64,000 nt of DNA from Nitrospirota bacterium (GTDB taxonomy: Bacteria; NPL-UPA2; JAADIA01): positions 6,407 through 70,406 of the forward strand of contig JAADIA010000079.1 in the NCBI GenBank assembly GCA_013151555.1, read 5' to 3'. This document shows, one piece after another, positions 1-64,000 of the stretch. The position numbers and the translations under genes were made by a program. Each line of letters begins with the position of its first letter. The stretch's first letter is position 1. The notes beneath the pieces are model-generated. The model had not been told where the DNA came from, did not search any database, and saw only the letters and a program-made list of their open reading frames with translations.

Positions 1-305
1 ATGCGGAATCTCGAGGCTTAATTATCTCCGACACCAAATTCGAGTTCGGATTTGTTCGCAATGAAGAGCTCATTCTTATAGATGAAATTCTTACTCCGGA
101 TTCCTCGCGTTTTTGGGATAAAAACGATTACTGTTTGGGACAATCACCCAAAAATTTTGATAAGCAATTCGTGCGCGATTATTTAGAAACTGTGAATTGG
201 GATAAGACTCCTCCCGCTCCTTCCCTTCCTCAGGATATTGTCTGGAAGACCAGCGAAAAATATAAGGAAGCCTATAAGAGGCTTACCGGCAAGATGATTG
301 TATAG
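1..305 (+). CDS. purC: SAICAR synthase, C-terminal part (5' end outside window)
   Basis: Phosphoribosylaminoimidazole-succinocarboxamide synthase, which joins aspartate to CAIR in purine synthesis. Only the last ~100 codons are present, read in frame 3 from base 3 with no start codon. The reading contains ISDTKFEFG, then [16 protein letters not shown] and the tail [17 protein letters not shown], all typical of the PurC C-terminal half (ATP/SAICAR-binding region). It ends at TAG 303-305, 47 nt before the sensor kinase. No other purine gene follows, so the rest of any purine operon would lie upstream. Confidence 0.93.
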
Positions 306-352
306 CCGGCATTAAGAAGGTGTTCCAAACTGCTGCCAGGTAGGGTTGAAAA

Positions 353-1678
353 ATGCTGATGCGGCGGCCCGTGAGGGTTATTCTCTATATTATCTTTGCC
401 ACCGTCTTGATTGCAGTTCTCTTCGTTAACCTCTCCCATAAAAGAGCAAATATCGAGAGAATTATTCAACAAGAAGGTTTATCTTTGGGAAGCATGTACG
501 CCGTTGCCCGGGAAACCCGCAATGAAGCTATCATAACTGCGGTTATTATCTTTATCCTGGGGATAACCGCTCTCAGCTTACTGCTCATTTATGAGCAATA
601 TCGTTCTGCCCGGAGGAGTTTGAGCGCGGTGGAAAGCCTTTCCTCAAATGTTCTCCGAAGCATAACCCGGGGGGTGATCGTCGTTGACTTAGAGGGAAAA
701 ATATCCAGCCTCAATAAGGCCGCTGAGACCATCCTTAATTTGAAAGGCCGGAATTTATCCGGTACCCCTTTCCGGGAAATCTGGAATAAGGATGACCGGA
801 TAAGGGTTATCCTGGAGAAGGTTCTGGAGGATAAAGAGCTTTCCGGAGACCAGGATATTGATTATTATGTGGAGGGAAAAGGGAGACTATCGCTTCGTAT
901 TGATACTACCTTTCTCGAAGACGATGAAGGCAAGACGGTTGGAATAGTAATCCTTATCAAAGACCTTACTGAAGCTAAGCAACTGGAAACACAGATGAGG
1001 AGAGCGGACAAGTTAGCTTCGCTGGGACGTTTGGCAGCCGGCATCGCTCACGAGATAAAGAATCCTTTAAGCGCTATGTCCATAAACCACCAATTATTGG
1101 AGGAGGAAGTTTTTTCCTCATCTTCTCTTTCCCGGAAAAGATTATTGAACTACTTGAACATCGTCGGGACGGAAACCAAACGTTTAGAGGGTATCGTCCA
1201 GAATTTTCTCCGCTTTGCTAAACCTCCTCCCCTGGAATTGAGTCAGGTGAATATTAACCGAGTTCTTGATGGAGTTCTGGCTCTGATAGGGCAGGAAGCT
1301 GTGGAAGAAGGGATTAAGATATCTAAGAATTATCATGAAGATTTGCCCCGGGTTCAGGGAGATAAGGAACAACTAAGCCAGGCTTTCTTGAATATAGTTA
1401 TTAATTCCCTTCAGGCGATGGCGGGGGGAGGGCAATTGACTATTAGAACAGCAAAGGGACCGCGACATATCGAATTAGAAATTTCCGATACGGGTCGAGG
1501 CATTGCTCTTCAGGACCAGGAGAAGATTTTTGAGCTTTACTTCACTACTAAGGAGGGGGGAACGGGACTGGGATTGCCCATAACCCAGCGTATTATTCAA
1601 GAACATCGGGGATGGATAGGGATAGAAAGCAAACCGGGAGAAGGAACTAAGTTCAGGGTTAACCTTCCGCTGATATAG
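353..1678 (+). CDS. membrane-bound PAS sensor histidine kinase (NtrB/PilS/AtoS type)
   Basis: 441 aa. Two membrane segments (about residues 8-27 and 58-80) enclose a very short periplasmic loop. A PAS domain follows (about 95-205), then HisKA with the phospho-accepting His233 in AAGIAHEIKNPLSAM, then an HATPase_c domain with the N box (QAFLNIVINSLQAM), DTGRGI and GGTGLGL. The gene sits 10 nt ahead of an NtrC-family regulator, so the pair is a two-component system feeding sigma-54 promoters. With so small a sensor loop the signal is probably cytoplasmic or in the membrane. A role in pilus control (PilS-like) is possible, because a pilus cluster lies ~50 kb away, but the sequence does not prove it. 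Confidence 0.92.
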   Translation: MLMRRPVRVILYIIFATVLIAVLFVNLSHKRANIERIIQQEGLSLGSMYAVARETRNEAIITAVIIFILGITALSLLLIYEQYRSARRSLSAVESLSSNVLRSITRGVIVVDLEGKISSLNKAAETILNLKGRNLSGTPFREIWNKDDRIRVILEKVLEDKELSGDQDIDYYVEGKGRLSLRIDTTFLEDDEGKTVGIVILIKDLTEAKQLETQMRRADKLASLGRLAAGIAHEIKNPLSAMSINHQLLEEEVFSSSSLSRKRLLNYLNIVGTETKRLEGIVQNFLRFAKPPPLELSQVNINRVLDGVLALIGQEAVEEGIKISKNYHEDLPRVQGDKEQLSQAFLNIVINSLQAMAGGGQLTIRTAKGPRHIELEISDTGRGIALQDQEKIFELYFTTKEGGTGLGLPITQRIIQEHRGWIGIESKPGEGTKFRVNLPLI

Positions 1679-1688
1679 GCAAAAGATC

Positions 1689-3044
1689 ATGAAGACAGAG
1701 AAAATTCTGGTCGTTGATGACGAAATAAATATTGCCCGGGGAATTTGTGAAGCGCTGGGCAAAGAAGGTTATCGAACCTTATCAACATCCAATGGGTTGA
1801 AGGCTTTGGAGGAAGTAAGAGAAGACTTTTTCCATCTCATCATTGCCGATGTAAAAATGCCGGGGATGAGCGGTTTGGAATTTCTCCGTCAGGTTAAGCG
1901 GGAGTGTCCGGAGACAATGGTGGTTATCCTTACTGCTTATGGGACCATCGAGACGGCTGTGGAGGCGATGCGGGAAGGAGCCTATGATTATCTTTCCAAG
2001 CCTATTGACATCAAAAGGCTGAGGGCTCTGGTGGAGAAAGCCCTGGAAAAACAAAGGTTAATCCTGGAGAATCAAATTCTCCGCCAGAAACTGGAAGGTC
2101 GAACCCGGTTCGATAAGATAGTGGGAAAAGGTGAGAAAATAAGGGAAATTTACCGGTTGGTCGAACGGGTGGCAGATACCAAATCTACTGTCCTCATCCA
2201 GGGGGAGAGTGGAACCGGGAAGGAATTGATTGCCCGGGCTATTCATGAGCATAGTTCCCGTTGCCGTAAGCCTTTCATCACCTTGAACTGTGCTGCCTTA
2301 CCCGAAAACCTTCTGGAGTCGGAGCTCTTCGGTCACGAGAAAGGAGCCTTCACGGGAGCTCTAGCCAGGAAAACAGGCCGGTTTGAGGAGGCAGAAGGGG
2401 GGACCCTTTTTTTAGATGAAGTGGGAGGGATGAGCCCTAAGATGCAGATGGACCTGTTAAGAGTAGTAGAAGAGCGAAGGTTGCGAAGGGTAGGAGGCTC
2501 AGAGATGATTGAAGTAGATGCCCGTCTCATTGCAGCCACTAACACTGACCTAAAGAAAGCTGTGGAGAACGGTTCTTTCCGAAAAGACCTTTATTACCGT
2601 TTAAACGTTATTCCTATCTTACTTCCTCCTTTACGGGAACGGAAAGAGGATATTCCCACCCTGGCAAAAGTTTTCTTAGCGGAGTTCAATAAGGAAAATA
2701 ATAAAGATGTGAAAATAATCTCTCCCCAGGCGATGGAGGCCATGGTGAATTATCATTGGCCGGGGAATATCAGGGAGTTGAAGAACGTCATGGAGAGAGC
2801 GATCATCCTGGCTCCCGGAGATAATATACTGTCTGAATATCTACCCTCGGAAATCCAGGAGAAAATAGGTCAGCCGGGGCGGGTTTCTCTTGCCCTGGGC
2901 ACGACTCTTAAAGAAGCAGAGAAAAAACTTATCGAACAAACCTTGAAGGAAATAACCTCTCATCGGGAGGAAGCCGCGAGGCTCTTGGGAATTAGCGTTC
3001 GTTCTTTACACTATAAAATGAAGGAATACGGGATTGAATATTAG
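1689..3044 (+). CDS. sigma-54-dependent response regulator, NtrC family
   Basis: 451 aa. An N-terminal receiver carries D10/D11, phospho-acceptor Asp54 (IIADVKMPG) and the switch Thr/Lys. A central AAA+ domain (about 142-370) has Walker A GESGTGKE, the sigma-54-contacting GAFTGA loop and Walker B GGTLFLDEVG. A C-terminal Fis-type helix-turn-helix follows (about 410-451; EEAARLLGISVRSLHYKMKE). It is the partner of the upstream kinase, with a 10-nt gap. All motifs needed to activate sigma-54 RNA polymerase are intact. Its targets are unknown; I saw no convincing -24/-12 element in this window. Confidence 0.95.
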   Translation: MKTEKILVVDDEINIARGICEALGKEGYRTLSTSNGLKALEEVREDFFHLIIADVKMPGMSGLEFLRQVKRECPETMVVILTAYGTIETAVEAMREGAYDYLSKPIDIKRLRALVEKALEKQRLILENQILRQKLEGRTRFDKIVGKGEKIREIYRLVERVADTKSTVLIQGESGTGKELIARAIHEHSSRCRKPFITLNCAALPENLLESELFGHEKGAFTGALARKTGRFEEAEGGTLFLDEVGGMSPKMQMDLLRVVEERRLRRVGGSEMIEVDARLIAATNTDLKKAVENGSFRKDLYYRLNVIPILLPPLRERKEDIPTLAKVFLAEFNKENNKDVKIISPQAMEAMVNYHWPGNIRELKNVMERAIILAPGDNILSEYLPSEIQEKIGQPGRVSLALGTTLKEAEKKLIEQTLKEITSHREEAARLLGISVRSLHYKMKEYGIEY

Positions 3045-3210
3045 TTATATCAATTACTTAAAAGGCGAATGAGATTATAGTATTCCAAAGGTTAGGAGAG
3101 GCAAACTTATCTCTGCTCGTAAGAGTCTTGGTCGCTCCTAAAGCAAAAATGCCGGCATAACCAATTACGCTTTACAGCATAATAGCCTCCGACACCTCCG
3201 AAAATTTTCT

Positions 3211-3238
3211 TTGACTTCCTTGCCAGTTCTGGTAAAAT
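3211..3238 (+). promoter_or_regulatory. sigma-70 type promoter for the GT28-like gene (leaderless)
   Basis: TTGACT (3211-3216), 16-nt spacer, TAAAAT (3233-3238). The ATG of the next gene is at 3245, seven bases after the -10 box, where transcription should begin. There is no Shine-Dalgarno sequence before that ATG, so the transcript looks leaderless. The rest of the gap 3045-3210 shows no recognisable feature. Confidence 0.6.
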
Positions 3239-3244
3239 GCTCAC

Positions 3245-4366
3245 ATGAAAAGGGTTCTTCTTCTCTATATTTTTGAAAGAACTGGTCACCACCTGGCAGC
3301 TCAGGCTTTAGAAAAAGCTATAAGAGAACGGGAGAAGAATTGGAATCTTCTGACCGTTAACTTTCTTGGTTATGCTAATCCTCACCTTAACCAGGTTATT
3401 CAGAGTGGTTATTTATCGTTGCTTCATAATACGCCTGAGATATGGGACTATCTCTATGATAACCCCAAGGTGGCGCGGAGGATATCAGGAGTTAAGGAAT
3501 TCATCAATAAATTAAAGTCCGGAAAGTTGGAAGAATTGCTTGATTCTTTCTCTCCCAAGACAGTTATTTGTACCCAGGCTTTCCCTTGTGGAGTAGTGGC
3601 CGCTTATAAAGAGAAGAGAAAAAAAAATCTCCCCTTGATTGGGGTGATCACGGACTATGTAGCTCACTGCTATTGGCTGTATGACCAAGTCGATTATTAT
3701 GCGGTTCCTCATGAGACTACTAAGAATGACCTGATAAAAAAAGGGATTGCCGCGAGGAAGATACGAGTTACGGGAATTTCCATTGATCCCAAGTTTGGAA
3801 AGAAGCAGGATAGAGAGAGAATTGTAAAAGGAATAAATTTAAGCCCGAATCTTCCTACCGTACTTATTATGGGAGGAGGGCAGGGATTGGGACCGATAGA
3901 AGAAATTGTTGATAGCCTGGACGCTCTTCCCTTACCCTTGCAGATGGTCATTGTTACCGGCCTTAATAAAAGTTTAAGAGAGAACCTGGAAGAAAAAAAA
4001 GGTGAAATGACTAAACCGGTTCATATCACAGGATATGTGGATAATATTGAAGAATTTATGGAAATATCCGATATAATCGTTACCAAATCGGGGGGGTTGA
4101 CTACTGCTGAAGCTTTGGCTAAAGGTTTAGCTATAGTCATAGCCGGTTGTCTACCGGGGCAGGAAGAAAGGAACAGTCGGTTTTTAGTGGACGAAGGAGC
4201 GGCGATAAAAGCCGATGGGGGTAAGAAAGTAGCTGTTGTTGTTAGTGAACTACTGAGCAATCCCCGGCGTCTTTCTTCCCTTCAGGCTAAGGCCAGAGAG
4301 TTGTCGAGTCCTGACGCTTCTTTGGAAATAGCTGAGATGGTTATGGAGACAGTAAACTCAAGTTAA
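3245..4366 (+). CDS. MGDG synthase / processive diacylglycerol glycosyltransferase-like (GT28)
   Basis: 373 aa, GT-B fold. The N-terminus LLLYIFERTGHHLAAQALEKAI matches the acceptor-binding domain of monogalactosyldiacylglycerol synthases and bacterial UgtP-like enzymes. The C-terminal donor domain has VLIMGGGQGLGPIEEIV, HITGYVDNIEEFMEISDIIVTKSGGLTTAEALAKG and the closing glycine-rich UDP-sugar site. It probably glycosylates diacylglycerol at the inner face of the cytoplasmic membrane; MurG-like activity is less likely because the MurG lipid-binding motifs are missing. The ATG at 3245 fits the family N-terminus exactly and lies at the predicted transcription start. A lipid acyltransferase gene follows. 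Confidence 0.82.
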   Translation: MKRVLLLYIFERTGHHLAAQALEKAIREREKNWNLLTVNFLGYANPHLNQVIQSGYLSLLHNTPEIWDYLYDNPKVARRISGVKEFINKLKSGKLEELLDSFSPKTVICTQAFPCGVVAAYKEKRKKNLPLIGVITDYVAHCYWLYDQVDYYAVPHETTKNDLIKKGIAARKIRVTGISIDPKFGKKQDRERIVKGINLSPNLPTVLIMGGGQGLGPIEEIVDSLDALPLPLQMVIVTGLNKSLRENLEEKKGEMTKPVHITGYVDNIEEFMEISDIIVTKSGGLTTAEALAKGLAIVIAGCLPGQEERNSRFLVDEGAAIKADGGKKVAVVVSELLSNPRRLSSLQAKARELSSPDASLEIAEMVMETVNSS

Positions 4367-4377
4367 CGAAGGCTCAA

Positions 4378-4424
4378 ATGCTCCGGATAACAGCTCTCTT
4401 TTCTAAATATGAACCCGGGAGCAT
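4378..4424 (+). repeat. dispersed hairpin element, family C (copy 1)
   Basis: The arms ATGCTCC (4378-4384) and GGAGCAT (4418-4424) enclose the conserved core AACAGCTCTCTTTTCTAA. Related copies lie at 7241-7285 (same strand) and 24363-24422 (opposite strand). It fills most of the 103-nt gap between the GT28-like gene and the acyltransferase. Its function is unknown. Confidence 0.55.
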
Positions 4425-4469
4425 TGGAACTATGGAGCACTTTTCAAGTTACGACCGAAGGGAGTTGAT

Positions 4470-5357
4470 TTGAAATATCTCATCTATCAGTTAATTCATT
4501 TCATCTCTTTTTGGCTGCCTCTAAAGGTTGCTTACTGGTTGGGAGAGAGAATAGCCGATCTCCGTTATTTGTTCTGCAAGGAAAGCCGGGAAACAATCGA
4601 GAGTAATCTGAAGCAGGTTCTGGGGGAAAAGGAAGAAAAGGAAATCAAACGCAAAACCCGCAAGGTCTTTCAGAACTTTGCTAAATATGTCGTTGACTTT
4701 TCTCGTTTTTGCCGTATTAATCAAAAGAACCTGGAAAAGTTTATTACCATAGAAGGGATGGAAAACCTCAAACGGGCATTTGCGGCTCGGAAGGGAGTTA
4801 TTGCTCTCACCGCTCATCTGGGAAACTGGGAATTGGGAGGAGCAACCCTTGCTATCTCTGGCTATCCGATTAACGCTGTTGCCCTCGATCACGAAGAGAC
4901 TTCCGTTAACCGTCTCTTTGTTCGGCAGAGGACAAAAAAGGGAGTGAAAGTTATTCCTTTTGGGATGGCGGCCAGTAGATGTTACCGGGCCCTTCACCGT
5001 AATGAGATGGTCGCTCTTCTCGGAGACTGGGATATCAAAAGCCAGGGAATAGAGACTCGTTTTCTGGGAAGGTTGACTACCCTTCCCCGGGGTCCGGCTG
5101 TTCTTTCCTTAAAGACAGGGGCAGCTATTTTGCCCGGATTTACTATCAGACAAGAGGATGACCGTTTTAAACTTTTTCTGGAAAAACCTATTTTCCCGGA
5201 GTCTACCGGACGCAAGGAAGAGGACATAAATAAGTTGAGTGCTCAAGTAAACAAGGTTATGGAAAACTATATCCGGAGCTATCCGGAACAGTGGTTCCTC
5301 TTTCATAAAGTGTGGCCGGAGGAGGACAGGGAACAGATAATACCTAATAAAAGTTGA
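4470..5357 (+). CDS. lysophospholipid/lipid A acyltransferase (LpxL/HtrB family)
   Basis: 295 aa. An N-terminal membrane segment (about residues 5-25) is followed by the acyltransferase domain. The catalytic H-x4-E motif is in [12 protein letters not shown], followed by [27 protein letters not shown], the substrate-site block of the LpxL/LpxM/HtrB family. The family moves an acyl chain from acyl-ACP to lipid A precursors at the inner membrane, which implies an outer membrane with lipid A-like lipids. The start is TTG at 4470 with GGAG at 4461-4464, five bases away. The stop at 5357 lies 23 nt before hisI. Confidence 0.88.
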
Positions 5358-5380
5358 AAGGATTTAGAGGAGAAGAGATA

Positions 5381-5809
5381 ATGTCTAAAGTCAAGGATTG
5401 CTTAAAAGAGTTGAAATTTGATGATAAGGGCCTGATTCCTGTTGTCATTCAGGAGGTAGAAACCAACGAGGTTCTCATGCTGGCTTATATGAATGAAACC
5501 TCTCTTTCGGCTACGCTGGAAACGGGAAGGACGCATTTCTGGAGCCGGTCGAGGGGGAAGTTATGGAAAAAAGGAGAGGTTTCCGGTTGCGAACAGATCG
5601 TTCACGAAATTTTTGTTGATTGCGATGAAGATAGTCTTCTAATCAAGGTCCATCAGAAGGGCGGAGCCTGTCATACCGGTTATAAATCCTGTTTCTATCG
5701 AAAGATTAATGTCAAGCAGGATATGATTGAGATCGTTAGCCGCAAGGTTTTTCATCCTCATGAGAAGTATGGCAAGAAGGAAAAGCAAGAAGAAAATTTG
5801 ACAGGATGA
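5381..5809 (+). CDS. hisI: phosphoribosyl-AMP cyclohydrolase
   Basis: 142 aa. Opens the purine ring of PR-AMP in step 3 of histidine synthesis. The sequence has [21 protein letters not shown], the signature [19 protein letters not shown], the metal-binding [11 protein letters not shown] region with its Asp residues, and the Cys-containing [15 protein letters not shown] chose ATG 5381 over the in-frame ATG at 5354 because GAGGAG lies just upstream and the family begins here. There is no HisE domain, so the pyrophosphohydrolase must be elsewhere. The last residues (EENLTG) and the stop come from a GACAGGAT-type dispersed repeat that has run into the gene end. Confidence 0.95.
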
Positions 5810-5874
5810 ACAGGATAGACCGGGCTGAATACTGAGCGCTGAATTCTGAATTATCAAAGAGAGGAGGAGATTCC

Positions 5875-7221
5875 ATGAATCCGCAAATTTTTCGGGAATA
5901 TGACATTCGGGGGGTGGTTGATAAGGATTTGACTCCGAAAATAGTAGAAACTTTGGGAAAAGCTTTTGGGAGCTATATCCAGGATTTTCAGGGCAAAGAG
6001 ATTGTCGTTGCCCGGGATAACCGTTTATCTTCGAAGCTGTACCGGGACGCTCTCATTTCCGGAATAGTTTCTACTGGATGTAGTGTCCTTGACATTGGCG
6101 AGGTTCCCTCTCCGGTATTCTATTTTTCCTTGATTCATTATGAGAAAGATGGAGGAATGATGATTACTGCCAGCCATAATCCTCCGGAGTTCAATGGGTT
6201 CAAGATTAGTCGTGGCCATAGCAGTATTTATGGGGAGGAGATTCAGAAGTTAAGAAAAATAATCGAATCCGGGAAGTTCCGGGAAGGTAAAGGACAAATA
6301 AGCAGTAAAGATCCCCGGGCGGCTTATCTCAGTTGCCTTAAAGAGAGAGTAAATTTAAAACGAGAACTGAAGGTAGTTGTGGATGCCGGCAATGGGACAA
6401 CTTCCGATTTAGCCCCTTCCTTATTGGAAGAACTGGGTTGCCGGGTAATAAAACTTTACTGTGAGTCGGACGGGAGGTTTCCCAACCATCATCCGGATCC
6501 GACTATCCCGGATAATTTAAAGGATTTAATTGCTACCGTGCAAAAAGAAAAAGCCGATCTGGGAATAGCTTACGATGGAGACGGGGATAGAATTGGAGTA
6601 GTTGATGAAAAGGGCAAGATTATCTGGGGCGATAGGTTAATGATAATATTTGCCCGAAAAATCCTTAAAAAGCATCCGGGAGCCAAGGTCGTTTTTGAGG
6701 TCAAATGTTCTCAAAGTTTGATTGAAGAAATTGAGAAAGCCGGAGGTGTTCCTCTGATGTGGAAGACGGGACATTCCCTTATCGAAAGTAAGATTCGGGA
6801 GGAAGGAGCTCTCCTGGCGGGAGAAATGAGCGGCCATATCTATTTTGCCGATAACTATTTTGGTTACGATGACGCTATCTTTGCTTCCTGCCGGTTAGTG
6901 GAGATTCTCTCCGGGACGGAGAAGAGATTATCTCAGCTTTTAGAAGGGGTCACCGAGTACCATTCTACTCCTGAAATAAGGATAGAGTGCCCGGATGAAA
7001 AGAAGTTTGAAGTGGTGGAGAAGGTCAAAAAATATTTCCGGGAAAAATATGAGATTATCGATATCGATGGGGTAAGAGTCCTCTTTGGAGATGGATGGGG
7101 ATTGGTTCGGGCCTCCAACACGCAGGCGGTTCTCGTTCTCAGGTTTGAAGCGCGAACGGAAAAGAGGATGGAGGAGATAAAGAGTCTGGTGATGACCAAG
7201 TTAAAGGAAGTCATCGGATAA
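5875..7221 (+). CDS. phosphomannomutase/phosphoglucomutase (AlgC/ManB type)
   Basis: 448 aa, the normal length of the alpha-D-phosphohexomutase family. It converts mannose-6-P to mannose-1-P or glucose-6-P to glucose-1-P for surface sugars. The N-terminus IFREYDIRGVVDKDLTP is diagnostic. The phosphoserine loop is TASHNPPEFNGFK, the Mg site is DGDGDRIGVVDE, the sugar-specificity loop is GEMSGHIYF, and the phosphate-binding C-terminal domain ends with VRASNTQAVLVLRFEA. The GEMSGH loop fits a dual mannose/glucose enzyme. SD is GAGGAGGAG just before ATG 5875. Confidence 0.93.
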   Translation: MNPQIFREYDIRGVVDKDLTPKIVETLGKAFGSYIQDFQGKEIVVARDNRLSSKLYRDALISGIVSTGCSVLDIGEVPSPVFYFSLIHYEKDGGMMITASHNPPEFNGFKISRGHSSIYGEEIQKLRKIIESGKFREGKGQISSKDPRAAYLSCLKERVNLKRELKVVVDAGNGTTSDLAPSLLEELGCRVIKLYCESDGRFPNHHPDPTIPDNLKDLIATVQKEKADLGIAYDGDGDRIGVVDEKGKIIWGDRLMIIFARKILKKHPGAKVVFEVKCSQSLIEEIEKAGGVPLMWKTGHSLIESKIREEGALLAGEMSGHIYFADNYFGYDDAIFASCRLVEILSGTEKRLSQLLEGVTEYHSTPEIRIECPDEKKFEVVEKVKKYFREKYEIIDIDGVRVLFGDGWGLVRASNTQAVLVLRFEARTEKRMEEIKSLVMTKLKEVIG

Positions 7222-7240
7222 GAAACGCTAAGTTAACAAG

Positions 7241-7285
7241 GTCTCCGGTTAATAACTCTCTTTTCTAACTAGCCTGGAGCACTTG
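7241..7285 (+). repeat. dispersed hairpin element, family C (copy 2)
   Basis: Same core as the copy at 4378-4424: CTCCGG, then AACTCTCTTTTCTAA, then CTGGAGCAC. CTCC and GGAG can pair. It lies between the phosphomannomutase gene and yggS. Confidence 0.5.
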
Positions 7286-7346
7286 GTCTTGCCTTTTTTT
7301 AAGGAAGCTGATATAGTTAACAATCCTGGGAGAAACAAAAAGAGAG

Positions 7347-8054
7347 ATGGAAGAGATAAGAGATAGACTAAAGCTGGTTAAAGAGAAAATTAACCGGGCC
7401 GTGGAAAGTTCCAGGCGAAGCGCCGGGGAGATTGAACTGGTAGTAGTGACCAAGACGGTTGCGGTAGCTCGTATTCGAGAAGCAATCGAGGCCGGGGTGC
7501 GGAATATCGGAGAGAACCGGGTGCAGGAGGCCCTGGCCAAGCATGAGGAGCTTAGTTCTCGTCCTCCCGGAGCGGGTCTTCCCCGATGGCATATGATCGG
7601 GCACTTACAGCGGAATAAGGTGGAGAGAGCTTTGAGCATCTTTGACCTTATCCATTCAGTTGACTCCTTATCCTTAGCCGAGGAGATAGATAAACGGGCT
7701 GAGGCTCTGGGAAAAAGAGTGGATATCCTGGTGGAAGTGAATGTATCCGGGGAGGAATCGAAATTCGGCTTAGAGAGGAGTAAAGTAAACGAGTTTTTAG
7801 TGACAATTTCTAAGTTGAAGAATCTCAGAATACAGGGATTAATGACGATGACTCCTTTCACAAACGATCCGGAACAGTCGAGACCTTATTTTCGTAAGCT
7901 CAGGTGTCTTAGCGAGGAGATACAGTCCGGCCGGCTGAATAATATAGAGATGCGGTATCTATCTATGGGGATGAGCCAGGATTTTGAAGTGGCTATTGAG
8001 GAGGGAGCTAATATGGTGCGTATCGGTAGCGCCATCTTTGGTTCACGGTCTTAG
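7347..8054 (+). CDS. yggS: YggS/PLPBP family pyridoxal phosphate homeostasis protein
   Basis: 235 aa. Single-domain alanine-racemase-like barrel that binds PLP and balances vitamin B6 and amino acid pools. The PLP lysine is in LVVVTKTVAVARI. IGENRVQEALAKHEEL, WHMIGHLQRNKV, VDILVEVNVSGEESKFGL, GLMTMTPF, LSMGMSQDFEVAIEEGANMVRIGSAIFG are all hallmark blocks. It is followed by proC, the classic yggS-proC neighbour pair. ATG 7347 has only a weak AG-rich site upstream. No catalytic role is known for the family. Confidence 0.95.
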   Translation: MEEIRDRLKLVKEKINRAVESSRRSAGEIELVVVTKTVAVARIREAIEAGVRNIGENRVQEALAKHEELSSRPPGAGLPRWHMIGHLQRNKVERALSIFDLIHSVDSLSLAEEIDKRAEALGKRVDILVEVNVSGEESKFGLERSKVNEFLVTISKLKNLRIQGLMTMTPFTNDPEQSRPYFRKLRCLSEEIQSGRLNNIEMRYLSMGMSQDFEVAIEEGANMVRIGSAIFGSRS

Positions 8055-8065
8055 AAGATGAGGAA

Positions 8066-8209
8066 AATTTGACAGGATTAACAGGATAGACAGGATAAAA
8101 TTATTACCTGAATAAGCAAATGAAACAAATTAAAATTAAATTATTACAGGTTTGTCTTTTAGTGGCTCTTTAAAAAATCTTGTTAATCCTGTTTATCCTG
8201 TCAAAAGAA
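8066..8209. repeat. inverted repeat, GACAGGAT family, between yggS and proC
   Basis: TTGACAGGATTAACAGGAT at about 8070-8088 and its complement AATCCTGTTTATCCTGTCAA at 8184-8203 flank an AT-rich spacer. The transcript could form a long imperfect hairpin. Other members lie at 5796-5815, 15466-15583, 41879-42037 and 52766-52783. Confidence 0.8.
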
Positions 8210-8234
8210 GTAAAGTAACTAAGTGAGGTATTTT

Positions 8235-9062
8235 TTGAATAAAAAGATTGGATTTATCGGAGGGGGTAATATGGGGCAAGCCCTGATAAAGGGAATCCTG
8301 AAAAGAGGAATAGCGAACCCCCGGGATATAATTGTCAGTGACCTTGACAGGAATAAATTACGAGTTGTAAGTTGTGAAATGCAGGTTGTGATAGCTGAGG
8401 ATAACCGGGAGGTTATTGAAAAGTCCGACATCATTATTCTTGCTGTTAAGCCAAAGGATATTGAAAGGGTATTGAAAGAGATTAGCGATTATTTGCAAGG
8501 TCTATCTGCTTCCGGTTCTTCCCCTATGGTCCTATCCATTGCTGCCGGGATAACGACGAAGTATATTGAGGAACATCTGGGGGATGATGTCCCGGTAGTC
8601 AGGGTAATGCCTAATACTCCGGCCTTAATCGGAGCGGGGATAGCTGCCATCTCTCGAGGCCGGTTTGCTGGTGAAGAAGAGGAAAAAATAGCGGAAGAAT
8701 TATTCCGGGGAGTTGGGGAAACAGTTAAAGTAAAAGAAGAACTGATGGATGCGGTTACCGGTCTCAGCGGTAGTGGTCCTGCTTATGTATTTGCCGTTAT
8801 GGAAAGTTTGGTAGAAGCAGGGGTGAAAGAAGGGTTGCCTTACGGTTTGGCACAAAAACTCGTTATTCAGACTGTTCTGGGGGCAGTGAAGATGGCCATG
8901 GAAACGGGAGAAAAACTTTCTACTTTAAGGGAAATGGTCACTTCTCCCGGGGGAACGACGGAAGCCGCCTTGGGTGTTTTTGAAGAAAGAAACCTTAGAA
9001 ATATTCTGGCTGAGGGGGTAAGTGCCGCTGTTAGAAGGTCAGAAGAAATGGGTAAAAGTTAG
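8235..9062 (+). CDS. proC: pyrroline-5-carboxylate reductase
   Basis: 275 aa. Reduces P5C to proline with NAD(P)H. The N-terminal Rossmann motif is IGFIGGGNMGQALIKG, followed by IILAVKPKDIERVL, VVRVMPNTPALIGAG, and the signature GLSGSGPAYVFAVMESLVEAGV with LREMVTSPGGTTEAAL. I prefer TTG 8235, with GAGGT five bases upstream; it gives the usual start LNKKIGFIGGGNMG. An in-frame GTG at 8223 would add four residues. Residues around 40 (RVVSCEMQVV) resemble a translated dispersed repeat. Confidence 0.93.
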   Translation: MNKKIGFIGGGNMGQALIKGILKRGIANPRDIIVSDLDRNKLRVVSCEMQVVIAEDNREVIEKSDIIILAVKPKDIERVLKEISDYLQGLSASGSSPMVLSIAAGITTKYIEEHLGDDVPVVRVMPNTPALIGAGIAAISRGRFAGEEEEKIAEELFRGVGETVKVKEELMDAVTGLSGSGPAYVFAVMESLVEAGVKEGLPYGLAQKLVIQTVLGAVKMAMETGEKLSTLREMVTSPGGTTEAALGVFEERNLRNILAEGVSAAVRRSEEMGKS

Positions 9063-9123
9063 GTTCCCGGCTGATAGCGGTTCGGACGAGTTCTGCTTAA
9101 AGGGATAATAAAGGAGAAGAAAA

Positions 9124-10704
9124 ATGATGGGGATCAATATCGACGTCAAAAGGAGTCTCGGTGAGGTACACCCGCATATTTATGGACAGTTTATCGAACA
9201 TATGGGGCGGGCGATATATGGTGGGGTGTATGATCCCGGTTCGGAGTTTGCCGATGAGCAAGGTTTTCGTTTAGATGTGCTGGAAAAGATCGAGGAACTC
9301 GATGTTCCGATATTGCGCTGGCCGGGGGGGAACTTTGTCTCAGGTTATCATTGGGTGGATGGCATCGGTTCCAAGGAGAAACGTCCCCAGAAAAGAGAAA
9401 TAGCCTGGGATACTATTGAGTCCAACCAATTTGGGACCCACGAGTTTATGGAGTTGATCCATCGCCTGGGTTCTGCCGATCCCTATATTTGTGTGAACCT
9501 TGGTTTAGGTACCCCGGAAGAGGCCGCTGCCTGGGTAGAGTACTGTAATTCCACCACGGATACTTACTGGGCTAAGTTGCGTCAGAAAAACGGAGCAGAT
9601 AAACCCTTTAAAGTGAAGTACTGGGGGCTGGGTAATGAAATCTACGGGAAATGGCAGTTGGGGCACAAAAATGCAGAGGACTATGCTAAGATAGCCTTTG
9701 AGGCAGCTAAGATGATGAGGTGTGTAGACCCGGATATCAAACTTGTTGCCTGTGGAGCCAATGATCCTGATTGGGACCGCACTGTATTGGAAACCCTCTG
9801 GTTCCATGGCACCTATCAGGAGGATATTCTTGATTATATTTCCATCCATCGCTACGATGGAAATGATTCTTATTATGGTCTCTTAGCCGCTCCCCAACTT
9901 ATGGATAGAGATTTGCATGCTTTGGAAGGGGTTATCATGTCCCTGCAGAAACAGTTTAATAGCCCGGAGAGGCCGGCTATTTCCTTTGATGAATGGAATG
10001 TATGGTACAGGAAAGACGGTAACCGTCTCAAAGCAAGTCAGGATTTCCGGGAAGGAGAAGATTTGTTGGATGAGTTTTTTAACCTTCGAGATTCTCTCTA
10101 TGTCGGTTGTGTATTGAACCTTTTCCAACGTCATGCGGATTGGGTCAAAATGGCTAATATGGCTCAACTGGTTAATGTGATTGCGCCTATCTTTTCTACC
10201 TCGAAAGGAAGTTATTATCAGACCATTTACTGGCCCCTGAAATTATATCGCAAGTTGCATCATAATATTTCCCTGGATGTCCGCTGTGAGGTGGAAAGTT
10301 ATAATGTTACTGATGTTCCTGAGATTGTTGATTCAGTAGCAGGAGTCCGTGGAGATAGACCGGAGTATGGAAAAGAACGCAATGTTCCTTATCTGGACGT
10401 TTCCGCTACCTGTAATGAAGACGGAAGTTTAGTAACGGTCAGTGTAGTTAACCGCCATCATGCTGAGGTTATTGAAGCCTTAATTGATTTAGGCAACTAT
10501 CAGCCGAAAGAAGGTAAAGCCTATACTATCAATGGGAGTGACCCTATGGCTTACTCTTTATCACCGGATGGCCGGAGCATCAATGATAATAAATATAACC
10601 CCGATGCCTGCAAAGTGACGGAAAGCTTACTTAAGCAAGTTAAGGCGAAAATGACGTATTCTTTTCCCGCTCATTCCATTACTTTGCTTGCCCTGAAAGC
10701 ATGA
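9124..10704 (+). CDS. GH51 alpha-L-arabinofuranosidase
   Basis: 526 aa, normal length for intracellular GH51. Releases terminal arabinofuranose from arabinan or arabinoxylan fragments. The catalytic acid/base Glu172 is in YWGLGNEIYGKWQLG and the nucleophile Glu290 is in ISFDEWNVWY. The N-terminal barrel entry is HIYGQFIEHMGRAIYGGVYD, and the C-terminal jelly-roll ends in SFPAHSITLLALKA. There is no signal peptide, so it acts in the cytoplasm on imported oligosaccharides. No transporter or other sugar gene is adjacent; neighbours are proC and a nucleoside phosphorylase. SD is AAAGGAGAAGAAA. Confidence 0.95.
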   Translation: MMGINIDVKRSLGEVHPHIYGQFIEHMGRAIYGGVYDPGSEFADEQGFRLDVLEKIEELDVPILRWPGGNFVSGYHWVDGIGSKEKRPQKREIAWDTIESNQFGTHEFMELIHRLGSADPYICVNLGLGTPEEAAAWVEYCNSTTDTYWAKLRQKNGADKPFKVKYWGLGNEIYGKWQLGHKNAEDYAKIAFEAAKMMRCVDPDIKLVACGANDPDWDRTVLETLWFHGTYQEDILDYISIHRYDGNDSYYGLLAAPQLMDRDLHALEGVIMSLQKQFNSPERPAISFDEWNVWYRKDGNRLKASQDFREGEDLLDEFFNLRDSLYVGCVLNLFQRHADWVKMANMAQLVNVIAPIFSTSKGSYYQTIYWPLKLYRKLHHNISLDVRCEVESYNVTDVPEIVDSVAGVRGDRPEYGKERNVPYLDVSATCNEDGSLVTVSVVNRHHAEVIEALIDLGNYQPKEGKAYTINGSDPMAYSLSPDGRSINDNKYNPDACKVTESLLKQVKAKMTYSFPAHSITLLALKA

Positions 10705-10752
10705 TTGGATGAAGGGGCGAAGTGAATCAGATGCGAAGGGAGGTATGAAACG

Positions 10753-11574
10753 GTGACGGCTCTAAGGGAAAGGGTAGACAAGGCTGCGGATTTTATTAAA
10801 TCGCGGACTAAGGTTAAGCCGGAGGTTGCAATAATTCTGGGTACGGGCCTGGGAGCTCTGGCCGATGAGATTAAGGATAAAGAGATTATTCCCTACCCTC
10901 AGATTCCGGCTTTTCCTACCTCTACCGTCATCGGCCATGCCGGACAGTTAGCGCTGGGAACTCTGGGGAGAAAATCAGTGGTAGCTATGCAGGGGAGGTT
11001 TCACCGTTATGAGGGCTATTCCCTTGAGGAAGTAGCTTTCCCGGTCCGGGTGATGAAAACTTTGGGAGCTAAGGCTCTTATTATCTCCAATGCCGCCGGG
11101 GGGATGAATCCACTTTTCAAGGCCGGAGATTTAATGATTATTAGTGATCATATAAACCTTATGGGCGATAATCCCCTTATTGGGGTTAATGATGAGAAGC
11201 TGGGCCCTCGATTCCCGGATATGTCTCAACCCTATGACCGCAAATTAATTGCTCTTGCCGAGGAAGTGGCCGGAGAAGAAAAGATAAAAGTTCAGAAGGG
11301 GGTTTATGTAGCAGTCAGCGGACCTAATTTAGAGACGGCTGCGGAATATCGGTTCCTCCGTTTTATTGGAGCCGATGCTGTGGGCATGTCCACGGTACCG
11401 GAGGTAATTGTAGCTGTCCAGTCGGGAATGAGAGTATTGGGGATATCATGTATAACCGATGAGTGTCTTCCCGATGCCCTGAAGCCTGCGGATATAAAAA
11501 CCATCTTTAAGATAGCGGCAAAAGCGGAACCGAAGCTGACCAAATTGATGAGTGAGGTTATTCAGAAATTGTAG
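10753..11574 (+). CDS. punA: purine nucleoside phosphorylase (trimeric, PNP/MTAP family)
   Basis: 273 aa. Phosphorolysis of inosine/guanosine to base plus ribose-1-phosphate in purine salvage. The N-terminus has VAIILGTGLGALADEI, then the phosphate-site loop GRFHRYEGYSLEEV, AKALIISNAAGGMNPLF, the family block GVYVAVSGPNLETAAEYRFLRFIGADAVGMSTVPEVIVA, and an Asn near the C-terminus replaced by the ITDECLP stretch. The start is GTG 10753; GGGAGG lies about 9 nt upstream and the nearby ATG 10745 is closed by a stop. The gene is 48 nt after GH51. Confidence 0.9.
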   Translation: MTALRERVDKAADFIKSRTKVKPEVAIILGTGLGALADEIKDKEIIPYPQIPAFPTSTVIGHAGQLALGTLGRKSVVAMQGRFHRYEGYSLEEVAFPVRVMKTLGAKALIISNAAGGMNPLFKAGDLMIISDHINLMGDNPLIGVNDEKLGPRFPDMSQPYDRKLIALAEEVAGEEKIKVQKGVYVAVSGPNLETAAEYRFLRFIGADAVGMSTVPEVIVAVQSGMRVLGISCITDECLPDALKPADIKTIFKIAAKAEPKLTKLMSEVIQKL

Positions 11575-11599
11575 AGGTAAGGTAAAAAAATACTATGAA

Positions 11600-11697
11600 A
11601 ACCACAGAGACACGGAAGAGCGGAAACACGGAAAAAAGAATTCAGAATGGGAAGAAGTAAAGAGTTGTAAATTAAATTTCCGTGTTTCCGTGGTTAA
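11600..11697. repeat. inverted repeat, CCACAGAGACACGGA family
   Basis: ACCACAGAGACACGGA near 11601 faces its near-complement TTCCGTGTTTCCGTGGTT ending near 11696, with AT-rich sequence between. It fills the gap between the PNP gene and ileS. A related half-copy (CCACAGAGGACGTAGAG) lies at 15433. Confidence 0.7.
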
Positions 11698-11735
11698 TTT
11701 TTGTAGTATCGTTGTAGAAGGGGAGAGAAATAAGA

Positions 11736-14546
11736 ATGGATTATCGAGAAACCCTTAATTTACCGAAGACGAAATTTCCTATGCGGGCGGATTTGGTTAA
11801 GAGAGAACCGGAAATCCTGAAGTCCTGGGAGGAAAACCGCGTCTATGAGGCTATCCGGGAAAAGTCCCGGGGGAAACCGAAATATATTTTGCACGATGGT
11901 CCTCCCTATGCCAATGGGAATGTGCATATCGGCACGGCCCTGAATAAAATCCTCAAAGATATTATTATCAAATATAAATCCATGCGGGGCTACGATAGTC
12001 CCTACCGGCCGGGCTGGGATTGTCATGGTTTACCTATTGAACATCAGGTGATGAAAGCGTTGAAAGAAGAGAAGAAAAATTTAAGCCAGCCGGAAATAAG
12101 GAAAAAGTGCCGTGCCTTTGCGGAGAAGTTCGTTGATATTCAGAGGAAACAGTTTAAGAGGTTAGGAGTGTTCGGTGCTTGGGACAAACCTTATCTCACT
12201 ATGAACCCGGAATATGAATCTGCTATCATTCAGGTTTTTGGCGAGTTAAGGAAGAAGGGTCTTATCTATAAGGCTCTTAAACCCGTTCACTGGTGTATCT
12301 GCTGTCAGACAGCTCTGGCGGAAGCCGAGGTGGAATATGCCGACCATAAGTCTCCCTCCGTCTATGTTAAATTTTTACTAACTCCGCAATCAACTAACAA
12401 GGTGGGCAATCTATGTGCGGGATGGGATCGCGATGACAAGATTAGTATCCTTATCTGGACGACTACTCCCTGGACCTTGCCGGCCAACCGGGCCACAGCT
12501 CTGCATCCGGATTATGAATATGCTCTGGTAAAGGTTGGAAAAGATGAGATGCTTATTATAGTCAAGGATTTAGTGGATACTGTGATGCAGAAAGTGGGTA
12601 TAGTAGACTATAAGATAGCTGGAACTGTGGAGGGAAGAAAGCTGGAGGGGATAAAGTATCTTCATCTGCTAAACAAGAATGAGTATCCGGTGATTTTGGG
12701 GGAAATGGTAGCCAGAGATGAAGGCACCGGCTGTGTGCATACAGCTCCCGGCCATGGAGAGGCGGACTATGGATTGGGACTAAAATATGATTTGGACATT
12801 TTCGCTCCAGTTGATGAGAAAGGCTGTTTCACTTCTGAAGCGGATGACCTGGCCGGGCAAAATGTTTTTCAATCCAATAAGACTATAATGGAGAGGTTAA
12901 AGAAAAAAGGTTATCTCCTTCATGAAGATACTATTGTCCATTCTTATCCTCATTGCTGGCGTTGTAAAGACCCGGTGATTTTCCGGGCTACCGAGCAGTG
13001 GTTTATCTCTGTTGACCATGATGGTCTTCGGGATAAGTCCTTGAAGGAGGTGGAAAGAGTTAACTGGATCCCCGACTGGGGAGAGACAAGGATGCGCAGC
13101 ATGTTAACTACTCGTCCCGATTGGTGTATCTCCCGCCAGCGGGTCTGGGGAGTCCCTCTTCCTATCTTCTATTGCCGGGAATGCAATCGGGCCTTGAGGG
13201 ATGAGAAAGCGATGAAGGCCGTGGAGAACCTCGTCCTTGAAGAGGGAAGCGATGCCTGGTTTCTGAAAAGTCCGGAGGAGATATTGCCCCCGAATATATG
13301 TTGCTCGTGTGGTAAGAGGAATTTCCGGAAGGAGACGGATATTCTCGATGTCTGGTTTGAATCGGGAGTGAGCCACCGGGCTGTCCTCAGGGGGAACGAG
13401 GGACTTTCCTATCCGGCCGACCTTTATCTGGAAGGGAGCGACCAGCACCGGGGTTGGTTTCAATCCTCCCTGCTCACTGCCGTGGGAGCGGAAGGAAAGG
13501 CTCCTTATAAAACGGTACTTACCCACGGTTTCATGGTTGATGGAGAAGGAAAGAAGATGTCCAAATCTCTGGGTAATCTTATCTCCTCGGAAGAGGCTGT
13601 AAAAAGGTTCGGAGCCGACATTATCCGGCTCTGGGTATCCTCGGAGGATTACCGGAACGATATCTCTTTCTCGGAAGAGATCCTCACTCGCATGATGGAA
13701 GCTTACCGGCGCATTCGCAATAGCTGCCGTTTCATCCTGGGAAATATTCAGGACTTTGACTATGGTAAAGATGAAGTAGAATATGATAACTTACCGGAGA
13801 TTGACAGGTGGGTTCTTTCTCGCCTGGTCAACTTAGTCTCAAGAGCAACCAAAGCTTACGATAGTTTTGCTTTTCATCGCCTCTACCACGACCTCCATAA
13901 CTTCTGTGCATTAGATCTCAGTGCTTTCTATTTCGATATCCTCAAGGATAGGCTATATACCTTTGCTGCGGATTCCCGGGAACGCCGGTCAGCTCAGACG
14001 GTGCTTCATAAGATTCTGACAACTTTGGTCCGGCTGATGGCGCCCCTTCTTCCTTTTACCGCTGAAGAAGTTTGGGGGCATCTTACCCAGAAAGATGAGA
14101 GTGTGGACAGCATCCATTTATCCTCCTGGCCGAATCTTCCGGATTCTTATCTCGATGAAGAACTGGAAAGGAAATGGGAGCGGTTGTTCCGCGTTAGAGA
14201 AGAAGTATATCGGGCTTTGGAAAAAGCTCGGAACGAGAAAATAATTGGCAAGTCTTTAGAAGCAGAAGTAACCATTTTTTCCACTTCCTCAGAAATATTC
14301 CTTTTCTTAAAGGAATATCAGCCGGAGTTAGCTACCGTCTTTATCGTCTCCCGGGTAGAATTAAGAGAAGCAAAAGAACTGCCGGAAGGAATCTCCCCGG
14401 GTGAAGAAATGAAGGAATTAAGTGTGGCGATAAAGAAAGCTCCGGGAAATAAATGCCGGCGATGTTGGGTTTACAGCGAGGCCGTGGGAAATAGTGAAGA
14501 GCATCCTGATCTTTGCTCTCGTTGTATAAAGGTGGTGCATGATTGA
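11736..14546 (+). CDS. ileS: isoleucyl-tRNA synthetase
   Basis: 936 aa, normal bacterial type-1 length. Charges tRNA-Ile. The HIGH motif is in [16 protein letters not shown] (about residue 55-65) and the KMSKS motif in [10 protein letters not shown] (about residue 605). The editing (CP1) domain lies between them with [16 protein letters not shown] and [12 protein letters not shown]. The anticodon-binding domain is followed by a C-terminal zinc finger with paired cysteines (CRRCW near 907 and CSRC near 928), as in E. coli IleRS. ATG 11736 follows a GGGGAGAG site. The next genes are dksA/traR and lspA, the common ileS-lspA association. Confidence 0.98.
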
Positions 14547-14600
14547 TAATCCATGTCGGGTCAACAGGATCTTTTAACTGTTGAGATAGGGGGGAAGCGG

Positions 14601-14972
14601 ATGAAAAATAAGGAACAAGAAGAGTTCAAACGGCTTCTGGAGAAGGAGAAAGAGACCCTCCTTTCTCAGATTGAACATTTAGAAAACAACAGTTTGAATA
14701 AGTCGCAGCGGGAATTGTCCGGGGACCTTTCCGGTTATTCCTTCCATCTGGCCGATATGGGGACGGACAACTTCGACCGGGAGTTGGCTCTCAATCTGGT
14801 TAGCTCCGAGCAGAAATTGCTTTACGAGGTAAACGAAGCTTTACGCCGGCTGGAGAAAGGGAGTTTTGGTTGTTGTGAACAATGTGGAAAGTCAATTGGC
14901 CGGAAACGCCTTCAGGCTATTCCCTACGCTAGATTATGCATCAAGTGTGGGGAAAGGAAAGAGAAAGGCTAA
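14601..14972 (+). CDS. TraR/DksA-family zinc finger protein
   Basis: 123 aa. N-terminal coiled-coil (KEQEEFKRLLEKEKETLLSQIEHLE) and C-terminal four-cysteine finger CCEQCGKSIGRKRLQAIPYARLCIKC. The family binds in the RNA polymerase secondary channel; DksA works with ppGpp. The middle has the DNFDRELALNL block of YteA/DksA-like proteins. The invariant coiled-coil-tip aspartates of DksA are not obvious, so a TraR/YteA-type role is equally likely. I chose ATG 14601, behind GGGGGGAAGCGG, rather than ATG 14553, which lacks a ribosome site. Confidence 0.85.
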   Translation: MKNKEQEEFKRLLEKEKETLLSQIEHLENNSLNKSQRELSGDLSGYSFHLADMGTDNFDRELALNLVSSEQKLLYEVNEALRRLEKGSFGCCEQCGKSIGRKRLQAIPYARLCIKCGERKEKG

Positions 14973-14975
14973 CTG

Positions 14976-15431
14976 ATGGCCATAGTCCTGACCGTAAGCA
15001 GCCTGCTCTTGCTTATGGACCAGCTTTCTAAATACTATATTGAAAAGTGGCTCTCCCCCGGAGAATCGGTTCCCATCATTAAAAACCTGTTTCAACTCAC
15101 CCTCATTCACAATTCCGGAGGAGCCTTCGGTTTATTTCGCCGTTCAGGTTCTTTTCTCTTTATCATCGTTTCGGTTCTGGTTTTAACTTTAATTCTCCTT
15201 TTTTGGAAAAAGTTTCTTCTGGGAGAGGGTCTGGGAGGAAAGTTAAGCCTTAGCCTTATTATAGGAGGGGCATCGGGAAATCTTGTTGACCGGTTGAGGT
15301 TCGGGCATGTAATTGATTTTTTAGATTTTAGCCTCCGTGGCCATCACTGGCCGGCCTTCAATTTCTCCGATATGGGTATCTCCATCGGGGTAATAATTCT
15401 CTGTTATAAGATGCTGAAGAAGACCTCCTAA
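14976..15431 (+). CDS. lspA: lipoprotein signal peptidase II
   Basis: 151 aa, four membrane segments. Cleaves prolipoprotein signal peptides at the inner membrane. LLLMDQLSKYYIEKWL holds the first conserved Asp. NSGGAFGLF, GGASGNLVDRLRFGHVIDFLDF and the catalytic Asp in FNFSDMGISIGV are the standard LspA boxes, with both active-site aspartates present. ATG 14976 lies 3 nt after the traR-like stop, so translation is probably coupled. Its presence implies lipoproteins and fits an envelope with two membranes. Confidence 0.96.
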   Translation: MAIVLTVSSLLLLMDQLSKYYIEKWLSPGESVPIIKNLFQLTLIHNSGGAFGLFRRSGSFLFIIVSVLVLTLILLFWKKFLLGEGLGGKLSLSLIIGGASGNLVDRLRFGHVIDFLDFSLRGHHWPAFNFSDMGISIGVIILCYKMLKKTS

Positions 15432-15465
15432 CCACAGAGGACGTAGAGAAACAAGACCTGAAACT

Positions 15466-15583
15466 ATTCTGACAGGATTTACAGGATGAAAACTCGATTG
15501 AGTCGACTCTGTTGACAGGATTAAAATTTAAGTATAGAAAAAACAAAAAATCTTGTTAATCCTGTTCATCCCGTCAAAAATTT
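15466..15583. repeat. GACAGGAT inverted repeat cluster in the lspA-rluD gap
   Basis: The gap 15432-15710 (279 nt) starts with a CCACAGAGG half-repeat. It then has TGACAGGATTTACAGGATGA (15470), TTGACAGGATTAAAATTT (15514) and the complement AATCCTGTTCATCCCGTCAA (15556-15577). The remainder to 15710 is AT-rich with no promoter or RNA that I recognise. Confidence 0.75.
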
Positions 15584-15710
15584 TGTAGGATTTTCTTCGC
15601 ATCTTCATTCTTTTATATCTTCATGATTATCAGTTATCTTAAACTTCTGTGTTCATCATCAGTGTCTGATTAGTTTTTCCTTTCTCTGTAGTTGCCAAGG
15701 TGTTCTAATC

Positions 15711-16661
15711 ATGGAAAAACAGCAAAGATTTATGGTTGAGGATGAAGAAGATGGTCTGCGGCTGGATAAGTTTTTAGCCGGTAGGCACCTTCCTCTCTCT
15801 CGTTCCCGCATTCAAAATTTGATTAGAACCGGGAAAGTTTCCGTAAACAGTTCTTCTTCAAGATGCAGTCATCGGGTAGTTGCCGGGGCTGAAATAACCA
15901 TTCTTATTCCTGACCTCAAACCAAGGGAAATCCTTCCCGAGGACATTCCTCTCCATATTCTCTATGAGGATAACGAGCTTTTAGTGATTAACAAACCGGC
16001 AGGGATGGTAGTGCATCCGGCGGCGGGACATTACTCGGGAACTTTAGTCAATGCTCTTCTCTTTTATTCTCCTCGTCTTTCTACTATCAATAGTTCCCTG
16101 AGGCCGGGAATTGTTCACCGGTTGGACAAAGATACTTCGGGCATATTGGTGGTGGCTAAAACCGACGAGGCTCATCTCCATTTAGGCCGGGAAATAAAAG
16201 AACATAAATTTTCCCGAAAATACTTGGCTTTAGTTCGAGGAGATATGGAACTGGAAGAAGGGACCATTGAAGTTCCCCTGGGACGTCATGTTCTGGAGCG
16301 AAAGAAGATTGCTGTCCGTCATCAGGGAGGGAAGAAGGCGACAACTCATTATCGGGTTTTGGAAAGGTTTGGATTGGCCACTTTACTGGAAGTAACTTTA
16401 ACTACCGGGAGAACTCATCAAATCAGGGTTCATCTTGCCCATCTTGGGCACCCGGTGATCGGAGATAAGACCTATGGACGAAAATCTTCTCTTTTCAACC
16501 TTCCCTTTGCCTATCTCATAAACCGTCAAGCTTTACATGCTTATACCCTGGGATTCGTTCATCCTTCCAAGAAGGAATATATGGAATTTACTGTTTCTCT
16601 TCCTGAGGACATGAAGAAACTGTTGCAGGAATTAAGAAAGCAGTTCAAAAAAGATGTTTGA
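15711..16661 (+). CDS. rluD: 23S rRNA pseudouridine synthase, RluD/RluC family
   Basis: 316 aa. An S4-type RNA-binding domain (LRLDKFLAGRHLPLSRSRIQNLI, residues ~17-40) precedes the catalytic domain. The catalytic Asp is in VHRLDKDTSGILVVAKT. INKPAGMVVHPAAGH, ALVRGDMELEEGTIEVPLG and TGRTHQIRVHLAHLGHPVIGDKTYG are the RluA-superfamily blocks. RluD is the best match by position and because rluD commonly follows lspA. It makes pseudouridines in helix 69 of 23S rRNA. The start ATG 15711 has no clear SD. Confidence 0.93.
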   Translation: MEKQQRFMVEDEEDGLRLDKFLAGRHLPLSRSRIQNLIRTGKVSVNSSSSRCSHRVVAGAEITILIPDLKPREILPEDIPLHILYEDNELLVINKPAGMVVHPAAGHYSGTLVNALLFYSPRLSTINSSLRPGIVHRLDKDTSGILVVAKTDEAHLHLGREIKEHKFSRKYLALVRGDMELEEGTIEVPLGRHVLERKKIAVRHQGGKKATTHYRVLERFGLATLLEVTLTTGRTHQIRVHLAHLGHPVIGDKTYGRKSSLFNLPFAYLINRQALHAYTLGFVHPSKKEYMEFTVSLPEDMKKLLQELRKQFKKDV

Positions 16662-16709
16662 AGTTTTTTCTTATGCCAATACGGAAGTCCCGAAAAGTCC
16701 CAAAAAAGT

Positions 16710-16738
16710 TTGACATTATCTTAAGAATGTGTTAGAAT
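16710..16738 (+). promoter_or_regulatory. sigma-70 promoter of the pyrimidine operon
   Basis: TTGACA (16710-16715), 17-nt spacer, TAGAAT (16733-16738). This is the strongest promoter-like sequence on the + strand before the operon and predicts a start near 16745. Confidence 0.82.
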
Positions 16739-16744
16739 AAACTA

Positions 16745-16979
16745 AAATTAGAATCCTTTTAAGCCAGCTCAGTGAAGCGGTAAAGGGAGGACAGTGAAGC
16801 CATTAAAGAGAGAAGAAAAAGCCTTTTCTCCTACTATTGTGGTAAGGCTTGAGAACCGGACAGTAGGGTGGGAAGGCTATTTTTATACCCTGAATTTCAT
16901 CTTAAAATTTTCCATCTTCGCTTACAGTTAAAGCAATTCCGAACGATGTAAGGGTTGGGAAGGAGAGGAGGAATGGGTA
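16745..16979 (+). promoter_or_regulatory. structured 5' leader of the pyr operon (unrecognised class)
   Basis: A 235-nt untranslated leader. AAGCCTT (about 16820) pairs perfectly with AAGGCTT (about 16844). The loop between them carries CCTACT, which can pair with AGTAGG at about 16862 to form a pseudoknot. The AGGGT that overlaps that AGTAGG can instead pair with ACCCT about 20 nt downstream, so two exclusive folds exist. A direct repeat CAGTGAAGC lies further upstream. I do not see the PyrR-binding loop consensus known from Bacillus. The end holds a GGAGAGGAGG ribosome site. It probably regulates the operon, by inference from position and structure. Confidence 0.5.
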
Positions 16980-17531
16980 GTGTCAAAAGTTAAAGAAAAA
17001 GCTAAGATAATGCAGGGTAAAGAGATAGAGAAAGCTTTGTCCCGCCTTGCTCATGAGATATTAGAAAAAATTCCGGATGTGGGAAGATTGGCTATCATTG
17101 GGATCAGAAACCGGGGAGCTTATTTAGCCGAGAGAATAGCGGAGAAGATAGAGGAAATAGCCAGGATAAAGGTTCCTCTTGGGGTTATCGATATTACCCT
17201 CTATCGGGATGACCTATCGGCCATTGGTCCCCAGCCGGTTGTCCGCTCGACGGAAATTCCTTTTGATATAACAGGGAAGATGATTATCCTGGTGGATGAT
17301 GTCCTTTATACCGGGAGGACGGTTCGGGCGGCTCTTGATGAGCTGACGGACTTTGGGCGTTCCGGGATCATCCAGCTGGCGGTCCTTGTTGACCGGGGTC
17401 ACCGGGAATTGCCCATCCGGGCCGATTATGTAGGAAAGAATATTCCTACATCTCAAGAGGAAATGGTCGAAGTGAGATTGAAGGAAGTTGATGGACGGGA
17501 AGAGGTGATTGTTGTAAGTAAGGGGTTGTAA
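16980..17531 (+). CDS. pyrR: PyrR bifunctional regulator / uracil phosphoribosyltransferase
   Basis: 183 aa, typical length. PyrR binds pyr mRNA when UMP is high and also has UPRT activity. The PRPP-binding motif is IILVDDVLYTGRTVRAALD. The N-terminal LAIIGIRNRGAYLAERIAEKI and the RNA-contact region with VVRSTEIPFDITGKM are standard, as is the tail VLVDRGHRELPIRADYVGKNIPT. It is the first gene of pyrR-B-C-K-D-F-E. The start is GTG 16980, about 10 nt after GGAGG. Its target could be the leader just upstream. Confidence 0.96.
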   Translation: MSKVKEKAKIMQGKEIEKALSRLAHEILEKIPDVGRLAIIGIRNRGAYLAERIAEKIEEIARIKVPLGVIDITLYRDDLSAIGPQPVVRSTEIPFDITGKMIILVDDVLYTGRTVRAALDELTDFGRSGIIQLAVLVDRGHRELPIRADYVGKNIPTSQEEMVEVRLKEVDGREEVIVVSKGL

Positions 17532-17586
17532 GGGGTTGCTCAAAATATAAGATTATTTTAAGGCAACCATTAGGGGAGAGTAAAAT

Positions 17587-18522
17587 ATGAAATGGAAGAG
17601 AAAAGATCTTTTAGGGTTAGAAGAGCTTTCCGCTCAGGAGATTGAGTTTATCCTGGACACGGCTGAGTCGTTCAAGGAAGTATCTTTGCGGCCCATCAAG
17701 AAGGTTCCTGCCTTAAGAGGTAAGACCATCGTTAATCTTTTCTTCGAACCGAGTACACGCACGAGAACCTCGTTTGAATTAGCGGCCAAGAGACTCTCTG
17801 CCGATATGGTTAATATCTCTGCCTCTACCAGCAGTGTGGTCAAAGGGGAGACTCTTAAAGATACAGCTAAGAATATCGAGGCTATGAAAGTAGATGTTAT
17901 CATCATGCGTCATTCTCTGCCTGGTGCTCCTTACTTTTTAGCTAAAATAATCGGTCCTTCCCTTATTAACGCCGGAGATGGAGCGCACGAACATCCTACT
18001 CAGGGTTTGTTAGACCTCTTCACGATGAGAGAAAATAAAGGCCGGATAAAAGGGCTCAAGGTAGTCATTATCGGCGATATCGCTCATAGCCGGGTAGCCC
18101 GTTCCAATATCTGGGGATTGCTCAAGCTGGGAGCGGAAGTGGCGGTGGCCGGTCCTGCGACTCTCATTCCTCCCCAGATAGAAAGGATGGGGGTTAAGGT
18201 CTATTACCGGGTGGAGGAGGCGGTGAGGAAAGCGGATGTTATCAATGTTTTGAGAATTCAGCTTGAGCGTCAGAAGACGGGACTTTTCCCTTCTCTCCGG
18301 GAATACCGGCAGATCTTCGGCGTCAATCGGGAGAGGCTTAAAGACGCCCGTCCCGACCTTCTTATCATGCATCCGGGCCCGATAAACCGGGGGGTAGAGA
18401 TAGACCCGGATGTGGCCGATGGGCCTCACTCGGTGATCCTGGATCAGGTAACTAACGGATTGGCCGTGCGGATGGCCGTCCTTTATTTATTAGCGGGAGG
18501 AAAAAGTGAAGCTATTGATTAA
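17587..18522 (+). CDS. pyrB: aspartate carbamoyltransferase, catalytic chain
   Basis: 311 aa. Makes carbamoyl-aspartate. The carbamoyl-phosphate site is [46 protein letters not shown] follows, then [20 protein letters not shown] and the aspartate-domain blocks [16 protein letters not shown] and [19 protein letters not shown]. No regulatory chain (pyrI) is present, so it should be a simple trimer or a complex with PyrC. It overlaps pyrC by 17 nt. SD is AGGGGAGAG before ATG 17587. Confidence 0.98.
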
Positions 18523-19792
18523 AGGTAGTCGGTTGATTGATCCGGATAGTGGATACGATGATATTTCTAATATTCTGATAGAGAGGGGCAAAATAACCGC
18601 TATCGGGAGAAAAGTCTCCGCGAAAGGGGCAAAGGTAATTGAAGCGGAAGGGAAGATAGCTGTCCCGGGACTGATTGATATGCACGTCCATCTCCGGGAG
18701 CCGGGAAGGGAGGATGAAGAGACCATTCTCTCGGGGACGCGGGCTGCAGGGCGAGGCGGATTCACCGCTATTGCTTGTATGCCTAATACCGATCCGGTTA
18801 TTGATAATCAAGGAATAGTAAAGTTTATTTACTCCCAGACCGAAAAAGTGGGGATAGTTTCGGTCTTTCCCATTGGCAGTATAACCAAGGGGCTCCGCGG
18901 GGAGGAGTTAGCGGAGATCGGGGAACTTAAGGAAGCGGGAGTAGTGGGTATCTCCGATGACGGGAAACCAGTGGAAAATTCAGAAGTTATGCGGCGGGCT
19001 CTGGAATATGCAAAGATGTTTGATCTCGTGGTTATCTCTCACTGTGAAGATAAAGACCTGAAGGGGGAGGGAGTAATGCATGAGGGTTATTACTCTACCC
19101 TTCTTGGCCTTCCCGGCATACCCGCGGCAGCTGAGGAAGTTATGGTAGCCAGGGACTTGGGGTTAGCGGAACTGAGTGGAGGATGGCTTCATATCGCCCA
19201 TGTGAGCACGGCTGGGACCGTGGAGATGATCAGGCAGGCGAAATCGAGAGGTATCCGGGTAACTTGTGAGACAGCTCCTCATTATTTCAGTTTAACCGAT
19301 GAAGCAGTTAAGGATTTTGATACCAATGCCAAGATGAATCCTCCCTTGCGGACGGAGGAAGATGTGGAGGCGATAAAAGAGGGGCTGAAGGATGGGACTA
19401 TCGATGTTATTGCTACCGATCATGCACCTCATACCAGCGTGGAGAAAGAAGTAGAATATACCATAGCCCCTTTCGGGGTGATCGGGTTGGAAACGGCCTT
19501 ATCTTTAATTATTACCAAGCTTGTTAAAGAAGATATCTTAACTTTAAGTCAGGCTATTGCCAAGGTCTCCCTGAATCCGGCTAAGATATTAAGGATTGAT
19601 AAAGGTATCCTGAAAGTAGGAGCTGATGCCGACATTACCATTATTGACCCGGACAGAGAAATTATTGTAGAATCCGGCGCGTTTGAATCTAAGAGTAGTA
19701 ATTCTCCTTTCCTGGACTGGAAACTCAAAGGTGCGGCTACTATGACGATAGTGGGGGGGAGAGTGGTTATGAAAGAAGGGAGAATACTGTAA
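18506..19792 (+). CDS. pyrC: dihydroorotase, class I
   Basis: 428 aa. Cyclises carbamoyl-aspartate to dihydroorotate. The metal-site motif is [18 protein letters not shown]. The other zinc ligands are in [10 protein letters not shown] and [16 protein letters not shown], and the catalytic Asp is in [11 protein letters not shown]. The N-terminal and C-terminal amidohydrolase beta-sandwich segments are complete. It begins inside pyrB (17-nt overlap, GTG 18506), which indicates translational coupling. Confidence 0.97.
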
Positions 19793-19813
19793 GAGGCATA
19801 GGGATTAAGTGGT

Positions 19814-19943
19814 GAAATCCCAAACTAAAAATCCCAATACTACCAAATAAATCCCAATACCACCAATTTTTGGGGTTTGGTAATACTTGGATTTTTGGTT
19901 TACGGCGCAAGACGTTTGGGTTTGGTAACTATTGGGATTTAGG
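19814..19943. repeat. inverted repeat, TTTGGGATTTGGTATT family, between pyrC and pyrK
   Basis: CCCAAACTAAAAATCCCAAT and a second partial copy on the left face TTGGGGTTTGGTAATACTTGG and GTTTGGGTTTGGTAACTATT on the right. The 159-nt pyrC-pyrK gap is almost entirely this element. A single arm of the same family sits between tRNA-Leu and tRNA-Val (31836-31868). Confidence 0.75.
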
Positions 19944-19951
19944 ATTTAACT

Positions 19952-20785
19952 ATGTGGCAGGGTAGAGTAAAAATTTCTGTTAATGAAGAGGTTGCTCCCG
20001 GGTACTTCAGGATGGTTTTAAATGCTCCTCAGGTAGCTGAAGATGCGGAAGCGGGACAATTTATTCATATTCGAGTCAATGATGAGTATGATCCTTTACT
20101 GCGGCGGCCGCTTAGCATACATAGAATAATTAGTCGAAGGTTAAAGGTTAAAAGTTTAAAGTTGCCGGATATTGAAGTGCTTTATGAGGTCGTAGGGAAG
20201 GGGACGAAGATATTGGCGGGAAAGCGGCCGGGAGAAGATCTGGATATTCTGGGACCGCTGGGCAATGGTTTTAAACTCGGCTGTGTTTCCGGGACGGTTA
20301 TCCTGATCGCCGGGGGAATGGGTGTCGCTCCTCTCCTGGCTCTGGCTGAGGAGATAAGGAGAGAGGAAAAGGTTAAGGATACCTACGTTATTATTGGGGC
20401 GAGAACGAAGGCGCTGGTGTTATGCGAGGATGCTTTCCGGGATTTAGCGGCCAAGGAGGTGCAAGTGGCTACTGATGATGGAAGCAGAGGATACAAAGGA
20501 TTAGCGACTGACCTTCTGCAAGAGTTGTTTTCAACTTTAAACCTTAAACTTTCAACCACAGTTTACGCCTGTGGTCCGGAAGGAATGCTTCGGGAGGTAG
20601 CTGCCCTTACGGTTGCCAAGGGGGTTCCCTGCCGGATGTCTTTGGAGAACCGAATGGGGTGTGGAGTAGGAGCATGTCTGGGGTGTGTTGTGAGAGTGAA
20701 AAGTTTGCAGTCGGGAGTTGAAAGTTACAAACGTGTATGTAAGGATGGACCTGTCTTTGAAGCCGGGGAGATAATCTGGGAGTGA
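19952..20785 (+). CDS. pyrK: dihydroorotate dehydrogenase electron-transfer subunit
   Basis: 277 aa. FAD and [2Fe-2S] subunit that lets PyrD 1B use NAD. The FAD-binding motif is DPLLRRPLSIHRI. The NAD domain starts at VILIAGGMGVAPLLALAEEI, and the cluster cysteines are in MGCGVGACLGCVVRV with a fourth Cys in YKRVCKDGP. Three stretches (about residues 62-72, 193-202 and 247-259) are in-frame translations of the dispersed GGTTAAAAGTTTAAAG-type repeat found in intergenic gaps, so the protein is slightly longer than usual. It overlaps pyrD by 4 nt. Confidence 0.93.
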   Translation: MWQGRVKISVNEEVAPGYFRMVLNAPQVAEDAEAGQFIHIRVNDEYDPLLRRPLSIHRIISRRLKVKSLKLPDIEVLYEVVGKGTKILAGKRPGEDLDILGPLGNGFKLGCVSGTVILIAGGMGVAPLLALAEEIRREEKVKDTYVIIGARTKALVLCEDAFRDLAAKEVQVATDDGSRGYKGLATDLLQELFSTLNLKLSTTVYACGPEGMLREVAALTVAKGVPCRMSLENRMGCGVGACLGCVVRVKSLQSGVESYKRVCKDGPVFEAGEIIWE

Positions 20786-21705
20786 AAAGCGAGCCAAATA
20801 TTTCCGTAGATATAGCCGGGATAAAGATGCGTTGCCCCGTTATGGTAGCCTCCGGGACTTTCGGTTATGGGGAAGAGTATGCAGACCTGCTTGACCTTAG
20901 CCGGTTAGGAGCACTTGTTGCCAAAGGGATTACCCTTAATCCTCGTCAGGGAAATCCTCCGCCCAGAATAGTGGAAACCCCGGCGGGTATGCTCAATGCC
21001 ATTGGATGGGAAAATGTCGGTTTGCAGGTTTTCCTTGAGGAGAAACTTCCTTTCCTGAAGAGATTTAACACCCCGCTTATCGTCAATGTTTGTGGCAAGA
21101 AAGAGGAAGAGTATGTACAGATAGCTGAACGTCTGGATGACCGGGAGGGAGTTGCCGGGTTAGAGCTGAATATTTCCTGTCCCAATGTTAGAAGCGGGGG
21201 GTTATCGTTTGGGAGGGAAGCGGGGGCTACCCAAAAGTTAGTGGCTGGGGTGAGAAGAGTGACGAAGCTCCCGCTTATTGTTAAATTAAGCCCCAATGTT
21301 ACTGATATAGTATCTATCGGACGGGCAGCTCAGGATGCCGGCGCCGATGGGTTATCCTTGATAAATACTCTTGTGGGAATAGCCGTTGATATAAAAACGA
21401 AAAGACCGAAGTTGACCAATATAACCGGGGGGCTCTCCGGTCCGGCTATTAAGCCGGTGGCTCTGCGCTCGGTCTGGGAGGTAGCCGGGAAGGTGGATTT
21501 GCCTATTATCGGGATGGGAGGAATTATGACCGGGGAAGACGCCGTTGAGTTTCTCCTGGCAGGCGCAACAGCAGTGGCGGTAGGGACGGCTAACTTCGTT
21601 AATCCTCACGCGGCTTTAGATGTAGCTGAGGGGATAAGAGAATATCTGGAAGAGAACAAAATTCAGGACGTTAATAGTTTAAGAGAGTATGGGAAAAAAT
21701 GGTGA
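20782..21705 (+). CDS. pyrD: dihydroorotate dehydrogenase, class 1B
   Basis: 307 aa. Oxidises dihydroorotate to orotate together with PyrK. PVMVASGTFGYGEEY is the class 1B N-terminus. NPPPRIVETPAGMLNAIGWENVG, LELNISCPNVRSGGLSFG with the catalytic Cys, LIVKLSPNVTDI, LINTLVGIAVD and IGMGGIMTGEDAVEFLLAGATAVAVGT complete the FMN barrel. The start is GTG 20782 overlapping the pyrK stop (GTGA), typical of a coupled PyrDK pair. Confidence 0.98.
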   Translation: MKSEPNISVDIAGIKMRCPVMVASGTFGYGEEYADLLDLSRLGALVAKGITLNPRQGNPPPRIVETPAGMLNAIGWENVGLQVFLEEKLPFLKRFNTPLIVNVCGKKEEEYVQIAERLDDREGVAGLELNISCPNVRSGGLSFGREAGATQKLVAGVRRVTKLPLIVKLSPNVTDIVSIGRAAQDAGADGLSLINTLVGIAVDIKTKRPKLTNITGGLSGPAIKPVALRSVWEVAGKVDLPIIGMGGIMTGEDAVEFLLAGATAVAVGTANFVNPHAALDVAEGIREYLEENKIQDVNSLREYGKKW

Positions 21706-21714
21706 AACGATTGG

Positions 21715-21858
21715 AGAAGGCACAAAGTGACAAAGGCACATAGGCACAAAGGCACAGAGTAACAAAGGCACAAAGGAAAAACAAGAACCAACACTTTTGT
21801 ACTTTTTTTGGTTTTTAAACTTAGTGCCTCTGTGCCTTAGTGCCTCTGTGCCTGTTTA
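21715..21858. repeat. inverted repeat, AAAGGCACAGAGG family, between pyrD and pyrF
   Basis: Four imperfect units of the form AAAGGCACAAAG at 21718-21778 face TTAGTGCCTCTGTGCC units at 21820-21852. The transcript can form a long stem within the operon. Confidence 0.8.
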
Positions 21859-21868
21859 AGGTAAAAAA

Positions 21869-22606
21869 ATGACCTTGAAGGTTAAAGATAGGTTGGTTCT
21901 GGCGCTGGATGTTGACGATAAGGAAACGGCTCTCGGGTTAGTAGAACAATTAGAAGAATATGTAGGTGTCTTTAAAGTGGGGGTGCAGCTATTTTCCGGG
22001 GAGGGGCCGGAGATTATCCGTTGCCTTCGGGGAAAGGGAAAAAAGGTATTCTATGATGCCAAATACCATGATATTCCTACCACTGTGGCCAAGGCTGGAA
22101 AGATGGCCGTTCGCTTAGGGGCTTATATTTATAATGTCCATACCCTGGGTGGTTACGAGATGATGAGAATGACGGTGGAGGAGACAGAGAAGGAAGCTGC
22201 GGCGTTGGAAGTGGAGAAACCGCTCGTTTTGGGAGTAACCGTTTTAACTCATCTGGATCAGGGGATGTTGAAGGAAGTGGGGATTGAGAAGAGTCTGAAA
22301 AAAGAAGTGGTCAGTCTGGCAAAACTGGCGCAGAGGGCAGGATTGGAAGGAGTCGTTAGTTCTCCCCGGGAAATAAGGTTGATTCGAGAGGCTTGTGGAG
22401 ATGATTTTCTTATCCTGACGCCGGGGATAAGGCCTTGTTGGGCGGAGGGGAATGAGCAGAGACGTTCGATGACTCCCGGGGAAGCCCTGGAAGCCGGAGC
22501 GGATTTTATCGTTATCGGTCGTCCTATCCTTCAGGCGGATGACCCTGCAGGAGCTGCTCAAAGGGTGCTCAGGGAGATGGAGGAAGCAGTTGCGAAAGGA
22601 AAGTGA
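21869..22606 (+). CDS. pyrF: orotidine-5'-phosphate decarboxylase
   Basis: 245 aa. Makes UMP from OMP. The N-terminus LVLALDVDDKETALGLVEQL is followed by the catalytic block VFYDAKYHDIPTTVAKA (Asp-Lys-x-x-Asp). ILTPGIRPCWAEGNEQRRSMTPGEALEAGADFIVIGRPI is the phosphate-binding end. This is the normal bacterial short form. AAGG precedes ATG 21869 in place of a full SD. Its 3' end overlaps the probable pyrE start. Confidence 0.97.
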   Translation: MTLKVKDRLVLALDVDDKETALGLVEQLEEYVGVFKVGVQLFSGEGPEIIRCLRGKGKKVFYDAKYHDIPTTVAKAGKMAVRLGAYIYNVHTLGGYEMMRMTVEETEKEAAALEVEKPLVLGVTVLTHLDQGMLKEVGIEKSLKKEVVSLAKLAQRAGLEGVVSSPREIRLIREACGDDFLILTPGIRPCWAEGNEQRRSMTPGEALEAGADFIVIGRPILQADDPAGAAQRVLREMEEAVAKGK

Positions 22607-23246
22607 GAGGAAAGAAAGCCGGGGGAATGAAAAGGAAGTTTTATCCCTTCTTCGGGAGACGGGGGCACTTCTTAAAGGACATTTTAAGTTATCTTCAGGA
22701 CTTCATAGTTCCGAATATGTGCAATGCGCTCTGGTTTTATCCTTCCCCGATTATGCTGAGAAGTTAGCTGAGTTCCTGGCTAAGCCGTTTAAAGAGGAGA
22801 AGATTGATATAGTTATCGGTCCGGCAATGGGGGGGATCGTCCTTTCCCAGGAGGTGGGCCGGGCATTGGGAGCGAGGGCTATTTTTGCCGAGAGGGAGGA
22901 AGGAATTCTCTCTTTGAGAAGAGGGTTTAAAATTCAGGAGGGAGAAAGGGTATTGGTAGTTGAGGATGTAGTTACTACCGGAGGGTCGGTCCGGGAAGTA
23001 ATAAGAATGGCCAAAGAAGAAGGTGGTGCGGTGAAAGGAGTAGCTTCCCTCATTGACCGCAGCTCGGGGAAAGTTGATTTCGGGGTGAGATGGGAAAGTT
23101 TAGTGAGCCTCGATCTCAAGGTTTATCCTCCCGGCCGTTGTCTTCTCTGTAAAGAAAAAATTCCTCTGAAAAAGTTAGGGTCGAGGGAAATGATTGAGGA
23201 TGCAAAGGAACAAGTGGGCAAGAATGGTGCAAGTAAAAATTTTTAA
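22590..23246 (+). CDS. pyrE: orotate phosphoribosyltransferase
   Basis: 218 aa from TTG 22590. Couples orotate to PRPP. LRETGALLKGHFKLSSGLHSSEYVQ is the family N-terminus. VIGPAMGGIVLSQEVGRALGARAIFAERE and the PRPP motif VLVVEDVVTTGGSVREVI follow. TTG 22590 has GGAGG six bases upstream and overlaps pyrF by 17 nt. A tidier start is blocked by phase: ATG at 22628 would give MKKEVLSLLRETG if one more A were present in AATGAAAAGG, so the start is uncertain. Confidence 0.9.
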   Translation: MRKESERKESRGNEKEVLSLLRETGALLKGHFKLSSGLHSSEYVQCALVLSFPDYAEKLAEFLAKPFKEEKIDIVIGPAMGGIVLSQEVGRALGARAIFAEREEGILSLRRGFKIQEGERVLVVEDVVTTGGSVREVIRMAKEEGGAVKGVASLIDRSSGKVDFGVRWESLVSLDLKVYPPGRCLLCKEKIPLKKLGSREMIEDAKEQVGKNGASKNF

Positions 23247-23297
23247 AAAAACAAACTCTTGCATCCTCGAACCCTTTTTAACAAAGGAGCACTTGCT

Positions 23298-24161
23298 ATG
23301 CGAAGTATGACCGGGTATGGACAAGCAGAGATTAAGAGCCCTCAAGGGATTCTTTCCGTAGAGATAAGAGCAGTTAACCGCCGTTTCTTTGAGTTGAAAG
23401 CGAAACTCCCACCACAGTTTTTACCTTTGGAGCCCAGAATTAAGAGTTATATTAAAAAGAGGATAGAACGGGGCACCTTGAATCTTTTTGTTAATTGGAA
23501 GGCAGAGAGGAGGGGAGTAGTTAATATTGACCGGCGGCTGGCTAAGGAGTATTATAATAAGTTGGAATCCCTGCGCAAGGAACTTGGTTTGAAGGATAAC
23601 TTTGATATTGGTTTCCTTACCCGGTTGCCGGAGGTGATTAAAGTTGAAGAATCAAAGAGTAAGATAGAGAAAATCTGGCCTGTCATGCAGCTGGCTCTAA
23701 AGAAGTCTATGGAAGGCCTGTTATCTATGAAGGAGAGGGAAGGAGGGGATCTTCAGGAGGATATTGAGAAAAGGTTGAGGATGATCGAAAAGGACCTCCG
23801 AGCCATTAAGGTCCGTTGCCCTCGAGTAGTAACCGATTGCCGGAAACGGCTGTCTATGAGAGTAAAAGAATTGTCCGGGAGAATTAATGAAGACCGGCTT
23901 AGTTTGGAAGTGGCTCTCTTTGCCGACCGGGCTGATATCTCAGAAGAGTTAACTCGTTTTTGGAGTCTCCTCAATCAGTTTAAGGAAGGAGTAGGAGAGA
24001 ATAAGCCTGTGGGGAGGAAACTGGAGTTTACTCTTCAAGAGATGAGCCGGGAGATTAATACCATCGGGGCTAAAGCATCCGATTCTCTTATTTCCCGGAG
24101 AGTGATTAAGATCAAAGGCGAATTGGAGAAGATAAGGGAGGAGATTCAGAATGTGGAATGA
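23298..24161 (+). CDS. yicC: YicC family endoribonuclease
   Basis: 287 aa, standard length. The N-terminus MRSMTGYGQAEI, then VEIRAVNRRFFELKAKLP and the C-terminal KLEFTLQEMSREINTIGAKASD are signature blocks of YicC/YloC, recently described endoribonucleases. I chose ATG 23298 with AAAGGAG upstream instead of the ATG at 23259. It is followed directly by rpoZ. In many bacteria remA and gmk stand between the two; both are missing here. Confidence 0.94.
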   Translation: MRSMTGYGQAEIKSPQGILSVEIRAVNRRFFELKAKLPPQFLPLEPRIKSYIKKRIERGTLNLFVNWKAERRGVVNIDRRLAKEYYNKLESLRKELGLKDNFDIGFLTRLPEVIKVEESKSKIEKIWPVMQLALKKSMEGLLSMKEREGGDLQEDIEKRLRMIEKDLRAIKVRCPRVVTDCRKRLSMRVKELSGRINEDRLSLEVALFADRADISEELTRFWSLLNQFKEGVGENKPVGRKLEFTLQEMSREINTIGAKASDSLISRRVIKIKGELEKIREEIQNVE

Positions 24162-24167
24162 GATACA

Positions 24168-24362
24168 ATGAATAGTGTGAGTATGGAAAAGTCAAAGGCT
24201 AATATTGATAATGTCTATAAGTTAGTAATCGTAGCTTCAAAGCGGGTCAGGCAACTTAATGAGGGGTCGCCTAAGCTGGTAGAGACGAATTCGGGGAAAG
24301 CGACAACGATAGCCCTGGAGGAAATCGCTGTAGGAAAGATTGGGTGTAAGGAAAAAAAATAA
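24168..24362 (+). CDS. rpoZ: RNA polymerase omega subunit
   Basis: 64 aa. Small subunit that aids folding of beta-prime. NVYKLVIVASKRVRQLNEGSPKLVE and KATTIALEEIAVGKI are the conserved omega core. It begins 6 nt after the yicC stop, with no strong SD of its own. ATG 24183 in frame would give a slightly shorter protein. The yicC-rpoZ-coaBC order supports the call. Confidence 0.92.
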   Translation: MNSVSMEKSKANIDNVYKLVIVASKRVRQLNEGSPKLVETNSGKATTIALEEIAVGKIGCKEKK

Positions 24363-24422
24363 CGAGTGCTTCCGGGGTTCCGGTTTTCAAGTTAAGTAAA
24401 AGAGAGTTGTTAATCGGAGCCC
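24363..24422 (-). repeat. dispersed hairpin element, family C (copy 3, inverted)
   Basis: Read on the minus strand it gives GGCTCCGATTAACAACTCTC, TTTTACTTAA and CCCCGGAAGCAC, the same core and arms as 4378-4424 and 7241-7285. It fills the rpoZ-coaC gap and is the only copy in reverse orientation. Confidence 0.5.
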
Positions 24423-24452
24423 TTGAGCTCTCAAGTAGAGGAGCCCTTGTTT

Positions 24453-25040
24453 ATGCTCAAAGGCAAGGAAATAATTATCGGAGTAACGGGGAGTATTGCG
24501 GCTTATAAATCGGCGGAAATCGTTAGGAGGTTGAAGAATGAAGGAGCCGAAGTGACCGTAATTATGACCGAAAAAGCTACCAAATTTATCACTCCTCTCA
24601 CTTTGGAAACTCTTTCTCGAAACCCGGTTTATTGTTCTCTGTTTTCTGAGGAGCGAGAATGGGACCCTGCTCACATTTCTCTGGCCGGGAGAGCGGATCT
24701 GATTTTGATAGCGCCGGCTACTGCCAATCTCATTGGCAAATTAGCTGCCGGGATAGCTGATGACCTTCTGACAACAACGGTGATGACGGTTAAGACAATG
24801 GTTATTCTTGCTCCGGCTATGAATACCCGGATGTATGAAAATCCTATTCTTCAGGAGAATCTGAACAGACTAAAAAGTTTCGGGTATGAAATTATCGAAC
24901 CCGAATACGGTTTTCTTGCCTGCGGCGAAAAAGGGAAAGGGCGGCTGGCTGATGTTGATACCATTCTTAAAATGGTGGAAGACAATTTTAACAGAAGACA
25001 GAAGACAGAGAATGGAGAACAGAAAACAGAGAGAATTTGA
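24453..25040 (+). CDS. coaC: phosphopantothenoylcysteine decarboxylase half of a split coaBC
   Basis: 195 aa. Flavoprotein that decarboxylates phosphopantothenoylcysteine in CoA synthesis. IIIGVTGSIAAYKSAEIVRRL is the N-terminus. LAGRADLILIAPATANLIGKLAAGIADDLL, the substrate-clamp ILAPAMNTRMYENPI, and the catalytic Cys in GFLACGEKGKGRLAD are all intact. In most bacteria CoaC is fused to CoaB. Here the last 15 residues (RRQKTENGEQKTERI) come from an inserted inverted repeat that ends the frame at 25040. ATG 24453 has GAGGAG upstream. Confidence 0.92.
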   Translation: MLKGKEIIIGVTGSIAAYKSAEIVRRLKNEGAEVTVIMTEKATKFITPLTLETLSRNPVYCSLFSEEREWDPAHISLAGRADLILIAPATANLIGKLAAGIADDLLTTTVMTVKTMVILAPAMNTRMYENPILQENLNRLKSFGYEIIEPEYGFLACGEKGKGRLADVDTILKMVEDNFNRRQKTENGEQKTERI

Positions 25041-25078
25041 CGCCTGTCTTCTGGTTTCTGGCAACTGTCCTCTCTGGT
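24991..25078. repeat. inverted repeat, CAGAAGACAGA family, splitting coaBC
   Basis: ACAGAAGACAGAAGACAGAG (24991-25010) and further AGAACAGAAAACAGAGAG units face CTGTCTTCTGGTTTCTGG and CAACTGTCCTCTCTGG (25044-25077). The element sits exactly at the CoaC/CoaB domain boundary. The same family occurs at 31951-32055 and 44945-45060. Confidence 0.8.
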
Positions 25079-25090
25079 TAGGAGATTGTC

Positions 25091-25795
25091 TTGAAGAGTA
25101 AGAAAGACGGGGTTGTGAGGACAAAGGACCTGGAAGGTAAAAAGGTTCTGGTTACCGCCGGCCCTACCCGGGAACCAATAGATGCAGTCCGCTTTCTCAG
25201 CAATCCTTCTACGGGAAGAATGGGTTTCGCTCTGGCTTCGGCCGCCGAGCGGAGGGGAGCGGAAGTTATTCTCATAAGCGGACCGACGGTTCTTGTTCCT
25301 CCGGAGGGAATAAACTTTATTCGGGTGGGAACGGCTCTGGAGATGTACCAGGCCGTCCTTAGAGAATTGCAAGGGGTAGATATTTTTATAGCTGCTGCAG
25401 CTGTTGCTGATTACCATCCGAAGAAATTTTTTCCGGGTAAGATTAAGAAGCAAGGAAGAAAAAATCTTTTACTCCAACTTCAGCCTAACCCTGATATTCT
25501 CAAGGAAGTGGGCCGGAAGAAAGGAGAGAAAATTCTGATAGGGTTTTCGGCGGAGACTGAGGGCCTGGTAAAGAATGCTTGCCTGAAACTTCGGGAGAAG
25601 AACTTAGACTTTATCGTAGCCAACGATCTGACTCAAGAAGGGTCCGGCTTCGCTTTGGAAACGAACCGGGTTAAAATAATAGATCGAGAAGGAAGGATAG
25701 AAAACCTTCCCTTGATGTCTAAAGCGAAAGTGGCGGAACATATTCTTGACCGGGTGGGGGAGGTAATGAAAAGTCGGAAAGCTCTGGGAGCTTGA
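25091..25795 (+). CDS. coaB: phosphopantothenate-cysteine ligase half of a split coaBC
   Basis: 234 aa. Couples phosphopantothenate to cysteine with CTP. The N-terminus GKKVLVTAGPTREPIDAVRFLSNPSTGRMGFALA is the CoaB domain entry. FIAAAAVADYHPKKFFPGKIKK is the catalytic block, and LIGFSAETEG, FIVANDLTQEGSGF are also present. It starts at TTG 25091 with GGAG six bases upstream, 50 nt after the coaC stop and in a different frame. All CoaB motifs are kept, so the split protein is probably functional. Confidence 0.93.
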   Translation: MKSKKDGVVRTKDLEGKKVLVTAGPTREPIDAVRFLSNPSTGRMGFALASAAERRGAEVILISGPTVLVPPEGINFIRVGTALEMYQAVLRELQGVDIFIAAAAVADYHPKKFFPGKIKKQGRKNLLLQLQPNPDILKEVGRKKGEKILIGFSAETEGLVKNACLKLREKNLDFIVANDLTQEGSGFALETNRVKIIDREGRIENLPLMSKAKVAEHILDRVGEVMKSRKALGA

Positions 25796-25909
25796 CAGGG
25801 TTTCAGGAATATGGTAAACTTTTATGAAAGATAAAAAGAGGGATATGAAATTAAATGGGAGTTTTAATTGGTGCCCCAGGAATTCTGAAGAGTTGTCGAG
25901 ATTGAATAC

Positions 25910-25938
25910 TTGCAATCCTTCGAATTACAGGGTATAAT
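25910..25938 (+). promoter_or_regulatory. promoter of the H-x-DG pseudopilin gene
   Basis: TTGCAA (25910-25915), 17-nt spacer, TATAAT (25933-25938). The predicted start near 25945 leaves a ~50-nt leader ending in GGGAGGTG before GTG 25995. Confidence 0.75.
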
Positions 25939-25994
25939 GAAGGGCAGCACTTTTGTGACGTCCTAAGGATTTTTTCAAGAAGGGAGGTGAAAGT

Positions 25995-26576
25995 GTGAAA
26001 GAAATAATGAAAAAGAAGATCGGAAAAGGGTTTACCCTAATTGAGTTGCTGGTAGTCATTGCTATTATTGCCATCTTGGCAGCTATGCTCTTACCGGCAC
26101 TGAATAAAGCCCGGGAGATGGCCAGGAGAGCAAACGGTGCCAGTAACCTCAAGCAGATTGGTTTGGCGGTCCACATGTATTCCACGGATTACAGTGAGTG
26201 GTTGCCTCTCAAAGCCATTGGTGATGGTTCGGCTAGTTTAGAGCCTCTCTACCCGGAATATCTTGGCAATCTCAAGATATTTGCTTGTCCCAGTTCTAGT
26301 GAGGGTCCCCCGACCACCCAGGCAGAGATAGGTACTAAGAGTTCTTATGCCTATAAGTCTGTAGGACTGACTGAGATGGATGCTTCTGATACACCTATCG
26401 CAGCTGATGACACGGTAAACACATATGCAGATGCCGGTACTACTCTCACGAATAATGATAACCACGGTGTAGATGGGGTAAATATTCTCTATATGGATGG
26501 TAGCGTCAAGTTCCTGAAATCTAACAATAACGTCGTAGCGGCGCCAGGCTTGGCGGGATTAAAAGATGGTTTATAG
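25995..26576 (+). CDS. pseudopilin with prepilin N-terminus and H-x-DG tail (PVC type)
   Basis: 193 aa. The class III prepilin signal [30 protein letters not shown] (cleavage after the first Gly) is followed by a globular domain with few conserved residues. It closes with [20 protein letters not shown], the H-x(9-10)-DG motif of a pseudopilin class that is abundant in Planctomycetes, Verrucomicrobia, Lentisphaerae and Omnitrophota. It is monocistronic, between its own promoter and the terminator at 26736, and lies ~30 kb from the pilus machinery genes. Start GTG 25995. Its function is unknown; it may be a minor pilin or secreted surface fibre. Confidence 0.9.
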
Positions 26577-26597
26577 CCTGCTTGGTTCACATATGCT

Positions 26598-26735
26598 TTG
26601 TAATTGGAAGAAAGCGGGTTGCCCCGCAACCTTTAATTAAAACTTTAAGCGTTTTAATTATGCGGCCCTTTGGGGGGATTATTTATCAGGATGCAAATAA
26701 TCCGGCGTGAAAAAGCGAAAATCTGAAAAAAGGAT
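26598..26735 (+). ncRNA. structured trailer element A (related to 42614-42710)
   Basis: Three hairpins in order: GCGGG/CCCGC near 26617; TAATTAAAAC (26637) with GTTTTAATTA (26654); and GGATTATTT (26676) with AAATAATCC (26695). The first two, with the preceding AATTGGAA, recur in the gap before ffh with wobble-compatible changes. It lies after the pseudopilin stop and before a terminator. It could be a 3' UTR structure or a small RNA; the class is not recognised. Confidence 0.4.
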
Positions 26736-26768
26736 GAGCACTTAAGTTTTCTTAAGTGCTCTTCTTTT
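26736..26768 (+). terminator. rho-independent terminator
   Basis: GAGCACTTAAG, loop TTTT, CTTAAGTGCTC: an 11-bp perfect stem followed by TTCTTTTT. It ends the pseudopilin transcript. Confidence 0.92.
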
Positions 26769-26818
26769 TAGGCTGTCGCGAAATATATTTCAGCCTGTTC
26801 CAGAGAAGGGAGTTGTTT

Positions 26819-28657
26819 TTGGTAAAATTTGCCGGGCAAAAGAGAACGGCAGTGACCTTGCTCCTGGCTATCGCCTTTACTGTCCCTTTAGCTGTCTACA
26901 GAGGAACCTCTAACCAGGTTTTGCTGAAGATTTCCCTGACCCAGCTTTTTCTTCTTCTGGGCTTTATTGTCTGGTCCGGCCGGGTGATCATAAAAAGAAA
27001 AGATTTAATTCTGCGAAGAAGTCCTTTAGACGGGCCCCTGCTCCTCTTTTTTTCTTTATCTCTTCTCTCCCTGTTCAATTCCCGCTACCGCTGGGCGGGA
27101 GGACCGGAAATCTATCGTCTCATTACTTACCTTCTGCTTTACGGAGTTAGCGTAAATATTCTGTGGGATAGACGGAATTTGAGCCGGCTCGTCTTCATCT
27201 GGTTGTTATCAACGGGTCTTGTCTCCCTCATTGGTCTCTATGAACATTTTTTTAAGGGCATGTCTCCTCCCCGTTCCACTTTTGGAAATGCTAATTTCTT
27301 TGCTGCTTACTTAGTTCTTCTCTTCCCTTTAACTCTGACTCTCTTCATCAGCAGTATCTTTAGTGGTTCCCGGCTCTCATTTAATAAAGAGGGGAGGCCG
27401 GAGGGTTTGAGGAGGAATTGGTTAAGAATCTCCTTTCTGGCGACCCTGTTACTGGTGATGACTCTTTCTCTTTTCTTGGCTTCTTCCCGCGGGGCCTGGT
27501 TAGGATTAAGCATTGGCCTGGTCTTCCTGGGTTGGCTCTTTTCCTGCCTCGGGACCGGCCGGCGCCGGTTAGCTACCCGGGTTATTCCTATTTTCCTGCT
27601 CCTTCTTCTTATCTTAACAGCTTTCTTTCTTCCCCGTCTCTTAGAAAAGAAATTCGTCCGGGAAGAATTAGAGAAAGGAACCCTGGGCATTCGGGTGCTT
27701 ATCTGGGAGGGGACGGCAAAGATGATTGCTGCCCATCCTTTGCAAGGTTCCGGGATAGGAAGTTTTCAGGCGGCCTATCCTCGCTACCGGCTTCCCGAAT
27801 ATTTTGCTAATCCTCATGCCGTGGACTCTACCGCCCATGCTCATAACGAGTTCCTGGAAATAGCTGCGGAAACGGGAATTTTGGGTCTGCTTGCTTTTCT
27901 CTGGGTTCTAAGCGTTTTCTTTATAAAAGGAATAGATATAGTTAAAAGGGAAGAGGATAGATACAAACAGATTGTGGTTATGGGACTTATCTCCGGGGCG
28001 GCCGGCCTTTTGGTGACAAATTTAGTGGGAGTTAATCTTCGTTTTCCTTCCTCGGCTATCTTTCTCTGGTTGACTATGGGGATAACCATGAGCCAAATTC
28101 CCCTTACGGACCCTTATGGCCCCAGGCGGGTTGCCGGTTGGATTATTAAAACATCTCTTGTCTTCAGGGGAGCTATCTTCGGGTTGGTTCTTTTGCTGGT
28201 GGGGTTGGTTGGCTGGCAGGTGGTGGCTAAACCTTTCCTGGCAGATATGTATTTCCAGAAGGGAATTAATTACCGGAAAGCGGGAGATTGGGAAAAAGCT
28301 ATCTCCGAGTACCAGAAGGCGGTTGAACTTGTCCCTTCCTTTATTCGGGTCTATTATCGCCAGGGATTTGCTTATGCTGTTATCGGTGATATAGATAAAG
28401 CCATCTCTGCTTATAAGAAGGTGATAGACCTGGCTCCCGACTTCGCTCGTGTTCAGGCTAATATTGCTTTTCTCTATAAAGAGAAAGGGGAACGGGATAA
28501 AGCCATCCGGGCTTATCAACGGGCTCTGGAGCTCAACCCGCGGGATCAGAAGAGTATTTATTATCTGAAGGAGATCTATGGTAATACCGGCCCGGACTCA
28601 TTTTCTGGTGTAGAAATCAACCAGGATACGACCGTTAAGCCCGGGAAACCCTTTTGA
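26819..28657 (+). CDS. O-antigen ligase/polymerase-like membrane protein with C-terminal TPRs
   Basis: 612 aa. About ten membrane segments are followed by a Wzy_C/O-antigen ligase core containing STFGNANFFAAYLVLLFPL, SRGAWLGLSIGLVFLGW and a long periplasmic loop with HAHNEFLEIAAETGILGLLAF, the ligase signature. Residues ~500-600 form three TPR units (GDWEKAISEYQKAVELVP, GDIDKAISAYKKVIDLAP, GERDKAIRAYQRALELNP). I chose TTG 26819 behind AGGGAG, since the upstream in-frame GTG 26756 lies inside the terminator. The 3' end overlaps the convergent GT39 gene by 60 bp. Probably transfers O-chains or glycosylates pilin-like proteins. Confidence 0.85.
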   Translation: MVKFAGQKRTAVTLLLAIAFTVPLAVYRGTSNQVLLKISLTQLFLLLGFIVWSGRVIIKRKDLILRRSPLDGPLLLFFSLSLLSLFNSRYRWAGGPEIYRLITYLLLYGVSVNILWDRRNLSRLVFIWLLSTGLVSLIGLYEHFFKGMSPPRSTFGNANFFAAYLVLLFPLTLTLFISSIFSGSRLSFNKEGRPEGLRRNWLRISFLATLLLVMTLSLFLASSRGAWLGLSIGLVFLGWLFSCLGTGRRRLATRVIPIFLLLLLILTAFFLPRLLEKKFVREELEKGTLGIRVLIWEGTAKMIAAHPLQGSGIGSFQAAYPRYRLPEYFANPHAVDSTAHAHNEFLEIAAETGILGLLAFLWVLSVFFIKGIDIVKREEDRYKQIVVMGLISGAAGLLVTNLVGVNLRFPSSAIFLWLTMGITMSQIPLTDPYGPRRVAGWIIKTSLVFRGAIFGLVLLLVGLVGWQVVAKPFLADMYFQKGINYRKAGDWEKAISEYQKAVELVPSFIRVYYRQGFAYAVIGDIDKAISAYKKVIDLAPDFARVQANIAFLYKEKGERDKAIRAYQRALELNPRDQKSIYYLKEIYGNTGPDSFSGVEINQDTTVKPGKPF

Positions 28658-30055
28658 GTTTTCCGGAAGATATTTCTCTTTCAGCCAGGCTTGAGCGGTT
28701 CCCGAGGGACGGGAGACGGGGCTGTAGTCCCGGATGAGCCAGATCCTGGCGTAGTTAGTGGTCTCCAGGGTGGAGATAGCCCGGGGAGAGGTATTCCCGG
28801 GGACTCCGGTCCGGTCCAGGTTTCCCGAATAGTAATAGTCGAAGGCAAACCCTAAGTAGGGTGGGTCAAACAAAATCAAGTCTTTACTCCCGGCATTATC
28901 TTCCACATATTTGGCTGTTCCTCTCCAGTCTTCCTTGAGGAAATCTTTTGTGTAATAGAGATGGAGCGAGAATAAATTCAGGAGAATAAACATTGTCAGG
29001 AGGGCTCCGCTCACTTTCCGGCTTTTTAATTTAATTAATCCTCCGGAGAGCAGTAAGTAGTAGGCCGGGGAGGAGAAGATAAGATATTTGGACTGAAAGG
29101 TATGAATCCTCAAGGGGAAGAAAAAAACTATTAACAGGGGGAAGAGGAGCCAGAAAAGCAAGAGGAAAGATGCCTCTTTGTGACGATATGTTATCCACCC
29201 GTAGATAGCCAGAGCAAGAAAGATGAGCAAGGTTAAGGAAGTCAGCTGGTTGGAGAAAGCAAACCGGGGGTAGCCGAAAGTGAAGTCCAGGAAGAAAAGG
29301 CGGGTGCTGAGAAGAGCTGTCCAGGGGGAAAAGTTTGGGGCGGCCGGGATGGATTGGGTGAGGGCAATCCTTTGCATGAGAACCGGAATCCAGGGAGAGA
29401 AAGCAAGGAGAATAACTAACTGGGAGATGATGAACACTCTCAGAGAGGAACGGTATCTTTTCAGATAGAGAAAGAAGAAAATATTTTCTGCCAGGAGGAT
29501 GAAGAAACTATAAAAGAAGGTATACAGGCTGAGAGCGGTGAAGAGAATGAAGCCCAGCCAGAGGGACTTTTTTTCTTCCCGGAGGCTGCGATAGAAAAAA
29601 TACAGGGAGAGGATGATGAGCAGGGTAATTAAAGTTTGCAACCTGGCTTCTTGAGCATAGAAGACTTGATAGGAAGAAATAGCCATGAGGAAGGAAGCCA
29701 GTAAACCTGTCTTCTCTCCGAAGAAGAGGCGGCCGGTCTGATAAATAAGGAGAATAGTCAAAATTCCCAGAAGGGCGGAAAGGCTCCTGGTTCGGGTTTC
29801 CGTGATGACCTGCGGAGTGAAACTCCGGGGATAACTAACCTTCTTTCCTCCTCGAATCCAGAGGTAGAGAAGGGTATTGTAAAGAGGCGGATGGGCATCA
29901 TTCTCAATAATTTCTTTTATCATGGGGAGGAACTGTTTTTGAGCGCGATAGAGGCTGGCTGCTTCGTCCAGCCAGAGGCTTTTCTGACCGATCTGGTAGA
30001 ACCTGAGGAATGTTCCCAGGATAAGGATAAGAATAATCGGGATGAATTTTTTCAT
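28598..30055 (-). CDS. GT39/ArnT-like membrane glycosyltransferase
   Basis: 485 aa, about eleven membrane segments. Family GT39 (PMT_2/ArnT) moves sugars from polyprenyl phosphate donors on the outer side of the inner membrane. The first loop LRFYQIGQKSLWLDEAASLYRAQ has the catalytic Asp-Glu, and HPPLYNTLLYLWIRGG is the next conserved loop. YQVFYAQEARLQTLITLL is the third. The soluble C-terminal domain contains DWRGTAKYVEDNAGSKDLI. Its neighbours, a GT9 and an O-antigen ligase-like protein, suggest envelope glycan or protein glycosylation. It converges on the ligase gene. Confidence 0.87.
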   Translation of the reverse strand: MKKFIPIILILILGTFLRFYQIGQKSLWLDEAASLYRAQKQFLPMIKEIIENDAHPPLYNTLLYLWIRGGKKVSYPRSFTPQVITETRTRSLSALLGILTILLIYQTGRLFFGEKTGLLASFLMAISSYQVFYAQEARLQTLITLLIILSLYFFYRSLREEKKSLWLGFILFTALSLYTFFYSFFILLAENIFFFLYLKRYRSSLRVFIISQLVILLAFSPWIPVLMQRIALTQSIPAAPNFSPWTALLSTRLFFLDFTFGYPRFAFSNQLTSLTLLIFLALAIYGWITYRHKEASFLLLFWLLFPLLIVFFFPLRIHTFQSKYLIFSSPAYYLLLSGGLIKLKSRKVSGALLTMFILLNLFSLHLYYTKDFLKEDWRGTAKYVEDNAGSKDLILFDPPYLGFAFDYYYSGNLDRTGVPGNTSPRAISTLETTNYARIWLIRDYSPVSRPSGTAQAWLKEKYLPENSKGFPGLNGRILVDFYTRK

Positions 30056-30112
30056 AGCATAGGAAAATATAAACCGCTAAACTTTTTTTGACCGGATGTG
30101 CGGGGTATCCTG

Positions 30113-31324
30113 TCACACATTTTTTTGAATCAACTTATGAATATCTCCAGGCTCAATTATCTTTAGGCATATATTGTCTTTACAGGCCGAGTCTCTGTTG
30201 TTCAGGGCAGATAAACAGGGGGAGCAAGGTAATTCCGAGCAGATTATCCATTTATCTTTTCCCAGAGGACCAAAAACTTTTGGAGTTTCCGGTCCGAAAA
30301 TAACAAATTTTTTTATTGAAGCAAGGGAAGCCAGGTGGGCCAGACCGCAATCGTTACAGATTAAAGCATCCGCGAGGTTGAAAAGGGACAAGAGTTCAGG
30401 TAAACTCGTTTGTCCCACTAAGTTCAAGCATCTTCTCTTACGAATACCGGCACAAAGCAATTCAGCTTTTTTATGTCCGCTTTTGGTTCCTACCAGGATT
30501 ATCCGGTTGTTGGGATCTTCCAGGAGTCGTTTAGATAAAGTGATAAAATTCTCTAAAGGCCATTCCCGTAAAGGCAAGGTTCCTTCTCCGGGGTTGAGCA
30601 GAAAAAGTTTGTTTTCTTTGACAATCCCGAATTCTTTCAATTTGCCTTCTATCTGTTTTGCAACTTCAGATGCTACCTGAGCTTTAGGGAGGGTGATGTC
30701 TTTATCCTTGATTTTTTTACTCATCTCCGGACTGTTTTTTTTCTCCTGCTTAACAGTTTGCCATAAAGACAAATAACTTTTGCTTATGTGGAGCAAAGGG
30801 TTATATTGAATGCGATGAGTCAAAAAGTTTCCGCGATACAAACCTTCAAAAGTGTAGTTGTAAAACCCTGTTTTTTTATCGGCCCGGATGAGAAAGGTGA
30901 GGATAGCGGTAAAACGTGAAAAAAGTTCCAAATCAAAAATAATATCTACCCGTTCTTTCGCCATTTTTCTCACTACCCGGAACGTATCGGATACGAATAC
31001 CCCTACAGAGTCTTCCCGTATGGTGAGGATGTTATCGGCTTCGATAATATTACCGAAAAGTGCGAAAATGTCTCTGTTCTTTTCAAAGGTAACAAAAAAT
31101 AGTTTGACCCCGGGGCATTCTTCCTGCGCGCGTTTTAAGAGCGGATAGGCTAAAACAAGCGCCCCTAATTCGGATAGCTTTATAAAGAGTATTTTCTTTG
31201 GGGTACCTTTTCTCCCGGTCTTTTTAAGGCCGAAAATCTTCAAGGAGGCATTCACGCAACTGAGCAGAAAACAAAGGGGTTTCCCCAACCAGTAGTCTAT
31301 ATATCTCATCAGGTTAACAGTCAT
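30113..31324 (-). CDS. glycosyltransferase family 9 (heptosyltransferase-like)
   Basis: 403 aa from ATG 31324. GT9 enzymes add heptose or other sugars to the LPS core. KKILFIKLSELGALVLAYPLLKRA is the N-terminal domain, LLNPGEGTLPLREWPLENFITL and IILVGTKSGHKKAEL the donor domain, and LPELLSLFNLADALICNDCGLAHLASL the conserved C-terminal site. Unlike WaaC/WaaF, a ~45-residue hydrophobic lead (YIDYWLGKPLCFLLSCVNASL) precedes the first domain. A longer frame opens at 31444 but has no ribosome site. It is followed by the GT39 gene 57 nt downstream. Confidence 0.85.
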   Translation of the reverse strand: MTVNLMRYIDYWLGKPLCFLLSCVNASLKIFGLKKTGRKGTPKKILFIKLSELGALVLAYPLLKRAQEECPGVKLFFVTFEKNRDIFALFGNIIEADNILTIREDSVGVFVSDTFRVVRKMAKERVDIIFDLELFSRFTAILTFLIRADKKTGFYNYTFEGLYRGNFLTHRIQYNPLLHISKSYLSLWQTVKQEKKNSPEMSKKIKDKDITLPKAQVASEVAKQIEGKLKEFGIVKENKLFLLNPGEGTLPLREWPLENFITLSKRLLEDPNNRIILVGTKSGHKKAELLCAGIRKRRCLNLVGQTSLPELLSLFNLADALICNDCGLAHLASLASIKKFVIFGPETPKVFGPLGKDKWIICSELPCSPCLSALNNRDSACKDNICLKIIEPGDIHKLIQKNV

Positions 31325-31562
31325 GGAGTTCCAGTACCTTGCATTTCTCAGAGATGCGCTCTTTCCGGTTCTATCAGGGTAACCATTATCAGCAATTAGT
31401 AACCCCAGGGGGAACTCGAGGGAAAAAATCTTCTTCCCCGGCATTTTTTTAGATTATCCTCTTCAATAGGCGGGCAGGATAACCACTACTTTTGCTAAAA
31501 TATTTACTTTAACCTACCATATAGAGGGGGGAAAATCAAGAAAAATGTTGAACAGAAAAATG

Positions 31563-31591
31563 TTGACAGTATCTTTGGGCTATGATAGGTT
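31563..31591 (+). promoter_or_regulatory. promoter of the tRNA cluster
   Basis: TTGACA (31563-31568), 17-nt spacer, TAGGTT (31586-31591; poor -10). It lies 67 nt before tRNA-Cys. Confidence 0.55.
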
Positions 31592-31657
31592 TATTGTGGC
31601 GGCTGTCCGCTTGGGGCAGACGAAATAAGGTAGTAACAGTTAAATATTTATGATTAA

Positions 31658-31730
31658 GGCGACGTAGCCAAGTGGCTAAGGCAGCGGTCTGCAAAACCGC
31701 AATTCGTGAGTTCGAATCTCACCGTCGCCT
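31658..31730 (+). tRNA. tRNA-Cys (GCA)
   Basis: Acceptor GGCGACG/CGTCGCC, anticodon stem GCGGT/ACCGC with loop CTGCAAA (anticodon GCA), T arm GTGAG-TTCGAAT-CTCAC. The discriminator base is T, as expected for tRNA-Cys. CCA is not encoded. First of a three-tRNA cluster. Confidence 0.96.
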
Positions 31731-31734
31731 CTAT

Positions 31735-31824
31735 GCCGGGGTGGCGGAACAGGCAGACGCGACGGACTTAAAATCCGTTGGAGGTTTCCCCTTCGTGCCG
31801 GTTCGACTCCGGCCCTCGGCACCA
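31735..31824 (+). tRNA. tRNA-Leu (TAA)
   Basis: Acceptor GCCGGGG with CCTCGGC, anticodon stem ACGGA/TCCGT, loop CTTAAAA (anticodon TAA). A long variable arm GAGGTTTCCCCTTC marks a class II tRNA. T arm GCCGG-TTCGACT-CCGGC. CCA is encoded (31822-31824), unlike its two neighbours. Only 4 nt separate it from tRNA-Cys. Confidence 0.96.
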
Positions 31825-31876
31825 CAAACTCTATATTTTGGGTTTGGTATTTATTGGGATTTGGGTTTTCCTTGTG

Positions 31877-31950
31877 GGGCGGTTAGCTCAGCTGGTTAGA
31901 GTGCCACGTTGACATCGTGGAAGTCACTGGTTCAAGTCCAGTACCGCCCA
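31877..31950 (+). tRNA. tRNA-Val (GAC)
   Basis: Acceptor GGGCGGT/ACCGCCC, D arm GCTCAGCTGGTTAGAGT, anticodon stem CCACG/CGTGG with loop TTGACAT (anticodon GAC), T arm ACTGG-TTCAAGT-CCAGT. CCA is not encoded. The gap from tRNA-Leu holds one arm of the TTTGGGATTTGG repeat. Confidence 0.96.
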
Positions 31951-31954
31951 TTAT

Positions 31955-32046
31955 TTGACAGAAAACAGAGGACAGATATCAGAAGACAGATGGATAAAAA
32001 CAGATGTTTAATATAAGGTTGTTTCTGTTATCTGTCTTCTGTTTAG
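31955..32046. repeat. inverted repeat, CAGAAGACAGA family
   Basis: GACAGAAAACAGAGGACAGA and ATCAGAAGACAGATGG on the left face GTTTCTGTTATCTGTCTTCT on the right. It occupies the gap between tRNA-Val and thrS. Confidence 0.75.
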
Positions 32047-32055
32047 GGAAAAAGC

Positions 32056-33822
32056 ATGATGAATTCTAAAGATAAGCATAAGGCTGATTCAAAAGATAAC
32101 CTGGAAACTCTGAGGCATAGTGCCGCTCATATCCTGGCCCAGGCAGTGAAGGAGCTTTATCCGGAAACCAAGTTGGGTATTGGCCCTGCCATTGCCGATG
32201 GTTTCTATTATGATTTTGAGAGAAAAACTCCTTTTACTCTTGAAGATTTGGCAAAGATTGAAGAGAGGATGCAGAGAATTGTGAAGGCTGCCCTTCCTTT
32301 TCTGAAAAGTGTTCTTTCTAAGCAAGATGCTCTGGAAATATTTTCTGAATTGGAGGAGCCATATAAGTTAGAACTTCTGGAAGATCTGGAGAATGATGAA
32401 GTAACTATCTACCGGCAGGGAAATTTTACTGACCTCTGTAGGGGGCCGCATCTGGCGAATACCGGAGAGCTGAAATCTTTCAAGCTCCTTAGCATAGCCG
32501 GAGCCTACTGGCGGGGTAGCGAAAAGAATCCTATGCTCCAGCGAATATACGGGACGGCCTTTCCCGGGGAAGTGGAGTTAGCAGAATATCTGCAGAATCT
32601 TGAAGAAGCTAAGAAGAGGGACCATCGCAGGTTAGGGAAAGAATTGGATCTCTTTAGCCTGGAGGAGGATGTTGGTCCCGGCTTGGTCCTCTGGCACCCT
32701 CGCGGGGCGATGTTGCGGAAGGTCATCGAGGACTTCTGGCGGGATGAGCATTTGAAACGGGGGTACCAACTTGTCTATACTCCTCATATCGCCGGAGAGA
32801 ATTTGTGGAAGGTAAGTGGACATCTTGACTATTTCAGGGAAATGATGTATCCTTCTATGAGAATGGACGAGCGGAACTATCTTCTCAAACCGATGAATTG
32901 TCCCTTTCATATAAGAATTTATAAGCAGAAAGTTCGTAGTTATCGAGACCTCCCCATTCGTTATGCTGAGTTAGGAACAGTCTACCGCTATGAACGTTCC
33001 GGGGTCCTGCATGGGTTGTTGAGGGTGCGAGGTTTTACTCAAGATGATGCCCATATTTTTTGTACTCCGGAGCAATTGTCCAAAGAAATTCTGAGCATTA
33101 TCGATTTGATCCAGTTCATGTTGGAGGCTTTTGGTTATAAGGAGTTTCAGGTCGAGTTGAGTGTTCGCCATCCGGATAGAAGCGGTGATTATCTGGGAGA
33201 TGATGAAGGCTGGGCTCGGGCGGAGGCAGCTTTAGTTGAATCTCTGGACAAGAGGAATCTCTCCTATACGGTAGGGGAAGGAGAAGCAACCTTCTATGGT
33301 CCTAAGATCGATATCAAGCTGGTTGATGCTCTGGGAAGAGGTTGGCAAGGTCCAACAATCCAGGTAGATTTCAACCTTCCGGGACGTCTTAATATTACTT
33401 ATGTGGGAGATGATGGAAAGAAACATCCGGTGATGATGCTCCATCGAACCGTACTGGGAACGATGGAACGGTTTGTCGGAGGTTTGATAGAGCATTATGT
33501 CGGAGCATTTCCTTCCTGGCTGGCTCCTCTTCAGATCAGGGTGGTGACGATCAACCAGGGGCAGGAAGCTTATGCAAAGAAGGTTCTGCAGGAACTGCAG
33601 GAAAAAGGATTGCGGGCTGATCTGGATGCGGGAAAGGAAACGATTAGTTATAAGATTGGGAAGGCTGAACGGGAAAAAATTCCTTATATTTTAGTAGCGG
33701 GAGATAGGGAAGTAGAAGCGGGCACTGTTTCGGTAAGAAAGAGAAAGGATCGTCATCAAAAAGTAATGAAGGTTGAGGAGTTTATTGACAGGATTCAGGA
33801 AGAAATAAAAAACCGTGAATAG
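32056..33822 (+). CDS. thrS: threonyl-tRNA synthetase lacking the TGS domain
   Basis: 588 aa. Charges tRNA-Thr. The N-terminus opens almost directly into the N2 editing domain, with zinc-like HSAAH at His21/His25 and CRGPHLANTG. The ~60-residue TGS domain found at the start of E. coli ThrRS is absent. The class II core follows: motif 1 region, motif 2 RYERSGVLHGLLRVRGFTQDDAH, zinc ligands in PMNCPFHI and at the C-terminal side, and motif 3 HRTVLGTMERFVG. The anticodon-binding domain (RVVTINQGQEAYA) ends the protein. It heads the thrS-infC-rpmI-rplT cluster. Confidence 0.97.
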   Translation: MMNSKDKHKADSKDNLETLRHSAAHILAQAVKELYPETKLGIGPAIADGFYYDFERKTPFTLEDLAKIEERMQRIVKAALPFLKSVLSKQDALEIFSELEEPYKLELLEDLENDEVTIYRQGNFTDLCRGPHLANTGELKSFKLLSIAGAYWRGSEKNPMLQRIYGTAFPGEVELAEYLQNLEEAKKRDHRRLGKELDLFSLEEDVGPGLVLWHPRGAMLRKVIEDFWRDEHLKRGYQLVYTPHIAGENLWKVSGHLDYFREMMYPSMRMDERNYLLKPMNCPFHIRIYKQKVRSYRDLPIRYAELGTVYRYERSGVLHGLLRVRGFTQDDAHIFCTPEQLSKEILSIIDLIQFMLEAFGYKEFQVELSVRHPDRSGDYLGDDEGWARAEAALVESLDKRNLSYTVGEGEATFYGPKIDIKLVDALGRGWQGPTIQVDFNLPGRLNITYVGDDGKKHPVMMLHRTVLGTMERFVGGLIEHYVGAFPSWLAPLQIRVVTINQGQEAYAKKVLQELQEKGLRADLDAGKETISYKIGKAEREKIPYILVAGDREVEAGTVSVRKRKDRHQKVMKVEEFIDRIQEEIKNRE

Positions 33823-33905
33823 GATTAAGAATTAAGAATTAAGAAGAAAAACTTAATACTTACAACTTACAACTTAATTCTGTTTTTTAGAGGAGGTGAC
33901 GACTA

Positions 33906-34418
33906 ATAGCTAAAGAAATTAGGATGAATGCCCGGATTAAAGCAGTGGAAGTAAGAGTTATTGAACATGATGGTAGTCAGTCAGGCATAATGCCGGTGAA
34001 GGAAGCTCTAAAGTTGGCTGAAGAGAAAGGCCTGGATTTAGTTGAGGTTGCTCCTCAGGCAAGTCCACCGGTATGCCGTGTTATGGATTACGGCAAGTAT
34101 AGGTATGAACAGCGCAAGCGGACTAAGGAAGCCAAGAAAAAGCAGAAGATTACGGAAATCAAAGAGATCAAGTTGCGTCCGAAGATTGAAGAGCATGACT
34201 ATCAGGTAAAGCTGCGGCAGGCGCAAAGGTTCTTGAAAAGCGGAGATAAGACAAAAGTTACTATCGTGTTTAGGGGCAGGGAAATGGCTCATCTGGATAT
34301 CGGGAAGAAGCTTTTAGACCGATTCGCCGGCGACATGACCGATTTGGGGGTAGTGGAAGTGGCTGCCAGAATGGAAGGTAGGAGTATGGGGATGATCCTT
34401 GCTCCTCATAAGCAATAG
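33906..34418 (+). CDS. infC: translation initiation factor IF-3 with a non-AUG (ATA) start
   Basis: 170 aa when read from ATA 33906. IF-3 guards start-codon choice on the 30S subunit. The N-domain has ARIKAVEVRVIEHDGSQSGI and VEVAPQASPPVCRVMDYGKYRYE. The C-domain has EIKLRPKIEEHDYQVKLRQAQRFL, KVTIVFRGREMAHLDIG and EGRSMGMILAPHK. The first in-frame ATG (33924) lies far from the AGGAGGTGA at 33891-33899. ATA 33906 is 9 nt from AGGAGG and gives the usual lead AKEIRMNARI. Rare start codons in infC let IF-3 repress itself. Confidence 0.93.
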   Translation: MAKEIRMNARIKAVEVRVIEHDGSQSGIMPVKEALKLAEEKGLDLVEVAPQASPPVCRVMDYGKYRYEQRKRTKEAKKKQKITEIKEIKLRPKIEEHDYQVKLRQAQRFLKSGDKTKVTIVFRGREMAHLDIGKKLLDRFAGDMTDLGVVEVAARMEGRSMGMILAPHKQ

Positions 34419-34493
34419 AAGATAGAAAATAGAAGACAGGGAGTAGAGGACCGAAGAGTTTGACTTCTATCATCTGTGGTAAGGAGAACGAAA

Positions 34494-34691
34494 GTGCCTA
34501 AGTTGAAAACTAAGCGAGGAGCAGCCAAAAGGTTCAAGGTGACCAAATCGGGAAGGATTGGAAGAAAAAAAGCTTGTGCCAGTCATATTCTGACGAAGAA
34601 GTCCTCTAAACGTAAACGGGGACTAAGGCAGGCAGACACTGTTAGCAAAGCGGATAGAAAAGCAATTAAACTTCTGCTACCTTATGCTTGA
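34494..34691 (+). CDS. rpmI: 50S ribosomal protein L35
   Basis: 65 aa. [26 protein letters not shown] and [16 protein letters not shown] are the full L35 pattern. The start is GTG 34494 with AAGGAG 7 nt upstream; an upstream in-frame codon at 34476 would add six unrelated residues. Between infC and rplT, the canonical order. Confidence 0.97.
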
Positions 34692-34894
34692 AACAGATGG
34701 TTGAAAGTTAAGGTTGTAAAGTCTAAAGTAAAAAAACTTTTGGAAGAAGATATTTGTAAGTTTGAGATATAAGGTTTTTAAGTATAAGCCCCGGGTTGTC
34801 TAAGATTTAGGCAAGGTTTTTATTGTTTTCTTGCTTTTAACTTTCGACCTTCAATTTTAAACTATCAACTGTCTTTTGAGAAGGAGAATAAAAA

Positions 34895-35266
34895 ATGCCT
34901 CGAGTTAAGAGTAGTGTTACCTCCAGAAGACGGCACAAAAAATTTTTAAAGCAAGCCAAAGGTTACTGGGGAGGGAGAAGTAGGCTTTATCGGACAGCGC
35001 GGGAAGCAGTAGAGAGAAGTTGGAGCTATGCTTTTCGAGACAGAAAGGTAAAGAAGAGAGATTTTAGAGGTTTATGGATTTCCCGTATCAATGCCGCGGC
35101 CCGTATCCATAACCTTAGTTATAGCAAGTTCATATATGGTCTTAATAAAGCTAATGTCGGCTTGAACAGGAAAGTACTGGCCGACCTGGCGGTGAGGGAA
35201 CCCACTACTTTCAAAGAACTGGCCAAGGTAGCTAAAGATGGTTTAAAGTTAAAAACTGAAGGTTGA
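34895..35266 (+). CDS. rplT: 50S ribosomal protein L20
   Basis: 123 aa. [42 protein letters not shown] and the C-terminal [20 protein letters not shown] are standard L20. L20 binds 23S rRNA early in assembly and in some bacteria represses its own operon. The 203-nt gap before it holds only TTAAAGGTT-type repeats and a short ACCTT-rich stretch; I cannot see a clear L20 site. Its last residues (KLKTEG) come from a repeat crossing the stop. Confidence 0.97.
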
Positions 35267-35300
35267 AATCAAATACTTTAAACCTTAAACTGAGGTAATC

Positions 35301-35948
35301 ATGTATGTGATCATCGTTGGTTGTGGAAGAGTGGGCTCAGTCCTGGCAGACCTTCTTTCTCAAGAAGGACACGATGTCGTAGTTATCGATTCCCAGGAGG
35401 TAAAGTTTAAGAATCTTAATCCCCGGTTTAGCGGCGTAACCATTCTGGGAGATGGGGCCGATATAAATACTCTTCGGGAAGCTAAGGTTGAAGGGGCTGA
35501 TGTTTTAGTAGCAGCCACTGGCGATGACAACTCAAATCTTATGTCTGCTCAGATAGCTAAAAAGATTTTTAATGTCTCCCGGGCCCTGGTGAGAGTGAAA
35601 GACCCCAAAAAGATGGATGTTTATCAGGAGTATGACTTAGAGCCGGTATCCGCTACTACCCTGGCGGCCTATTATCTGGCAGAAATGGTGCGGGTTCCCC
35701 GGGAGATCAAGATCTTGACCAGTTTGGGTAATATCAAAATAGTGCAGTTCAAACTGCCTAACTGGAAAGCCGGCCAGAAACTTGCCAAGATGGTCGATGC
35801 GGGAGTATTCTCTCCCTGTTTAATCAAGACGGAAAATAAGGTAGCTTTGACTGAATTGGAGACGAAGTTCCTGCCGGGGGCGGAAGTGGTAGGAGCAATC
35901 GCTCTTAGTAAGATGAAGCATCTCCAACGAGTCGCCCGGGAGGAGTAG
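35301..35948 (+). CDS. TrkA/KtrA-type NAD-binding potassium channel regulator, copy 1
   Basis: 215 aa. RCK_N Rossmann domain (VIIVGCGRVGSVLADLLSQEGHDVVVID, with acidic D for NAD ribose) plus RCK_C. The LGDGADINTLREAKVEGADVLVAATGDDNSNLMSAQIAKK stretch is typical. Gates a TrkH/KtrB-type potassium pore in the membrane from the cytoplasmic side. It stands in tandem with a second single-unit regulator and trkH, which replaces the fused double TrkA of E. coli. Inserted between rplT and pheS. Confidence 0.9.
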   Translation: MYVIIVGCGRVGSVLADLLSQEGHDVVVIDSQEVKFKNLNPRFSGVTILGDGADINTLREAKVEGADVLVAATGDDNSNLMSAQIAKKIFNVSRALVRVKDPKKMDVYQEYDLEPVSATTLAAYYLAEMVRVPREIKILTSLGNIKIVQFKLPNWKAGQKLAKMVDAGVFSPCLIKTENKVALTELETKFLPGAEVVGAIALSKMKHLQRVAREE

Positions 35949-36131
35949 AAATATTCAAGAATGCTTTGTCTGCTGAGTAGGTGTTTCGGTTATTCGAAAA
36001 TTGTCCTTCGACTTTGCTCAGGGTGGTGAGCTTTTCGAAACCATTTCGAATTTCGTGCTTCGAGCTTCGGGATTCGGATTTTTTTAATAGTATCTAAAGT
36101 TCAAGGATAATGAATATTAGCAGGAGATAAG

Positions 36132-36785
36132 ATGAAGGTTATTATTATTGGAGGGGGCAAGATCGGCGATTTCCTGTCGAAAGCTCTTCTTTACAATAAA
36201 CATCAAGTAACTATAATCGAGGAAGAGTCGGAAAGATGCAATTGCCTCGTCAAAAGTCTTAACACGGTAGTCATTAATGGAGATGGCACAAGTTTACAGA
36301 CTCTAACTGATGCTGAGGCGCAGAATGCCGATGTCCTGGTGGCTCTTACCGGACGGGACCAGGATAATTTAGTTGCCTGTCAGTTAGCTCATCATCACTT
36401 TAAGGTTCCCCGGACGATTGCCCGGGTGGGTAACCCCCAGAACAGAGAACTATTCCAGAAATTGGGGGGGGTAAATACTACTGTCTGCACTACCGAAATA
36501 ATTTCTTCTTTAGTAGAGGAAAAGGTCTCCTTGAAAGATATGATTACTCTTCTTACCTTTGAGGAAGGGGAGGTCGTTATTGTAGAGACGGAAGTGGGAG
36601 AAGATTCTCCGGCCCGGGGTCAGAAAATTATGGAACTGAATCTTCCCCAGGAATGTGTTATCATTTCTGTTTTCCGGGAGAGCCATATGATTTTCCCTCA
36701 CGGTGAGACCATCCTGAAAATGAAAGATAAGGTATTAGCCTTAACTACAGCTCAGAAAAAATCCGTTCTCCAAGAAATGATTTAA
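36132..36785 (+). CDS. TrkA/KtrA-type NAD-binding potassium channel regulator, copy 2
   Basis: 217 aa, RCK_N and RCK_C domains (VIIIGGGKIGDFLSKALLYNKHQVTIIEEE and NGDGTSLQTLTDAEAQNADVLVALTGRDQDNLVACQLA). The nucleotide-ribose ligand is Glu rather than Asp, and the C-domain is only loosely like copy 1, so the two may sense different nucleotides or form hetero-octamers. The gap before it (35949-36131) contains TTCGAATTTCGTGCTTCGAGC and CCTTCGACTTTGCTCAGG repeats. TrkH follows. Confidence 0.9.
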   Translation: MKVIIIGGGKIGDFLSKALLYNKHQVTIIEEESERCNCLVKSLNTVVINGDGTSLQTLTDAEAQNADVLVALTGRDQDNLVACQLAHHHFKVPRTIARVGNPQNRELFQKLGGVNTTVCTTEIISSLVEEKVSLKDMITLLTFEEGEVVIVETEVGEDSPARGQKIMELNLPQECVIISVFRESHMIFPHGETILKMKDKVLALTTAQKKSVLQEMI

Positions 36786-36937
36786 AAAATTTCCTTCTCT
36801 CTCCTCTAAAGCAGGCAGATACCGATATTCGGATAAATTTAGGATTAATGGAATGATTCGGAGAATTAATTTGCGGTTTAAAATTTCCAATCTTCAATTT
36901 ACTGTTCAGGTTTATGACCGTAGGGAGCGGACTTGAA

Positions 36938-38419
36938 ATGTCTCCCCTCCGCCAGCGATATTTCATCATAATTAGTTATGTGGGACTCCTGATCTTAGGA
37001 TTAGGAGGGATTCTCCTTATTCCTTTAGTCAGCCTTTTCTTTTCTCCGTCGGACATAAAGTACCTTAATAGCTTTCTCATCCCTTCCTTAGCTGCTATCG
37101 TCGGGGGATTTTTTCTCTGGAGGGGGTTCCGTTCGCGAGTAGAGGTTCCTCCTTTAACTGCTCCCGATGCAGCTCTCATCGTTACCTTTGTCTGGATAGC
37201 AGCCGTTATCCTGGGTGCGCTTCCCTTTATCCTCTCGCAGATATTAAGCCCTCTGGATGCTATCTTCGAGTCTATGAGCGGTTGGACAACTACGGGTTTG
37301 ACCATGGTTAATCCTGATAAGATTCCTTCCCTCTTCCTTTTCTGGAGGAGCCTCATGCAGTTTGTGGGAGGAGCGGGTCTAGCCGTAATTATGCTCTCGG
37401 CCATCGTTGGCTCTTTAGGTCCCGGGGTCTATGAAGCAGAAGCCCGAAGTGACCATTTAGTTCCCCATGTGATGCATACGGCAAGAATGATCATTAAAAT
37501 CTATTTAGCTTATTATATCGTTGGAGTTGGCCTCTATTTTCTGGCGGGGATGAACTTTTTTGACTCTCTCAATCAGGCTATGTCCGGGTTAGCTACCGGC
37601 GGTTTTTCCACTCACTCGGAAAACATTGCTTACTGGAACAATCTCTCTATAGAGGCAGTAAGTCTGCTTCTCATGCTCTTGGGAACGACAAATTTTGCTA
37701 CTCACCATGTTCTCCTTTCCAGCCGGGGAAGGAAGGGTTTCAGAGATACGGAACTCAAACTAATGAGTTGGTTAATCATCGTAGTTACTCCCCTGATTGC
37801 CTTCAGTCTGTTCAAAACCATATTAGGAAACTTAGGAGATAGCTTCCGGAAAGGGTTGTTCCAGGTAGTCTCCGCCCTTTCGGGGACCGGTTATTCAACG
37901 ACTACTCTCAACAACTGGAGCGAATTTTCTCTTTTTCTCCTGATTATCTTGATGATTGTTGAGGGAGGAACCGGTTCTACTGCGGGGGGAATAAAACTTT
38001 ACCGGGCCGCTATTATTATTAAATCCATCTGGTGGTGGATCAAGAAACAGTTCTATCCTCCCTCTGTGGTTATACAAAGAGCTATCTGGAGACGGGGGGA
38101 AAGACTGGAAGTTCAAGATAAGCATATTCAAGCGGTGACGGGTTTCATCGGACTTTATCTTCTTACCTATCTTGTAGGAGTGCTCATTTTTTTAGGGAGC
38201 GGTTTCTCCCTCCGTCAGTCCCTATTCGAGTTTGCTTCAGCTATAGGGACGGTAGGATTATCGTTGGGGATTACCCGCCCGGATATGCCTGTTACCGCCA
38301 AGGTGGCGGAGATCTTCGGGATGTGGTTGGGAAGACTGGAATTTATAGCTATCTTCCATGCTTTTATCCGAATTGGACGAGACCTGAAAGTAGGAAGAAA
38401 TAGAAGAGGAAAAGAATGA
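36938..38419 (+). CDS. TrkH/KtrB potassium transporter pore subunit
   Basis: 493 aa. About ten membrane helices with four pore loops. TGLTMVNPDKIPSLFLFWRSLMQFVGGAGL, GLATGGFSTHSENIAYW, LSGTGYSTTTLNNW and SAIGTVGLSLGIT are the four selectivity regions, each with the central glycine. Moves K+ inward with the two regulator subunits upstream. I chose ATG 36938 with GGGAG eight bases upstream over ATG 36914. Its end overlaps the pheS start by 4 nt (ATGA), so the potassium module is coupled to translation genes. Confidence 0.93.
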   Translation: MSPLRQRYFIIISYVGLLILGLGGILLIPLVSLFFSPSDIKYLNSFLIPSLAAIVGGFFLWRGFRSRVEVPPLTAPDAALIVTFVWIAAVILGALPFILSQILSPLDAIFESMSGWTTTGLTMVNPDKIPSLFLFWRSLMQFVGGAGLAVIMLSAIVGSLGPGVYEAEARSDHLVPHVMHTARMIIKIYLAYYIVGVGLYFLAGMNFFDSLNQAMSGLATGGFSTHSENIAYWNNLSIEAVSLLLMLLGTTNFATHHVLLSSRGRKGFRDTELKLMSWLIIVVTPLIAFSLFKTILGNLGDSFRKGLFQVVSALSGTGYSTTTLNNWSEFSLFLLIILMIVEGGTGSTAGGIKLYRAAIIIKSIWWWIKKQFYPPSVVIQRAIWRRGERLEVQDKHIQAVTGFIGLYLLTYLVGVLIFLGSGFSLRQSLFEFASAIGTVGLSLGITRPDMPVTAKVAEIFGMWLGRLEFIAIFHAFIRIGRDLKVGRNRRGKE

Positions 38420-40005
38420 ACGGTCCTAAGGAAGAACTCCGGACGGTAGTGGAACGGCTTAATCCTCAAACGAGATGCTTGCTGACGAGGATGAAAGCCG
38501 GCGATGCTTATCTCCCTTCGCAGTTGCAAGAGCTGCTGGGGCAGGGAACTAAAGCCAGGGCTGTGGGGTCTGTGGGATGGTTGATTGCTAATGGTTTAGC
38601 TGAGGAGACGGGTGAGGAGGACTCTAAAAGATATGTGTCGTTAGCCGATAAAGGACAGGCTTTTCAGGAAAAAGGAATTCCTGAAGGACGGATAGTTAAG
38701 CTTTTGAAAGAAAAAGATAAGTTGACTATTCAAGAACTTGGAGAGAAGTTAGCTTTACCTAAAGAGGAATTGAATCCTATTCTTGGAACCATGAAGAAGG
38801 AAAAAGTTATCTCATTTGAAAGCGGGGGGCGGGTGGCTTTGGGAGAAGAGGTAGCTATTAGGAAAGCAACCGAAAGGTACGGTAAGGTTAATAATCTTTT
38901 AGACCGGGTGAAATCTGAAACAAGAGTGGATTTGCATGATATGCCTGAAGATGAAGAAGAAATTATTAAAGAGATGAGTCGGAAACGAGGTAAGGGTAAA
39001 GCTATCTTCCGCATAGTTCGAGCAGTAGAGATGAGATATAAACTAACCCCGAGAGGGAAAGAAGCTCAAGCCATATGTGGAGATATTAGGGAAGGCGAGG
39101 AGATAGGTTCTCTTACTCCCGAGATTCTGGAGAAAGGATTATGGCGGAACCGAACGTTCCGGAAATATGATATAGGCACCCGACCTCCCAAATGGACTTA
39201 CGGAAAGAAACATCCCTATGGACTCTTTCTGGATTTCGTGAGGAGAAAATTGGTAGCTATGGGTTTCGAAGAGATGAGAGGGCGGATGGTGGAGACTGAG
39301 TTTTGGAACAACGATGCCCTTTTTATGCCCCAGGACCATCCGGCCCGGGAAATACACGACGTCTATTTTGTTAAAGAACCTAAATACTCGCAAGAATTGC
39401 CTGAAGACTTAGTTGAGAAAGTAGCCAAGACCCATGAAACCGGCTGGAAGACCGGTTCTACCGGTTGGGGATATAAATTTGATAAAGAGAGAACATCCCG
39501 TTTCGTTCTCAGGAGCCAGGGTACAGCTAACTCTGTTCGGATGTTGGCATCTCAACCCAAAATTCCGGGCAAATATTTTGCTATTGCCCGCTGCTTCCGT
39601 TACGATCAGGTAGATGCCACTCATGCTTCGGACTTTAATCAGATAGAGGGGATAGTTCTTTCCCGGGAGATGAATTTCCGGCACCTCTTGGGACTTCTGA
39701 AACTTTTCGCTCTGGAGATAGCCGGCTCCAGTGAGGTTAGGTTTGTCCCTTCCTATTTCCCTTTTACGGAACCTTCCGTGGAGATCCAGTTCAAGCACAA
39801 AGAGCTTGGCTGGATGGAATTAGGAGGAGCAGGAATCTTCCGGAAAGAGGTTACTATTCCTTTAGGGATAGAAGTTCCGGTTATTGCCTGGGGGCTGGGT
39901 CTGGATAGGATGGCTATGGTAGCTCTCTCCCTTGACGACATCAGGGACCTCTTTACCTCTGACCTGGGGAAAGTGCAGGAGATGAAATTTAAGCAAAATA
40001 TATAA
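38416..40005 (+). CDS. pheS: phenylalanyl-tRNA synthetase alpha subunit, archaeal/eukaryotic type
   Basis: 529 aa, far longer than the ~330-aa bacterial PheS. The N-terminus has tandem winged-helix DNA-binding-like domains in place of the bacterial coiled coil. The class II catalytic core contains FRKYDIGTRPPKWTYGKKHP, GFEEMRGRMVETEFWNNDALFMPQDHPAREIHD, motif 2 FRYDQVDATHASDFNQIEG and motif 3 WGLGLDRMAM. These are archaeal/eukaryotic PheRS-alpha features, also known in spirochetes. The gene sits at the usual bacterial pheS locus, after rplT and before zapA. Confidence 0.96.
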   Translation: MNGPKEELRTVVERLNPQTRCLLTRMKAGDAYLPSQLQELLGQGTKARAVGSVGWLIANGLAEETGEEDSKRYVSLADKGQAFQEKGIPEGRIVKLLKEKDKLTIQELGEKLALPKEELNPILGTMKKEKVISFESGGRVALGEEVAIRKATERYGKVNNLLDRVKSETRVDLHDMPEDEEEIIKEMSRKRGKGKAIFRIVRAVEMRYKLTPRGKEAQAICGDIREGEEIGSLTPEILEKGLWRNRTFRKYDIGTRPPKWTYGKKHPYGLFLDFVRRKLVAMGFEEMRGRMVETEFWNNDALFMPQDHPAREIHDVYFVKEPKYSQELPEDLVEKVAKTHETGWKTGSTGWGYKFDKERTSRFVLRSQGTANSVRMLASQPKIPGKYFAIARCFRYDQVDATHASDFNQIEGIVLSREMNFRHLLGLLKLFALEIAGSSEVRFVPSYFPFTEPSVEIQFKHKELGWMELGGAGIFRKEVTIPLGIEVPVIAWGLGLDRMAMVALSLDDIRDLFTSDLGKVQEMKFKQNI

Positions 40006-40022
40006 GTTTGCTACCTCCTTCG

Positions 40023-40128
40023 GAAGTTAAGACTATAGACTATAGACCATAGACTAAACGAGGGGAAAAGGGATGGTGAAAAGTCTAAAGTCTGATGTCT
40101 ATGGTCTATTGTCTGAATTGAGTTCTTG
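40023..40128. repeat. inverted repeat, CTATAGACCATAGACT family, between pheS and pheT
   Basis: GACTATAGACTATAGACC (40029) and ATAGACTAAACG face AGTCTAAAGTCTGATGTCTA and TGGTCTATTGTCTGAA. It fills nearly all the 136-nt gap between two genes whose products form one complex. Confidence 0.75.
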
Positions 40129-40141
40129 AAAAGAGGTAAGA

Positions 40142-41800
40142 ATGCCAACTATTGAAATAAGAAAAACGGATTTTGATAAGTTCCTGAAGCCCATAATAGA
40201 AGAACAGGGAAGAGGACGGGAAGAGACTCTTTCTCGCATTAAGGGAGAGATAAAAGGCGAGGATAACGATTGCTATAAGATAGAAATAGCCGATACCAAC
40301 AGGCCGGATCTCTTCACTGTTGAAGGTATTGCCAGAGAACTTCTGGGGATTTTCAAAGAGGAAAAGTTTAAGGATGATTTTCTGAATGAAAGTCCGAAAT
40401 ATAAGATAGAGGTCCTGGAATCCGTGCGGGAGGTAAGACCTTTTGTAGGAGCTCTGGTTGTCAGGAACTTAACTGTTGATGAAGATACTCTGCATTCTTT
40501 AATAAGCATCCAGGAAAAACTGGGTGAGACCCTGGGGAAAAGGAGAAAGAGGGTTGCCATTGGTGTTTATGAAGCCGGTTCCATCGAATTCCCGGTACGA
40601 TACGGAGCTTTTGATCCTCAATCTTATAAGTTTGTTCCCCTGGAGTTCTCCGAAGAGATGACTTTGGATGAGGTTTTGAGGAAACATCCTAAAGGTATTG
40701 AATATGGGCATTTGTTGAAAGGTTGCCAAGGTTATCCTCTTCTCCTCGATGCTAACCGGAGAGTTCTTTCCCTCCCTCCCATCGTCAATAGCCGGGAAAT
40801 GGGAGAGGTAAGGCCGGGAGCGAACCATCTCTTCGTGGAAGCAACAGGGACAGACCAGAAGGCGGTTATTCTGGCCTTAAATATTATCTCTTCCGCTCTC
40901 TCTCTCCGGGGAGGGACCATAGAAAGATGTGAGACGGTTTATCCCTACGCGACTCCCCTGGGAGAAAATCAGGTGACTCCCAGGCAAATGAACAAGGCGT
41001 TGAGGGTAGATATGGAGGAGCTGAAACAGCTACTGGGTATCGATATTAGTCGGCAAGAGGCAGCTGATTGTCTAAGGCGATTAGGATATGAAATCCAGGG
41101 GCAAGGAGAGAAATTCCAGGCCCTCGCCCCCTATTACCGTAGCGATGGTATGCATGAACACGATATAATAGAAGATATAGCTATAGTGAAAGGTTATGAG
41201 AACTTCTCTCCTCTACCTTTAAGCGATTTCACTATAGGAGGGTTATCCAGGGAACAGGAGATAGTGGATAAAGTAAGGGAGATTCTCGTCGGGATGGGAT
41301 TTCAGGAGATAATATCTAACGCCTTGGTGAATCGGAGGGAACTCTCTCAGCGGATGAGATGTGAGACCGAGGCCATCGAAGTAGATAACGTGATGACTGA
41401 GACCTACTCTGTATTGAGAAGTTGGCTTATTCCCTGCCTGCTCAAAGTGGAGAGGGAAAGTTCTCAGGTGGAATATCCTCATAAGGTCTTTGAAGTGGGT
41501 GAGGTGGTTGTCAAGGAAAATGGGCCCAGGGAAGAGATAAGACTGGCCGTTCTCATCTCGAGCGGAGAATTCGGTTTCACCGATATCCACCGGATATTGG
41601 AAAGCCTGATGGAGGAATTATCCTATCCTTATCATCTGAAAGAAGCTTGTCATAGTTCATTTATAGAAGGCCGTTTCGGTGAAATAGAGAGTGGACATAA
41701 GTCTGTGGGAATCATTGGCGAAGTACATCCGGAGGTCTTATCTAACTGGGCTGTCAAAATGCCTGTTTCCGCATTTGAGCTTAGGATTTACCCCTATTAA
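40142..41800 (+). CDS. pheT: phenylalanyl-tRNA synthetase beta subunit, archaeal/eukaryotic type
   Basis: 552 aa; the bacterial PheT is ~800 aa. It has no EMAP-II tRNA-binding domain at the N-terminus and no FDX-ACB domain at the C-terminus. The B3/4 editing domain (PPIVNSREMGEVRPGANHLFVEATGTD), the B5 domain (EENQVTPRQ-like region through LRRLGYEIQG) and the catalytic-like core (YYRSDGMHEHDIIEDIAIVKGYENF, GEVHPEVLSNW) match archaeal/eukaryotic PheRS-beta. It pairs with the archaeal-type pheS just upstream. Confidence 0.96.
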   Translation: MPTIEIRKTDFDKFLKPIIEEQGRGREETLSRIKGEIKGEDNDCYKIEIADTNRPDLFTVEGIARELLGIFKEEKFKDDFLNESPKYKIEVLESVREVRPFVGALVVRNLTVDEDTLHSLISIQEKLGETLGKRRKRVAIGVYEAGSIEFPVRYGAFDPQSYKFVPLEFSEEMTLDEVLRKHPKGIEYGHLLKGCQGYPLLLDANRRVLSLPPIVNSREMGEVRPGANHLFVEATGTDQKAVILALNIISSALSLRGGTIERCETVYPYATPLGENQVTPRQMNKALRVDMEELKQLLGIDISRQEAADCLRRLGYEIQGQGEKFQALAPYYRSDGMHEHDIIEDIAIVKGYENFSPLPLSDFTIGGLSREQEIVDKVREILVGMGFQEIISNALVNRRELSQRMRCETEAIEVDNVMTETYSVLRSWLIPCLLKVERESSQVEYPHKVFEVGEVVVKENGPREEIRLAVLISSGEFGFTDIHRILESLMEELSYPYHLKEACHSSFIEGRFGEIESGHKSVGIIGEVHPEVLSNWAVKMPVSAFELRIYPY

Positions 41801-41878
41801 AAGGCGGGATTGCCCAGATTAGGACAAAGATTTCGCTCTGGTGATTGGCTATTAGTTTAATGCTAAGGAAAATCAAAA

Positions 41879-42037
41879 ACGGACAGGATTAACAGGATGT
41901 ACAGGATAATTTTCTTAAAGAATTTTAGTTGGGGAAACTTTACAAAACTTTTTGAATTTTGTAAAATCAGCTTTTATCCTTTGATTTAATTAAAAGAATA
42001 AAAATCCGGTAAATCCAGTAAATCCTGTCAATTTTAG
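41879..42037. repeat. GACAGGAT inverted repeat, pheT-zapB gap
   Basis: GGACAGGATTAACAGGATGT (41881) faces GTAAATCCAGTAAATCCTGT (42009-42028). An inner ACAAAACTTTTTGAATTTTGT hairpin lies between. The rest of 41801-42075 shows nothing else. Confidence 0.75.
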
Positions 42038-42075
42038 AGTTGCCGCTGTAGACGGCCTAAGTTTGGAGAGAAGTC

Positions 42076-42252
42076 ATGCCGGAAGATAGCTTGAGTATTC
42101 TGGAAGAACGGGTGGGGAAGCTTGTTGAACTTACCATCAAATTGAAGGAAGAAAAGGAGAGATGGGAGAAGGAAAAAGCTGTCCTCAAATTGAAAGTAGA
42201 AGAGATATCAAACCAGGTGGAAAAGGTTATCGGGGAAGAAAATGAAAGATAA
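42076..42252 (+). CDS. small coiled-coil protein upstream of ZapA (ZapB-like)
   Basis: 58 aa. MPEDSLSILEERVGKLVELT, then KLKEEKERWEKEKAVLKLKVEEISNQVEKVI: an uninterrupted heptad-rich coiled coil, the size and character of ZapB/DUF904 proteins. It overlaps zapA by 11 nt, so the two are co-translated. In several phyla a small coiled-coil gene precedes zapA, and ZapA and ZapB both tune the FtsZ ring. The assignment rests on position and coiled-coil nature, because the protein is too short for a firm family match. Confidence 0.72.
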   Translation: MPEDSLSILEERVGKLVELTIKLKEEKERWEKEKAVLKLKVEEISNQVEKVIGEENER

Positions 42253-42535
42253 ACTTACCCAGGTAACGATATTCGGAACGGAATATTCTCTCAAGGGGGA
42301 CGAAGACCGGGAATATATGGAAGAATTGTCTAATTATGTAAACAAGAGGATGAAAGAAGTTTCTGAACATTCCGCTTTAGTATCCACAGCTAAAGTAGCA
42401 GTGCTGGCCGCTCTTCGTATTGCCGATGAATTATATCAATTGAGGAAAGAGAAAGATGGAATCAGAACAGATGGTTCTGCGGAAAAGAGGATCAGGAAAC
42501 TGATAGAGATGATTGACCACGAAGTTGAAGGTTGA
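42242..42535 (+). CDS. zapA: cell division protein ZapA
   Basis: 97 aa. Bundles FtsZ filaments at midcell. LTQVTIFGTEYSLKGDEDREYMEELSNYVNKRMKEV is the ZapA head domain and KVAVLAALRIADELYQLRKEKD the start of the coiled-coil tail. The pheT-zapA adjacency is also found in Firmicutes, which supports the view that this locus is ancestral. Overlaps the upstream small coiled-coil gene. Confidence 0.93.
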   Translation: MKDKLTQVTIFGTEYSLKGDEDREYMEELSNYVNKRMKEVSEHSALVSTAKVAVLAALRIADELYQLRKEKDGIRTDGSAEKRIRKLIEMIDHEVEG

Positions 42536-42541
42536 TTTTTC

Positions 42542-42571
42542 TTGACTCTGCTCTCTGGACTGGGGTAATAT
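42542..42571 (+). promoter_or_regulatory. promoter upstream of ffh / element B
   Basis: TTGACT (42542-42547), 18-nt spacer, TAATAT (42566-42571). The predicted start near 42579 would place element B and ffh on one transcript. Confidence 0.6.
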
Positions 42572-42578
42572 ATAAGTG

Positions 42579-42720
42579 GCCTGTCTAAGTCAGCTTTACT
42601 CAGGCCTTGCTTGAAATTGGAACAGGGTGGGAAAGCTCCCCCCTGCAATTTTTAATTAAGATGCTAAGTGTTTTAGTTATATGGATTTTTGGGTGGATTA
42701 GGCGAGTTAAATTTATGAAT
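42579..42720 (+). ncRNA. structured element B in the zapA-ffh gap
   Basis: The transcript would open with GGCCTG/CAGGCC (42578-42606 region), then CAGGGTGGG/CTCCCCCCTG, then TAATTAAGAT with GTTTTAGTTA. The last two hairpins and the surrounding AATTGGAA, TTTAATTAA, TAAG-GTTTTA and GGATTA match element A at 26598. It is placed as a 5' leader of ffh. It does not show the SRP RNA core (GGAAGGAAGCAGCC-like) nor a clear 6S RNA fold. Confidence 0.4.
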
Positions 42721-42751
42721 TGCAAATTTTACGGTTACGAACGGAGCGAGT

Positions 42752-44074
42752 ATGTTTGAAGGTATATCTGTAAAGTTTGGAACTATCTTTAAGAAGCTCA
42801 GGGGGAGAGGGAAGCTCTCCGAGAAAAATATAGAGGAATCCCTGAAGGAAATTCGTTTGGCCTTACTGGAAGCCGACGTCAATTATAAGGTGGTTAAGAA
42901 ATTTATTCATGAGGTCAAAGAGAGAGCAATTGGAGAAGCCGTCTTACGGAACATTACTCCCGGGCAGCAGGTAGTCAAGGTAATTCATGAAGAACTGACC
43001 AGAGTGATGGGTCCCGAGAATAATAAAATAAATATTTCTTCCCGTCCTCCGACCATAATTGTTTTAGTTGGTCTTCAAGGAAGCGGAAAGACAACTACCT
43101 GTGCCAAGTTGGGCGGCTATCTTAAGGAGAAAGGATATCATCCTCTTCTGGTGGCTACAGATATTCAGCGTCCGGCGGCCAGGAAACAGTTGGAGATCCT
43201 GGGAAAAGAATTGGGTCTTCCTGTTTTCGGCGATGGTCGCGACCCTTTGGATATCTGCCGGGGAGCAAAAGACCTGGCAATTTCGGAAGGAAGAGAAGTG
43301 CTCTTAGTGGATACTGCCGGTCGGCTTCACATTGATGAGAAACTTATGAAAGAGCTCAAGCAACTGAAGAAGGTATTCCAACCGGAAGAGGTCTTGTTGG
43401 TAGCCGATGCGATGACGGGACAAGATGCTGTTAACATAGCTCAGGCTTTTGAAGGAACCCTGGGTATCTCCGGAGTGGTTTTAACTAAACTTGATGGTGA
43501 TGCCCGGGGAGGGGCAGCTCTTTCTATAAAGGCGGTAACTAATAAGCCGATAAAATTTATCGGTGTGGGAGAAAAACTGGATGCTTTTCAGCCTTTCTGT
43601 CCGGATAGGATAGCTTCTCGTATTCTGGGTATGGGTGATGTTTTAACTCTGGTGGAGAAAGCGGAGAAATTAGCGAGCGAAGAAGATGCCAGGCAATTGG
43701 AGAAGAAGCTTTTAAAAGATGCTTTCACCTTTGAAGATTTTCTCTCTCAGCTTGAAAGAATTAAGAAAATGGGCTCTCTTCAGGACATATTAGGGTTGGT
43801 TCCCGGCCTTTCTTTACCTAACCAGGCGCTTTCCTTTGATGACCGTCAAGTAGTTAGAACTGAGGCCATGATACAGTCAATGACCAGGGAGGAAAGAAAG
43901 GTTCCTCATACTATCGATGGAAGTAGACGCCGGAGAATTGCTCAGGGAAGTGGAACGAGCGTTGAGGAAGTGAACCGCCTCCTGAAACAATTTACTCAGA
44001 TGAAGAAGATGATGAAGAAGATGGGAAAAATGGGGAAGTTCGGCAAGGAACGATTTTTGAATTTTGGAACGTGA
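42752..44074 (+). CDS. ffh: signal recognition particle protein Ffh (SRP54)
   Basis: 440 aa. GTPase that binds signal peptides and SRP RNA and delivers ribosomes to FtsY. N domain, then G1 VLVGLQGSGKTTTCAKL, DIQRPAARKQLEIL, VDTAGRLHIDEKL, TKLDGDARGGAALS, and the G/M linker. The M domain is methionine-rich with FLSQLERIKKMGSL, RRRRIAQGSGTSVEEVNRLLKQF and a KMMKKMGKMGKFGK tail. Normal length. Start ATG 42752; the nearest SD is GGAG in a dispersed repeat tail (CGGAGCGAG). Confidence 0.98.
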   Translation: MFEGISVKFGTIFKKLRGRGKLSEKNIEESLKEIRLALLEADVNYKVVKKFIHEVKERAIGEAVLRNITPGQQVVKVIHEELTRVMGPENNKINISSRPPTIIVLVGLQGSGKTTTCAKLGGYLKEKGYHPLLVATDIQRPAARKQLEILGKELGLPVFGDGRDPLDICRGAKDLAISEGREVLLVDTAGRLHIDEKLMKELKQLKKVFQPEEVLLVADAMTGQDAVNIAQAFEGTLGISGVVLTKLDGDARGGAALSIKAVTNKPIKFIGVGEKLDAFQPFCPDRIASRILGMGDVLTLVEKAEKLASEEDARQLEKKLLKDAFTFEDFLSQLERIKKMGSLQDILGLVPGLSLPNQALSFDDRQVVRTEAMIQSMTREERKVPHTIDGSRRRRIAQGSGTSVEEVNRLLKQFTQMKKMMKKMGKMGKFGKERFLNFGT

Positions 44075-44154
44075 GATAAACAAAACATTTGAAACATCTT
44101 GGTATTTTCGGGGAAATGGTAACTGTAAATTTTAATAGCATAGGGAGGAAGGAG

Positions 44155-44490
44155 ATGAAATTGAGAAAGAGTTTTCTTTGTTTGGTCGTGGGAGGCTTGG
44201 CCGCAGTTATATTTGCAACCTTGGCACCGGAAGTTCAGGCAGCTAATCCTTTTAATAAAGTGGGACGAGGGTTGGGAAATATAGTCATTGCTCCTGTGGA
44301 GATACCTGTGTCCATGGTCAGCGAGGCTAAGAAGAATCCCTTATTGGGTTTGGTAATAGGACCGATAATCGGAGCAGTCAATTGTGTGACCAGGGCCACT
44401 GCCGGAATCGTTGAGCTGGTTACTTTTCCAGTCCCTCCTTACGATCAACCCCTTTATGAGAAAGATCTTGGGGAGACCGTCTGGGAGTGA
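44155..44490 (+). CDS. exosortase system-associated protein, TIGR04073 family
   Basis: 111 aa. A signal peptide (residues ~1-27, SFLCLVVGGLAAVIFATLAPEVQAAN) is followed by the RGLGNIVIAPVEIPVSM block, NPLLGLVIGPIIGAVNCVTRATAGIVELVTFPVPP and the tail YDQPLYEKDLGETVWE. This is the pattern of the TIGR04073 family, which is found in genomes with PEP-CTERM/exosortase systems, especially PVC bacteria. No exosortase is in this window. It probably acts outside the inner membrane; its biochemical role is unknown. I chose ATG 44155 behind AGGAAGGAG. Confidence 0.85.
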   Translation: MKLRKSFLCLVVGGLAAVIFATLAPEVQAANPFNKVGRGLGNIVIAPVEIPVSMVSEAKKNPLLGLVIGPIIGAVNCVTRATAGIVELVTFPVPPYDQPLYEKDLGETVWE

Positions 44491-44669
44491 ATCTGCCTCG
44501 CCCTAAAGGGCAAGGCATCATTGTAAATTGAAGATTGGAAATTGGAAATTTTAAAATGGAAGAGAAGAAATGAGATTCAATCTTTTTTGATTTATTTCAA
44601 TAAGTTTAAAATTTACAATTCTCAATTTACAATTCGAGCGAAGCGAGTTAACTCAGAGGAGGTGAATCA

Positions 44670-44957
44670 GTGGCTGTAGTTATTAGATTGAAAAGAATGG
44701 GAGCGAAGAAAAGACCTTTTTATCGATTGATCGTAGCTGATTCCCGTATGCCCCGGGATGGCCGGTTTATCGAGACTATTGGTCTATATAATCCTTTAGA
44801 AAATCCTTCTAAGATTTCTGTTAGTCAGGAAAAAGCTCTTTATTGGCTGAAACAGGGAGCGAAACCATCTCCGACAGCAAAACAGATTCTGAGGAAGAGC
44901 GGAGTTTGGGAGAAGTTTAAACCACAGAAAGTACAGAAGACAGAGAATAAAGAATAG
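44670..44957 (+). CDS. rpsP: 30S ribosomal protein S16
   Basis: 95 aa. [42 protein letters not shown] is the full S16 core. The start is GTG 44670 after GAGGAGG. The usual khpA and rimM, which lie between rpsP and trmD in most bacteria, are missing here. The C-terminal residues ([10 protein letters not shown]) are drawn from a CAGAAGACAGAG repeat that runs into the stop. Confidence 0.97.
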
Positions 44958-45062
44958 AAGACAGAGAACAGATGACAGAAATAATCTTATATTGAACGGC
45001 TGTTTTTATACGTCTGTCTCTTGATTTCTGACATCTGATGTCTGTTTCCTCTGTGGTTAAGG
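44958..45062. repeat. inverted repeat, CAGAAGACAGA family, rpsP-trmD gap
   Basis: ATAGAAGACAGAGAACAGAT (44955) faces TGACATCTGATGTCTGTTTC (45029-45048). The element stands at the place where khpA and rimM usually lie. Confidence 0.7.
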
Positions 45063-45074
45063 AAATTTCTTGCT

Positions 45075-45833
45075 ATGAGGATTGATATCTTAACTCTATT
45101 TCCCGGAATGTTTGCTGGGCCCTTTAAAGAATCTATAATCGGAAGAGCCGGGAGCAAGGGAATAGTCCGGATTGAGATTCATGACCTCCGGAACTTTACC
45201 CGGGATCGGCATCGTAAAGCGGACGATCGCCCTTATGGCGGTGGTCCGGGTATGGTCATGAAACCGGAGCCGGTCTTTGAAGCTGTGGAACATGTAATTG
45301 GCCGAACAACCTCTCTCTTGAGGGACCCTCAGGTGAAGGTTATCCTTATGTCTCCCCAGGGAAAGACTTTTACTCAGAAGAAAGCTGAAGAACTAATTGG
45401 AAAAGAACATCTTGTTTTTATCTGCGGGCATTATGAAGGGATTGATGAACGAGTAGGAGAAAGGTTGGCTACCGATGAGATATCCATTGGCGACTATGTT
45501 CTCACAGGAGGAGAATTAGCCGCTATGGTGGTCGTGGATGCAGTTGTTCGTCTTCTTCCCGGAGTTTTAGGAGCGAAAGAGTCAGCGGCGGAAGACTCTT
45601 TTTCAGAAGAACTTCTTGATTGTCCTCATTATACCCGGCCGGAAGTCTATCGGGAAATGAAAGTTCCGGAAGTTCTCCTTTCCGGCAACCATGAGGAGAT
45701 TAAGAAATGGCGTCGGCAAGAAGCTCTCTGGAAGACTTTTTTAAAAAGGCCGGATTTGATTGAGAAAGCCGAGCTTACAGAAAAGGATAGGGGAAATCTC
45801 AGGAAATTTAAAGAAAAACAAAAAAATGGGTGA
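45075..45833 (+). CDS. trmD: tRNA (guanine37-N1)-methyltransferase
   Basis: 252 aa. Methylates G37 next to the anticodon to prevent frameshifts. [21 protein letters not shown], then [22 protein letters not shown], the trefoil knot [51 protein letters not shown] and the C-terminal [17 protein letters not shown] with the catalytic acidic residue. All SPOUT motifs are intact. Followed by rplS. Confidence 0.98.
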
Positions 45834-45885
45834 TGGGTTCCTGTTTGCCGGTTACCAATCATCAGACCAGAAGTAGGGGATAGCA

Positions 45886-46260
45886 ATGGATATTAAACAA
45901 TATGTGGAGAAAGAGTGCCTGAAGGAAAAGCTGCCCCACGTTCAGGTAGGGGATACAGTTAAAGTTGAAATAGTAGTAGTGGAAGGAGAAAGGAAAAGGA
46001 ATCAGATATTTGAAGGAGTTGTCATTCGGAAAAGAGGCCAGGGGATAAGTAAAACTTTTACCCTAAGACGCGTCTCATATGGGGAAGGAATAGAAAGAAC
46101 CTTTCCCTTTCATTCCCCTTCCTTAGGAAAGATAGTAGTAATCGGACAAGGAAAAATTCGCCGGAGTAAACTCTATTACTTAAGGGAAAGGTCGGGGAAG
46201 GCCGCTCGTCTTGCTAAGAAGAAGAATAATAACAAAGGACAAAGAGAAAGAGAAGCTTAG
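45886..46260 (+). CDS. rplS: 50S ribosomal protein L19
   Basis: 124 aa. [63 protein letters not shown] is the L19 core, and [18 protein letters not shown] the tail. The C-terminal [14 protein letters not shown] is a short basic extension compared with the ~115-aa standard. Next gene is rnhB, 10 nt after the stop. Confidence 0.97.
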
Positions 46261-46270
46261 ACTCTCCCGG

Positions 46271-46906
46271 ATGGTCCGTTACGAAAGGGGGCTCTGGAGA
46301 AAGGGTTTATCTCGAGTCGCTGGTGTAGATGAAGCCGGTCGAGGTCCTTTAGCCGGTCCTGTAGTAGCTGCTGCTGTCATTCTCCCCCTAGACATATTCC
46401 TGCCCGGCCTTGATGATTCCAAAAAACTTAGTCCGCAAAAGAGAGAAGAGATTTTTTTTAAAATTTGGAGGGAAGCCGGAGCGATAGGAGTAGGAATAGT
46501 CAGTGAGATTGTTATTGACCGGATCAACATTCTTCAAGCCACCTATTTAGCTATGCGCCAGGCAGTAACGAAACTTCCGGTTTCTCCTGATTGCCTTTTA
46601 GTTGATGGAATGACTACCATCCCGGACCTGAATACTTTTCAGGTAGCTATCGTGAAAGGAGACTCTCTAAGCATCTCCGTCGCGGCTGCTTCTATTGTGG
46701 CGAAAGTAACCAGGGATCGAATCATGGTAGAGAAAGACAAACACTTTCCTCAATATGGATTTGCTAAGCATAAAGGATATGGAACGAAAGTTCATCTGAA
46801 AGCTTTAGATAAATATGGAGCTTGTTCTTTACATCGCCGGTCCTTCAAGCCCGTGAAAGAGCGCTTGAATCATAAAGTTGAAAAAATCGCCGGTGAATAC
46901 AGATAG
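46271..46906 (+). CDS. rnhB: ribonuclease HII
   Basis: 211 aa. Removes ribonucleotides from DNA:RNA hybrids. VAGVDEAGRGPLAGPVVAAAVILP holds the first catalytic Asp-Glu, and LVDG, SISVAAASIVAKVTRDRIM and YGTKVHLKALDKYGACSLHRRSFKPV complete the active site and C-helix. I chose ATG 46271; a frame open from 46211 overlaps rplS and has no family support. Order rplS-rnhB-yraN is a common bacterial arrangement. Confidence 0.96.
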   Translation: MVRYERGLWRKGLSRVAGVDEAGRGPLAGPVVAAAVILPLDIFLPGLDDSKKLSPQKREEIFFKIWREAGAIGVGIVSEIVIDRINILQATYLAMRQAVTKLPVSPDCLLVDGMTTIPDLNTFQVAIVKGDSLSISVAAASIVAKVTRDRIMVEKDKHFPQYGFAKHKGYGTKVHLKALDKYGACSLHRRSFKPVKERLNHKVEKIAGEYR

Positions 46907-46929
46907 ATACAAAAAAGCACAACCTTTAG

Positions 46930-47030
46930 CTAATTACCGCTGAGAACGCCGAGGTCGCCGAGATTACTTAATTTTAAAGATGATTTTCATTTTTTTATCT
47001 GCGCTCTCGGCGTTCTCAGCGGTGAAAATT
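46930..47030. repeat. inverted repeat, GCTGAGAACGCCGAG family, rnhB-yraN gap
   Basis: ACCGCTGAGAACGCCGAG (46937-46954) faces CTCGGCGTTCTCAGCGGT (47006-47023), a perfect 18-bp palindromic arm pair around an AT-rich core. It also supplies a false ORF start at 46980. Confidence 0.9.
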
Positions 47031-47060
47031 AAAGGGATGGTGTTTATCTGTGGAAACTCT

Positions 47061-47414
47061 ATGAACTCGAAAGAATTAGGTGCGGAAGGCGAAAAATTGG
47101 CATGCCGATTCCTGAAGAGGAAAGGCTATCGGATAATGAAAAGGAATTATGATTCTTGCTGGGGAGAAATAGATATTGTTGCTCGAGATAAAGAAGCGAT
47201 AATTTTTGTTGAAGTTAAAACACGGAGAACCAATGAATACGGTTATCCCCAGGATTCAGTAACGAAAAGTAAACAACATCGGATGAGGAAAGTTGCTTTG
47301 ACTTATCTTAAGAAGAATGGATGGGAGGGAGACTGTCGTTTTGATGTTGTCGCCATTCTTATGGATTCTAAGGGTAAAGCAGCTAATATCGAACTTATCA
47401 GAGATGCTTTTTAA
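47061..47414 (+). CDS. yraN: YraN/UPF0102 family nuclease-like protein
   Basis: 117 aa. GAEGEKLACRFLKRKGYRIMKRNYDSCWGEIDIVARDKEAIIFVEVKTRRTNEYG is the restriction-endonuclease-like UPF0102 fold with the E/D-E-x-K catalytic set (GEIDIVA and VEVKTR). Role unknown; the family usually sits next to rnhB, as here. ATG 47061 is chosen because it begins MNSKELGAEG; the longer frame arises from an inverted repeat. Confidence 0.92.
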   Translation: MNSKELGAEGEKLACRFLKRKGYRIMKRNYDSCWGEIDIVARDKEAIIFVEVKTRRTNEYGYPQDSVTKSKQHRMRKVALTYLKKNGWEGDCRFDVVAILMDSKGKAANIELIRDAF

Positions 47415-47487
47415 GCATGGTAACCAATTTAGATTTTTGTATACTTGATAAATAGAATCTTTACTATGAAAAGGAGGCTTCTATCTA

Positions 47488-48249
47488 ATGGGCGAAAATA
47501 ATAAAGTGACAGATTTGCAGAAACAGAGGGGATGGGTTCGTTTAGAATGTCGAGTTCCTGTCCATTATCGAATTGATTCTGAGAAGACTCTTAAGGCAGG
47601 ACTGGCCCGGGACATAGGCGAAGGAGGAGTAAAATTCGAAGCTGACAGGCGGGTTCCTCCTCAAACTATTTTGTGGTTAGCAATACAGTTGCCTGTATAT
47701 ATTAAGCCCCTTAAGACAAAAGCTGAAGTAGTTTCTGTTTGTGAAACAGGGACTGTCGGCAGTTATGAGATTGGAGTCCGGTTTTTAGATATGGGGAAAA
47801 CTGCCAGAAGTCGGATTGCCCGCTATATAGATGAGATAACGAGCGAGGTTGAAGGAGAAGAAGATATAGATGAAACAACCATAGAAGGACTTAAAGAAAG
47901 AGAGGTTTTAACTGTACCCGATATCCGGCAGGTGGAGGTGAAGGAAGAAAAAGAGCCGGATGTCTCTGCTTTAATCAAAGAGATAGAAGCTTTGGAAATG
48001 ATTGTCGATGAAGAAGGTGGAACCTGTCAACTGGGGAAATTAGCTACTCTCTCTTGTCGTACTCTTAAAGGTTGCCCTCCTTTGATGCTGGGAATTAAGT
48101 TTCGGGAAGCAGTAGGCAAACCTCTTCTTAAGAAATATGGTTTAGATGAAAAAGAAGGGAAGAAGGTTATGGAAAGATGTAAGAAAAAATTCAGGGCTTT
48201 GGGGACTAAGTATTATATCCGTGCCCTGAGAAAATCTAATGAAGTTTAG
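47488..48249 (+). CDS. PilZ-domain c-di-GMP-binding protein with an unknown C-terminal domain
   Basis: 253 aa. PilZ domain over residues ~18-125: RLECRVPVHYR (R-x3-R) and DIGEGGVKFEA, where the usual D/N-x-S-x-x-G has Gly for Ser. The C-terminal ~100 residues (after an acidic linker) carry CQLGKLATLSCRTLKGCPPLML with a C-x9-C-x5-C spacing and no family I recognise. The motifs suggest it binds c-di-GMP, perhaps with altered affinity. Start ATG 47488 after AAAAGGAGG. Fits the riboswitch at the pilin gene as a second c-di-GMP effector. Confidence 0.8.
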   Translation: MGENNKVTDLQKQRGWVRLECRVPVHYRIDSEKTLKAGLARDIGEGGVKFEADRRVPPQTILWLAIQLPVYIKPLKTKAEVVSVCETGTVGSYEIGVRFLDMGKTARSRIARYIDEITSEVEGEEDIDETTIEGLKEREVLTVPDIRQVEVKEEKEPDVSALIKEIEALEMIVDEEGGTCQLGKLATLSCRTLKGCPPLMLGIKFREAVGKPLLKKYGLDEKEGKKVMERCKKKFRALGTKYYIRALRKSNEV

Positions 48250-48392
48250 AATATTTGATTTACAGCTCTCTTTTTTATCTTGATTGGACAGGGAATCCCT
48301 TTTTGAATTATGAACGTAAAAGAGTTGAGGATTAACGTCTTAAGAAAGACCAGGGAAATATGGAATAACTGCAAATACTGGAGAACTTATCA

Positions 48393-49925
48393 ATGTTATC
48401 TCAAACCTATTCGGCCTCCCTGCTGGGTCTGGAAGCTTATCCGGTTGAGATAGAGGTGGATGTAGCCGCCGGTCTTCCTGCCGTAATCGTAGTGGGGTTG
48501 CCTGATGCGACAGTAAGAGAAAGTAAAGACCGGATAAAATCCGCTATAAAGAATAGCCGTTTTAAGTATCCAACCAAAAGAATTACTGTAAATCTTGCTC
48601 CTGCCGATGTGAAAAAGGAAGGTCCTTCTTTTGATTTACCTATTGCCCTGGGACTGTTAGCTGCTACGGGTCAACTTTCTCCTGAGCGTCTGAAAGATTA
48701 CCTTATCCTGGGAGAACTGGCTCTGGATGGTCGGGTTCGCCCTATCAAGGGAGCCCTTCCCATCGCCCTCAGCCTGAGGAAAGAAACCCGGAGAGGAATA
48801 ATTCTTCCCCGGGAGAACGCTGCCGAGGCCGCGGTCATTGAAGATATTGAGATTTATGGGGTAGGGAGCCTTGCGGAGGCGGTTAAATTCATAAACGGAG
48901 AGGCGCGAATTACTCCCCATAAAGTAAATTTAGATGATATTTTCAGTGACTTATTATCTGATTGTGAAGTCGACTTTGCCGAGGTTAAAGGTCAATTTTC
49001 CGTAAAAAGAGCTCTGGAGATCGCTGCTGCCGGTTCTCATAATGTTTTGATGATCGGTCCTCCCGGGGCGGGAAAGACCATGTTGGCCAGAAGGCTTCCC
49101 ACGATTATTCCGAATATGAGTCTGGAGGAGGCCTTGGAGACTACTCAAATTCATAGCGTGGCAGGACTTCTTCCCTCGAAACGGGCTTTGGTCACCCGGC
49201 GCCCTTTTCGCTCGCCTCATCATACCTCTTCCGATATCGCTCTCGTGGGAGGGGGGACAATTCCTAAACCCGGAGAGGTAAGCTTGGCTCATAATGGAGT
49301 ACTTTTTTTAGATGAATTGCCGGAATTTCACCGGCAAGCTCTCGAGGTTCTCCGGCAGCCTCTTGAAGATGGATCCGTTACCATATCCCGGGTGAACAGA
49401 ACATTAACCTTTCCTTCCCGGATATTGCTTATCTCTACTATGAATCCCTGCCCCTGTGGTCATCTTGGTGATGAAGTAGAATGTCATTGCACCTCTTATC
49501 AAATTCAGCGTTATCGTTCCCGTATCTCCGGTCCTCTTCTGGACAGGATAGATATTCATATTGAAACTCCTGCTTTGAAATATAAGGAGCTTGCCGGTGA
49601 GCAACTTGGTGAGTCTTCGGAAAAGGTGAGGAAGAGAGTGACGGGTGCTCGGGATATCCAGGAAAAAAGGTTTAAGGGGGAGAAAATATACGGTAACGCT
49701 TACATGAATCAGAAACAGATGAGGAGATATTGCCGTCTGGACGATGAGGGAAAAGAGCTTCTCAAAATGGCCATGAGTGAATTGGGAATATCCGCCCGGG
49801 CTTACGATAAAATACTCAAAGTAGCCAGAACGATTGCCGATTTAGCAGCCTCGGAGGATATCCAAGCTGAGCACCTCTCCGAAGCTATCCAGTACAGGAG
49901 CTTGGATAGGAATTTGTTAGCTTAA
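48393..49925 (+). CDS. comM: ComM/YifB family AAA+ helicase-like ATPase (Mg-chelatase subunit fold)
   Basis: 510 aa. N-terminal ChlI domain ([69 protein letters not shown]). The AAA+ core has Walker [18 protein letters not shown], Walker [37 protein letters not shown] and the C-terminal Mg_chelatase helix. In Vibrio, ComM drives branch migration in natural transformation. That process needs a pilus-like uptake machine, and a pilus cluster lies 3 kb downstream. SD GGAG precedes ATG 48393. Confidence 0.95.
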
Positions 49926-49968
49926 CTCCCTGGTGGTGTAGGATTAGTAATTAAGAAGCTGGAGAAAC

Positions 49969-50727
49969 TTAACCCGAAACTCCTTCTTCTAAGAGAAGCG
50001 AGAAGGGGATTTCCAAACCATGGGCTTCCAACAACTTTTTATCCCTCATAATTTCATCAACCTGACCTTCAGCCACTACCGCACCTCCATCGAAGAGGAA
50101 AATCTTTTGACAAACTTCCCTGACTAACTCCAGGTCATGACTGGCGACTATTCGGGTTTGTCTTAAGCTCTTAAGTAAATCTATCAAATGTTTTCTGGTC
50201 CGAGGGTCGAGGCTGCTTGAGGGCTCATCAAGGACGAGAATATCGGGTTCCATGGATAAAACCGTAGCTATGGATATCCTTTTCTTTTCTCCCAGACTTA
50301 AATGGTGAGAGCATCTTTCCTCATAACCTTCCATACTTACCTCTTTAAGAGCATCCCTTACCTTTTCTCTAATCTCTATCTTGGTATAGCCGGCATTCAG
50401 AGGCCCAAAGGCAGTATCGTCAAAGACCGTAGGCATAAAGAGCTGGTCATCAGGGTCCTGGAAGACTATTCCTATTTTCTTTCTGATTTCCTTCAAGCTT
50501 TTCTGTTCAATCTTCATCCCCAGTACTTCTACAGCTTCCTTCTTATCTTCCAAAACCCCATTCAAGTGGAGAAGGAGCGTGGTCTTCCCTGCTCCATTGG
50601 GCCCAATGATTCCTACAGATTCGCCCTCAGAGATGCTCAAATTCACATTTTGAAGAGCTACCCTGCCATCAGGGTAGGCGTAAGAAAGGTCTTTGATATT
50701 TATTATCTTCCTTTCCGAGCTTTTCAT
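49969..50727 (-). CDS. cbiO: cobalt/nickel ECF transporter ATPase
   Basis: 252 aa ABC ATPase. Walker A GIIGPNGAGKTTLLLHLNG, Q-loop FQDPDDQLFMPTV, signature LSLGEKKRISIATVLS, Walker B ILVLDEPSSSLDP and the H-loop IVASHDLELV. The FQDPDDQLF Q-loop block is typical of group I ECF ATPases. Last gene of the minus-strand cbiM-PDGLE-cbiQ-cbiO operon, 1 nt from cbiQ. Confidence 0.96.
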   Translation of the reverse strand: MKSSERKIINIKDLSYAYPDGRVALQNVNLSISEGESVGIIGPNGAGKTTLLLHLNGVLEDKKEAVEVLGMKIEQKSLKEIRKKIGIVFQDPDDQLFMPTVFDDTAFGPLNAGYTKIEIREKVRDALKEVSMEGYEERCSHHLSLGEKKRISIATVLSMEPDILVLDEPSSSLDPRTRKHLIDLLKSLRQTRIVASHDLELVREVCQKIFLFDGGAVVAEGQVDEIMRDKKLLEAHGLEIPFSLLLEEGVSG

Positions 50728-50728
50728 A

Positions 50729-51499
50729 TTATCCTCCTCCGAATCTTATCAGTCCGAGCAAAGCAATTACTATAAAGGAGTAACCTATATCTCTTTTCCT
50801 CAGATGAAATTGGCCAAGAGTTCTTGCTTCTCCGTCAAAACCACGGGAAACCATGGCGGTATAGACACGTTCTCCCCGTTCGTAACTCCTCAGGAAAAGC
50901 ATTCCCACTATATTAGCCAATATCTTAATATGGAAAAGTCTGCTTCCTCCCACTGTCCGGGAATCTTTAGCCCGTTTCATTCTCATGAGTTCATCTACCA
51001 GAACAAAGATGTATCGATACATAAAAGAAATAATCATGGTGATTATCTGAGGAAATTTTAAAGATTCCAGGGCCTTGAGGAGATGGGAAAATTTAGTGGT
51101 CGTGGAAAGAAGGATGAGGCAGAGGATGGAAAGGTAAGACTTTATAAAAACGTTCCAGAAAACAGTGAGTCCGTCATAGGTCACGGTAAGTTGAAAAGTC
51201 CCGAAAGAGTAACCTCCGGCGATTTCCCCTTTCTTCAGGAAAGGAATAAAAATAGCAATCATGAGAACAAAAGGGATAATTACCAGTGACCTTTTGAAGA
51301 TAGATCCTACCGGAACCTGGGAAAATAAAATCAAGATGAAGATGAGAAGGGCATAGAAACTAAAAGAAACGAAGTGGGTGGGTGGGGTAAAAATTATGAA
51401 TAGAATGAAGAGGGTAAGAGTAATGCTCTTTATCCGGGGATCAACCCGGTGGATGGGGCTTTGCAGATGGCTGTATTTGTCTATAAATGAATGTTTCAT
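50729..51499 (-). CDS. cbiQ: cobalt/nickel ECF transporter transmembrane T subunit
   Basis: 256 aa. Membrane helices linked to CbiO by the coupling helix region. The N-terminus HSFIDKYSHLQSPIHRVDPRIKSI is the CbiQ pattern and MRMKRAKDSRTVGGSR contains the alanine-arginine-glycine-like coupling motif (ECF-T). Five to six membrane segments. The start ATG 51499 gives the family N-terminus; TTG 51523 would add eight hydrophobic residues with a slightly better upstream site. Confidence 0.93.
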   Translation of the reverse strand: MKHSFIDKYSHLQSPIHRVDPRIKSITLTLFILFIIFTPPTHFVSFSFYALLIFILILFSQVPVGSIFKRSLVIIPFVLMIAIFIPFLKKGEIAGGYSFGTFQLTVTYDGLTVFWNVFIKSYLSILCLILLSTTTKFSHLLKALESLKFPQIITMIISFMYRYIFVLVDELMRMKRAKDSRTVGGSRLFHIKILANIVGMLFLRSYERGERVYTAMVSRGFDGEARTLGQFHLRKRDIGYSFIVIALLGLIRFGGG

Positions 51500-51556
51500 A
51501 ATTAATAAAAGGTTCAGAAGCAATTTGTCTCATCGCTTCCTCGCTTGTTTCCTTCC

Positions 51557-51841
51557 TCATTTCTTTTTAATTAACGCTGCTATCCCATAGCTGATTCCAA
51601 AGACGATTAATGTTCCTGCCATGCCGGCGAAAGAAGTAGCCAACTTTTCGTTCTTCAATCCCGGCCAGGAATAATCCGGTATGGGAGAGGGAATAATTGG
51701 CTTGACCTCTCCCTTTTCCAGGAAGCCTTTATCCTCCGCCACTCTTTCCAGGCCATCGGGAAGCCGGGAGGCAAAGGGAGAAAGAATCAGAGCTAATAAA
51801 AGAGAAGCCAATAAACCAAAGAGCAAATGTTTCTTTTTCAT
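51557..51841 (-). CDS. PDGLE-domain small membrane subunit (CbiN-like)
   Basis: 94 aa. SP/TM at residues 5-25, then the diagnostic RLPDGLERVAEDKGFLEKGEVKPIIPSPIPDY motif (PDGLE) and a second TM (FAGMAGTLIVFGISYGIAAL). PDGLE proteins replace CbiN in many Co/Ni ECF systems. Lies 3 nt downstream of cbiM on the minus strand. Confidence 0.92.
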   Translation of the reverse strand: MKKKHLLFGLLASLLLALILSPFASRLPDGLERVAEDKGFLEKGEVKPIIPSPIPDYSWPGLKNEKLATSFAGMAGTLIVFGISYGIAALIKKK

Positions 51842-51844
51842 CCT

Positions 51845-52504
51845 CTATTCCTCCTCTTGCCCTGCCTCAGGCAGGGGTGGTTGGTAGATGAGGTCTGGCC
51901 GGACTTTAAGGACGAAACCTATGATTGAGCAAGTGATTATCGCTTCTCCCAAGCCCAGAAGCATGTGTACTCCCGCCATGGCGGGAAGAGCAACTCTGAG
52001 TGGGGAAGTGCCGGAGATAGCCAGTTCTACAGCTACGCCGGAGGCTGCCAGGACTTCTGAGGCCCAGGCAGCTACAGCTACGCCGGCGATGATTCCTCTG
52101 TTTCCGCCAATGACTTTTCTCAAACCGAGATAAATTAAATATCCGCCCATAGTTCCCACGATGGACATGTTGAGGATGTTGGCTCCCAGGGCAGTAAGAC
52201 CACCGTCCTGAAAGACAACGCATTGGACGGTGAGGACAGTGGTGATGACAATGGCCCCGGCAAAGGGTCCCAGGAGAACGGCAGCTAAGACTCCTCCTAT
52301 GAGATGGCCGGAAGTTCCTCCAGCTATGGGAAAGTTAAGCATCTGGGCGGCAAAAATAAAGGCGGACGTTACTCCCATCAGGGGAACCATCTTCTCCTTC
52401 AAGATTCGGGCTACTCTTCTCAGGCAATAACTCATTCCCCCAATGGAAAGCAGCCAGGCGGGAACCCAGGTACTCGGTGATAAAAACCCATCCGGTATAT
52501 GCAT
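51845..52504 (-). CDS. cbiM: cobalt/nickel ECF transporter substrate-binding S subunit
   Basis: 219 aa. N-terminal MHIPDGFLSPSTW with the metal-binding Met-His2 loop that coordinates Co(II)/Ni(II). AAQMLNFPIAGGTSGHLIGGVLAAVLLGP carries the second conserved His motif, and MAGVHMLLGLGEAIITCSIIGFVLKVRPDLI the C-terminal one. Six membrane helices. It begins the operon; AGGAG lies 8 nt before ATG 52504 (minus strand). Confidence 0.96.
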   Translation of the reverse strand: MHIPDGFLSPSTWVPAWLLSIGGMSYCLRRVARILKEKMVPLMGVTSAFIFAAQMLNFPIAGGTSGHLIGGVLAAVLLGPFAGAIVITTVLTVQCVVFQDGGLTALGANILNMSIVGTMGGYLIYLGLRKVIGGNRGIIAGVAVAAWASEVLAASGVAVELAISGTSPLRVALPAMAGVHMLLGLGEAIITCSIIGFVLKVRPDLIYQPPLPEAGQEEE

Positions 52505-52674
52505 CTTTTATTCTCCTTTCATTTACTCAGAAACTACTAACCTGATATCTTCATCCCCAAAGAATTTACCTCCTCACCTGTCAGATTAACAAAGCGTTCA
52601 GCTTTCATGCTATGTTTATCAGATTCGTGCTACTTCAAGAGAAAAAAATATCGCTTACATTATACTCTTTCCTA

Positions 52675-52725
52675 TTATATACCAGCTCTCTCTGGCGATA
52701 CTCCGAAGCGAACTATCCGCGACAT
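52675..52725 (-). CDS. 16-codon ORF resembling the NikR N-terminus, upstream of cbiM
   Basis: Reads MSRIVRFGVSPERAGI then stop. AGGAG lies seven bases before the ATG at 52725. The MSRIVRFGVS stretch has the RHH-domain first strand pattern of the nickel regulator NikR, whose gene often accompanies Co/Ni transporters. The rest of NikR is not found in any frame nearby. It could be a leader peptide, the relic of nikR, or chance. It starts a few bases after the predicted cbiM transcription start. Confidence 0.3.
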   Translation of the reverse strand: MSRIVRFGVSPERAGI

Positions 52726-52754
52726 GAACATTCTCCTGTGTTACGATTTTAAGA

Positions 52755-52783
52755 ATAATAACACGACAGTTAAATCCTGTCAA
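52755..52783 (-). promoter_or_regulatory. promoter of the cbiM operon
   Basis: On the minus strand, TTGACA (52783-52778), 17-nt spacer, TATTAT (52760-52755). The ~250-nt leader 52505-52750 has no cobalamin riboswitch that I can see, only two short ORFs (52675-52725 and about 52539-52610) and a GAGGAGG site. Confidence 0.75.
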
Positions 52784-52816
52784 GTTTTTTTGAAATACAA
52801 ATAGGAATTTGTTAGC

Positions 52817-54118
52817 TTAATCCTCATTCTTCCTTCTTTCCATCATCTTCTCTCCTTCCTTTGTTACCGTCTCGATATTTCCTTCCGTCAGGATGCGCGG
52901 AGTGATAAAGATGAGCAGTTCTATCTTCTCGTTGGTCTTCTTGGTGTGACGAAAAGCAAATCCCAAGATAGGAATATCTCCCAGGAAAGGAACCTTCTTC
53001 GCTGTATTTTTATTATTATCTGTTAGCAGTCCTCCGAGAATAATTGTCTGACCGTTTTTAACCCGAACCTGAGTCTCCGCTTCCCGGGTATCAATTATCG
53101 GTTGAGGGTCAGTGGTCTCCGTCCATCCGGTAAGCTGGTCTATTTTAGGGTGTATCTTCATTTTGATGAAACCCGTAGGGGTAATCTGGGGAGTGACTTC
53201 CAGGGTAATCCCGGCTTTTCTAAACTCCACCTCCTCGGTGACAATGGGAATGCCGGATTCGTAAGAGGTTACTGTCTTTACATAAGGTATCTGTTTGAGT
53301 ACTTTTATAGTGGCCTGTTCGCCATCCATCGTGGCTACCCGGGGGGCGGAAAGCAAGTTGGCCTTTCCCTCGTTTATCATAGCCTGTAGTCCGGCGGTGA
53401 TATGGTTGTTGCCGGCCGTAAGGTTAAAAACATTCGTGGATGCCGACAGGGACTGGCTCACCGTGCCCGTAAGGCCTGACCAGCCGGAGAAGTCGGGATC
53501 TGCCCAGGTCCAGTTTATACCTAACTCTTGTTCTCTATCCAGGTTAATCTCCACTATCTTGGCTTCGATCATTACCTGCCGCTGACCAAGGTCGATCATC
53601 TGCACATATTGGCTGATTCTATCTACATTCTCGGGGAAGTCAACTACCATCAGGGAATTTTGTTCCTTGTTGACTACTATTTTCCCTTCCCCGGAAAGGA
53701 ATTTGGTTAGCTGTGCTTCCAGTCCTTCCCCGGAAGCAGATTCCAGGATGAAAGTTCGACTAACCAGTTGAGGTTTGCTAACTATTCGAATAATATTATC
53801 TTCCTTAATATAAGAATACCCCAGATTTTTTAGAATCGCATCGAGAGCATCCCAGACGGTAACATTGGTAAAACTAACACTAACCGTTCCTTTCACATCT
53901 TCACCGGGAATAATATTTAGTTTTTCCTCTTTGGCTAACAACCTGAGCAGGTCTTGGATGTCCGCATTTCGGAATTCCATGGAGAATCGCTTCGGCGAGG
54001 ACCCCATTTCCTTTTCTTTGCCGGGGTCAGCAAGGGAAACCCTTATAGTAGCAGAAAGAAATAATCCTAAAATAAGCAAAAAGAAGAGAAGGTAACTCTT
54101 TCCTTTTAATGTGAACAT
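52817..54118 (-). CDS. pilQ: secretin of a type IV pilus/type II secretion system (PilQ/GspD-like)
   Basis: 433 aa, shorter than most PilQ or GspD. Signal peptide at residues ~10-30. A STN/AMIN-like domain (FRNADIQDLLRLLAKEEKLNIIPGEDVKGTVSVSFTNVTVWDALDAIL) is followed by a secretin N1-type repeat and the secretin beta-barrel (VRVKNGQTIILGGLLTDNN, KVPFLGDIPILGFAFR). Forms the outer-membrane ring. No AMIN peptidoglycan domain is visible, so it is a compact version. Last gene of the pilMN-O-P-Q run on the minus strand. Confidence 0.9.
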   Translation of the reverse strand: MFTLKGKSYLLFFLLILGLFLSATIRVSLADPGKEKEMGSSPKRFSMEFRNADIQDLLRLLAKEEKLNIIPGEDVKGTVSVSFTNVTVWDALDAILKNLGYSYIKEDNIIRIVSKPQLVSRTFILESASGEGLEAQLTKFLSGEGKIVVNKEQNSLMVVDFPENVDRISQYVQMIDLGQRQVMIEAKIVEINLDREQELGINWTWADPDFSGWSGLTGTVSQSLSASTNVFNLTAGNNHITAGLQAMINEGKANLLSAPRVATMDGEQATIKVLKQIPYVKTVTSYESGIPIVTEEVEFRKAGITLEVTPQITPTGFIKMKIHPKIDQLTGWTETTDPQPIIDTREAETQVRVKNGQTIILGGLLTDNNKNTAKKVPFLGDIPILGFAFRHTKKTNEKIELLIFITPRILTEGNIETVTKEGEKMMERRKNED

Positions 54119-54127
54119 TTTTTTACC

Positions 54128-54682
54128 TCACTTTTTCTCTTCCTCGTTAAGGTTTGTTTCCTGGGGGACTATTATTCCTAACTGAAGAATAAAAGTCTCT
54201 TTTTCTTTGCCCAGGATAACTTTCTCAGGCATAATCTTTATTACTTTTACTTTCCCCCCTGCCAGGGTATCTCCTTCCTTAACAATCTCATGATTAATAA
54301 TGGCAAGGGAACTCGTATCGCTGAAGAGAATAGCGGTTAGAGACCATTCATTTTCTTTCTGCTTATTCTCTGGAGTCTCAATTGTGGGAGTCTTCTCTTC
54401 GGAAGGAGATGTCAGGAAGAAACTTTTCCCCAACTTCTCTTCGCCGGAGAGGAGAAAAGGATTTCTTCCCCAGAAGGGACTCAAAGGTTCTTTCTTCGCC
54501 GGGAGAGAATCTTTTCCTATCCGGGGCCGGGGTTTAACGAGATTAAGTGTTTCTTCTGCTGCTTTTGTCGCCGGGGAGAGGTTTTTCATCCTCTTCCTTT
54601 GAGAGAAGAATCTTATGTTATAAATGACTATAAGGCTTAAAACTATAGCCATAATGATGATAAAAATCTTATTTTTTAACAA
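54128..54682 (-). CDS. PilP/GspC-like inner-membrane anchored protein
   Basis: 184 aa. One N-terminal TM segment (residues ~4-24), then a disordered Pro/Lys linker. A small beta-domain with WSLTAILFSDTSSLAIINHEIVKEGDTLAGGKVKVIKIMPEKVILG follows, the fold of the PilP/GspC homology region that docks the inner-membrane complex to the secretin. Position between pilO and pilQ supports this. The sequence is divergent and the name is by position and pattern. The N-terminal membrane anchor stands in for the lipoprotein signal of classical PilP. Confidence 0.75.
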   Translation of the reverse strand: MLKNKIFIIIMAIVLSLIVIYNIRFFSQRKRMKNLSPATKAAEETLNLVKPRPRIGKDSLPAKKEPLSPFWGRNPFLLSGEEKLGKSFFLTSPSEEKTPTIETPENKQKENEWSLTAILFSDTSSLAIINHEIVKEGDTLAGGKVKVIKIMPEKVILGKEKETFILQLGIIVPQETNLNEEEKK

Positions 54683-54686
54683 GATT

Positions 54687-55409
54687 CTATCTCCTCAAAC
54701 TTTCTTTTGTCTTTTCCTGGCTCTGAGGCCGGAGATAATAAGCATTAACATGGATTATTGCTTTTATCAAAGGAATGGTTTCTTCTACCCTTTGAAGGTT
54801 AAGGCTATTTACCGTAAAGAGACGATTGCTGCGAGGAATCTCTTCCAGGAATTTAGCTAAAGATTGGTATTTTCCCTTTGCTTTTACTGTGATAGGTATC
54901 CGATAACAATTGAAGGAAGTTTTCCTCTTGACTTCTGACTTATTTAAGGCACTTCCTTCTTTTGAAAGTTCTCCCGGTGAGGCGGGCGGACTTGCTCTGT
55001 CCGGGGCAGGTGGATTCATGTCGGGTGGAGCAGATTCTGTTTTTTCATCTTGGAAGGAGATTAACTGTTCTTTTTCCGTGGAGAGCGAAAGTTCATCTAT
55101 TTTTGCTTCCTTAGCCAACCGGCGCAGTTCATCTAATAACTGGGGAATTTGTTGTTCCCGGGGAATTCTTGCTCTTATAGCAACCATCTTCAGTTCGATG
55201 ACGGAGCTTTCTTTTTCATATTTATCCACTTTTGGTATTGCCAGAGAAGCTTTTTCTAAACGAGCCTGGATATTCTGTAGAGCTTGCTTCGTTTTAGAAA
55301 TTTCTTTTATCCGGGGGCGAAATGCCAGGAAATAGAAAAAGGAGAGAGAGAGAAGAATGATACTAACGGTGATAAATAATTCTTTTCGCTCCCAATTGCC
55401 TGCTTTCAT
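54687..55409 (-). CDS. PilO-like alignment protein
   Basis: 240 aa. One N-terminal TM (residues ~12-30), a periplasmic coiled coil (ISKTKQALQNIQARLEKASL) and a ferredoxin-like domain ending in the YKSLAKFLEEIPRSNRLFTVNSLNL block that is typical of PilO/GspM. An inserted Pro/Ala-rich linker (PPDMNPPAPDRASPPASPG) separates the two. PilO pairs with PilN. It lies between the PilMN fusion and PilP-like gene. Confidence 0.8.
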   Translation of the reverse strand: MKAGNWERKELFITVSIILLSLSFFYFLAFRPRIKEISKTKQALQNIQARLEKASLAIPKVDKYEKESSVIELKMVAIRARIPREQQIPQLLDELRRLAKEAKIDELSLSTEKEQLISFQDEKTESAPPDMNPPAPDRASPPASPGELSKEGSALNKSEVKRKTSFNCYRIPITVKAKGKYQSLAKFLEEIPRSNRLFTVNSLNLQRVEETIPLIKAIIHVNAYYLRPQSQEKTKESLRR

Positions 55410-55460
55410 TATAATTATCCCCTCTCGTCAAATCATAACTTGTAATTGATAACTCGTGAC

Positions 55461-57206
55461 TTATAAATTAAGTAAACATCTTATCGTAAAGGACATTGTC
55501 TTCTTCGGCTCTTCTGTTTCTAAAACCGAGGGACCTTCCTCCTGAAGGGGTTCAAGGACGACTTCCTTCAAGAAAGCCGATTTCTTTAAATTGCTTAGTA
55601 AAACTGCCAGAGGTCCTCGCCATCCTGAGGTTCCTTCTTTAAGGATTTCTCCCCGAATTGTTAGTTGCCAATTCCGGCCGGTTCTTGAATCTTCTTCTAT
55701 AATGGATACTTCTCTTAAGAAAATTTTCTTTGGAACAGTATTGCTCAGGTCTTGTAAAATAAGAGACCAGGGAGGACTTCCCTTTGTAATCCTTTCTATT
55801 AGCCCAACTTCTTTCTGGCGAATCCGTTCTTTCTTTTCAAAAACTTCATATTTTGTTATTAGCGGTTTCATCTGAAGTAATCGTTCCTCTTGATTAGCTA
55901 AAAGCTGATGATAAGATCTGGAAGTGGTGTCCAATCCCCAGTAAGTAAGGAAAAGAAGAGTAACCAGGGCCAGACCGGATATTCCCAAAGATATTCTCTT
56001 AGCAATTCTTTGAGCTCTTTCCTGAATTTCCTCCGGCAGGAGATTTACCCGTTTTCTTTTTCTCGGATTTTTTTCGATAGCTAAACCAATCGCTGTTGTT
56101 AAGACTGACGGAGAGGAGGGAAGGTCGTCAAGAAGCTCTTTTCGCACAGAGACTAATTGGAGAGGGTCGAATTCTTCTACTTCCATCCTCAGATTATCTG
56201 AAAGAACTTCAGCGATAGTCTTAATATCCTCACTATCTTCACTAAGGAGTATTTTCTCTACCGTTTCTCCCCGGAACTGCTGTTTGTAGTAAAGAAACGA
56301 TCGGTCAAGTTCGACCCTTACCCGGCTCAGGAAAATTTCCAGGTTCTCTCTGCCGGGGATCTGGATTGTCCGGGACACATAAAGTTGGTCGTCTTTACAG
56401 ATATTTACGGTAACGGTAGAGCCCTTTATCTCTACTAAGGCAATAGCTTTATCTTTCCTTGCCAAACTTGTCTTTTGCCACAAGTTATAGAAAGCAATCT
56501 GGCTAGTGCTGATGGCTGTGGGGAAAATTCCGCATTCTTTCATTAAAGCAAGATAATGCCTCATTCCCGTCTTGGAAGTCATTATTAAAAGAATATTCTG
56601 TTTGGGGATTCCTTTCTGGGAAATTTCTCCCAGGGAAAGATAGCTCACTATCGTATCTTCGTAAGGGACGGTTGAATGTTGTTTAACTTCCCGTTGCAGG
56701 GCATTGTGGAGCTCTTTCTTAGGCATAAGGGGAAAAGTAAGCAAGGCATGGTTTATTAAGTTTCCCGGGATGGTCACGATAACATTCTTAGGATTTATCC
56801 CGCTGGTTTGAAGGACCTTTTTAATAGTTTTGATTACCTCTTTTTCTCTTTCCCCTTCCTTCTGGCGGGAGAGGGAAGCCATCCCGAATTTATCTAATCT
56901 TGCTCCGGTGGGGGTATATACCAGTTCAACCATAACTACTTTATCGGCAGTGATATCCAGAGCGGTGACTCTTCGGGATATTCCCAGTATTTTCCCAACG
57001 CTTATGCCGGAAAGAGTGATAAAGGAAGCAACGTCAGGCACTTTCTCTTTTACTGCTTTGGGAGATACGACTTTTTTTTGCTCTTTATCCGGTTCCGGGG
57101 AGGCTGTTTCCGGGGCAGGAGTCGGTTCTTCCGGTTTTACCGGTTTGGGCACGGTGGTACTTTTAAATATGGGACTATCTTTCAGAGAAAATTTTTTCGC
57201 GGCCAT
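55461..57206 (-). CDS. PilM-PilN fusion protein
   Basis: 581 aa. N-terminal Pro/Glu-rich tail (~60 aa), then an actin-like PilM domain (residues ~75-385; VTALDITADKVVMVELVYTPTG, VTIPGNLINHALLTFPLMPKKELHNALQREVKQ and the ATP-site segments). The PilN segment begins at KRVNLLPEEIQERAQ (about 395), has one TM (~415-435), a coiled coil and a ferredoxin-like fold. In other bacteria the PilN N-terminal (I/V)NLLP peptide binds the PilM groove; here it is covalently attached. Upstream of pilO, downstream of parA. Confidence 0.85.
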   Translation of the reverse strand: MAAKKFSLKDSPIFKSTTVPKPVKPEEPTPAPETASPEPDKEQKKVVSPKAVKEKVPDVASFITLSGISVGKILGISRRVTALDITADKVVMVELVYTPTGARLDKFGMASLSRQKEGEREKEVIKTIKKVLQTSGINPKNVIVTIPGNLINHALLTFPLMPKKELHNALQREVKQHSTVPYEDTIVSYLSLGEISQKGIPKQNILLIMTSKTGMRHYLALMKECGIFPTAISTSQIAFYNLWQKTSLARKDKAIALVEIKGSTVTVNICKDDQLYVSRTIQIPGRENLEIFLSRVRVELDRSFLYYKQQFRGETVEKILLSEDSEDIKTIAEVLSDNLRMEVEEFDPLQLVSVRKELLDDLPSSPSVLTTAIGLAIEKNPRKRKRVNLLPEEIQERAQRIAKRISLGISGLALVTLLFLTYWGLDTTSRSYHQLLANQEERLLQMKPLITKYEVFEKKERIRQKEVGLIERITKGSPPWSLILQDLSNTVPKKIFLREVSIIEEDSRTGRNWQLTIRGEILKEGTSGWRGPLAVLLSNLKKSAFLKEVVLEPLQEEGPSVLETEEPKKTMSFTIRCLLNL

Positions 57207-57228
57207 CTTTTTAAATTCCTTACCTTGC

Positions 57229-57999
57229 TTATCTTATTTTATTGAGAAACTCGTTAGCTAATGCTAAATAGTTCCTTGCTCCTACACAAACGGGATCGTA
57301 CTGGAATATTGTCTGTCTCTTTGCCGGAGATTCCTTAAGGCGAACATTTGTCCGGATCATCGTTTCGTAAAGTAACCCTCCGAAGTTTATTTTCAAAAGG
57401 TTAATTGCTTCCTCCGAGATGTTTTCCCGGGAATCGTATTTGGTGATTACCAGCCCGAGCACTTCTACCTTACTGCCCAGGTTTTCCTGAGAAATTTTTA
57501 TGGTATCGAACAAGAGATTAAGTCCAACCAGGGAAAGGAAATCGGAGAAAACAGGTATCAATACGTAATCAGCAGCAACAAAAGAATTTACAGTGAGTAA
57601 GCTCAGAGAGGGAGCCGTATCTATAAAAATATAATCATACTGTTCCATGATTTCAGGCGTAAAACTTCGTTTTAAAGCGAACTCTCTGCCATATTCCTGA
57701 ATTAATTGAATTTCTGCTCCTGCCAGATGCAGGTTACTGGGAGCCAGGTCTAAATTCTCGGTAGAGGTATGTTCAATAATAGCAGATATCTTTTCATCCT
57801 TATTTACCAGGACCTTATACATCGAAGGATTTTCCTCGGAGATATTCTTCGATAGCATGTAGGAAGCATTTCCCTGAGGGTCCATATCGATAACCAGTAC
57901 CCGCTGACCGCGGATGGAAAGGGCCGCTCCCAGGTTTACCGTTAAAATGGTCTTTCCTACCCCGCCTTTCTCATTAGCTACAGTAATTATCTTTCCCAT
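57229..57999 (-). CDS. ParA/Soj family P-loop ATPase
   Basis: 256 aa. Deviant Walker A KGGVGKT (residues 11-17) with the signature Lys, Walker A-prime VLVIDMDPQGNASYML, Walker B YDYIFIDTAPSLSLLTVNSF, all of classical Soj/ParA, not the MinD/FlhG set. It lies 22 nt upstream of the PilMN gene in the same direction, with no ParB nearby. ParA-like ATPases without ParB often position other complexes such as chemoreceptor arrays or pili. Confidence 0.93.
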   Translation of the reverse strand: MGKIITVANEKGGVGKTILTVNLGAALSIRGQRVLVIDMDPQGNASYMLSKNISEENPSMYKVLVNKDEKISAIIEHTSTENLDLAPSNLHLAGAEIQLIQEYGREFALKRSFTPEIMEQYDYIFIDTAPSLSLLTVNSFVAADYVLIPVFSDFLSLVGLNLLFDTIKISQENLGSKVEVLGLVITKYDSRENISEEAINLLKINFGGLLYETMIRTNVRLKESPAKRQTIFQYDPVCVGARNYLALANEFLNKIR

Positions 58000-58120
58000 C
58001 TTATCACCTCCCCTTAAGGATGATTATTTGCCTCGAAAATCTAAACTACAGAGCTTGTAAAGGAAAAAATCTCGAATCTGGAAATCTTCAAATTCTAAGA
58101 AAAGCCGCATCCTCTTGAGA

Positions 58121-58351
58121 TTAGTTTTTTTTCTTGTGAGCAGTTGCATAGTTCTTTTTATCTAAGAAATAGTTGGTTTTCCTGACGATAGCTATTATCT
58201 GGTTGATTTCCTTAGCGGTATAAATTCTCCAACCTCTTGAATCTCTCTTTACGGAGGGAATGTATCCTTTTTTCTCCCAGCGTTTAATAGTTAAGGGGCT
58301 CCTATCAATACGAAGGGCCAGATCGCTGATCCTATAGGTTGGTCCAGCCAT
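58121..58351 (-). CDS. small MerR-type HTH DNA-binding protein
   Basis: 76 aa. TYRISDLALRIDRSPLTIKRWEKKGYIPSVKRDSRGWRIYTAKEINQIIAIVRK is a complete MerR-like winged helix; no dimerisation coiled coil or effector domain follows. 121 nt separate it from parA, and it has its own strong promoter. Such small HTH proteins can be adaptors between DNA and ParA-type ATPases, or simple autorepressors. Start ATG 58351 after AAAGGAG. Confidence 0.85.
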   Translation of the reverse strand: MAGPTYRISDLALRIDRSPLTIKRWEKKGYIPSVKRDSRGWRIYTAKEINQIIAIVRKTNYFLDKKNYATAHKKKN

Positions 58352-58379
58352 AACAAGCTCCTTTTCTAATATGGTTTGA

Positions 58380-58434
58380 TATAGGTGATATATATGACAT
58401 ATTGAATTTTACCCAAAACGGGATTATTTGTCAA
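58380..58434 (-). promoter_or_regulatory. promoter and possible operator of the merR-parA-pil operon
   Basis: On the minus strand, TTGACA (58434-58429), 17-nt spacer, TAAAAT (58411-58406). Just downstream lies ATATGTCATATATATCACCT (58402-58383), a partly palindromic AT-rich sequence that could bind the MerR-like product at the transcription start. The rest of the gap, up to 58603, holds nothing recognisable. Confidence 0.65.
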
Positions 58435-58603
58435 GTAAAAAAATAAAAAATATTATGGGATTGGAAAAATTGATAGAATTGAAAAAGAAAACAAAGTGCG
58501 ATATGAATGAAAGAAAGCTATAGGGCTTGCAGTATGTTTTGAGAAGACTTTATAGGCAATGAAGAATTTGTCAATAAGATTGCCCCCGAATTTTTCCTTA
58601 GGA

Positions 58604-59314
58604 TCAATGGGGGCCGATGTCGTCGGCTGTATCTTGAGTGCCATCCGGACCAATACTGATAAACTGATTAGCGCCGGTTTTCTTTACATAATTATTTCCC
58701 CACTCGTCACTCTGGTAAGTTACTCCGATGTAAGCGGGAACTAAATCGCTAATCTGGGTAGGATAACTGTTTCCCGGTACATTATCATATTCTTCAGCAG
58801 CGGCATTAACTTTATCCAGCTCATCCCGGACCCGTTCTTTTCGTTCCCTGATCATATTGTAGCTGATAACCCGGATAAGGTCGTTGTTGTAATCCAGACT
58901 GGTCCCGGAGTTGCTATCATCCTGACCATTGTGTCCGTAACTATAAAGCAAGATACTATTTGGAGTTGAGCCCCCGGTAGTGTCATAGGAAGGATCGTAA
59001 TAATAGCTTTTTTGCCAGGCATCTTTTGTATAATCGTCGTTAGGTTGAGTAGTCATGTAAGGACCGTCCCACCCGCTCACGCCCGGATCAGTGTTAAGAT
59101 CAGCCAGGGTAGAAGGAAGTTCTGTAGTATCCTGGTAGTACATATTTATAGCCGTTTCTATATTTCCCATCTCTTCCCGGGTGGCTTCCTTTCCCTTTAT
59201 TCGCAATGAGGTCCCAATAAGAGGAATAGCAATGCCTGCCATCAGGGCAAGGATAGCAACCATAACAACAACTTCGATTAAGCTGAAGCCTCTTTCTTTA
59301 CCCCTCTGTGTCAT
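58604..59314 (-). CDS. type II secretion/type IV pilin-like pseudopilin (GspG-like)
   Basis: 236 aa. Prepilin signal QRGKERGFSLIEVVVMVAILALMAGIAIPLIG, with Glu at mature position 5. The globular part has TTELPSTLADLNTDPGVSGWDGPYM, the GspG-style WDGPY loop, but lacks the usual GspG C-terminal Ca site and ends with a second domain containing DQFISIGPDGTQDTADDIGPH-like Asp-rich turns. Located directly after pilC (37 nt). Probably the major or a minor fibre subunit. Confidence 0.88.
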   Translation of the reverse strand: MTQRGKERGFSLIEVVVMVAILALMAGIAIPLIGTSLRIKGKEATREEMGNIETAINMYYQDTTELPSTLADLNTDPGVSGWDGPYMTTQPNDDYTKDAWQKSYYYDPSYDTTGGSTPNSILLYSYGHNGQDDSNSGTSLDYNNDLIRVISYNMIRERKERVRDELDKVNAAAEEYDNVPGNSYPTQISDLVPAYIGVTYQSDEWGNNYVKKTGANQFISIGPDGTQDTADDIGPH

Positions 59315-59351
59315 TATGCTTCACCTCCGCAATGATTTGGTTTGCAACCTC

Positions 59352-60553
59352 TTATTTCCCGATGAGACTCAGGGCCTGGTATAAAGGAAGGAAAGTTGCC
59401 GCCAGGACAAAGAAAACCACAAGACCGGCAAAGATAATTATCAGCGGCTCCAGAAGGGCTATGTTTAACTGTTTGAGGAACCTCCCGGTCATAAAACTCA
59501 TTTACTTTGGTTAGGGTCTGTTCCAGACGGCCGGTTTCTTCTCCTACAGCCAACATCCGGGTAACCAGGGGTTGAAATTCTCCACTCACCCGCAGGGATT
59601 CGGCAATGGTTTCACCATTGGCTACCTTCAGCCGGGTATTTTTTATCGATTGAGCCATACAGGCATTGCCGATCACCTTTTCCACAATCCAAAGAGCTTC
59701 GGTTATCCCTACTCCGGCATGGTACAGGCTGGCCAGGGTATGAGAGAAGCGCGAGGCGCTCGTTTTGCGGATTAACTCTCCGAAAAGGGGAAGCTTAAGC
59801 TTTCAGGCGGTCGATTTGCAACCTTCCTCCCGGCGTTCTTCCAATCATCTTATAAGTGATAATACTGACGATTAAACCGGCCAGGATAACAATCCATTGG
59901 TTTCGAAAAAAACTGCTTGTTGACAGAAGAATACGGGTAGGCAAGGGTAAAGGCGAACCTGTCGTTGTATAGATGATCATAATACGGGGTACTAAAACAG
60001 TTATGACTATGATTATCAAGCCTATAATAGCCGTGAGTAAGAAGGCCGGATAAATTACCGCCTGAGTTATAATTCCTCTTGTTTCTTCCTGCCACTCCAA
60101 TTGCGCAGCTAAACGGCTGAGGACATCTTCCAAAGATCCGGTAGCTTCCCCGGCTCGGATCATACTTACATATAGCTCTGAGAATATTTGGGGATATTTA
60201 TCCATAGCTTCGGAGAGAGTAGCTCCTCCTTCAACATCTCGCAAAAGGTTCTCTATTACTTTCCTGAACTTTTCGTTCTCTGTCTGCTCCGCTAAATCCC
60301 GGAGTCCTACCCGGATGGATATCCCGGAGGCTTCTATCGTGTTCAAATGATGAGTGAACATGATGATATCTTTTCTTTTTATCCGGCCGGAAGGAGCCAG
60401 GACCTTTTTTTTCTCCTTAACCATCCGGGTCCGGGTTAGCACATAGCCAAGGTTACTCAATTTGCCGGCTAACTGGTCCTCTGATTCGGCAGACATCGCT
60501 CCCCGCACGATCTTACCAAACTCGTCTCTTGCCTGATAGGTAAAGGTGGCCAT
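59352..60553 (-). pseudogene. pilC: PilC/GspF inner-membrane platform protein, broken by two frameshifts
   Basis: The region encodes a full-length GspF/PilC in three frames. Frame 1 (60553-59795) runs from ATFTYQARDEFGKIVRGAM through GGRLQIDRLKA and stops. Frame 2 resumes as LKLPLFGELIRKTSASRFSHTL, NEFYDREVPQTVK, then loses phase. Frame 3 gives LNIALLEPLIIIFAGLVVFF to TAA at 59352. The first site is GAAAGCTTAAGCTTCC (near 59797-59803): dropping one base restores the frame. The second is near 59472. The remaining genes of the system are intact, so it may be sequencing error or true decay. Confidence 0.85.
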
Positions 60554-60618
60554 TATAAAATACCCTCGCTATGCTCGGAATTGGAAATTGAAGATTGTAA
60601 ATTGTAAATTTTAAAACA

Positions 60619-62310
60619 TCATCCTTCCGTTACCCTCATTACTTCGGAGATGGTAATTAACCCTCTTTTTGCTTTCTCTATTCCGTCATCTCGCATAAGC
60701 TTCATTCCTTGCTTCAGCGCTTCTTCTCTAATCTCTTCTTCAGAACCCCGCTGGACGACTAACTCGTTTATTCTTTTATTAGGGATGAGAATTTCAAAGA
60801 TGCCGATTCTTCCCCGATAGCCTGTTCTTGTGCAGTGCTCACATCCTTTTCCCTCATATAGTTCCGGGACCACTTCGCCTTCTCTCAGCTTCATCCAGGC
60901 TATCTCCTCGGGAGAAGGGGTATAAGACACCTTGCACTTAGGGCAGATTTTACGGGCTAACCGTTGGGCAATTGCGGCGGCAATGGAAGAGGAGAGTAAA
61001 AACGGTTCAATCCCGGTATCCAAAAGACGGGGAATAGCTCCACAGGCACTATTAGTATGCAAACTGCTTAAAACAAAGTGGCCGGTCAAAGCGGAGCGAA
61101 TAGCAATCCCGGCTGTTTCTTGATCTCTTATTTCTCCTACCATAATCACATCCGGGTCCTGGCGCAGGATAGACCTTAACCCGGCGGCAAAAGTCAACCC
61201 CCCGGCAGGGTTCACTTGAGATTGACGGATCAAAGGCAGCTGATATTCTACCGGATCCTCGATGGTCATAATATTTCTTTCCAGGGAATTTATCGTGGTT
61301 AGGATCGAGTAGAGGGTAGTTGTTTTGCCCGCTCCTGTAGGCCCGGTTACTAAAAGAATCCCATGAGGTTTTTCCACAATTGTTGTTAAGCGGGACAGGG
61401 TTTGAGAAGAGAAACCTAACTCTTCCAGACCGAGAACCAGATTACTCTTGTCCAGAACGCGCAGGACAATATTCTCTCCGAAAACAGTGGGATAAATGGA
61501 GACCCTCAAGTCAACCTCTTTGTTACTGGTAGTGAACTGAATTCGTCCGTCCTGGGGAGCTCTCTTCTCGGAAATATTGAGGTTGGCCATTATCTTGATA
61601 CGGGAAATAATCGCTGCCTGCAGCTCTTTTGGAGGAGACGGTCCCTGATAAAGGATACCGTCTATGCGGTAGCGGGTACGGATTAATTTTTCTTCCGGTT
61701 CAATATGAATATCCGTCGCTCGGTCAACAATTGCCTGAGCGATAATCTGGTTGACTAATTCAATTATGGGAGGCTCGATGAAGATGCCTTCACTTACCTG
61801 AGTGGAATCGCCCGTAGAGGTTGTTACCTTTGAAGCTCGTCCAATGGTTTCCTCTATTAAGTTATCCAGGGAGCCTGCGGTCCCGTAATATTGATCGATG
61901 GCTTTCAAAATCTCTGTTTCGGTAGAGGCGACTACCTTTACCATGTAACCGGTCTTCTGTTGGATGGCATCTATCGCCATAATGTCATAGGGGTCTACCA
62001 TAGATACGGTTAAGGTATTATCTTCCAGAAAGAGAGGAATAAACCGATGACGCTTAGCCAACTCTTTAGGTATCTTCAATAATAAAGAAGGGTCTATGGC
62101 ATAGTTGGATAAGGAGACGTGGGGGATGTCTAATTCGGAGGAGAGTACCCGGGACAGATTTTCTTCAGTAATGAAACCCAGGTTTTTTAGGATTGTTCCT
62201 AACAGTTCCCCCGTCCGTTTTTGCTCGCGCAGAGCAATATCTAACTGCTGTGAGGTAATCAACCCCTCATCGATTAGTCTCTGCCCCAGAGCTTTTCTTT
62301 TTCCTGCCAT
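60619..62310 (-). CDS. pilB: PilB/GspE assembly ATPase
   Basis: 563 aa. N-terminal MshEN domain (GQRLIDEGLITSQQLDIALREQKRTGELLG; known to bind c-di-GMP in MshE), then the N2 and ATPase domains. Walker A GPTGAGKTTTLYSIL (~residue 328), Asp box IMTIEDPVEYQ, Walker B GLRSILRQDPDVIMVGEIRDQETA, His box TGHFVLSSLHTNSA, and the four-Cys zinc site CPKC/CEHC. No PilT is present in the window. AGA-rich weak SD before ATG 62310. Confidence 0.96.
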   Translation of the reverse strand: MAGKRKALGQRLIDEGLITSQQLDIALREQKRTGELLGTILKNLGFITEENLSRVLSSELDIPHVSLSNYAIDPSLLLKIPKELAKRHRFIPLFLEDNTLTVSMVDPYDIMAIDAIQQKTGYMVKVVASTETEILKAIDQYYGTAGSLDNLIEETIGRASKVTTSTGDSTQVSEGIFIEPPIIELVNQIIAQAIVDRATDIHIEPEEKLIRTRYRIDGILYQGPSPPKELQAAIISRIKIMANLNISEKRAPQDGRIQFTTSNKEVDLRVSIYPTVFGENIVLRVLDKSNLVLGLEELGFSSQTLSRLTTIVEKPHGILLVTGPTGAGKTTTLYSILTTINSLERNIMTIEDPVEYQLPLIRQSQVNPAGGLTFAAGLRSILRQDPDVIMVGEIRDQETAGIAIRSALTGHFVLSSLHTNSACGAIPRLLDTGIEPFLLSSSIAAAIAQRLARKICPKCKVSYTPSPEEIAWMKLREGEVVPELYEGKGCEHCTRTGYRGRIGIFEILIPNKRINELVVQRGSEEEIREEALKQGMKLMRDDGIEKAKRGLITISEVMRVTEG

Positions 62311-62380
62311 TATTATCCGCTCGAATTAAGCTGTTGCGAAATTTGTTTCATCCTATGATTACCCAGGGTTTTCTTGTTAA

Positions 62381-62408
62381 ATTATAATATACAATAAATA
62401 AATTGCAA
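62381..62408 (-). promoter_or_regulatory. promoter of pilB
   Basis: On the minus strand, TTGCAA (62408-62403), 16-nt spacer, TATAAT (62386-62381). It lies ~70 nt before pilB, downstream of the pilin terminator. Confidence 0.6.
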
Positions 62409-62515
62409 GTAGTATATAATATCCGGTATCAGATATCATAATACCAAATACCAGAATTCCCGACAAAAGTAAAAGCGATTATGCGTATTTTATTTGTGAC
62501 CTCCCATACTCAGCT

Positions 62516-62553
62516 AAAAAAATTGTGGATGAAGGAATGCTCCTCCATCCACT
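62516..62553 (-). terminator. rho-independent terminator after the pilin gene
   Basis: On the minus strand, GTGGATG and CATCCAC pair (about eight bases) around GAGGAGCATTCCTT, followed by AATTTTTTT. It ends transcription of the pseudopilin gene (62577-63125). Confidence 0.85.
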
Positions 62554-62576
62554 GTATTAACTTCGCAAGAAAAAAG

Positions 62577-63125
62577 TTAGTTCCCCAGAACGAGAACACC
62601 GATGTCATCTCCCCCAAGAGTTTCGTTTTGATCGGGAGTCTCTACTACCCCGTTAGGGCCGGCTGAAAGAACCCAGACGTTATCAGGATTGGATGCCGAT
62701 CCTCGGCCCCAGAATCCATCGGAGCTAACGATATAACGTTTGCCCCAAGGGTCTGCGGGCATAGCTTGCATATAAGGACCGTCCCAATTGGAACCGCCTC
62801 GGTTTCCGGTATTATCCCGGAGATAATAGTAAAGAGGTTCCGCATTGCCATCGTTGAAATCGTTTGAAGTAGGAGTGGTTCCCCCATTTCCATAGAGCCA
62901 TTCAACGGTATTCGCTCCTTGGGCTCCAGTCGGCCAGAATCCGGTATCCTTCTTATACATGGCAATAGCCGTAGCGATGTTTTTAGTTTCTGCCAGGGCT
63001 TTGGTCTTGGATGCCGACTCTATCTGGCGGAAGACATAGGGAGTTATTATCCCGGCAATTATAGCGATGATGGTTACGACTACGACCATCTCAATTAAGG
63101 TAAAACCTTTATTTGCTTCTTTCAT
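62577..63125 (-). CDS. GspG-like pseudopilin controlled by a c-di-GMP riboswitch
   Basis: 182 aa. Prepilin signal EANKGFTLIEMVVVVTIIAIIAGIITPYVF, cleavage after Gly7. The globular part has KALAETKNIATAIAMYKKDTGFWPTG, WDGPYMQAMPADPWGKRYIV, DPW and calcium-like Asp-rich end NETLGGDDIGVLVLG, the T2SS GspG / PilE-like pattern. It is monocistronic with its own terminator. Start ATG 63125 with GGAGGG a few bases upstream. Upstream it has a riboswitch, a terminator and two promoters, so it is the regulated fibre subunit of the system. Confidence 0.93.
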   Translation of the reverse strand: MKEANKGFTLIEMVVVVTIIAIIAGIITPYVFRQIESASKTKALAETKNIATAIAMYKKDTGFWPTGAQGANTVEWLYGNGGTTPTSNDFNDGNAEPLYYYLRDNTGNRGGSNWDGPYMQAMPADPWGKRYIVSSDGFWGRGSASNPDNVWVLSAGPNGVVETPDQNETLGGDDIGVLVLGN

Positions 63126-63178
63126 TTTGTCCCTCCTTCCATATTTCTTTTTTTATTTTTCCCCTATTCACATGAGGC

Positions 63179-63207
63179 AATATACTCTTCTTTTTTATTT
63201 TTGTCAA
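63179..63207 (-). promoter_or_regulatory. proximal promoter P2 of the pseudopilin gene
   Basis: On the minus strand, TTGACA (63207-63202), 17-nt spacer, TATATT (63184-63179). It stands after the riboswitch terminator, so transcripts starting here bypass the switch. Confidence 0.75.
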
Positions 63208-63227
63208 GATGAAAGAAAACTTTCAAG

Positions 63228-63264
63228 AAAAAAGCCAAGCTACCATATCTTCGGTAGTCTGGCT
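63228..63264 (-). terminator. riboswitch-linked rho-independent terminator
   Basis: On the minus strand, AGCCAGACTACC pairs with GGTAGCTTGGCT around GAAGATAT, followed by TTTTTTC. It forms the expression platform of the c-di-GMP switch. Confidence 0.9.
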
Positions 63265-63307
63265 GTCTTAGCAAGTTTTCCTGTTCCTCTGGCAGTACCT
63301 CGTTATC

Positions 63308-63392
63308 GGTACGCCAGGCTGTCTTAGCAGAAAAAACCTACCTTAGACCCTATGACTTTGCGTCCCCGAATTTCTCCGGGTTTGCCTTTTCG
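63308..63392 (-). promoter_or_regulatory. cyclic di-GMP-I (GEMM) riboswitch aptamer
   Basis: On the minus strand, GGCAAACCCGGAGAAATTC leads into GGGGACGCAAAG, TCATAGGGTCTAAGG and a closing GCTAAGACAGCC. CCCGGA-GAAA-TTCGGG is the P1b hairpin with its GAAA tetraloop. GACGCAAAG and the GGGTCTAAGG/GACAGCC strands are the invariant c-di-GMP-I motifs. The leader begins at the promoter near 63434. A second copy of TGCTAAGACAGCC lies 44 nt downstream (63261-63273), at the start of the terminator stem. Confidence 0.9.
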
Positions 63393-63440
63393 GATATGAA
63401 CCCTTGAGAGTAACAATCATTTCCTCTTAAGCTCAAAGTG

Positions 63441-63469
63441 ATTATACCCAAAAATAACCATTTTGTCAA
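63441..63469 (-). promoter_or_regulatory. distal promoter P1 of the pseudopilin gene (riboswitch transcript)
   Basis: On the minus strand, TTGACA (63469-63464), 17-nt spacer, TATAAT (63446-63441). Both boxes match the sigma-70 consensus exactly. Transcripts would pass through the riboswitch. Confidence 0.88.
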
Positions 63470-63504
63470 GGTCTCCTTAGGTCTTATCGCTCTTGTACAT
63501 TTAC

Positions 63505-63533
63505 TTGACAGGGTTCTTAATTGTTGGTAGAAT
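63505..63533 (+). promoter_or_regulatory. promoter of the secreted protein gene at the window end
   Basis: TTGACA (63505-63510), 17-nt spacer, TAGAAT (63528-63533). It diverges from the pilin promoter 36 nt away. A ~110-nt leader leads to ATG 63649. Confidence 0.75.
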
Positions 63534-63648
63534 CCAATAAGAGTTAAACCCCTATCTTTTATTGTTAAGGAAGGGCTATGTGGAAATATTCCTTAAAAAA
63601 AGATTGTCATCTTCTCTTAATTGATCTTAACTTAATAAGAGGGAAGAT

Positions 63649-64000
63649 ATGATTGTGGCAAATGAGCTAAGAGCTAAGATAATATTGAAGAGCACGATAT
63701 TATTGATAGCAATATTAACGATGTTTACAACCGTTTCCGGAGGAAAGGTTTTCGGTTACCAGGTATCCGAAGGAGTAAGCAAAGACAATTTTGGCAGGTT
63801 TGGCTGGTTAACGAATCCCTGGATAGCTTCACGTTACCCGGTATGGAACAAAGAGCGGTCCCGGGATGGGACGCTTGCTTATACACTAGATACGGATTTG
63901 AGCATTAAGAACGGTTCCCGGATATTTTCCTTAATTAACCGGGGGACGCCTTCCCAGGTTACGGTATCGGATTGCAGTTGGGTAGCGAAAACGGTAAAAG
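63649..64000 (+). CDS. secreted protein, N-terminal part (runs off the window)
   Basis: 117 codons visible. An N-terminal segment LLIAILTMFTTVSGGKVFG after a charged lead (MIVANELRAKIILK) is a signal peptide or anchor. The following stretch (YQVSEGVSKDNFGRFGWLTNPWIASRYPVWNK) is rich in aromatic and Ser/Thr residues with no family I recognise; a large surface or periplasmic protein is likely. ATG 63649 has AGAGGGAAG upstream and its own promoter at 63505. Placed divergently from the pseudopilin gene. Confidence 0.7.
   Translation, partial: MIVANELRAKIILKSTILLIAILTMFTTVSGGKVFGYQVSEGVSKDNFGRFGWLTNPWIASRYPVWNKERSRDGTLAYTLDTDLSIKNGSRIFSLINRGTPSQVTVSDCSWVAKTVK

Follow-up and report, generated by a model that had tools for sequence, protein, structure and literature searches.

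The pilM riboswitch of Geobacter metallireducens is a GEMM-I element that responds to cGAMP and acts as an ON switch (PMC9262584). In pilM, the 5′ arm of the terminator includes the 3′ strand of the aptamer, so that bound aptamer and terminator are mutually exclusive, and the element is located before pilus genes. A similar arrangement is found in the leader analyzed here, which lies on the minus strand of a 64,000-nucleotide stretch of DNA (referred to as the window; coordinates are positions in it unless another locus is named) before a pseudopilin operon. Its aptamer has two candidate 3′ halves, copy 1 and copy 2, and it is copy 2 that doubles as the 5′ arm of an intrinsic terminator, as in pilM. 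However, no second 3′ half appears in the description of pilM, on which our comparison is based, whereas in the present leader copy 1 and a further hairpin (H1) sit inside the P3b loop.

Three other systems share some of these features. Cd1 of Clostridioides difficile is a c-di-GMP-I OFF switch in which the aptamer likewise controls a terminator, and which binds c-di-GMP without a P1 helix, as copy 1 might (PMC9262584); however, the antiterminator strand of Cd1 is complementary to the aptamer 3′ strand and is not a copy of it. In tandem c-di-GMP-I riboswitches (Bc3-5, PMC4759541; survey, PMC9481103), c-di-GMP-I parts are also doubled within one leader, but these are complete aptamers, each with its own expression platform, whereas only a 3′ half and a hairpin are doubled here. 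Finally, Bc1 of Bacillus thuringiensis (PMC11218506) has a long expression platform with two hairpins behind its one aptamer, although both hairpins are described as typical terminators and a copied aptamer strand was not found in the text of that paper. We found no description of a duplicated riboswitch 3′ half in the open-licence literature.

A duplicated 3′ half in the leader of a pseudopilin operon

The 13-mer TGCTAAGACAGCC occurs at 63329-63317 and again, identical over all 13 nt, at 63273-63261, i.e. with a period of 56 nt; an earlier reading of the sequence alone had placed both copies at exactly these positions. As that reading also gave it, the strand then continues as TGGCGTACCGA in copy 1 and as AGACTACCGA in copy 2. 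In shuffles of approximately the same dinucleotide content, an exact direct repeat of 13 nt was seen in 1 of 2000, and the gapped match of the two 3′ halves (TAAGACAGCCTGGCGTACCGA / TAAGACAGCCAGAC-TACCGA) was reached in none of 1000. The likeness extends beyond the 13-mer, in that the leader contains two parallel units, each consisting of a 3′ half and a hairpin. Copy 2 runs into the 5′ arm of the intrinsic terminator (63228-63263; stem 63263-63234, then T6), as the sequence-only reading had noticed. Absent from that reading was that copy 1 likewise runs into a hairpin, namely H1 (63317-63289, arms CTGGCGTACC / GGTACTGCCAG), whose 5′ arm is copy 1 and which is not followed by a U-run. With its duplicated 3′ half, the leader is a real, unusual variant of a known riboswitch class.

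All features of the leader are on the minus strand. A sigma-70-type promoter (TTGACA-17-TATAAT, 63441-63469), with 12 of 12 consensus matches, precedes the aptamer 5′ half (63337-63400), which comprises the P1 5′ strand, GGCAAAC, P2 with its GAAA loop, GACGCAAAG and the P3 5′ strand. Copy 1 (TGCTAAGACAGCCTGGCGTACCGA, 63306-63329) and H1 follow, and then a strand that is able to extend P3b with copy 2 (63270-63281, GGAAAACTTGCT pairing with GGTAGGTTTTTT). Next are copy 2 itself (TGCTAAGACAGCCAGACTACCGA, 63251-63273) and the 3′ strand of the closing helix P1 (GATATG, 63244-63249), whose partner is CATATC in the 5′ half.

The first downstream gene (62577-63125) encodes a GspG-like pseudopilin (T2SSG, 6.5e-12; N_methyl, 6e-08), and the next (60619-62310) a GspE/PilB-type ATPase with a c-di-GMP-binding MshEN domain (T2SSE, 6.2e-135; MshEN, 1.4e-22), in which the c-di-GMP motif NF053729 scores above its cut-off. 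Both genes are on the minus strand. A second sigma-70-like promoter (TTGACA-17-TATATT, 11 of 12 matches, minus strand) is found at 63207-63179, between the terminator and the pseudopilin gene; since it lies past the terminator, it may allow transcription of the operon that bypasses the riboswitch. Further downstream, GspF appears split (59314-60553, minus strand): its N-terminal part is encoded as 252 aa at 59795-60553, and an ORF resembling the C-terminal part in sequence stands apart from it at 59314-59685, which suggests a frameshift or an assembly error.

Assignment of the 3′ halves to the aptamer

The Rfam model RF01051 (c-di-GMP-I), which excludes P1, has a single match in the leader, at 63396-63305, that runs through copy 1 and scores 66 bits against a curated threshold of 35, with full coverage of model positions 1-87. 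In the Rfam alignment, P2 is CCCGGA-GAAA-UUCGGG with a GAAA tetraloop, and the core strings GGCAAAC and GACGCAAAG are present. A G at the position that we take to be that of Vc2 G20 points to c-di-GMP rather than cGAMP as the ligand.

The canonical spacing of the 3′ strand and the P1 closing helix are found with copy 2 and are lacking with copy 1. In a pattern search, the distance from [AG]GC to the base before [AG]CCG was 9 nt in 30 of 30 aptamers of other genomes; it is 9 nt in copy 2 as well, which agrees with the sequence-only reading that copy 2 comes nearer to the usual spacing, and 10 nt in copy 1, which has one extra core base. In the sampled aptamers P1 most often starts 2 nt past CCG, and at this site copy 2 offers CAUAUC/GAUAUG, whereas copy 1 has no such helix. 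Copy 2 further has four outer pairs that are all Watson-Crick (AGUC/GACU), with ACCGAA between them and the P1 strand. When the two alternatives were scored with an HMM built from 29 sampled aptamers of other genomes, copy 2 obtained 38.7 bits in the window and 37.5 bits in a paralogous element of the same genome (see below), compared to 33.5 and 31.8 bits for copy 1.

Taken together, the spacing, the AGUC/GACU pairs, the register of P1 and the HMM scores indicate that copy 2 is the canonical 3′ half, and by its sequence copy 2 looks like the working one. The earlier framing, in which copy 1 belonged to the aptamer and copy 2 was the extra, is thus probably reversed, and the Rfam boundary at copy 1 is probably misleading. 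It should be noted that copy 1 may bind c-di-GMP too, by analogy with Cd1, which binds it without P1 (PMC9262584).

Related leaders in this and other genomes

The genome contains two c-di-GMP-I matches, of 66 and 64 bits, the second being at L002 1501-1592. This paralogous element is 90% identical to the one in the window over 242 bp, from the TTGACA-17-TATAAT promoter, which is aligned in both, through the terminator, and it has the duplicated 3′ half too; the DNA flanking the two elements is unrelated. From P1 to the terminator, the paralogs differ at 16 of 173 nt. Only 2 of these differences fall in the 64 nt of the aptamer 5′ half, both in P2 and both pair-preserving, and none in the 34-nt stretch that extends from copy 1 through the loop of H1. 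In P2, the P3b formed with copy 1, H1 and the terminator, all 7 changed pairs keep a standard pair; among them are two in H1 (10 pairs in each paralog) and two in the terminator (11 pairs in each). Of the pairs that are special to copy 2, 5 are changed, with 2 kept and 3 broken (two in distal P3b and one in P1): the proximal 7 pairs of P3b are conserved, its distal part loses 2 of 5 pairs in the paralog, and P1, which has 6 pairs in the window and whose register matches that of other aptamers (e.g. L003), has 5 of 6 there because of an A.C mismatch. As evidence from two sequences, the pair-preserving changes are suggestive only.

Downstream of the paralog are genes for a membrane protein that weakly resembles sensor kinases, for a pilin-FecR protein and for one with the domains CHASE2-GAF-HD_5. 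The last (L071 4494-6752), in the operon behind the paralogous riboswitch, is an HD-GYP-type c-di-GMP phosphodiesterase. There are six GGDEF matches in the genome; together with the MshEN ATPase and this phosphodiesterase, they constitute a c-di-GMP biology that fits the riboswitch.

Among 130 sampled c-di-GMP-I aptamers that were tested, a non-random sample in which many come from the same genomes, 7 have a second 3′ half at p ≤ 0.01 (shuffles), where about 1 would be expected. These belong to three lineages, namely: this genome (2 elements); one genus of another phylum (L098, L081, L183 and L179r); and L091r, whose relative L154r is weaker (p 0.019). Some of the terminators inspected show a weak similarity to the 3′ strand (p 0.01-0.1) and were left uncounted. 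The four leaders of the L098 family are orthologous, each from a different genome of the genus, and have one 5′ half and two 3′ halves about 30 nt apart. As in the window, copy 2 of this family has the canonical core and lies in the terminator 5′ arm, and the core of copy 1 is off by one base; unlike in the window, H1 is absent between the copies and it is copy 1 that carries P1 (GGUAUU/AAUACC). In the two members for which folding was predicted, it stays with copy 1; a compensatory change from C-G to U-A, again with copy 1, is seen in one member. The layout thus recurs in unrelated lineages, in which the division of labour may differ. In L091 and L154, which belong to one family, the 5′ arm of the terminator is similar to the 3′ strand of the aptamer but has UUCGG at its end in place of ACCG; AAGCCAGCCG is repeated in L091.

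A scan of 84,980 species genomes with an architecture pattern gave three matches, none with an Rfam match, and the same scan of viral contigs gave one, which has no Rfam match and falls within a reading frame of 593 aa; we regard all of these as chance matches. Because the pattern is strict and missed the L098 family, little weight attaches to this negative result. In relatives of the same order and phylum there was no RF01051 match and no DNA match, and phylum-wide searches around three other genomes led to single-species phyla.

Folding during transcription and the mode of switching

The folding of both paralogs was computed by imposing helices at growing transcript lengths, using equilibrium nearest-neighbour energies that include neither tertiary contacts, ligand, kinetics nor polymerase; the structural evidence is thus computed, and from two related sequences. 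The order of folding is alike in both: the first partner of the 5′ half is copy 1, from which it is parted by H1; it then moves on to copy 2, before the terminator begins to compete. The cost of the copy 1 core is 2-3 kcal/mol as long as H1 has not emerged; it is 5-7.5 kcal/mol just afterwards and then rises to about 9-10 kcal/mol. H1 itself, once transcribed, is within about 0.5 kcal/mol of the whole ensemble. The copy 2 core, which is compatible with H1, costs 0.7-0.8 kcal/mol at 188-200 nt, where copy 1 costs about 9-10. In terms of base-pair probability, the P3 5′ strand is on copy 1 at 0.90-0.99 until about 164 nt (0.98 at 164 nt) and on copy 2 at 0.98 and 0.82 in the two paralogs by 188 nt. 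Once completed, the terminator dominates: the copy 2 core then lies above it by 7.4 kcal/mol in the window and 9.8 kcal/mol in the paralog; in the full-length paralog, the P3 5′ strand is about evenly split between the copies with the terminator formed. An aptamer on copy 1 is compatible with the terminator, whereas full pairing with copy 2 excludes it. The computation therefore bears out two proposals of the sequence-only reading, namely that the 5′ half can pair with either copy and that pairing with copy 2, which supplies the terminator arm, traps that arm.

The explanation that we prefer, with moderate confidence, is that the leader is a transcriptional c-di-GMP-I riboswitch of the pseudopilin/GspE operon that acts as an ON switch, with copy 2 as the working 3′ half and with copy 1 and H1 as an early placeholder. 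Activation by c-di-GMP is favoured because copy 2, the 3′ strand of the aptamer, serves at the same time as the 5′ arm of the terminator, as in pilM. When c-di-GMP is bound, the 5′ half would hold copy 2 in P3 and P1, so that the terminator is blocked and transcription goes on; without ligand, the terminator would take copy 2 and transcription would stop. Copy 1 and H1 would represent a duplicated, partly degenerate unit of 3′ half and hairpin inside the P3b loop. The repeat, the paralog, the pairing options and the pair-preserving changes are observed, whereas ligand binding, the sign of the switch and the handover are inferred; in the handover, copy 1 would pair first with the 5′ half, H1 would then strip the lower part of copy 1, and the 5′ half would pass to copy 2 by strand exchange. 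The likely role of the insert would be to hold the 5′ half in a folded state and postpone the decision; alternatively, it would be a retained by-product of the duplication. Since the terminator wins by 7.4-9.8 kcal/mol at full length, switching must rest on kinetics and ligand energy. The suggestion that the duplication is itself the switching device finds no support: copy 2 and the terminator already make a complete ON switch of the pilM kind, and removing the 56-nt unit of copy 1 and H1 in silico shifts the full-length balance between aptamer and terminator by only 0-0.5 kcal/mol at 37°C and by at most 1.1 kcal/mol at any temperature tried (1.1 being reached at 25°C), so that the switch as such does not require the duplication. 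Against the placeholder explanation, conservation is lower in the pairs that only copy 2 forms, there is no thermodynamic need for the insert, and copy 1 may bind as well.

This lack of effect would also be expected if a tandem duplication of the 3′ half and terminator had left copy 1 and a dead terminator, H1, that have no present role, with copy 2 working alone. We consider this rather unlikely. The two units are homologous along their whole length, and H1 has the stem layout of the terminator with the U-run missing; however, copy 1 and H1 are retained in both paralogs, the 34 nt showing no difference and H1 only pair-preserving changes, against 16 differences elsewhere in the 173 nt, and duplicated 3′ halves recur in unrelated lineages. 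The argument from conservation is weakened if the paralogs arose only recently, as they may have. That the similarity is due to chance, or that the leader is an ordinary tandem riboswitch pair, is scarcely credible: the repeat exceeds nearly all shuffles and its layout is kept in the paralog, and although c-di-GMP-I riboswitches are the commonest tandem class (PMC9481103), the leader has one 5′ half and one Rfam match rather than two complete aptamers.

An OFF switch with copy 1 as the sensor is, in our view, unlikely. Here c-di-GMP would fix the 5′ half on copy 1, leaving copy 2 free for the terminator to form, and without ligand the 5′ half and copy 2 would make an antiterminator, which is close to what the sequence-only reading had proposed. 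Rfam scores the aptamer through copy 1, which is transcribed first and whose aptamer is compatible with the terminator; Cd1 binds without P1, and the unrelated L098 family has its P1 on copy 1. However, the extra core base of copy 1 was unseen in the 30 sampled aptamers and a canonical P1 is absent. In addition, without ligand the copy 2 core lies about 0.75 kcal/mol above the ensemble while the decision is made, which corresponds to roughly 25-30%, and the terminator then wins by 7-10 kcal/mol, so that the ligand-free ON state would be weak. Quite improbable, finally, is that one 5′ half serves two mutually exclusive aptamers, with early binding on copy 1 giving OFF and later binding on copy 2 giving ON; if true, such a dual-aptamer RNA would read the level of the ligand against the speed of transcription, e.g. 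as a band-pass or time-gated sensor.

Under the preferred explanation, an ON switch ahead of the phosphodiesterase in the paralogous operon would give negative feedback. Annotation tools for riboswitches settle on the nearest 3′ half that matches, which in this leader is probably not the right one. Should the handover be real, the leader would be a natural riboswitch that builds its aptamer by exchanging one copy of its 3′ half for the other, and the co-transcriptional choice between near-identical strands could be tested directly. That duplicated 3′ halves recur in three sampled lineages suggests a design of expression platform that has been overlooked.
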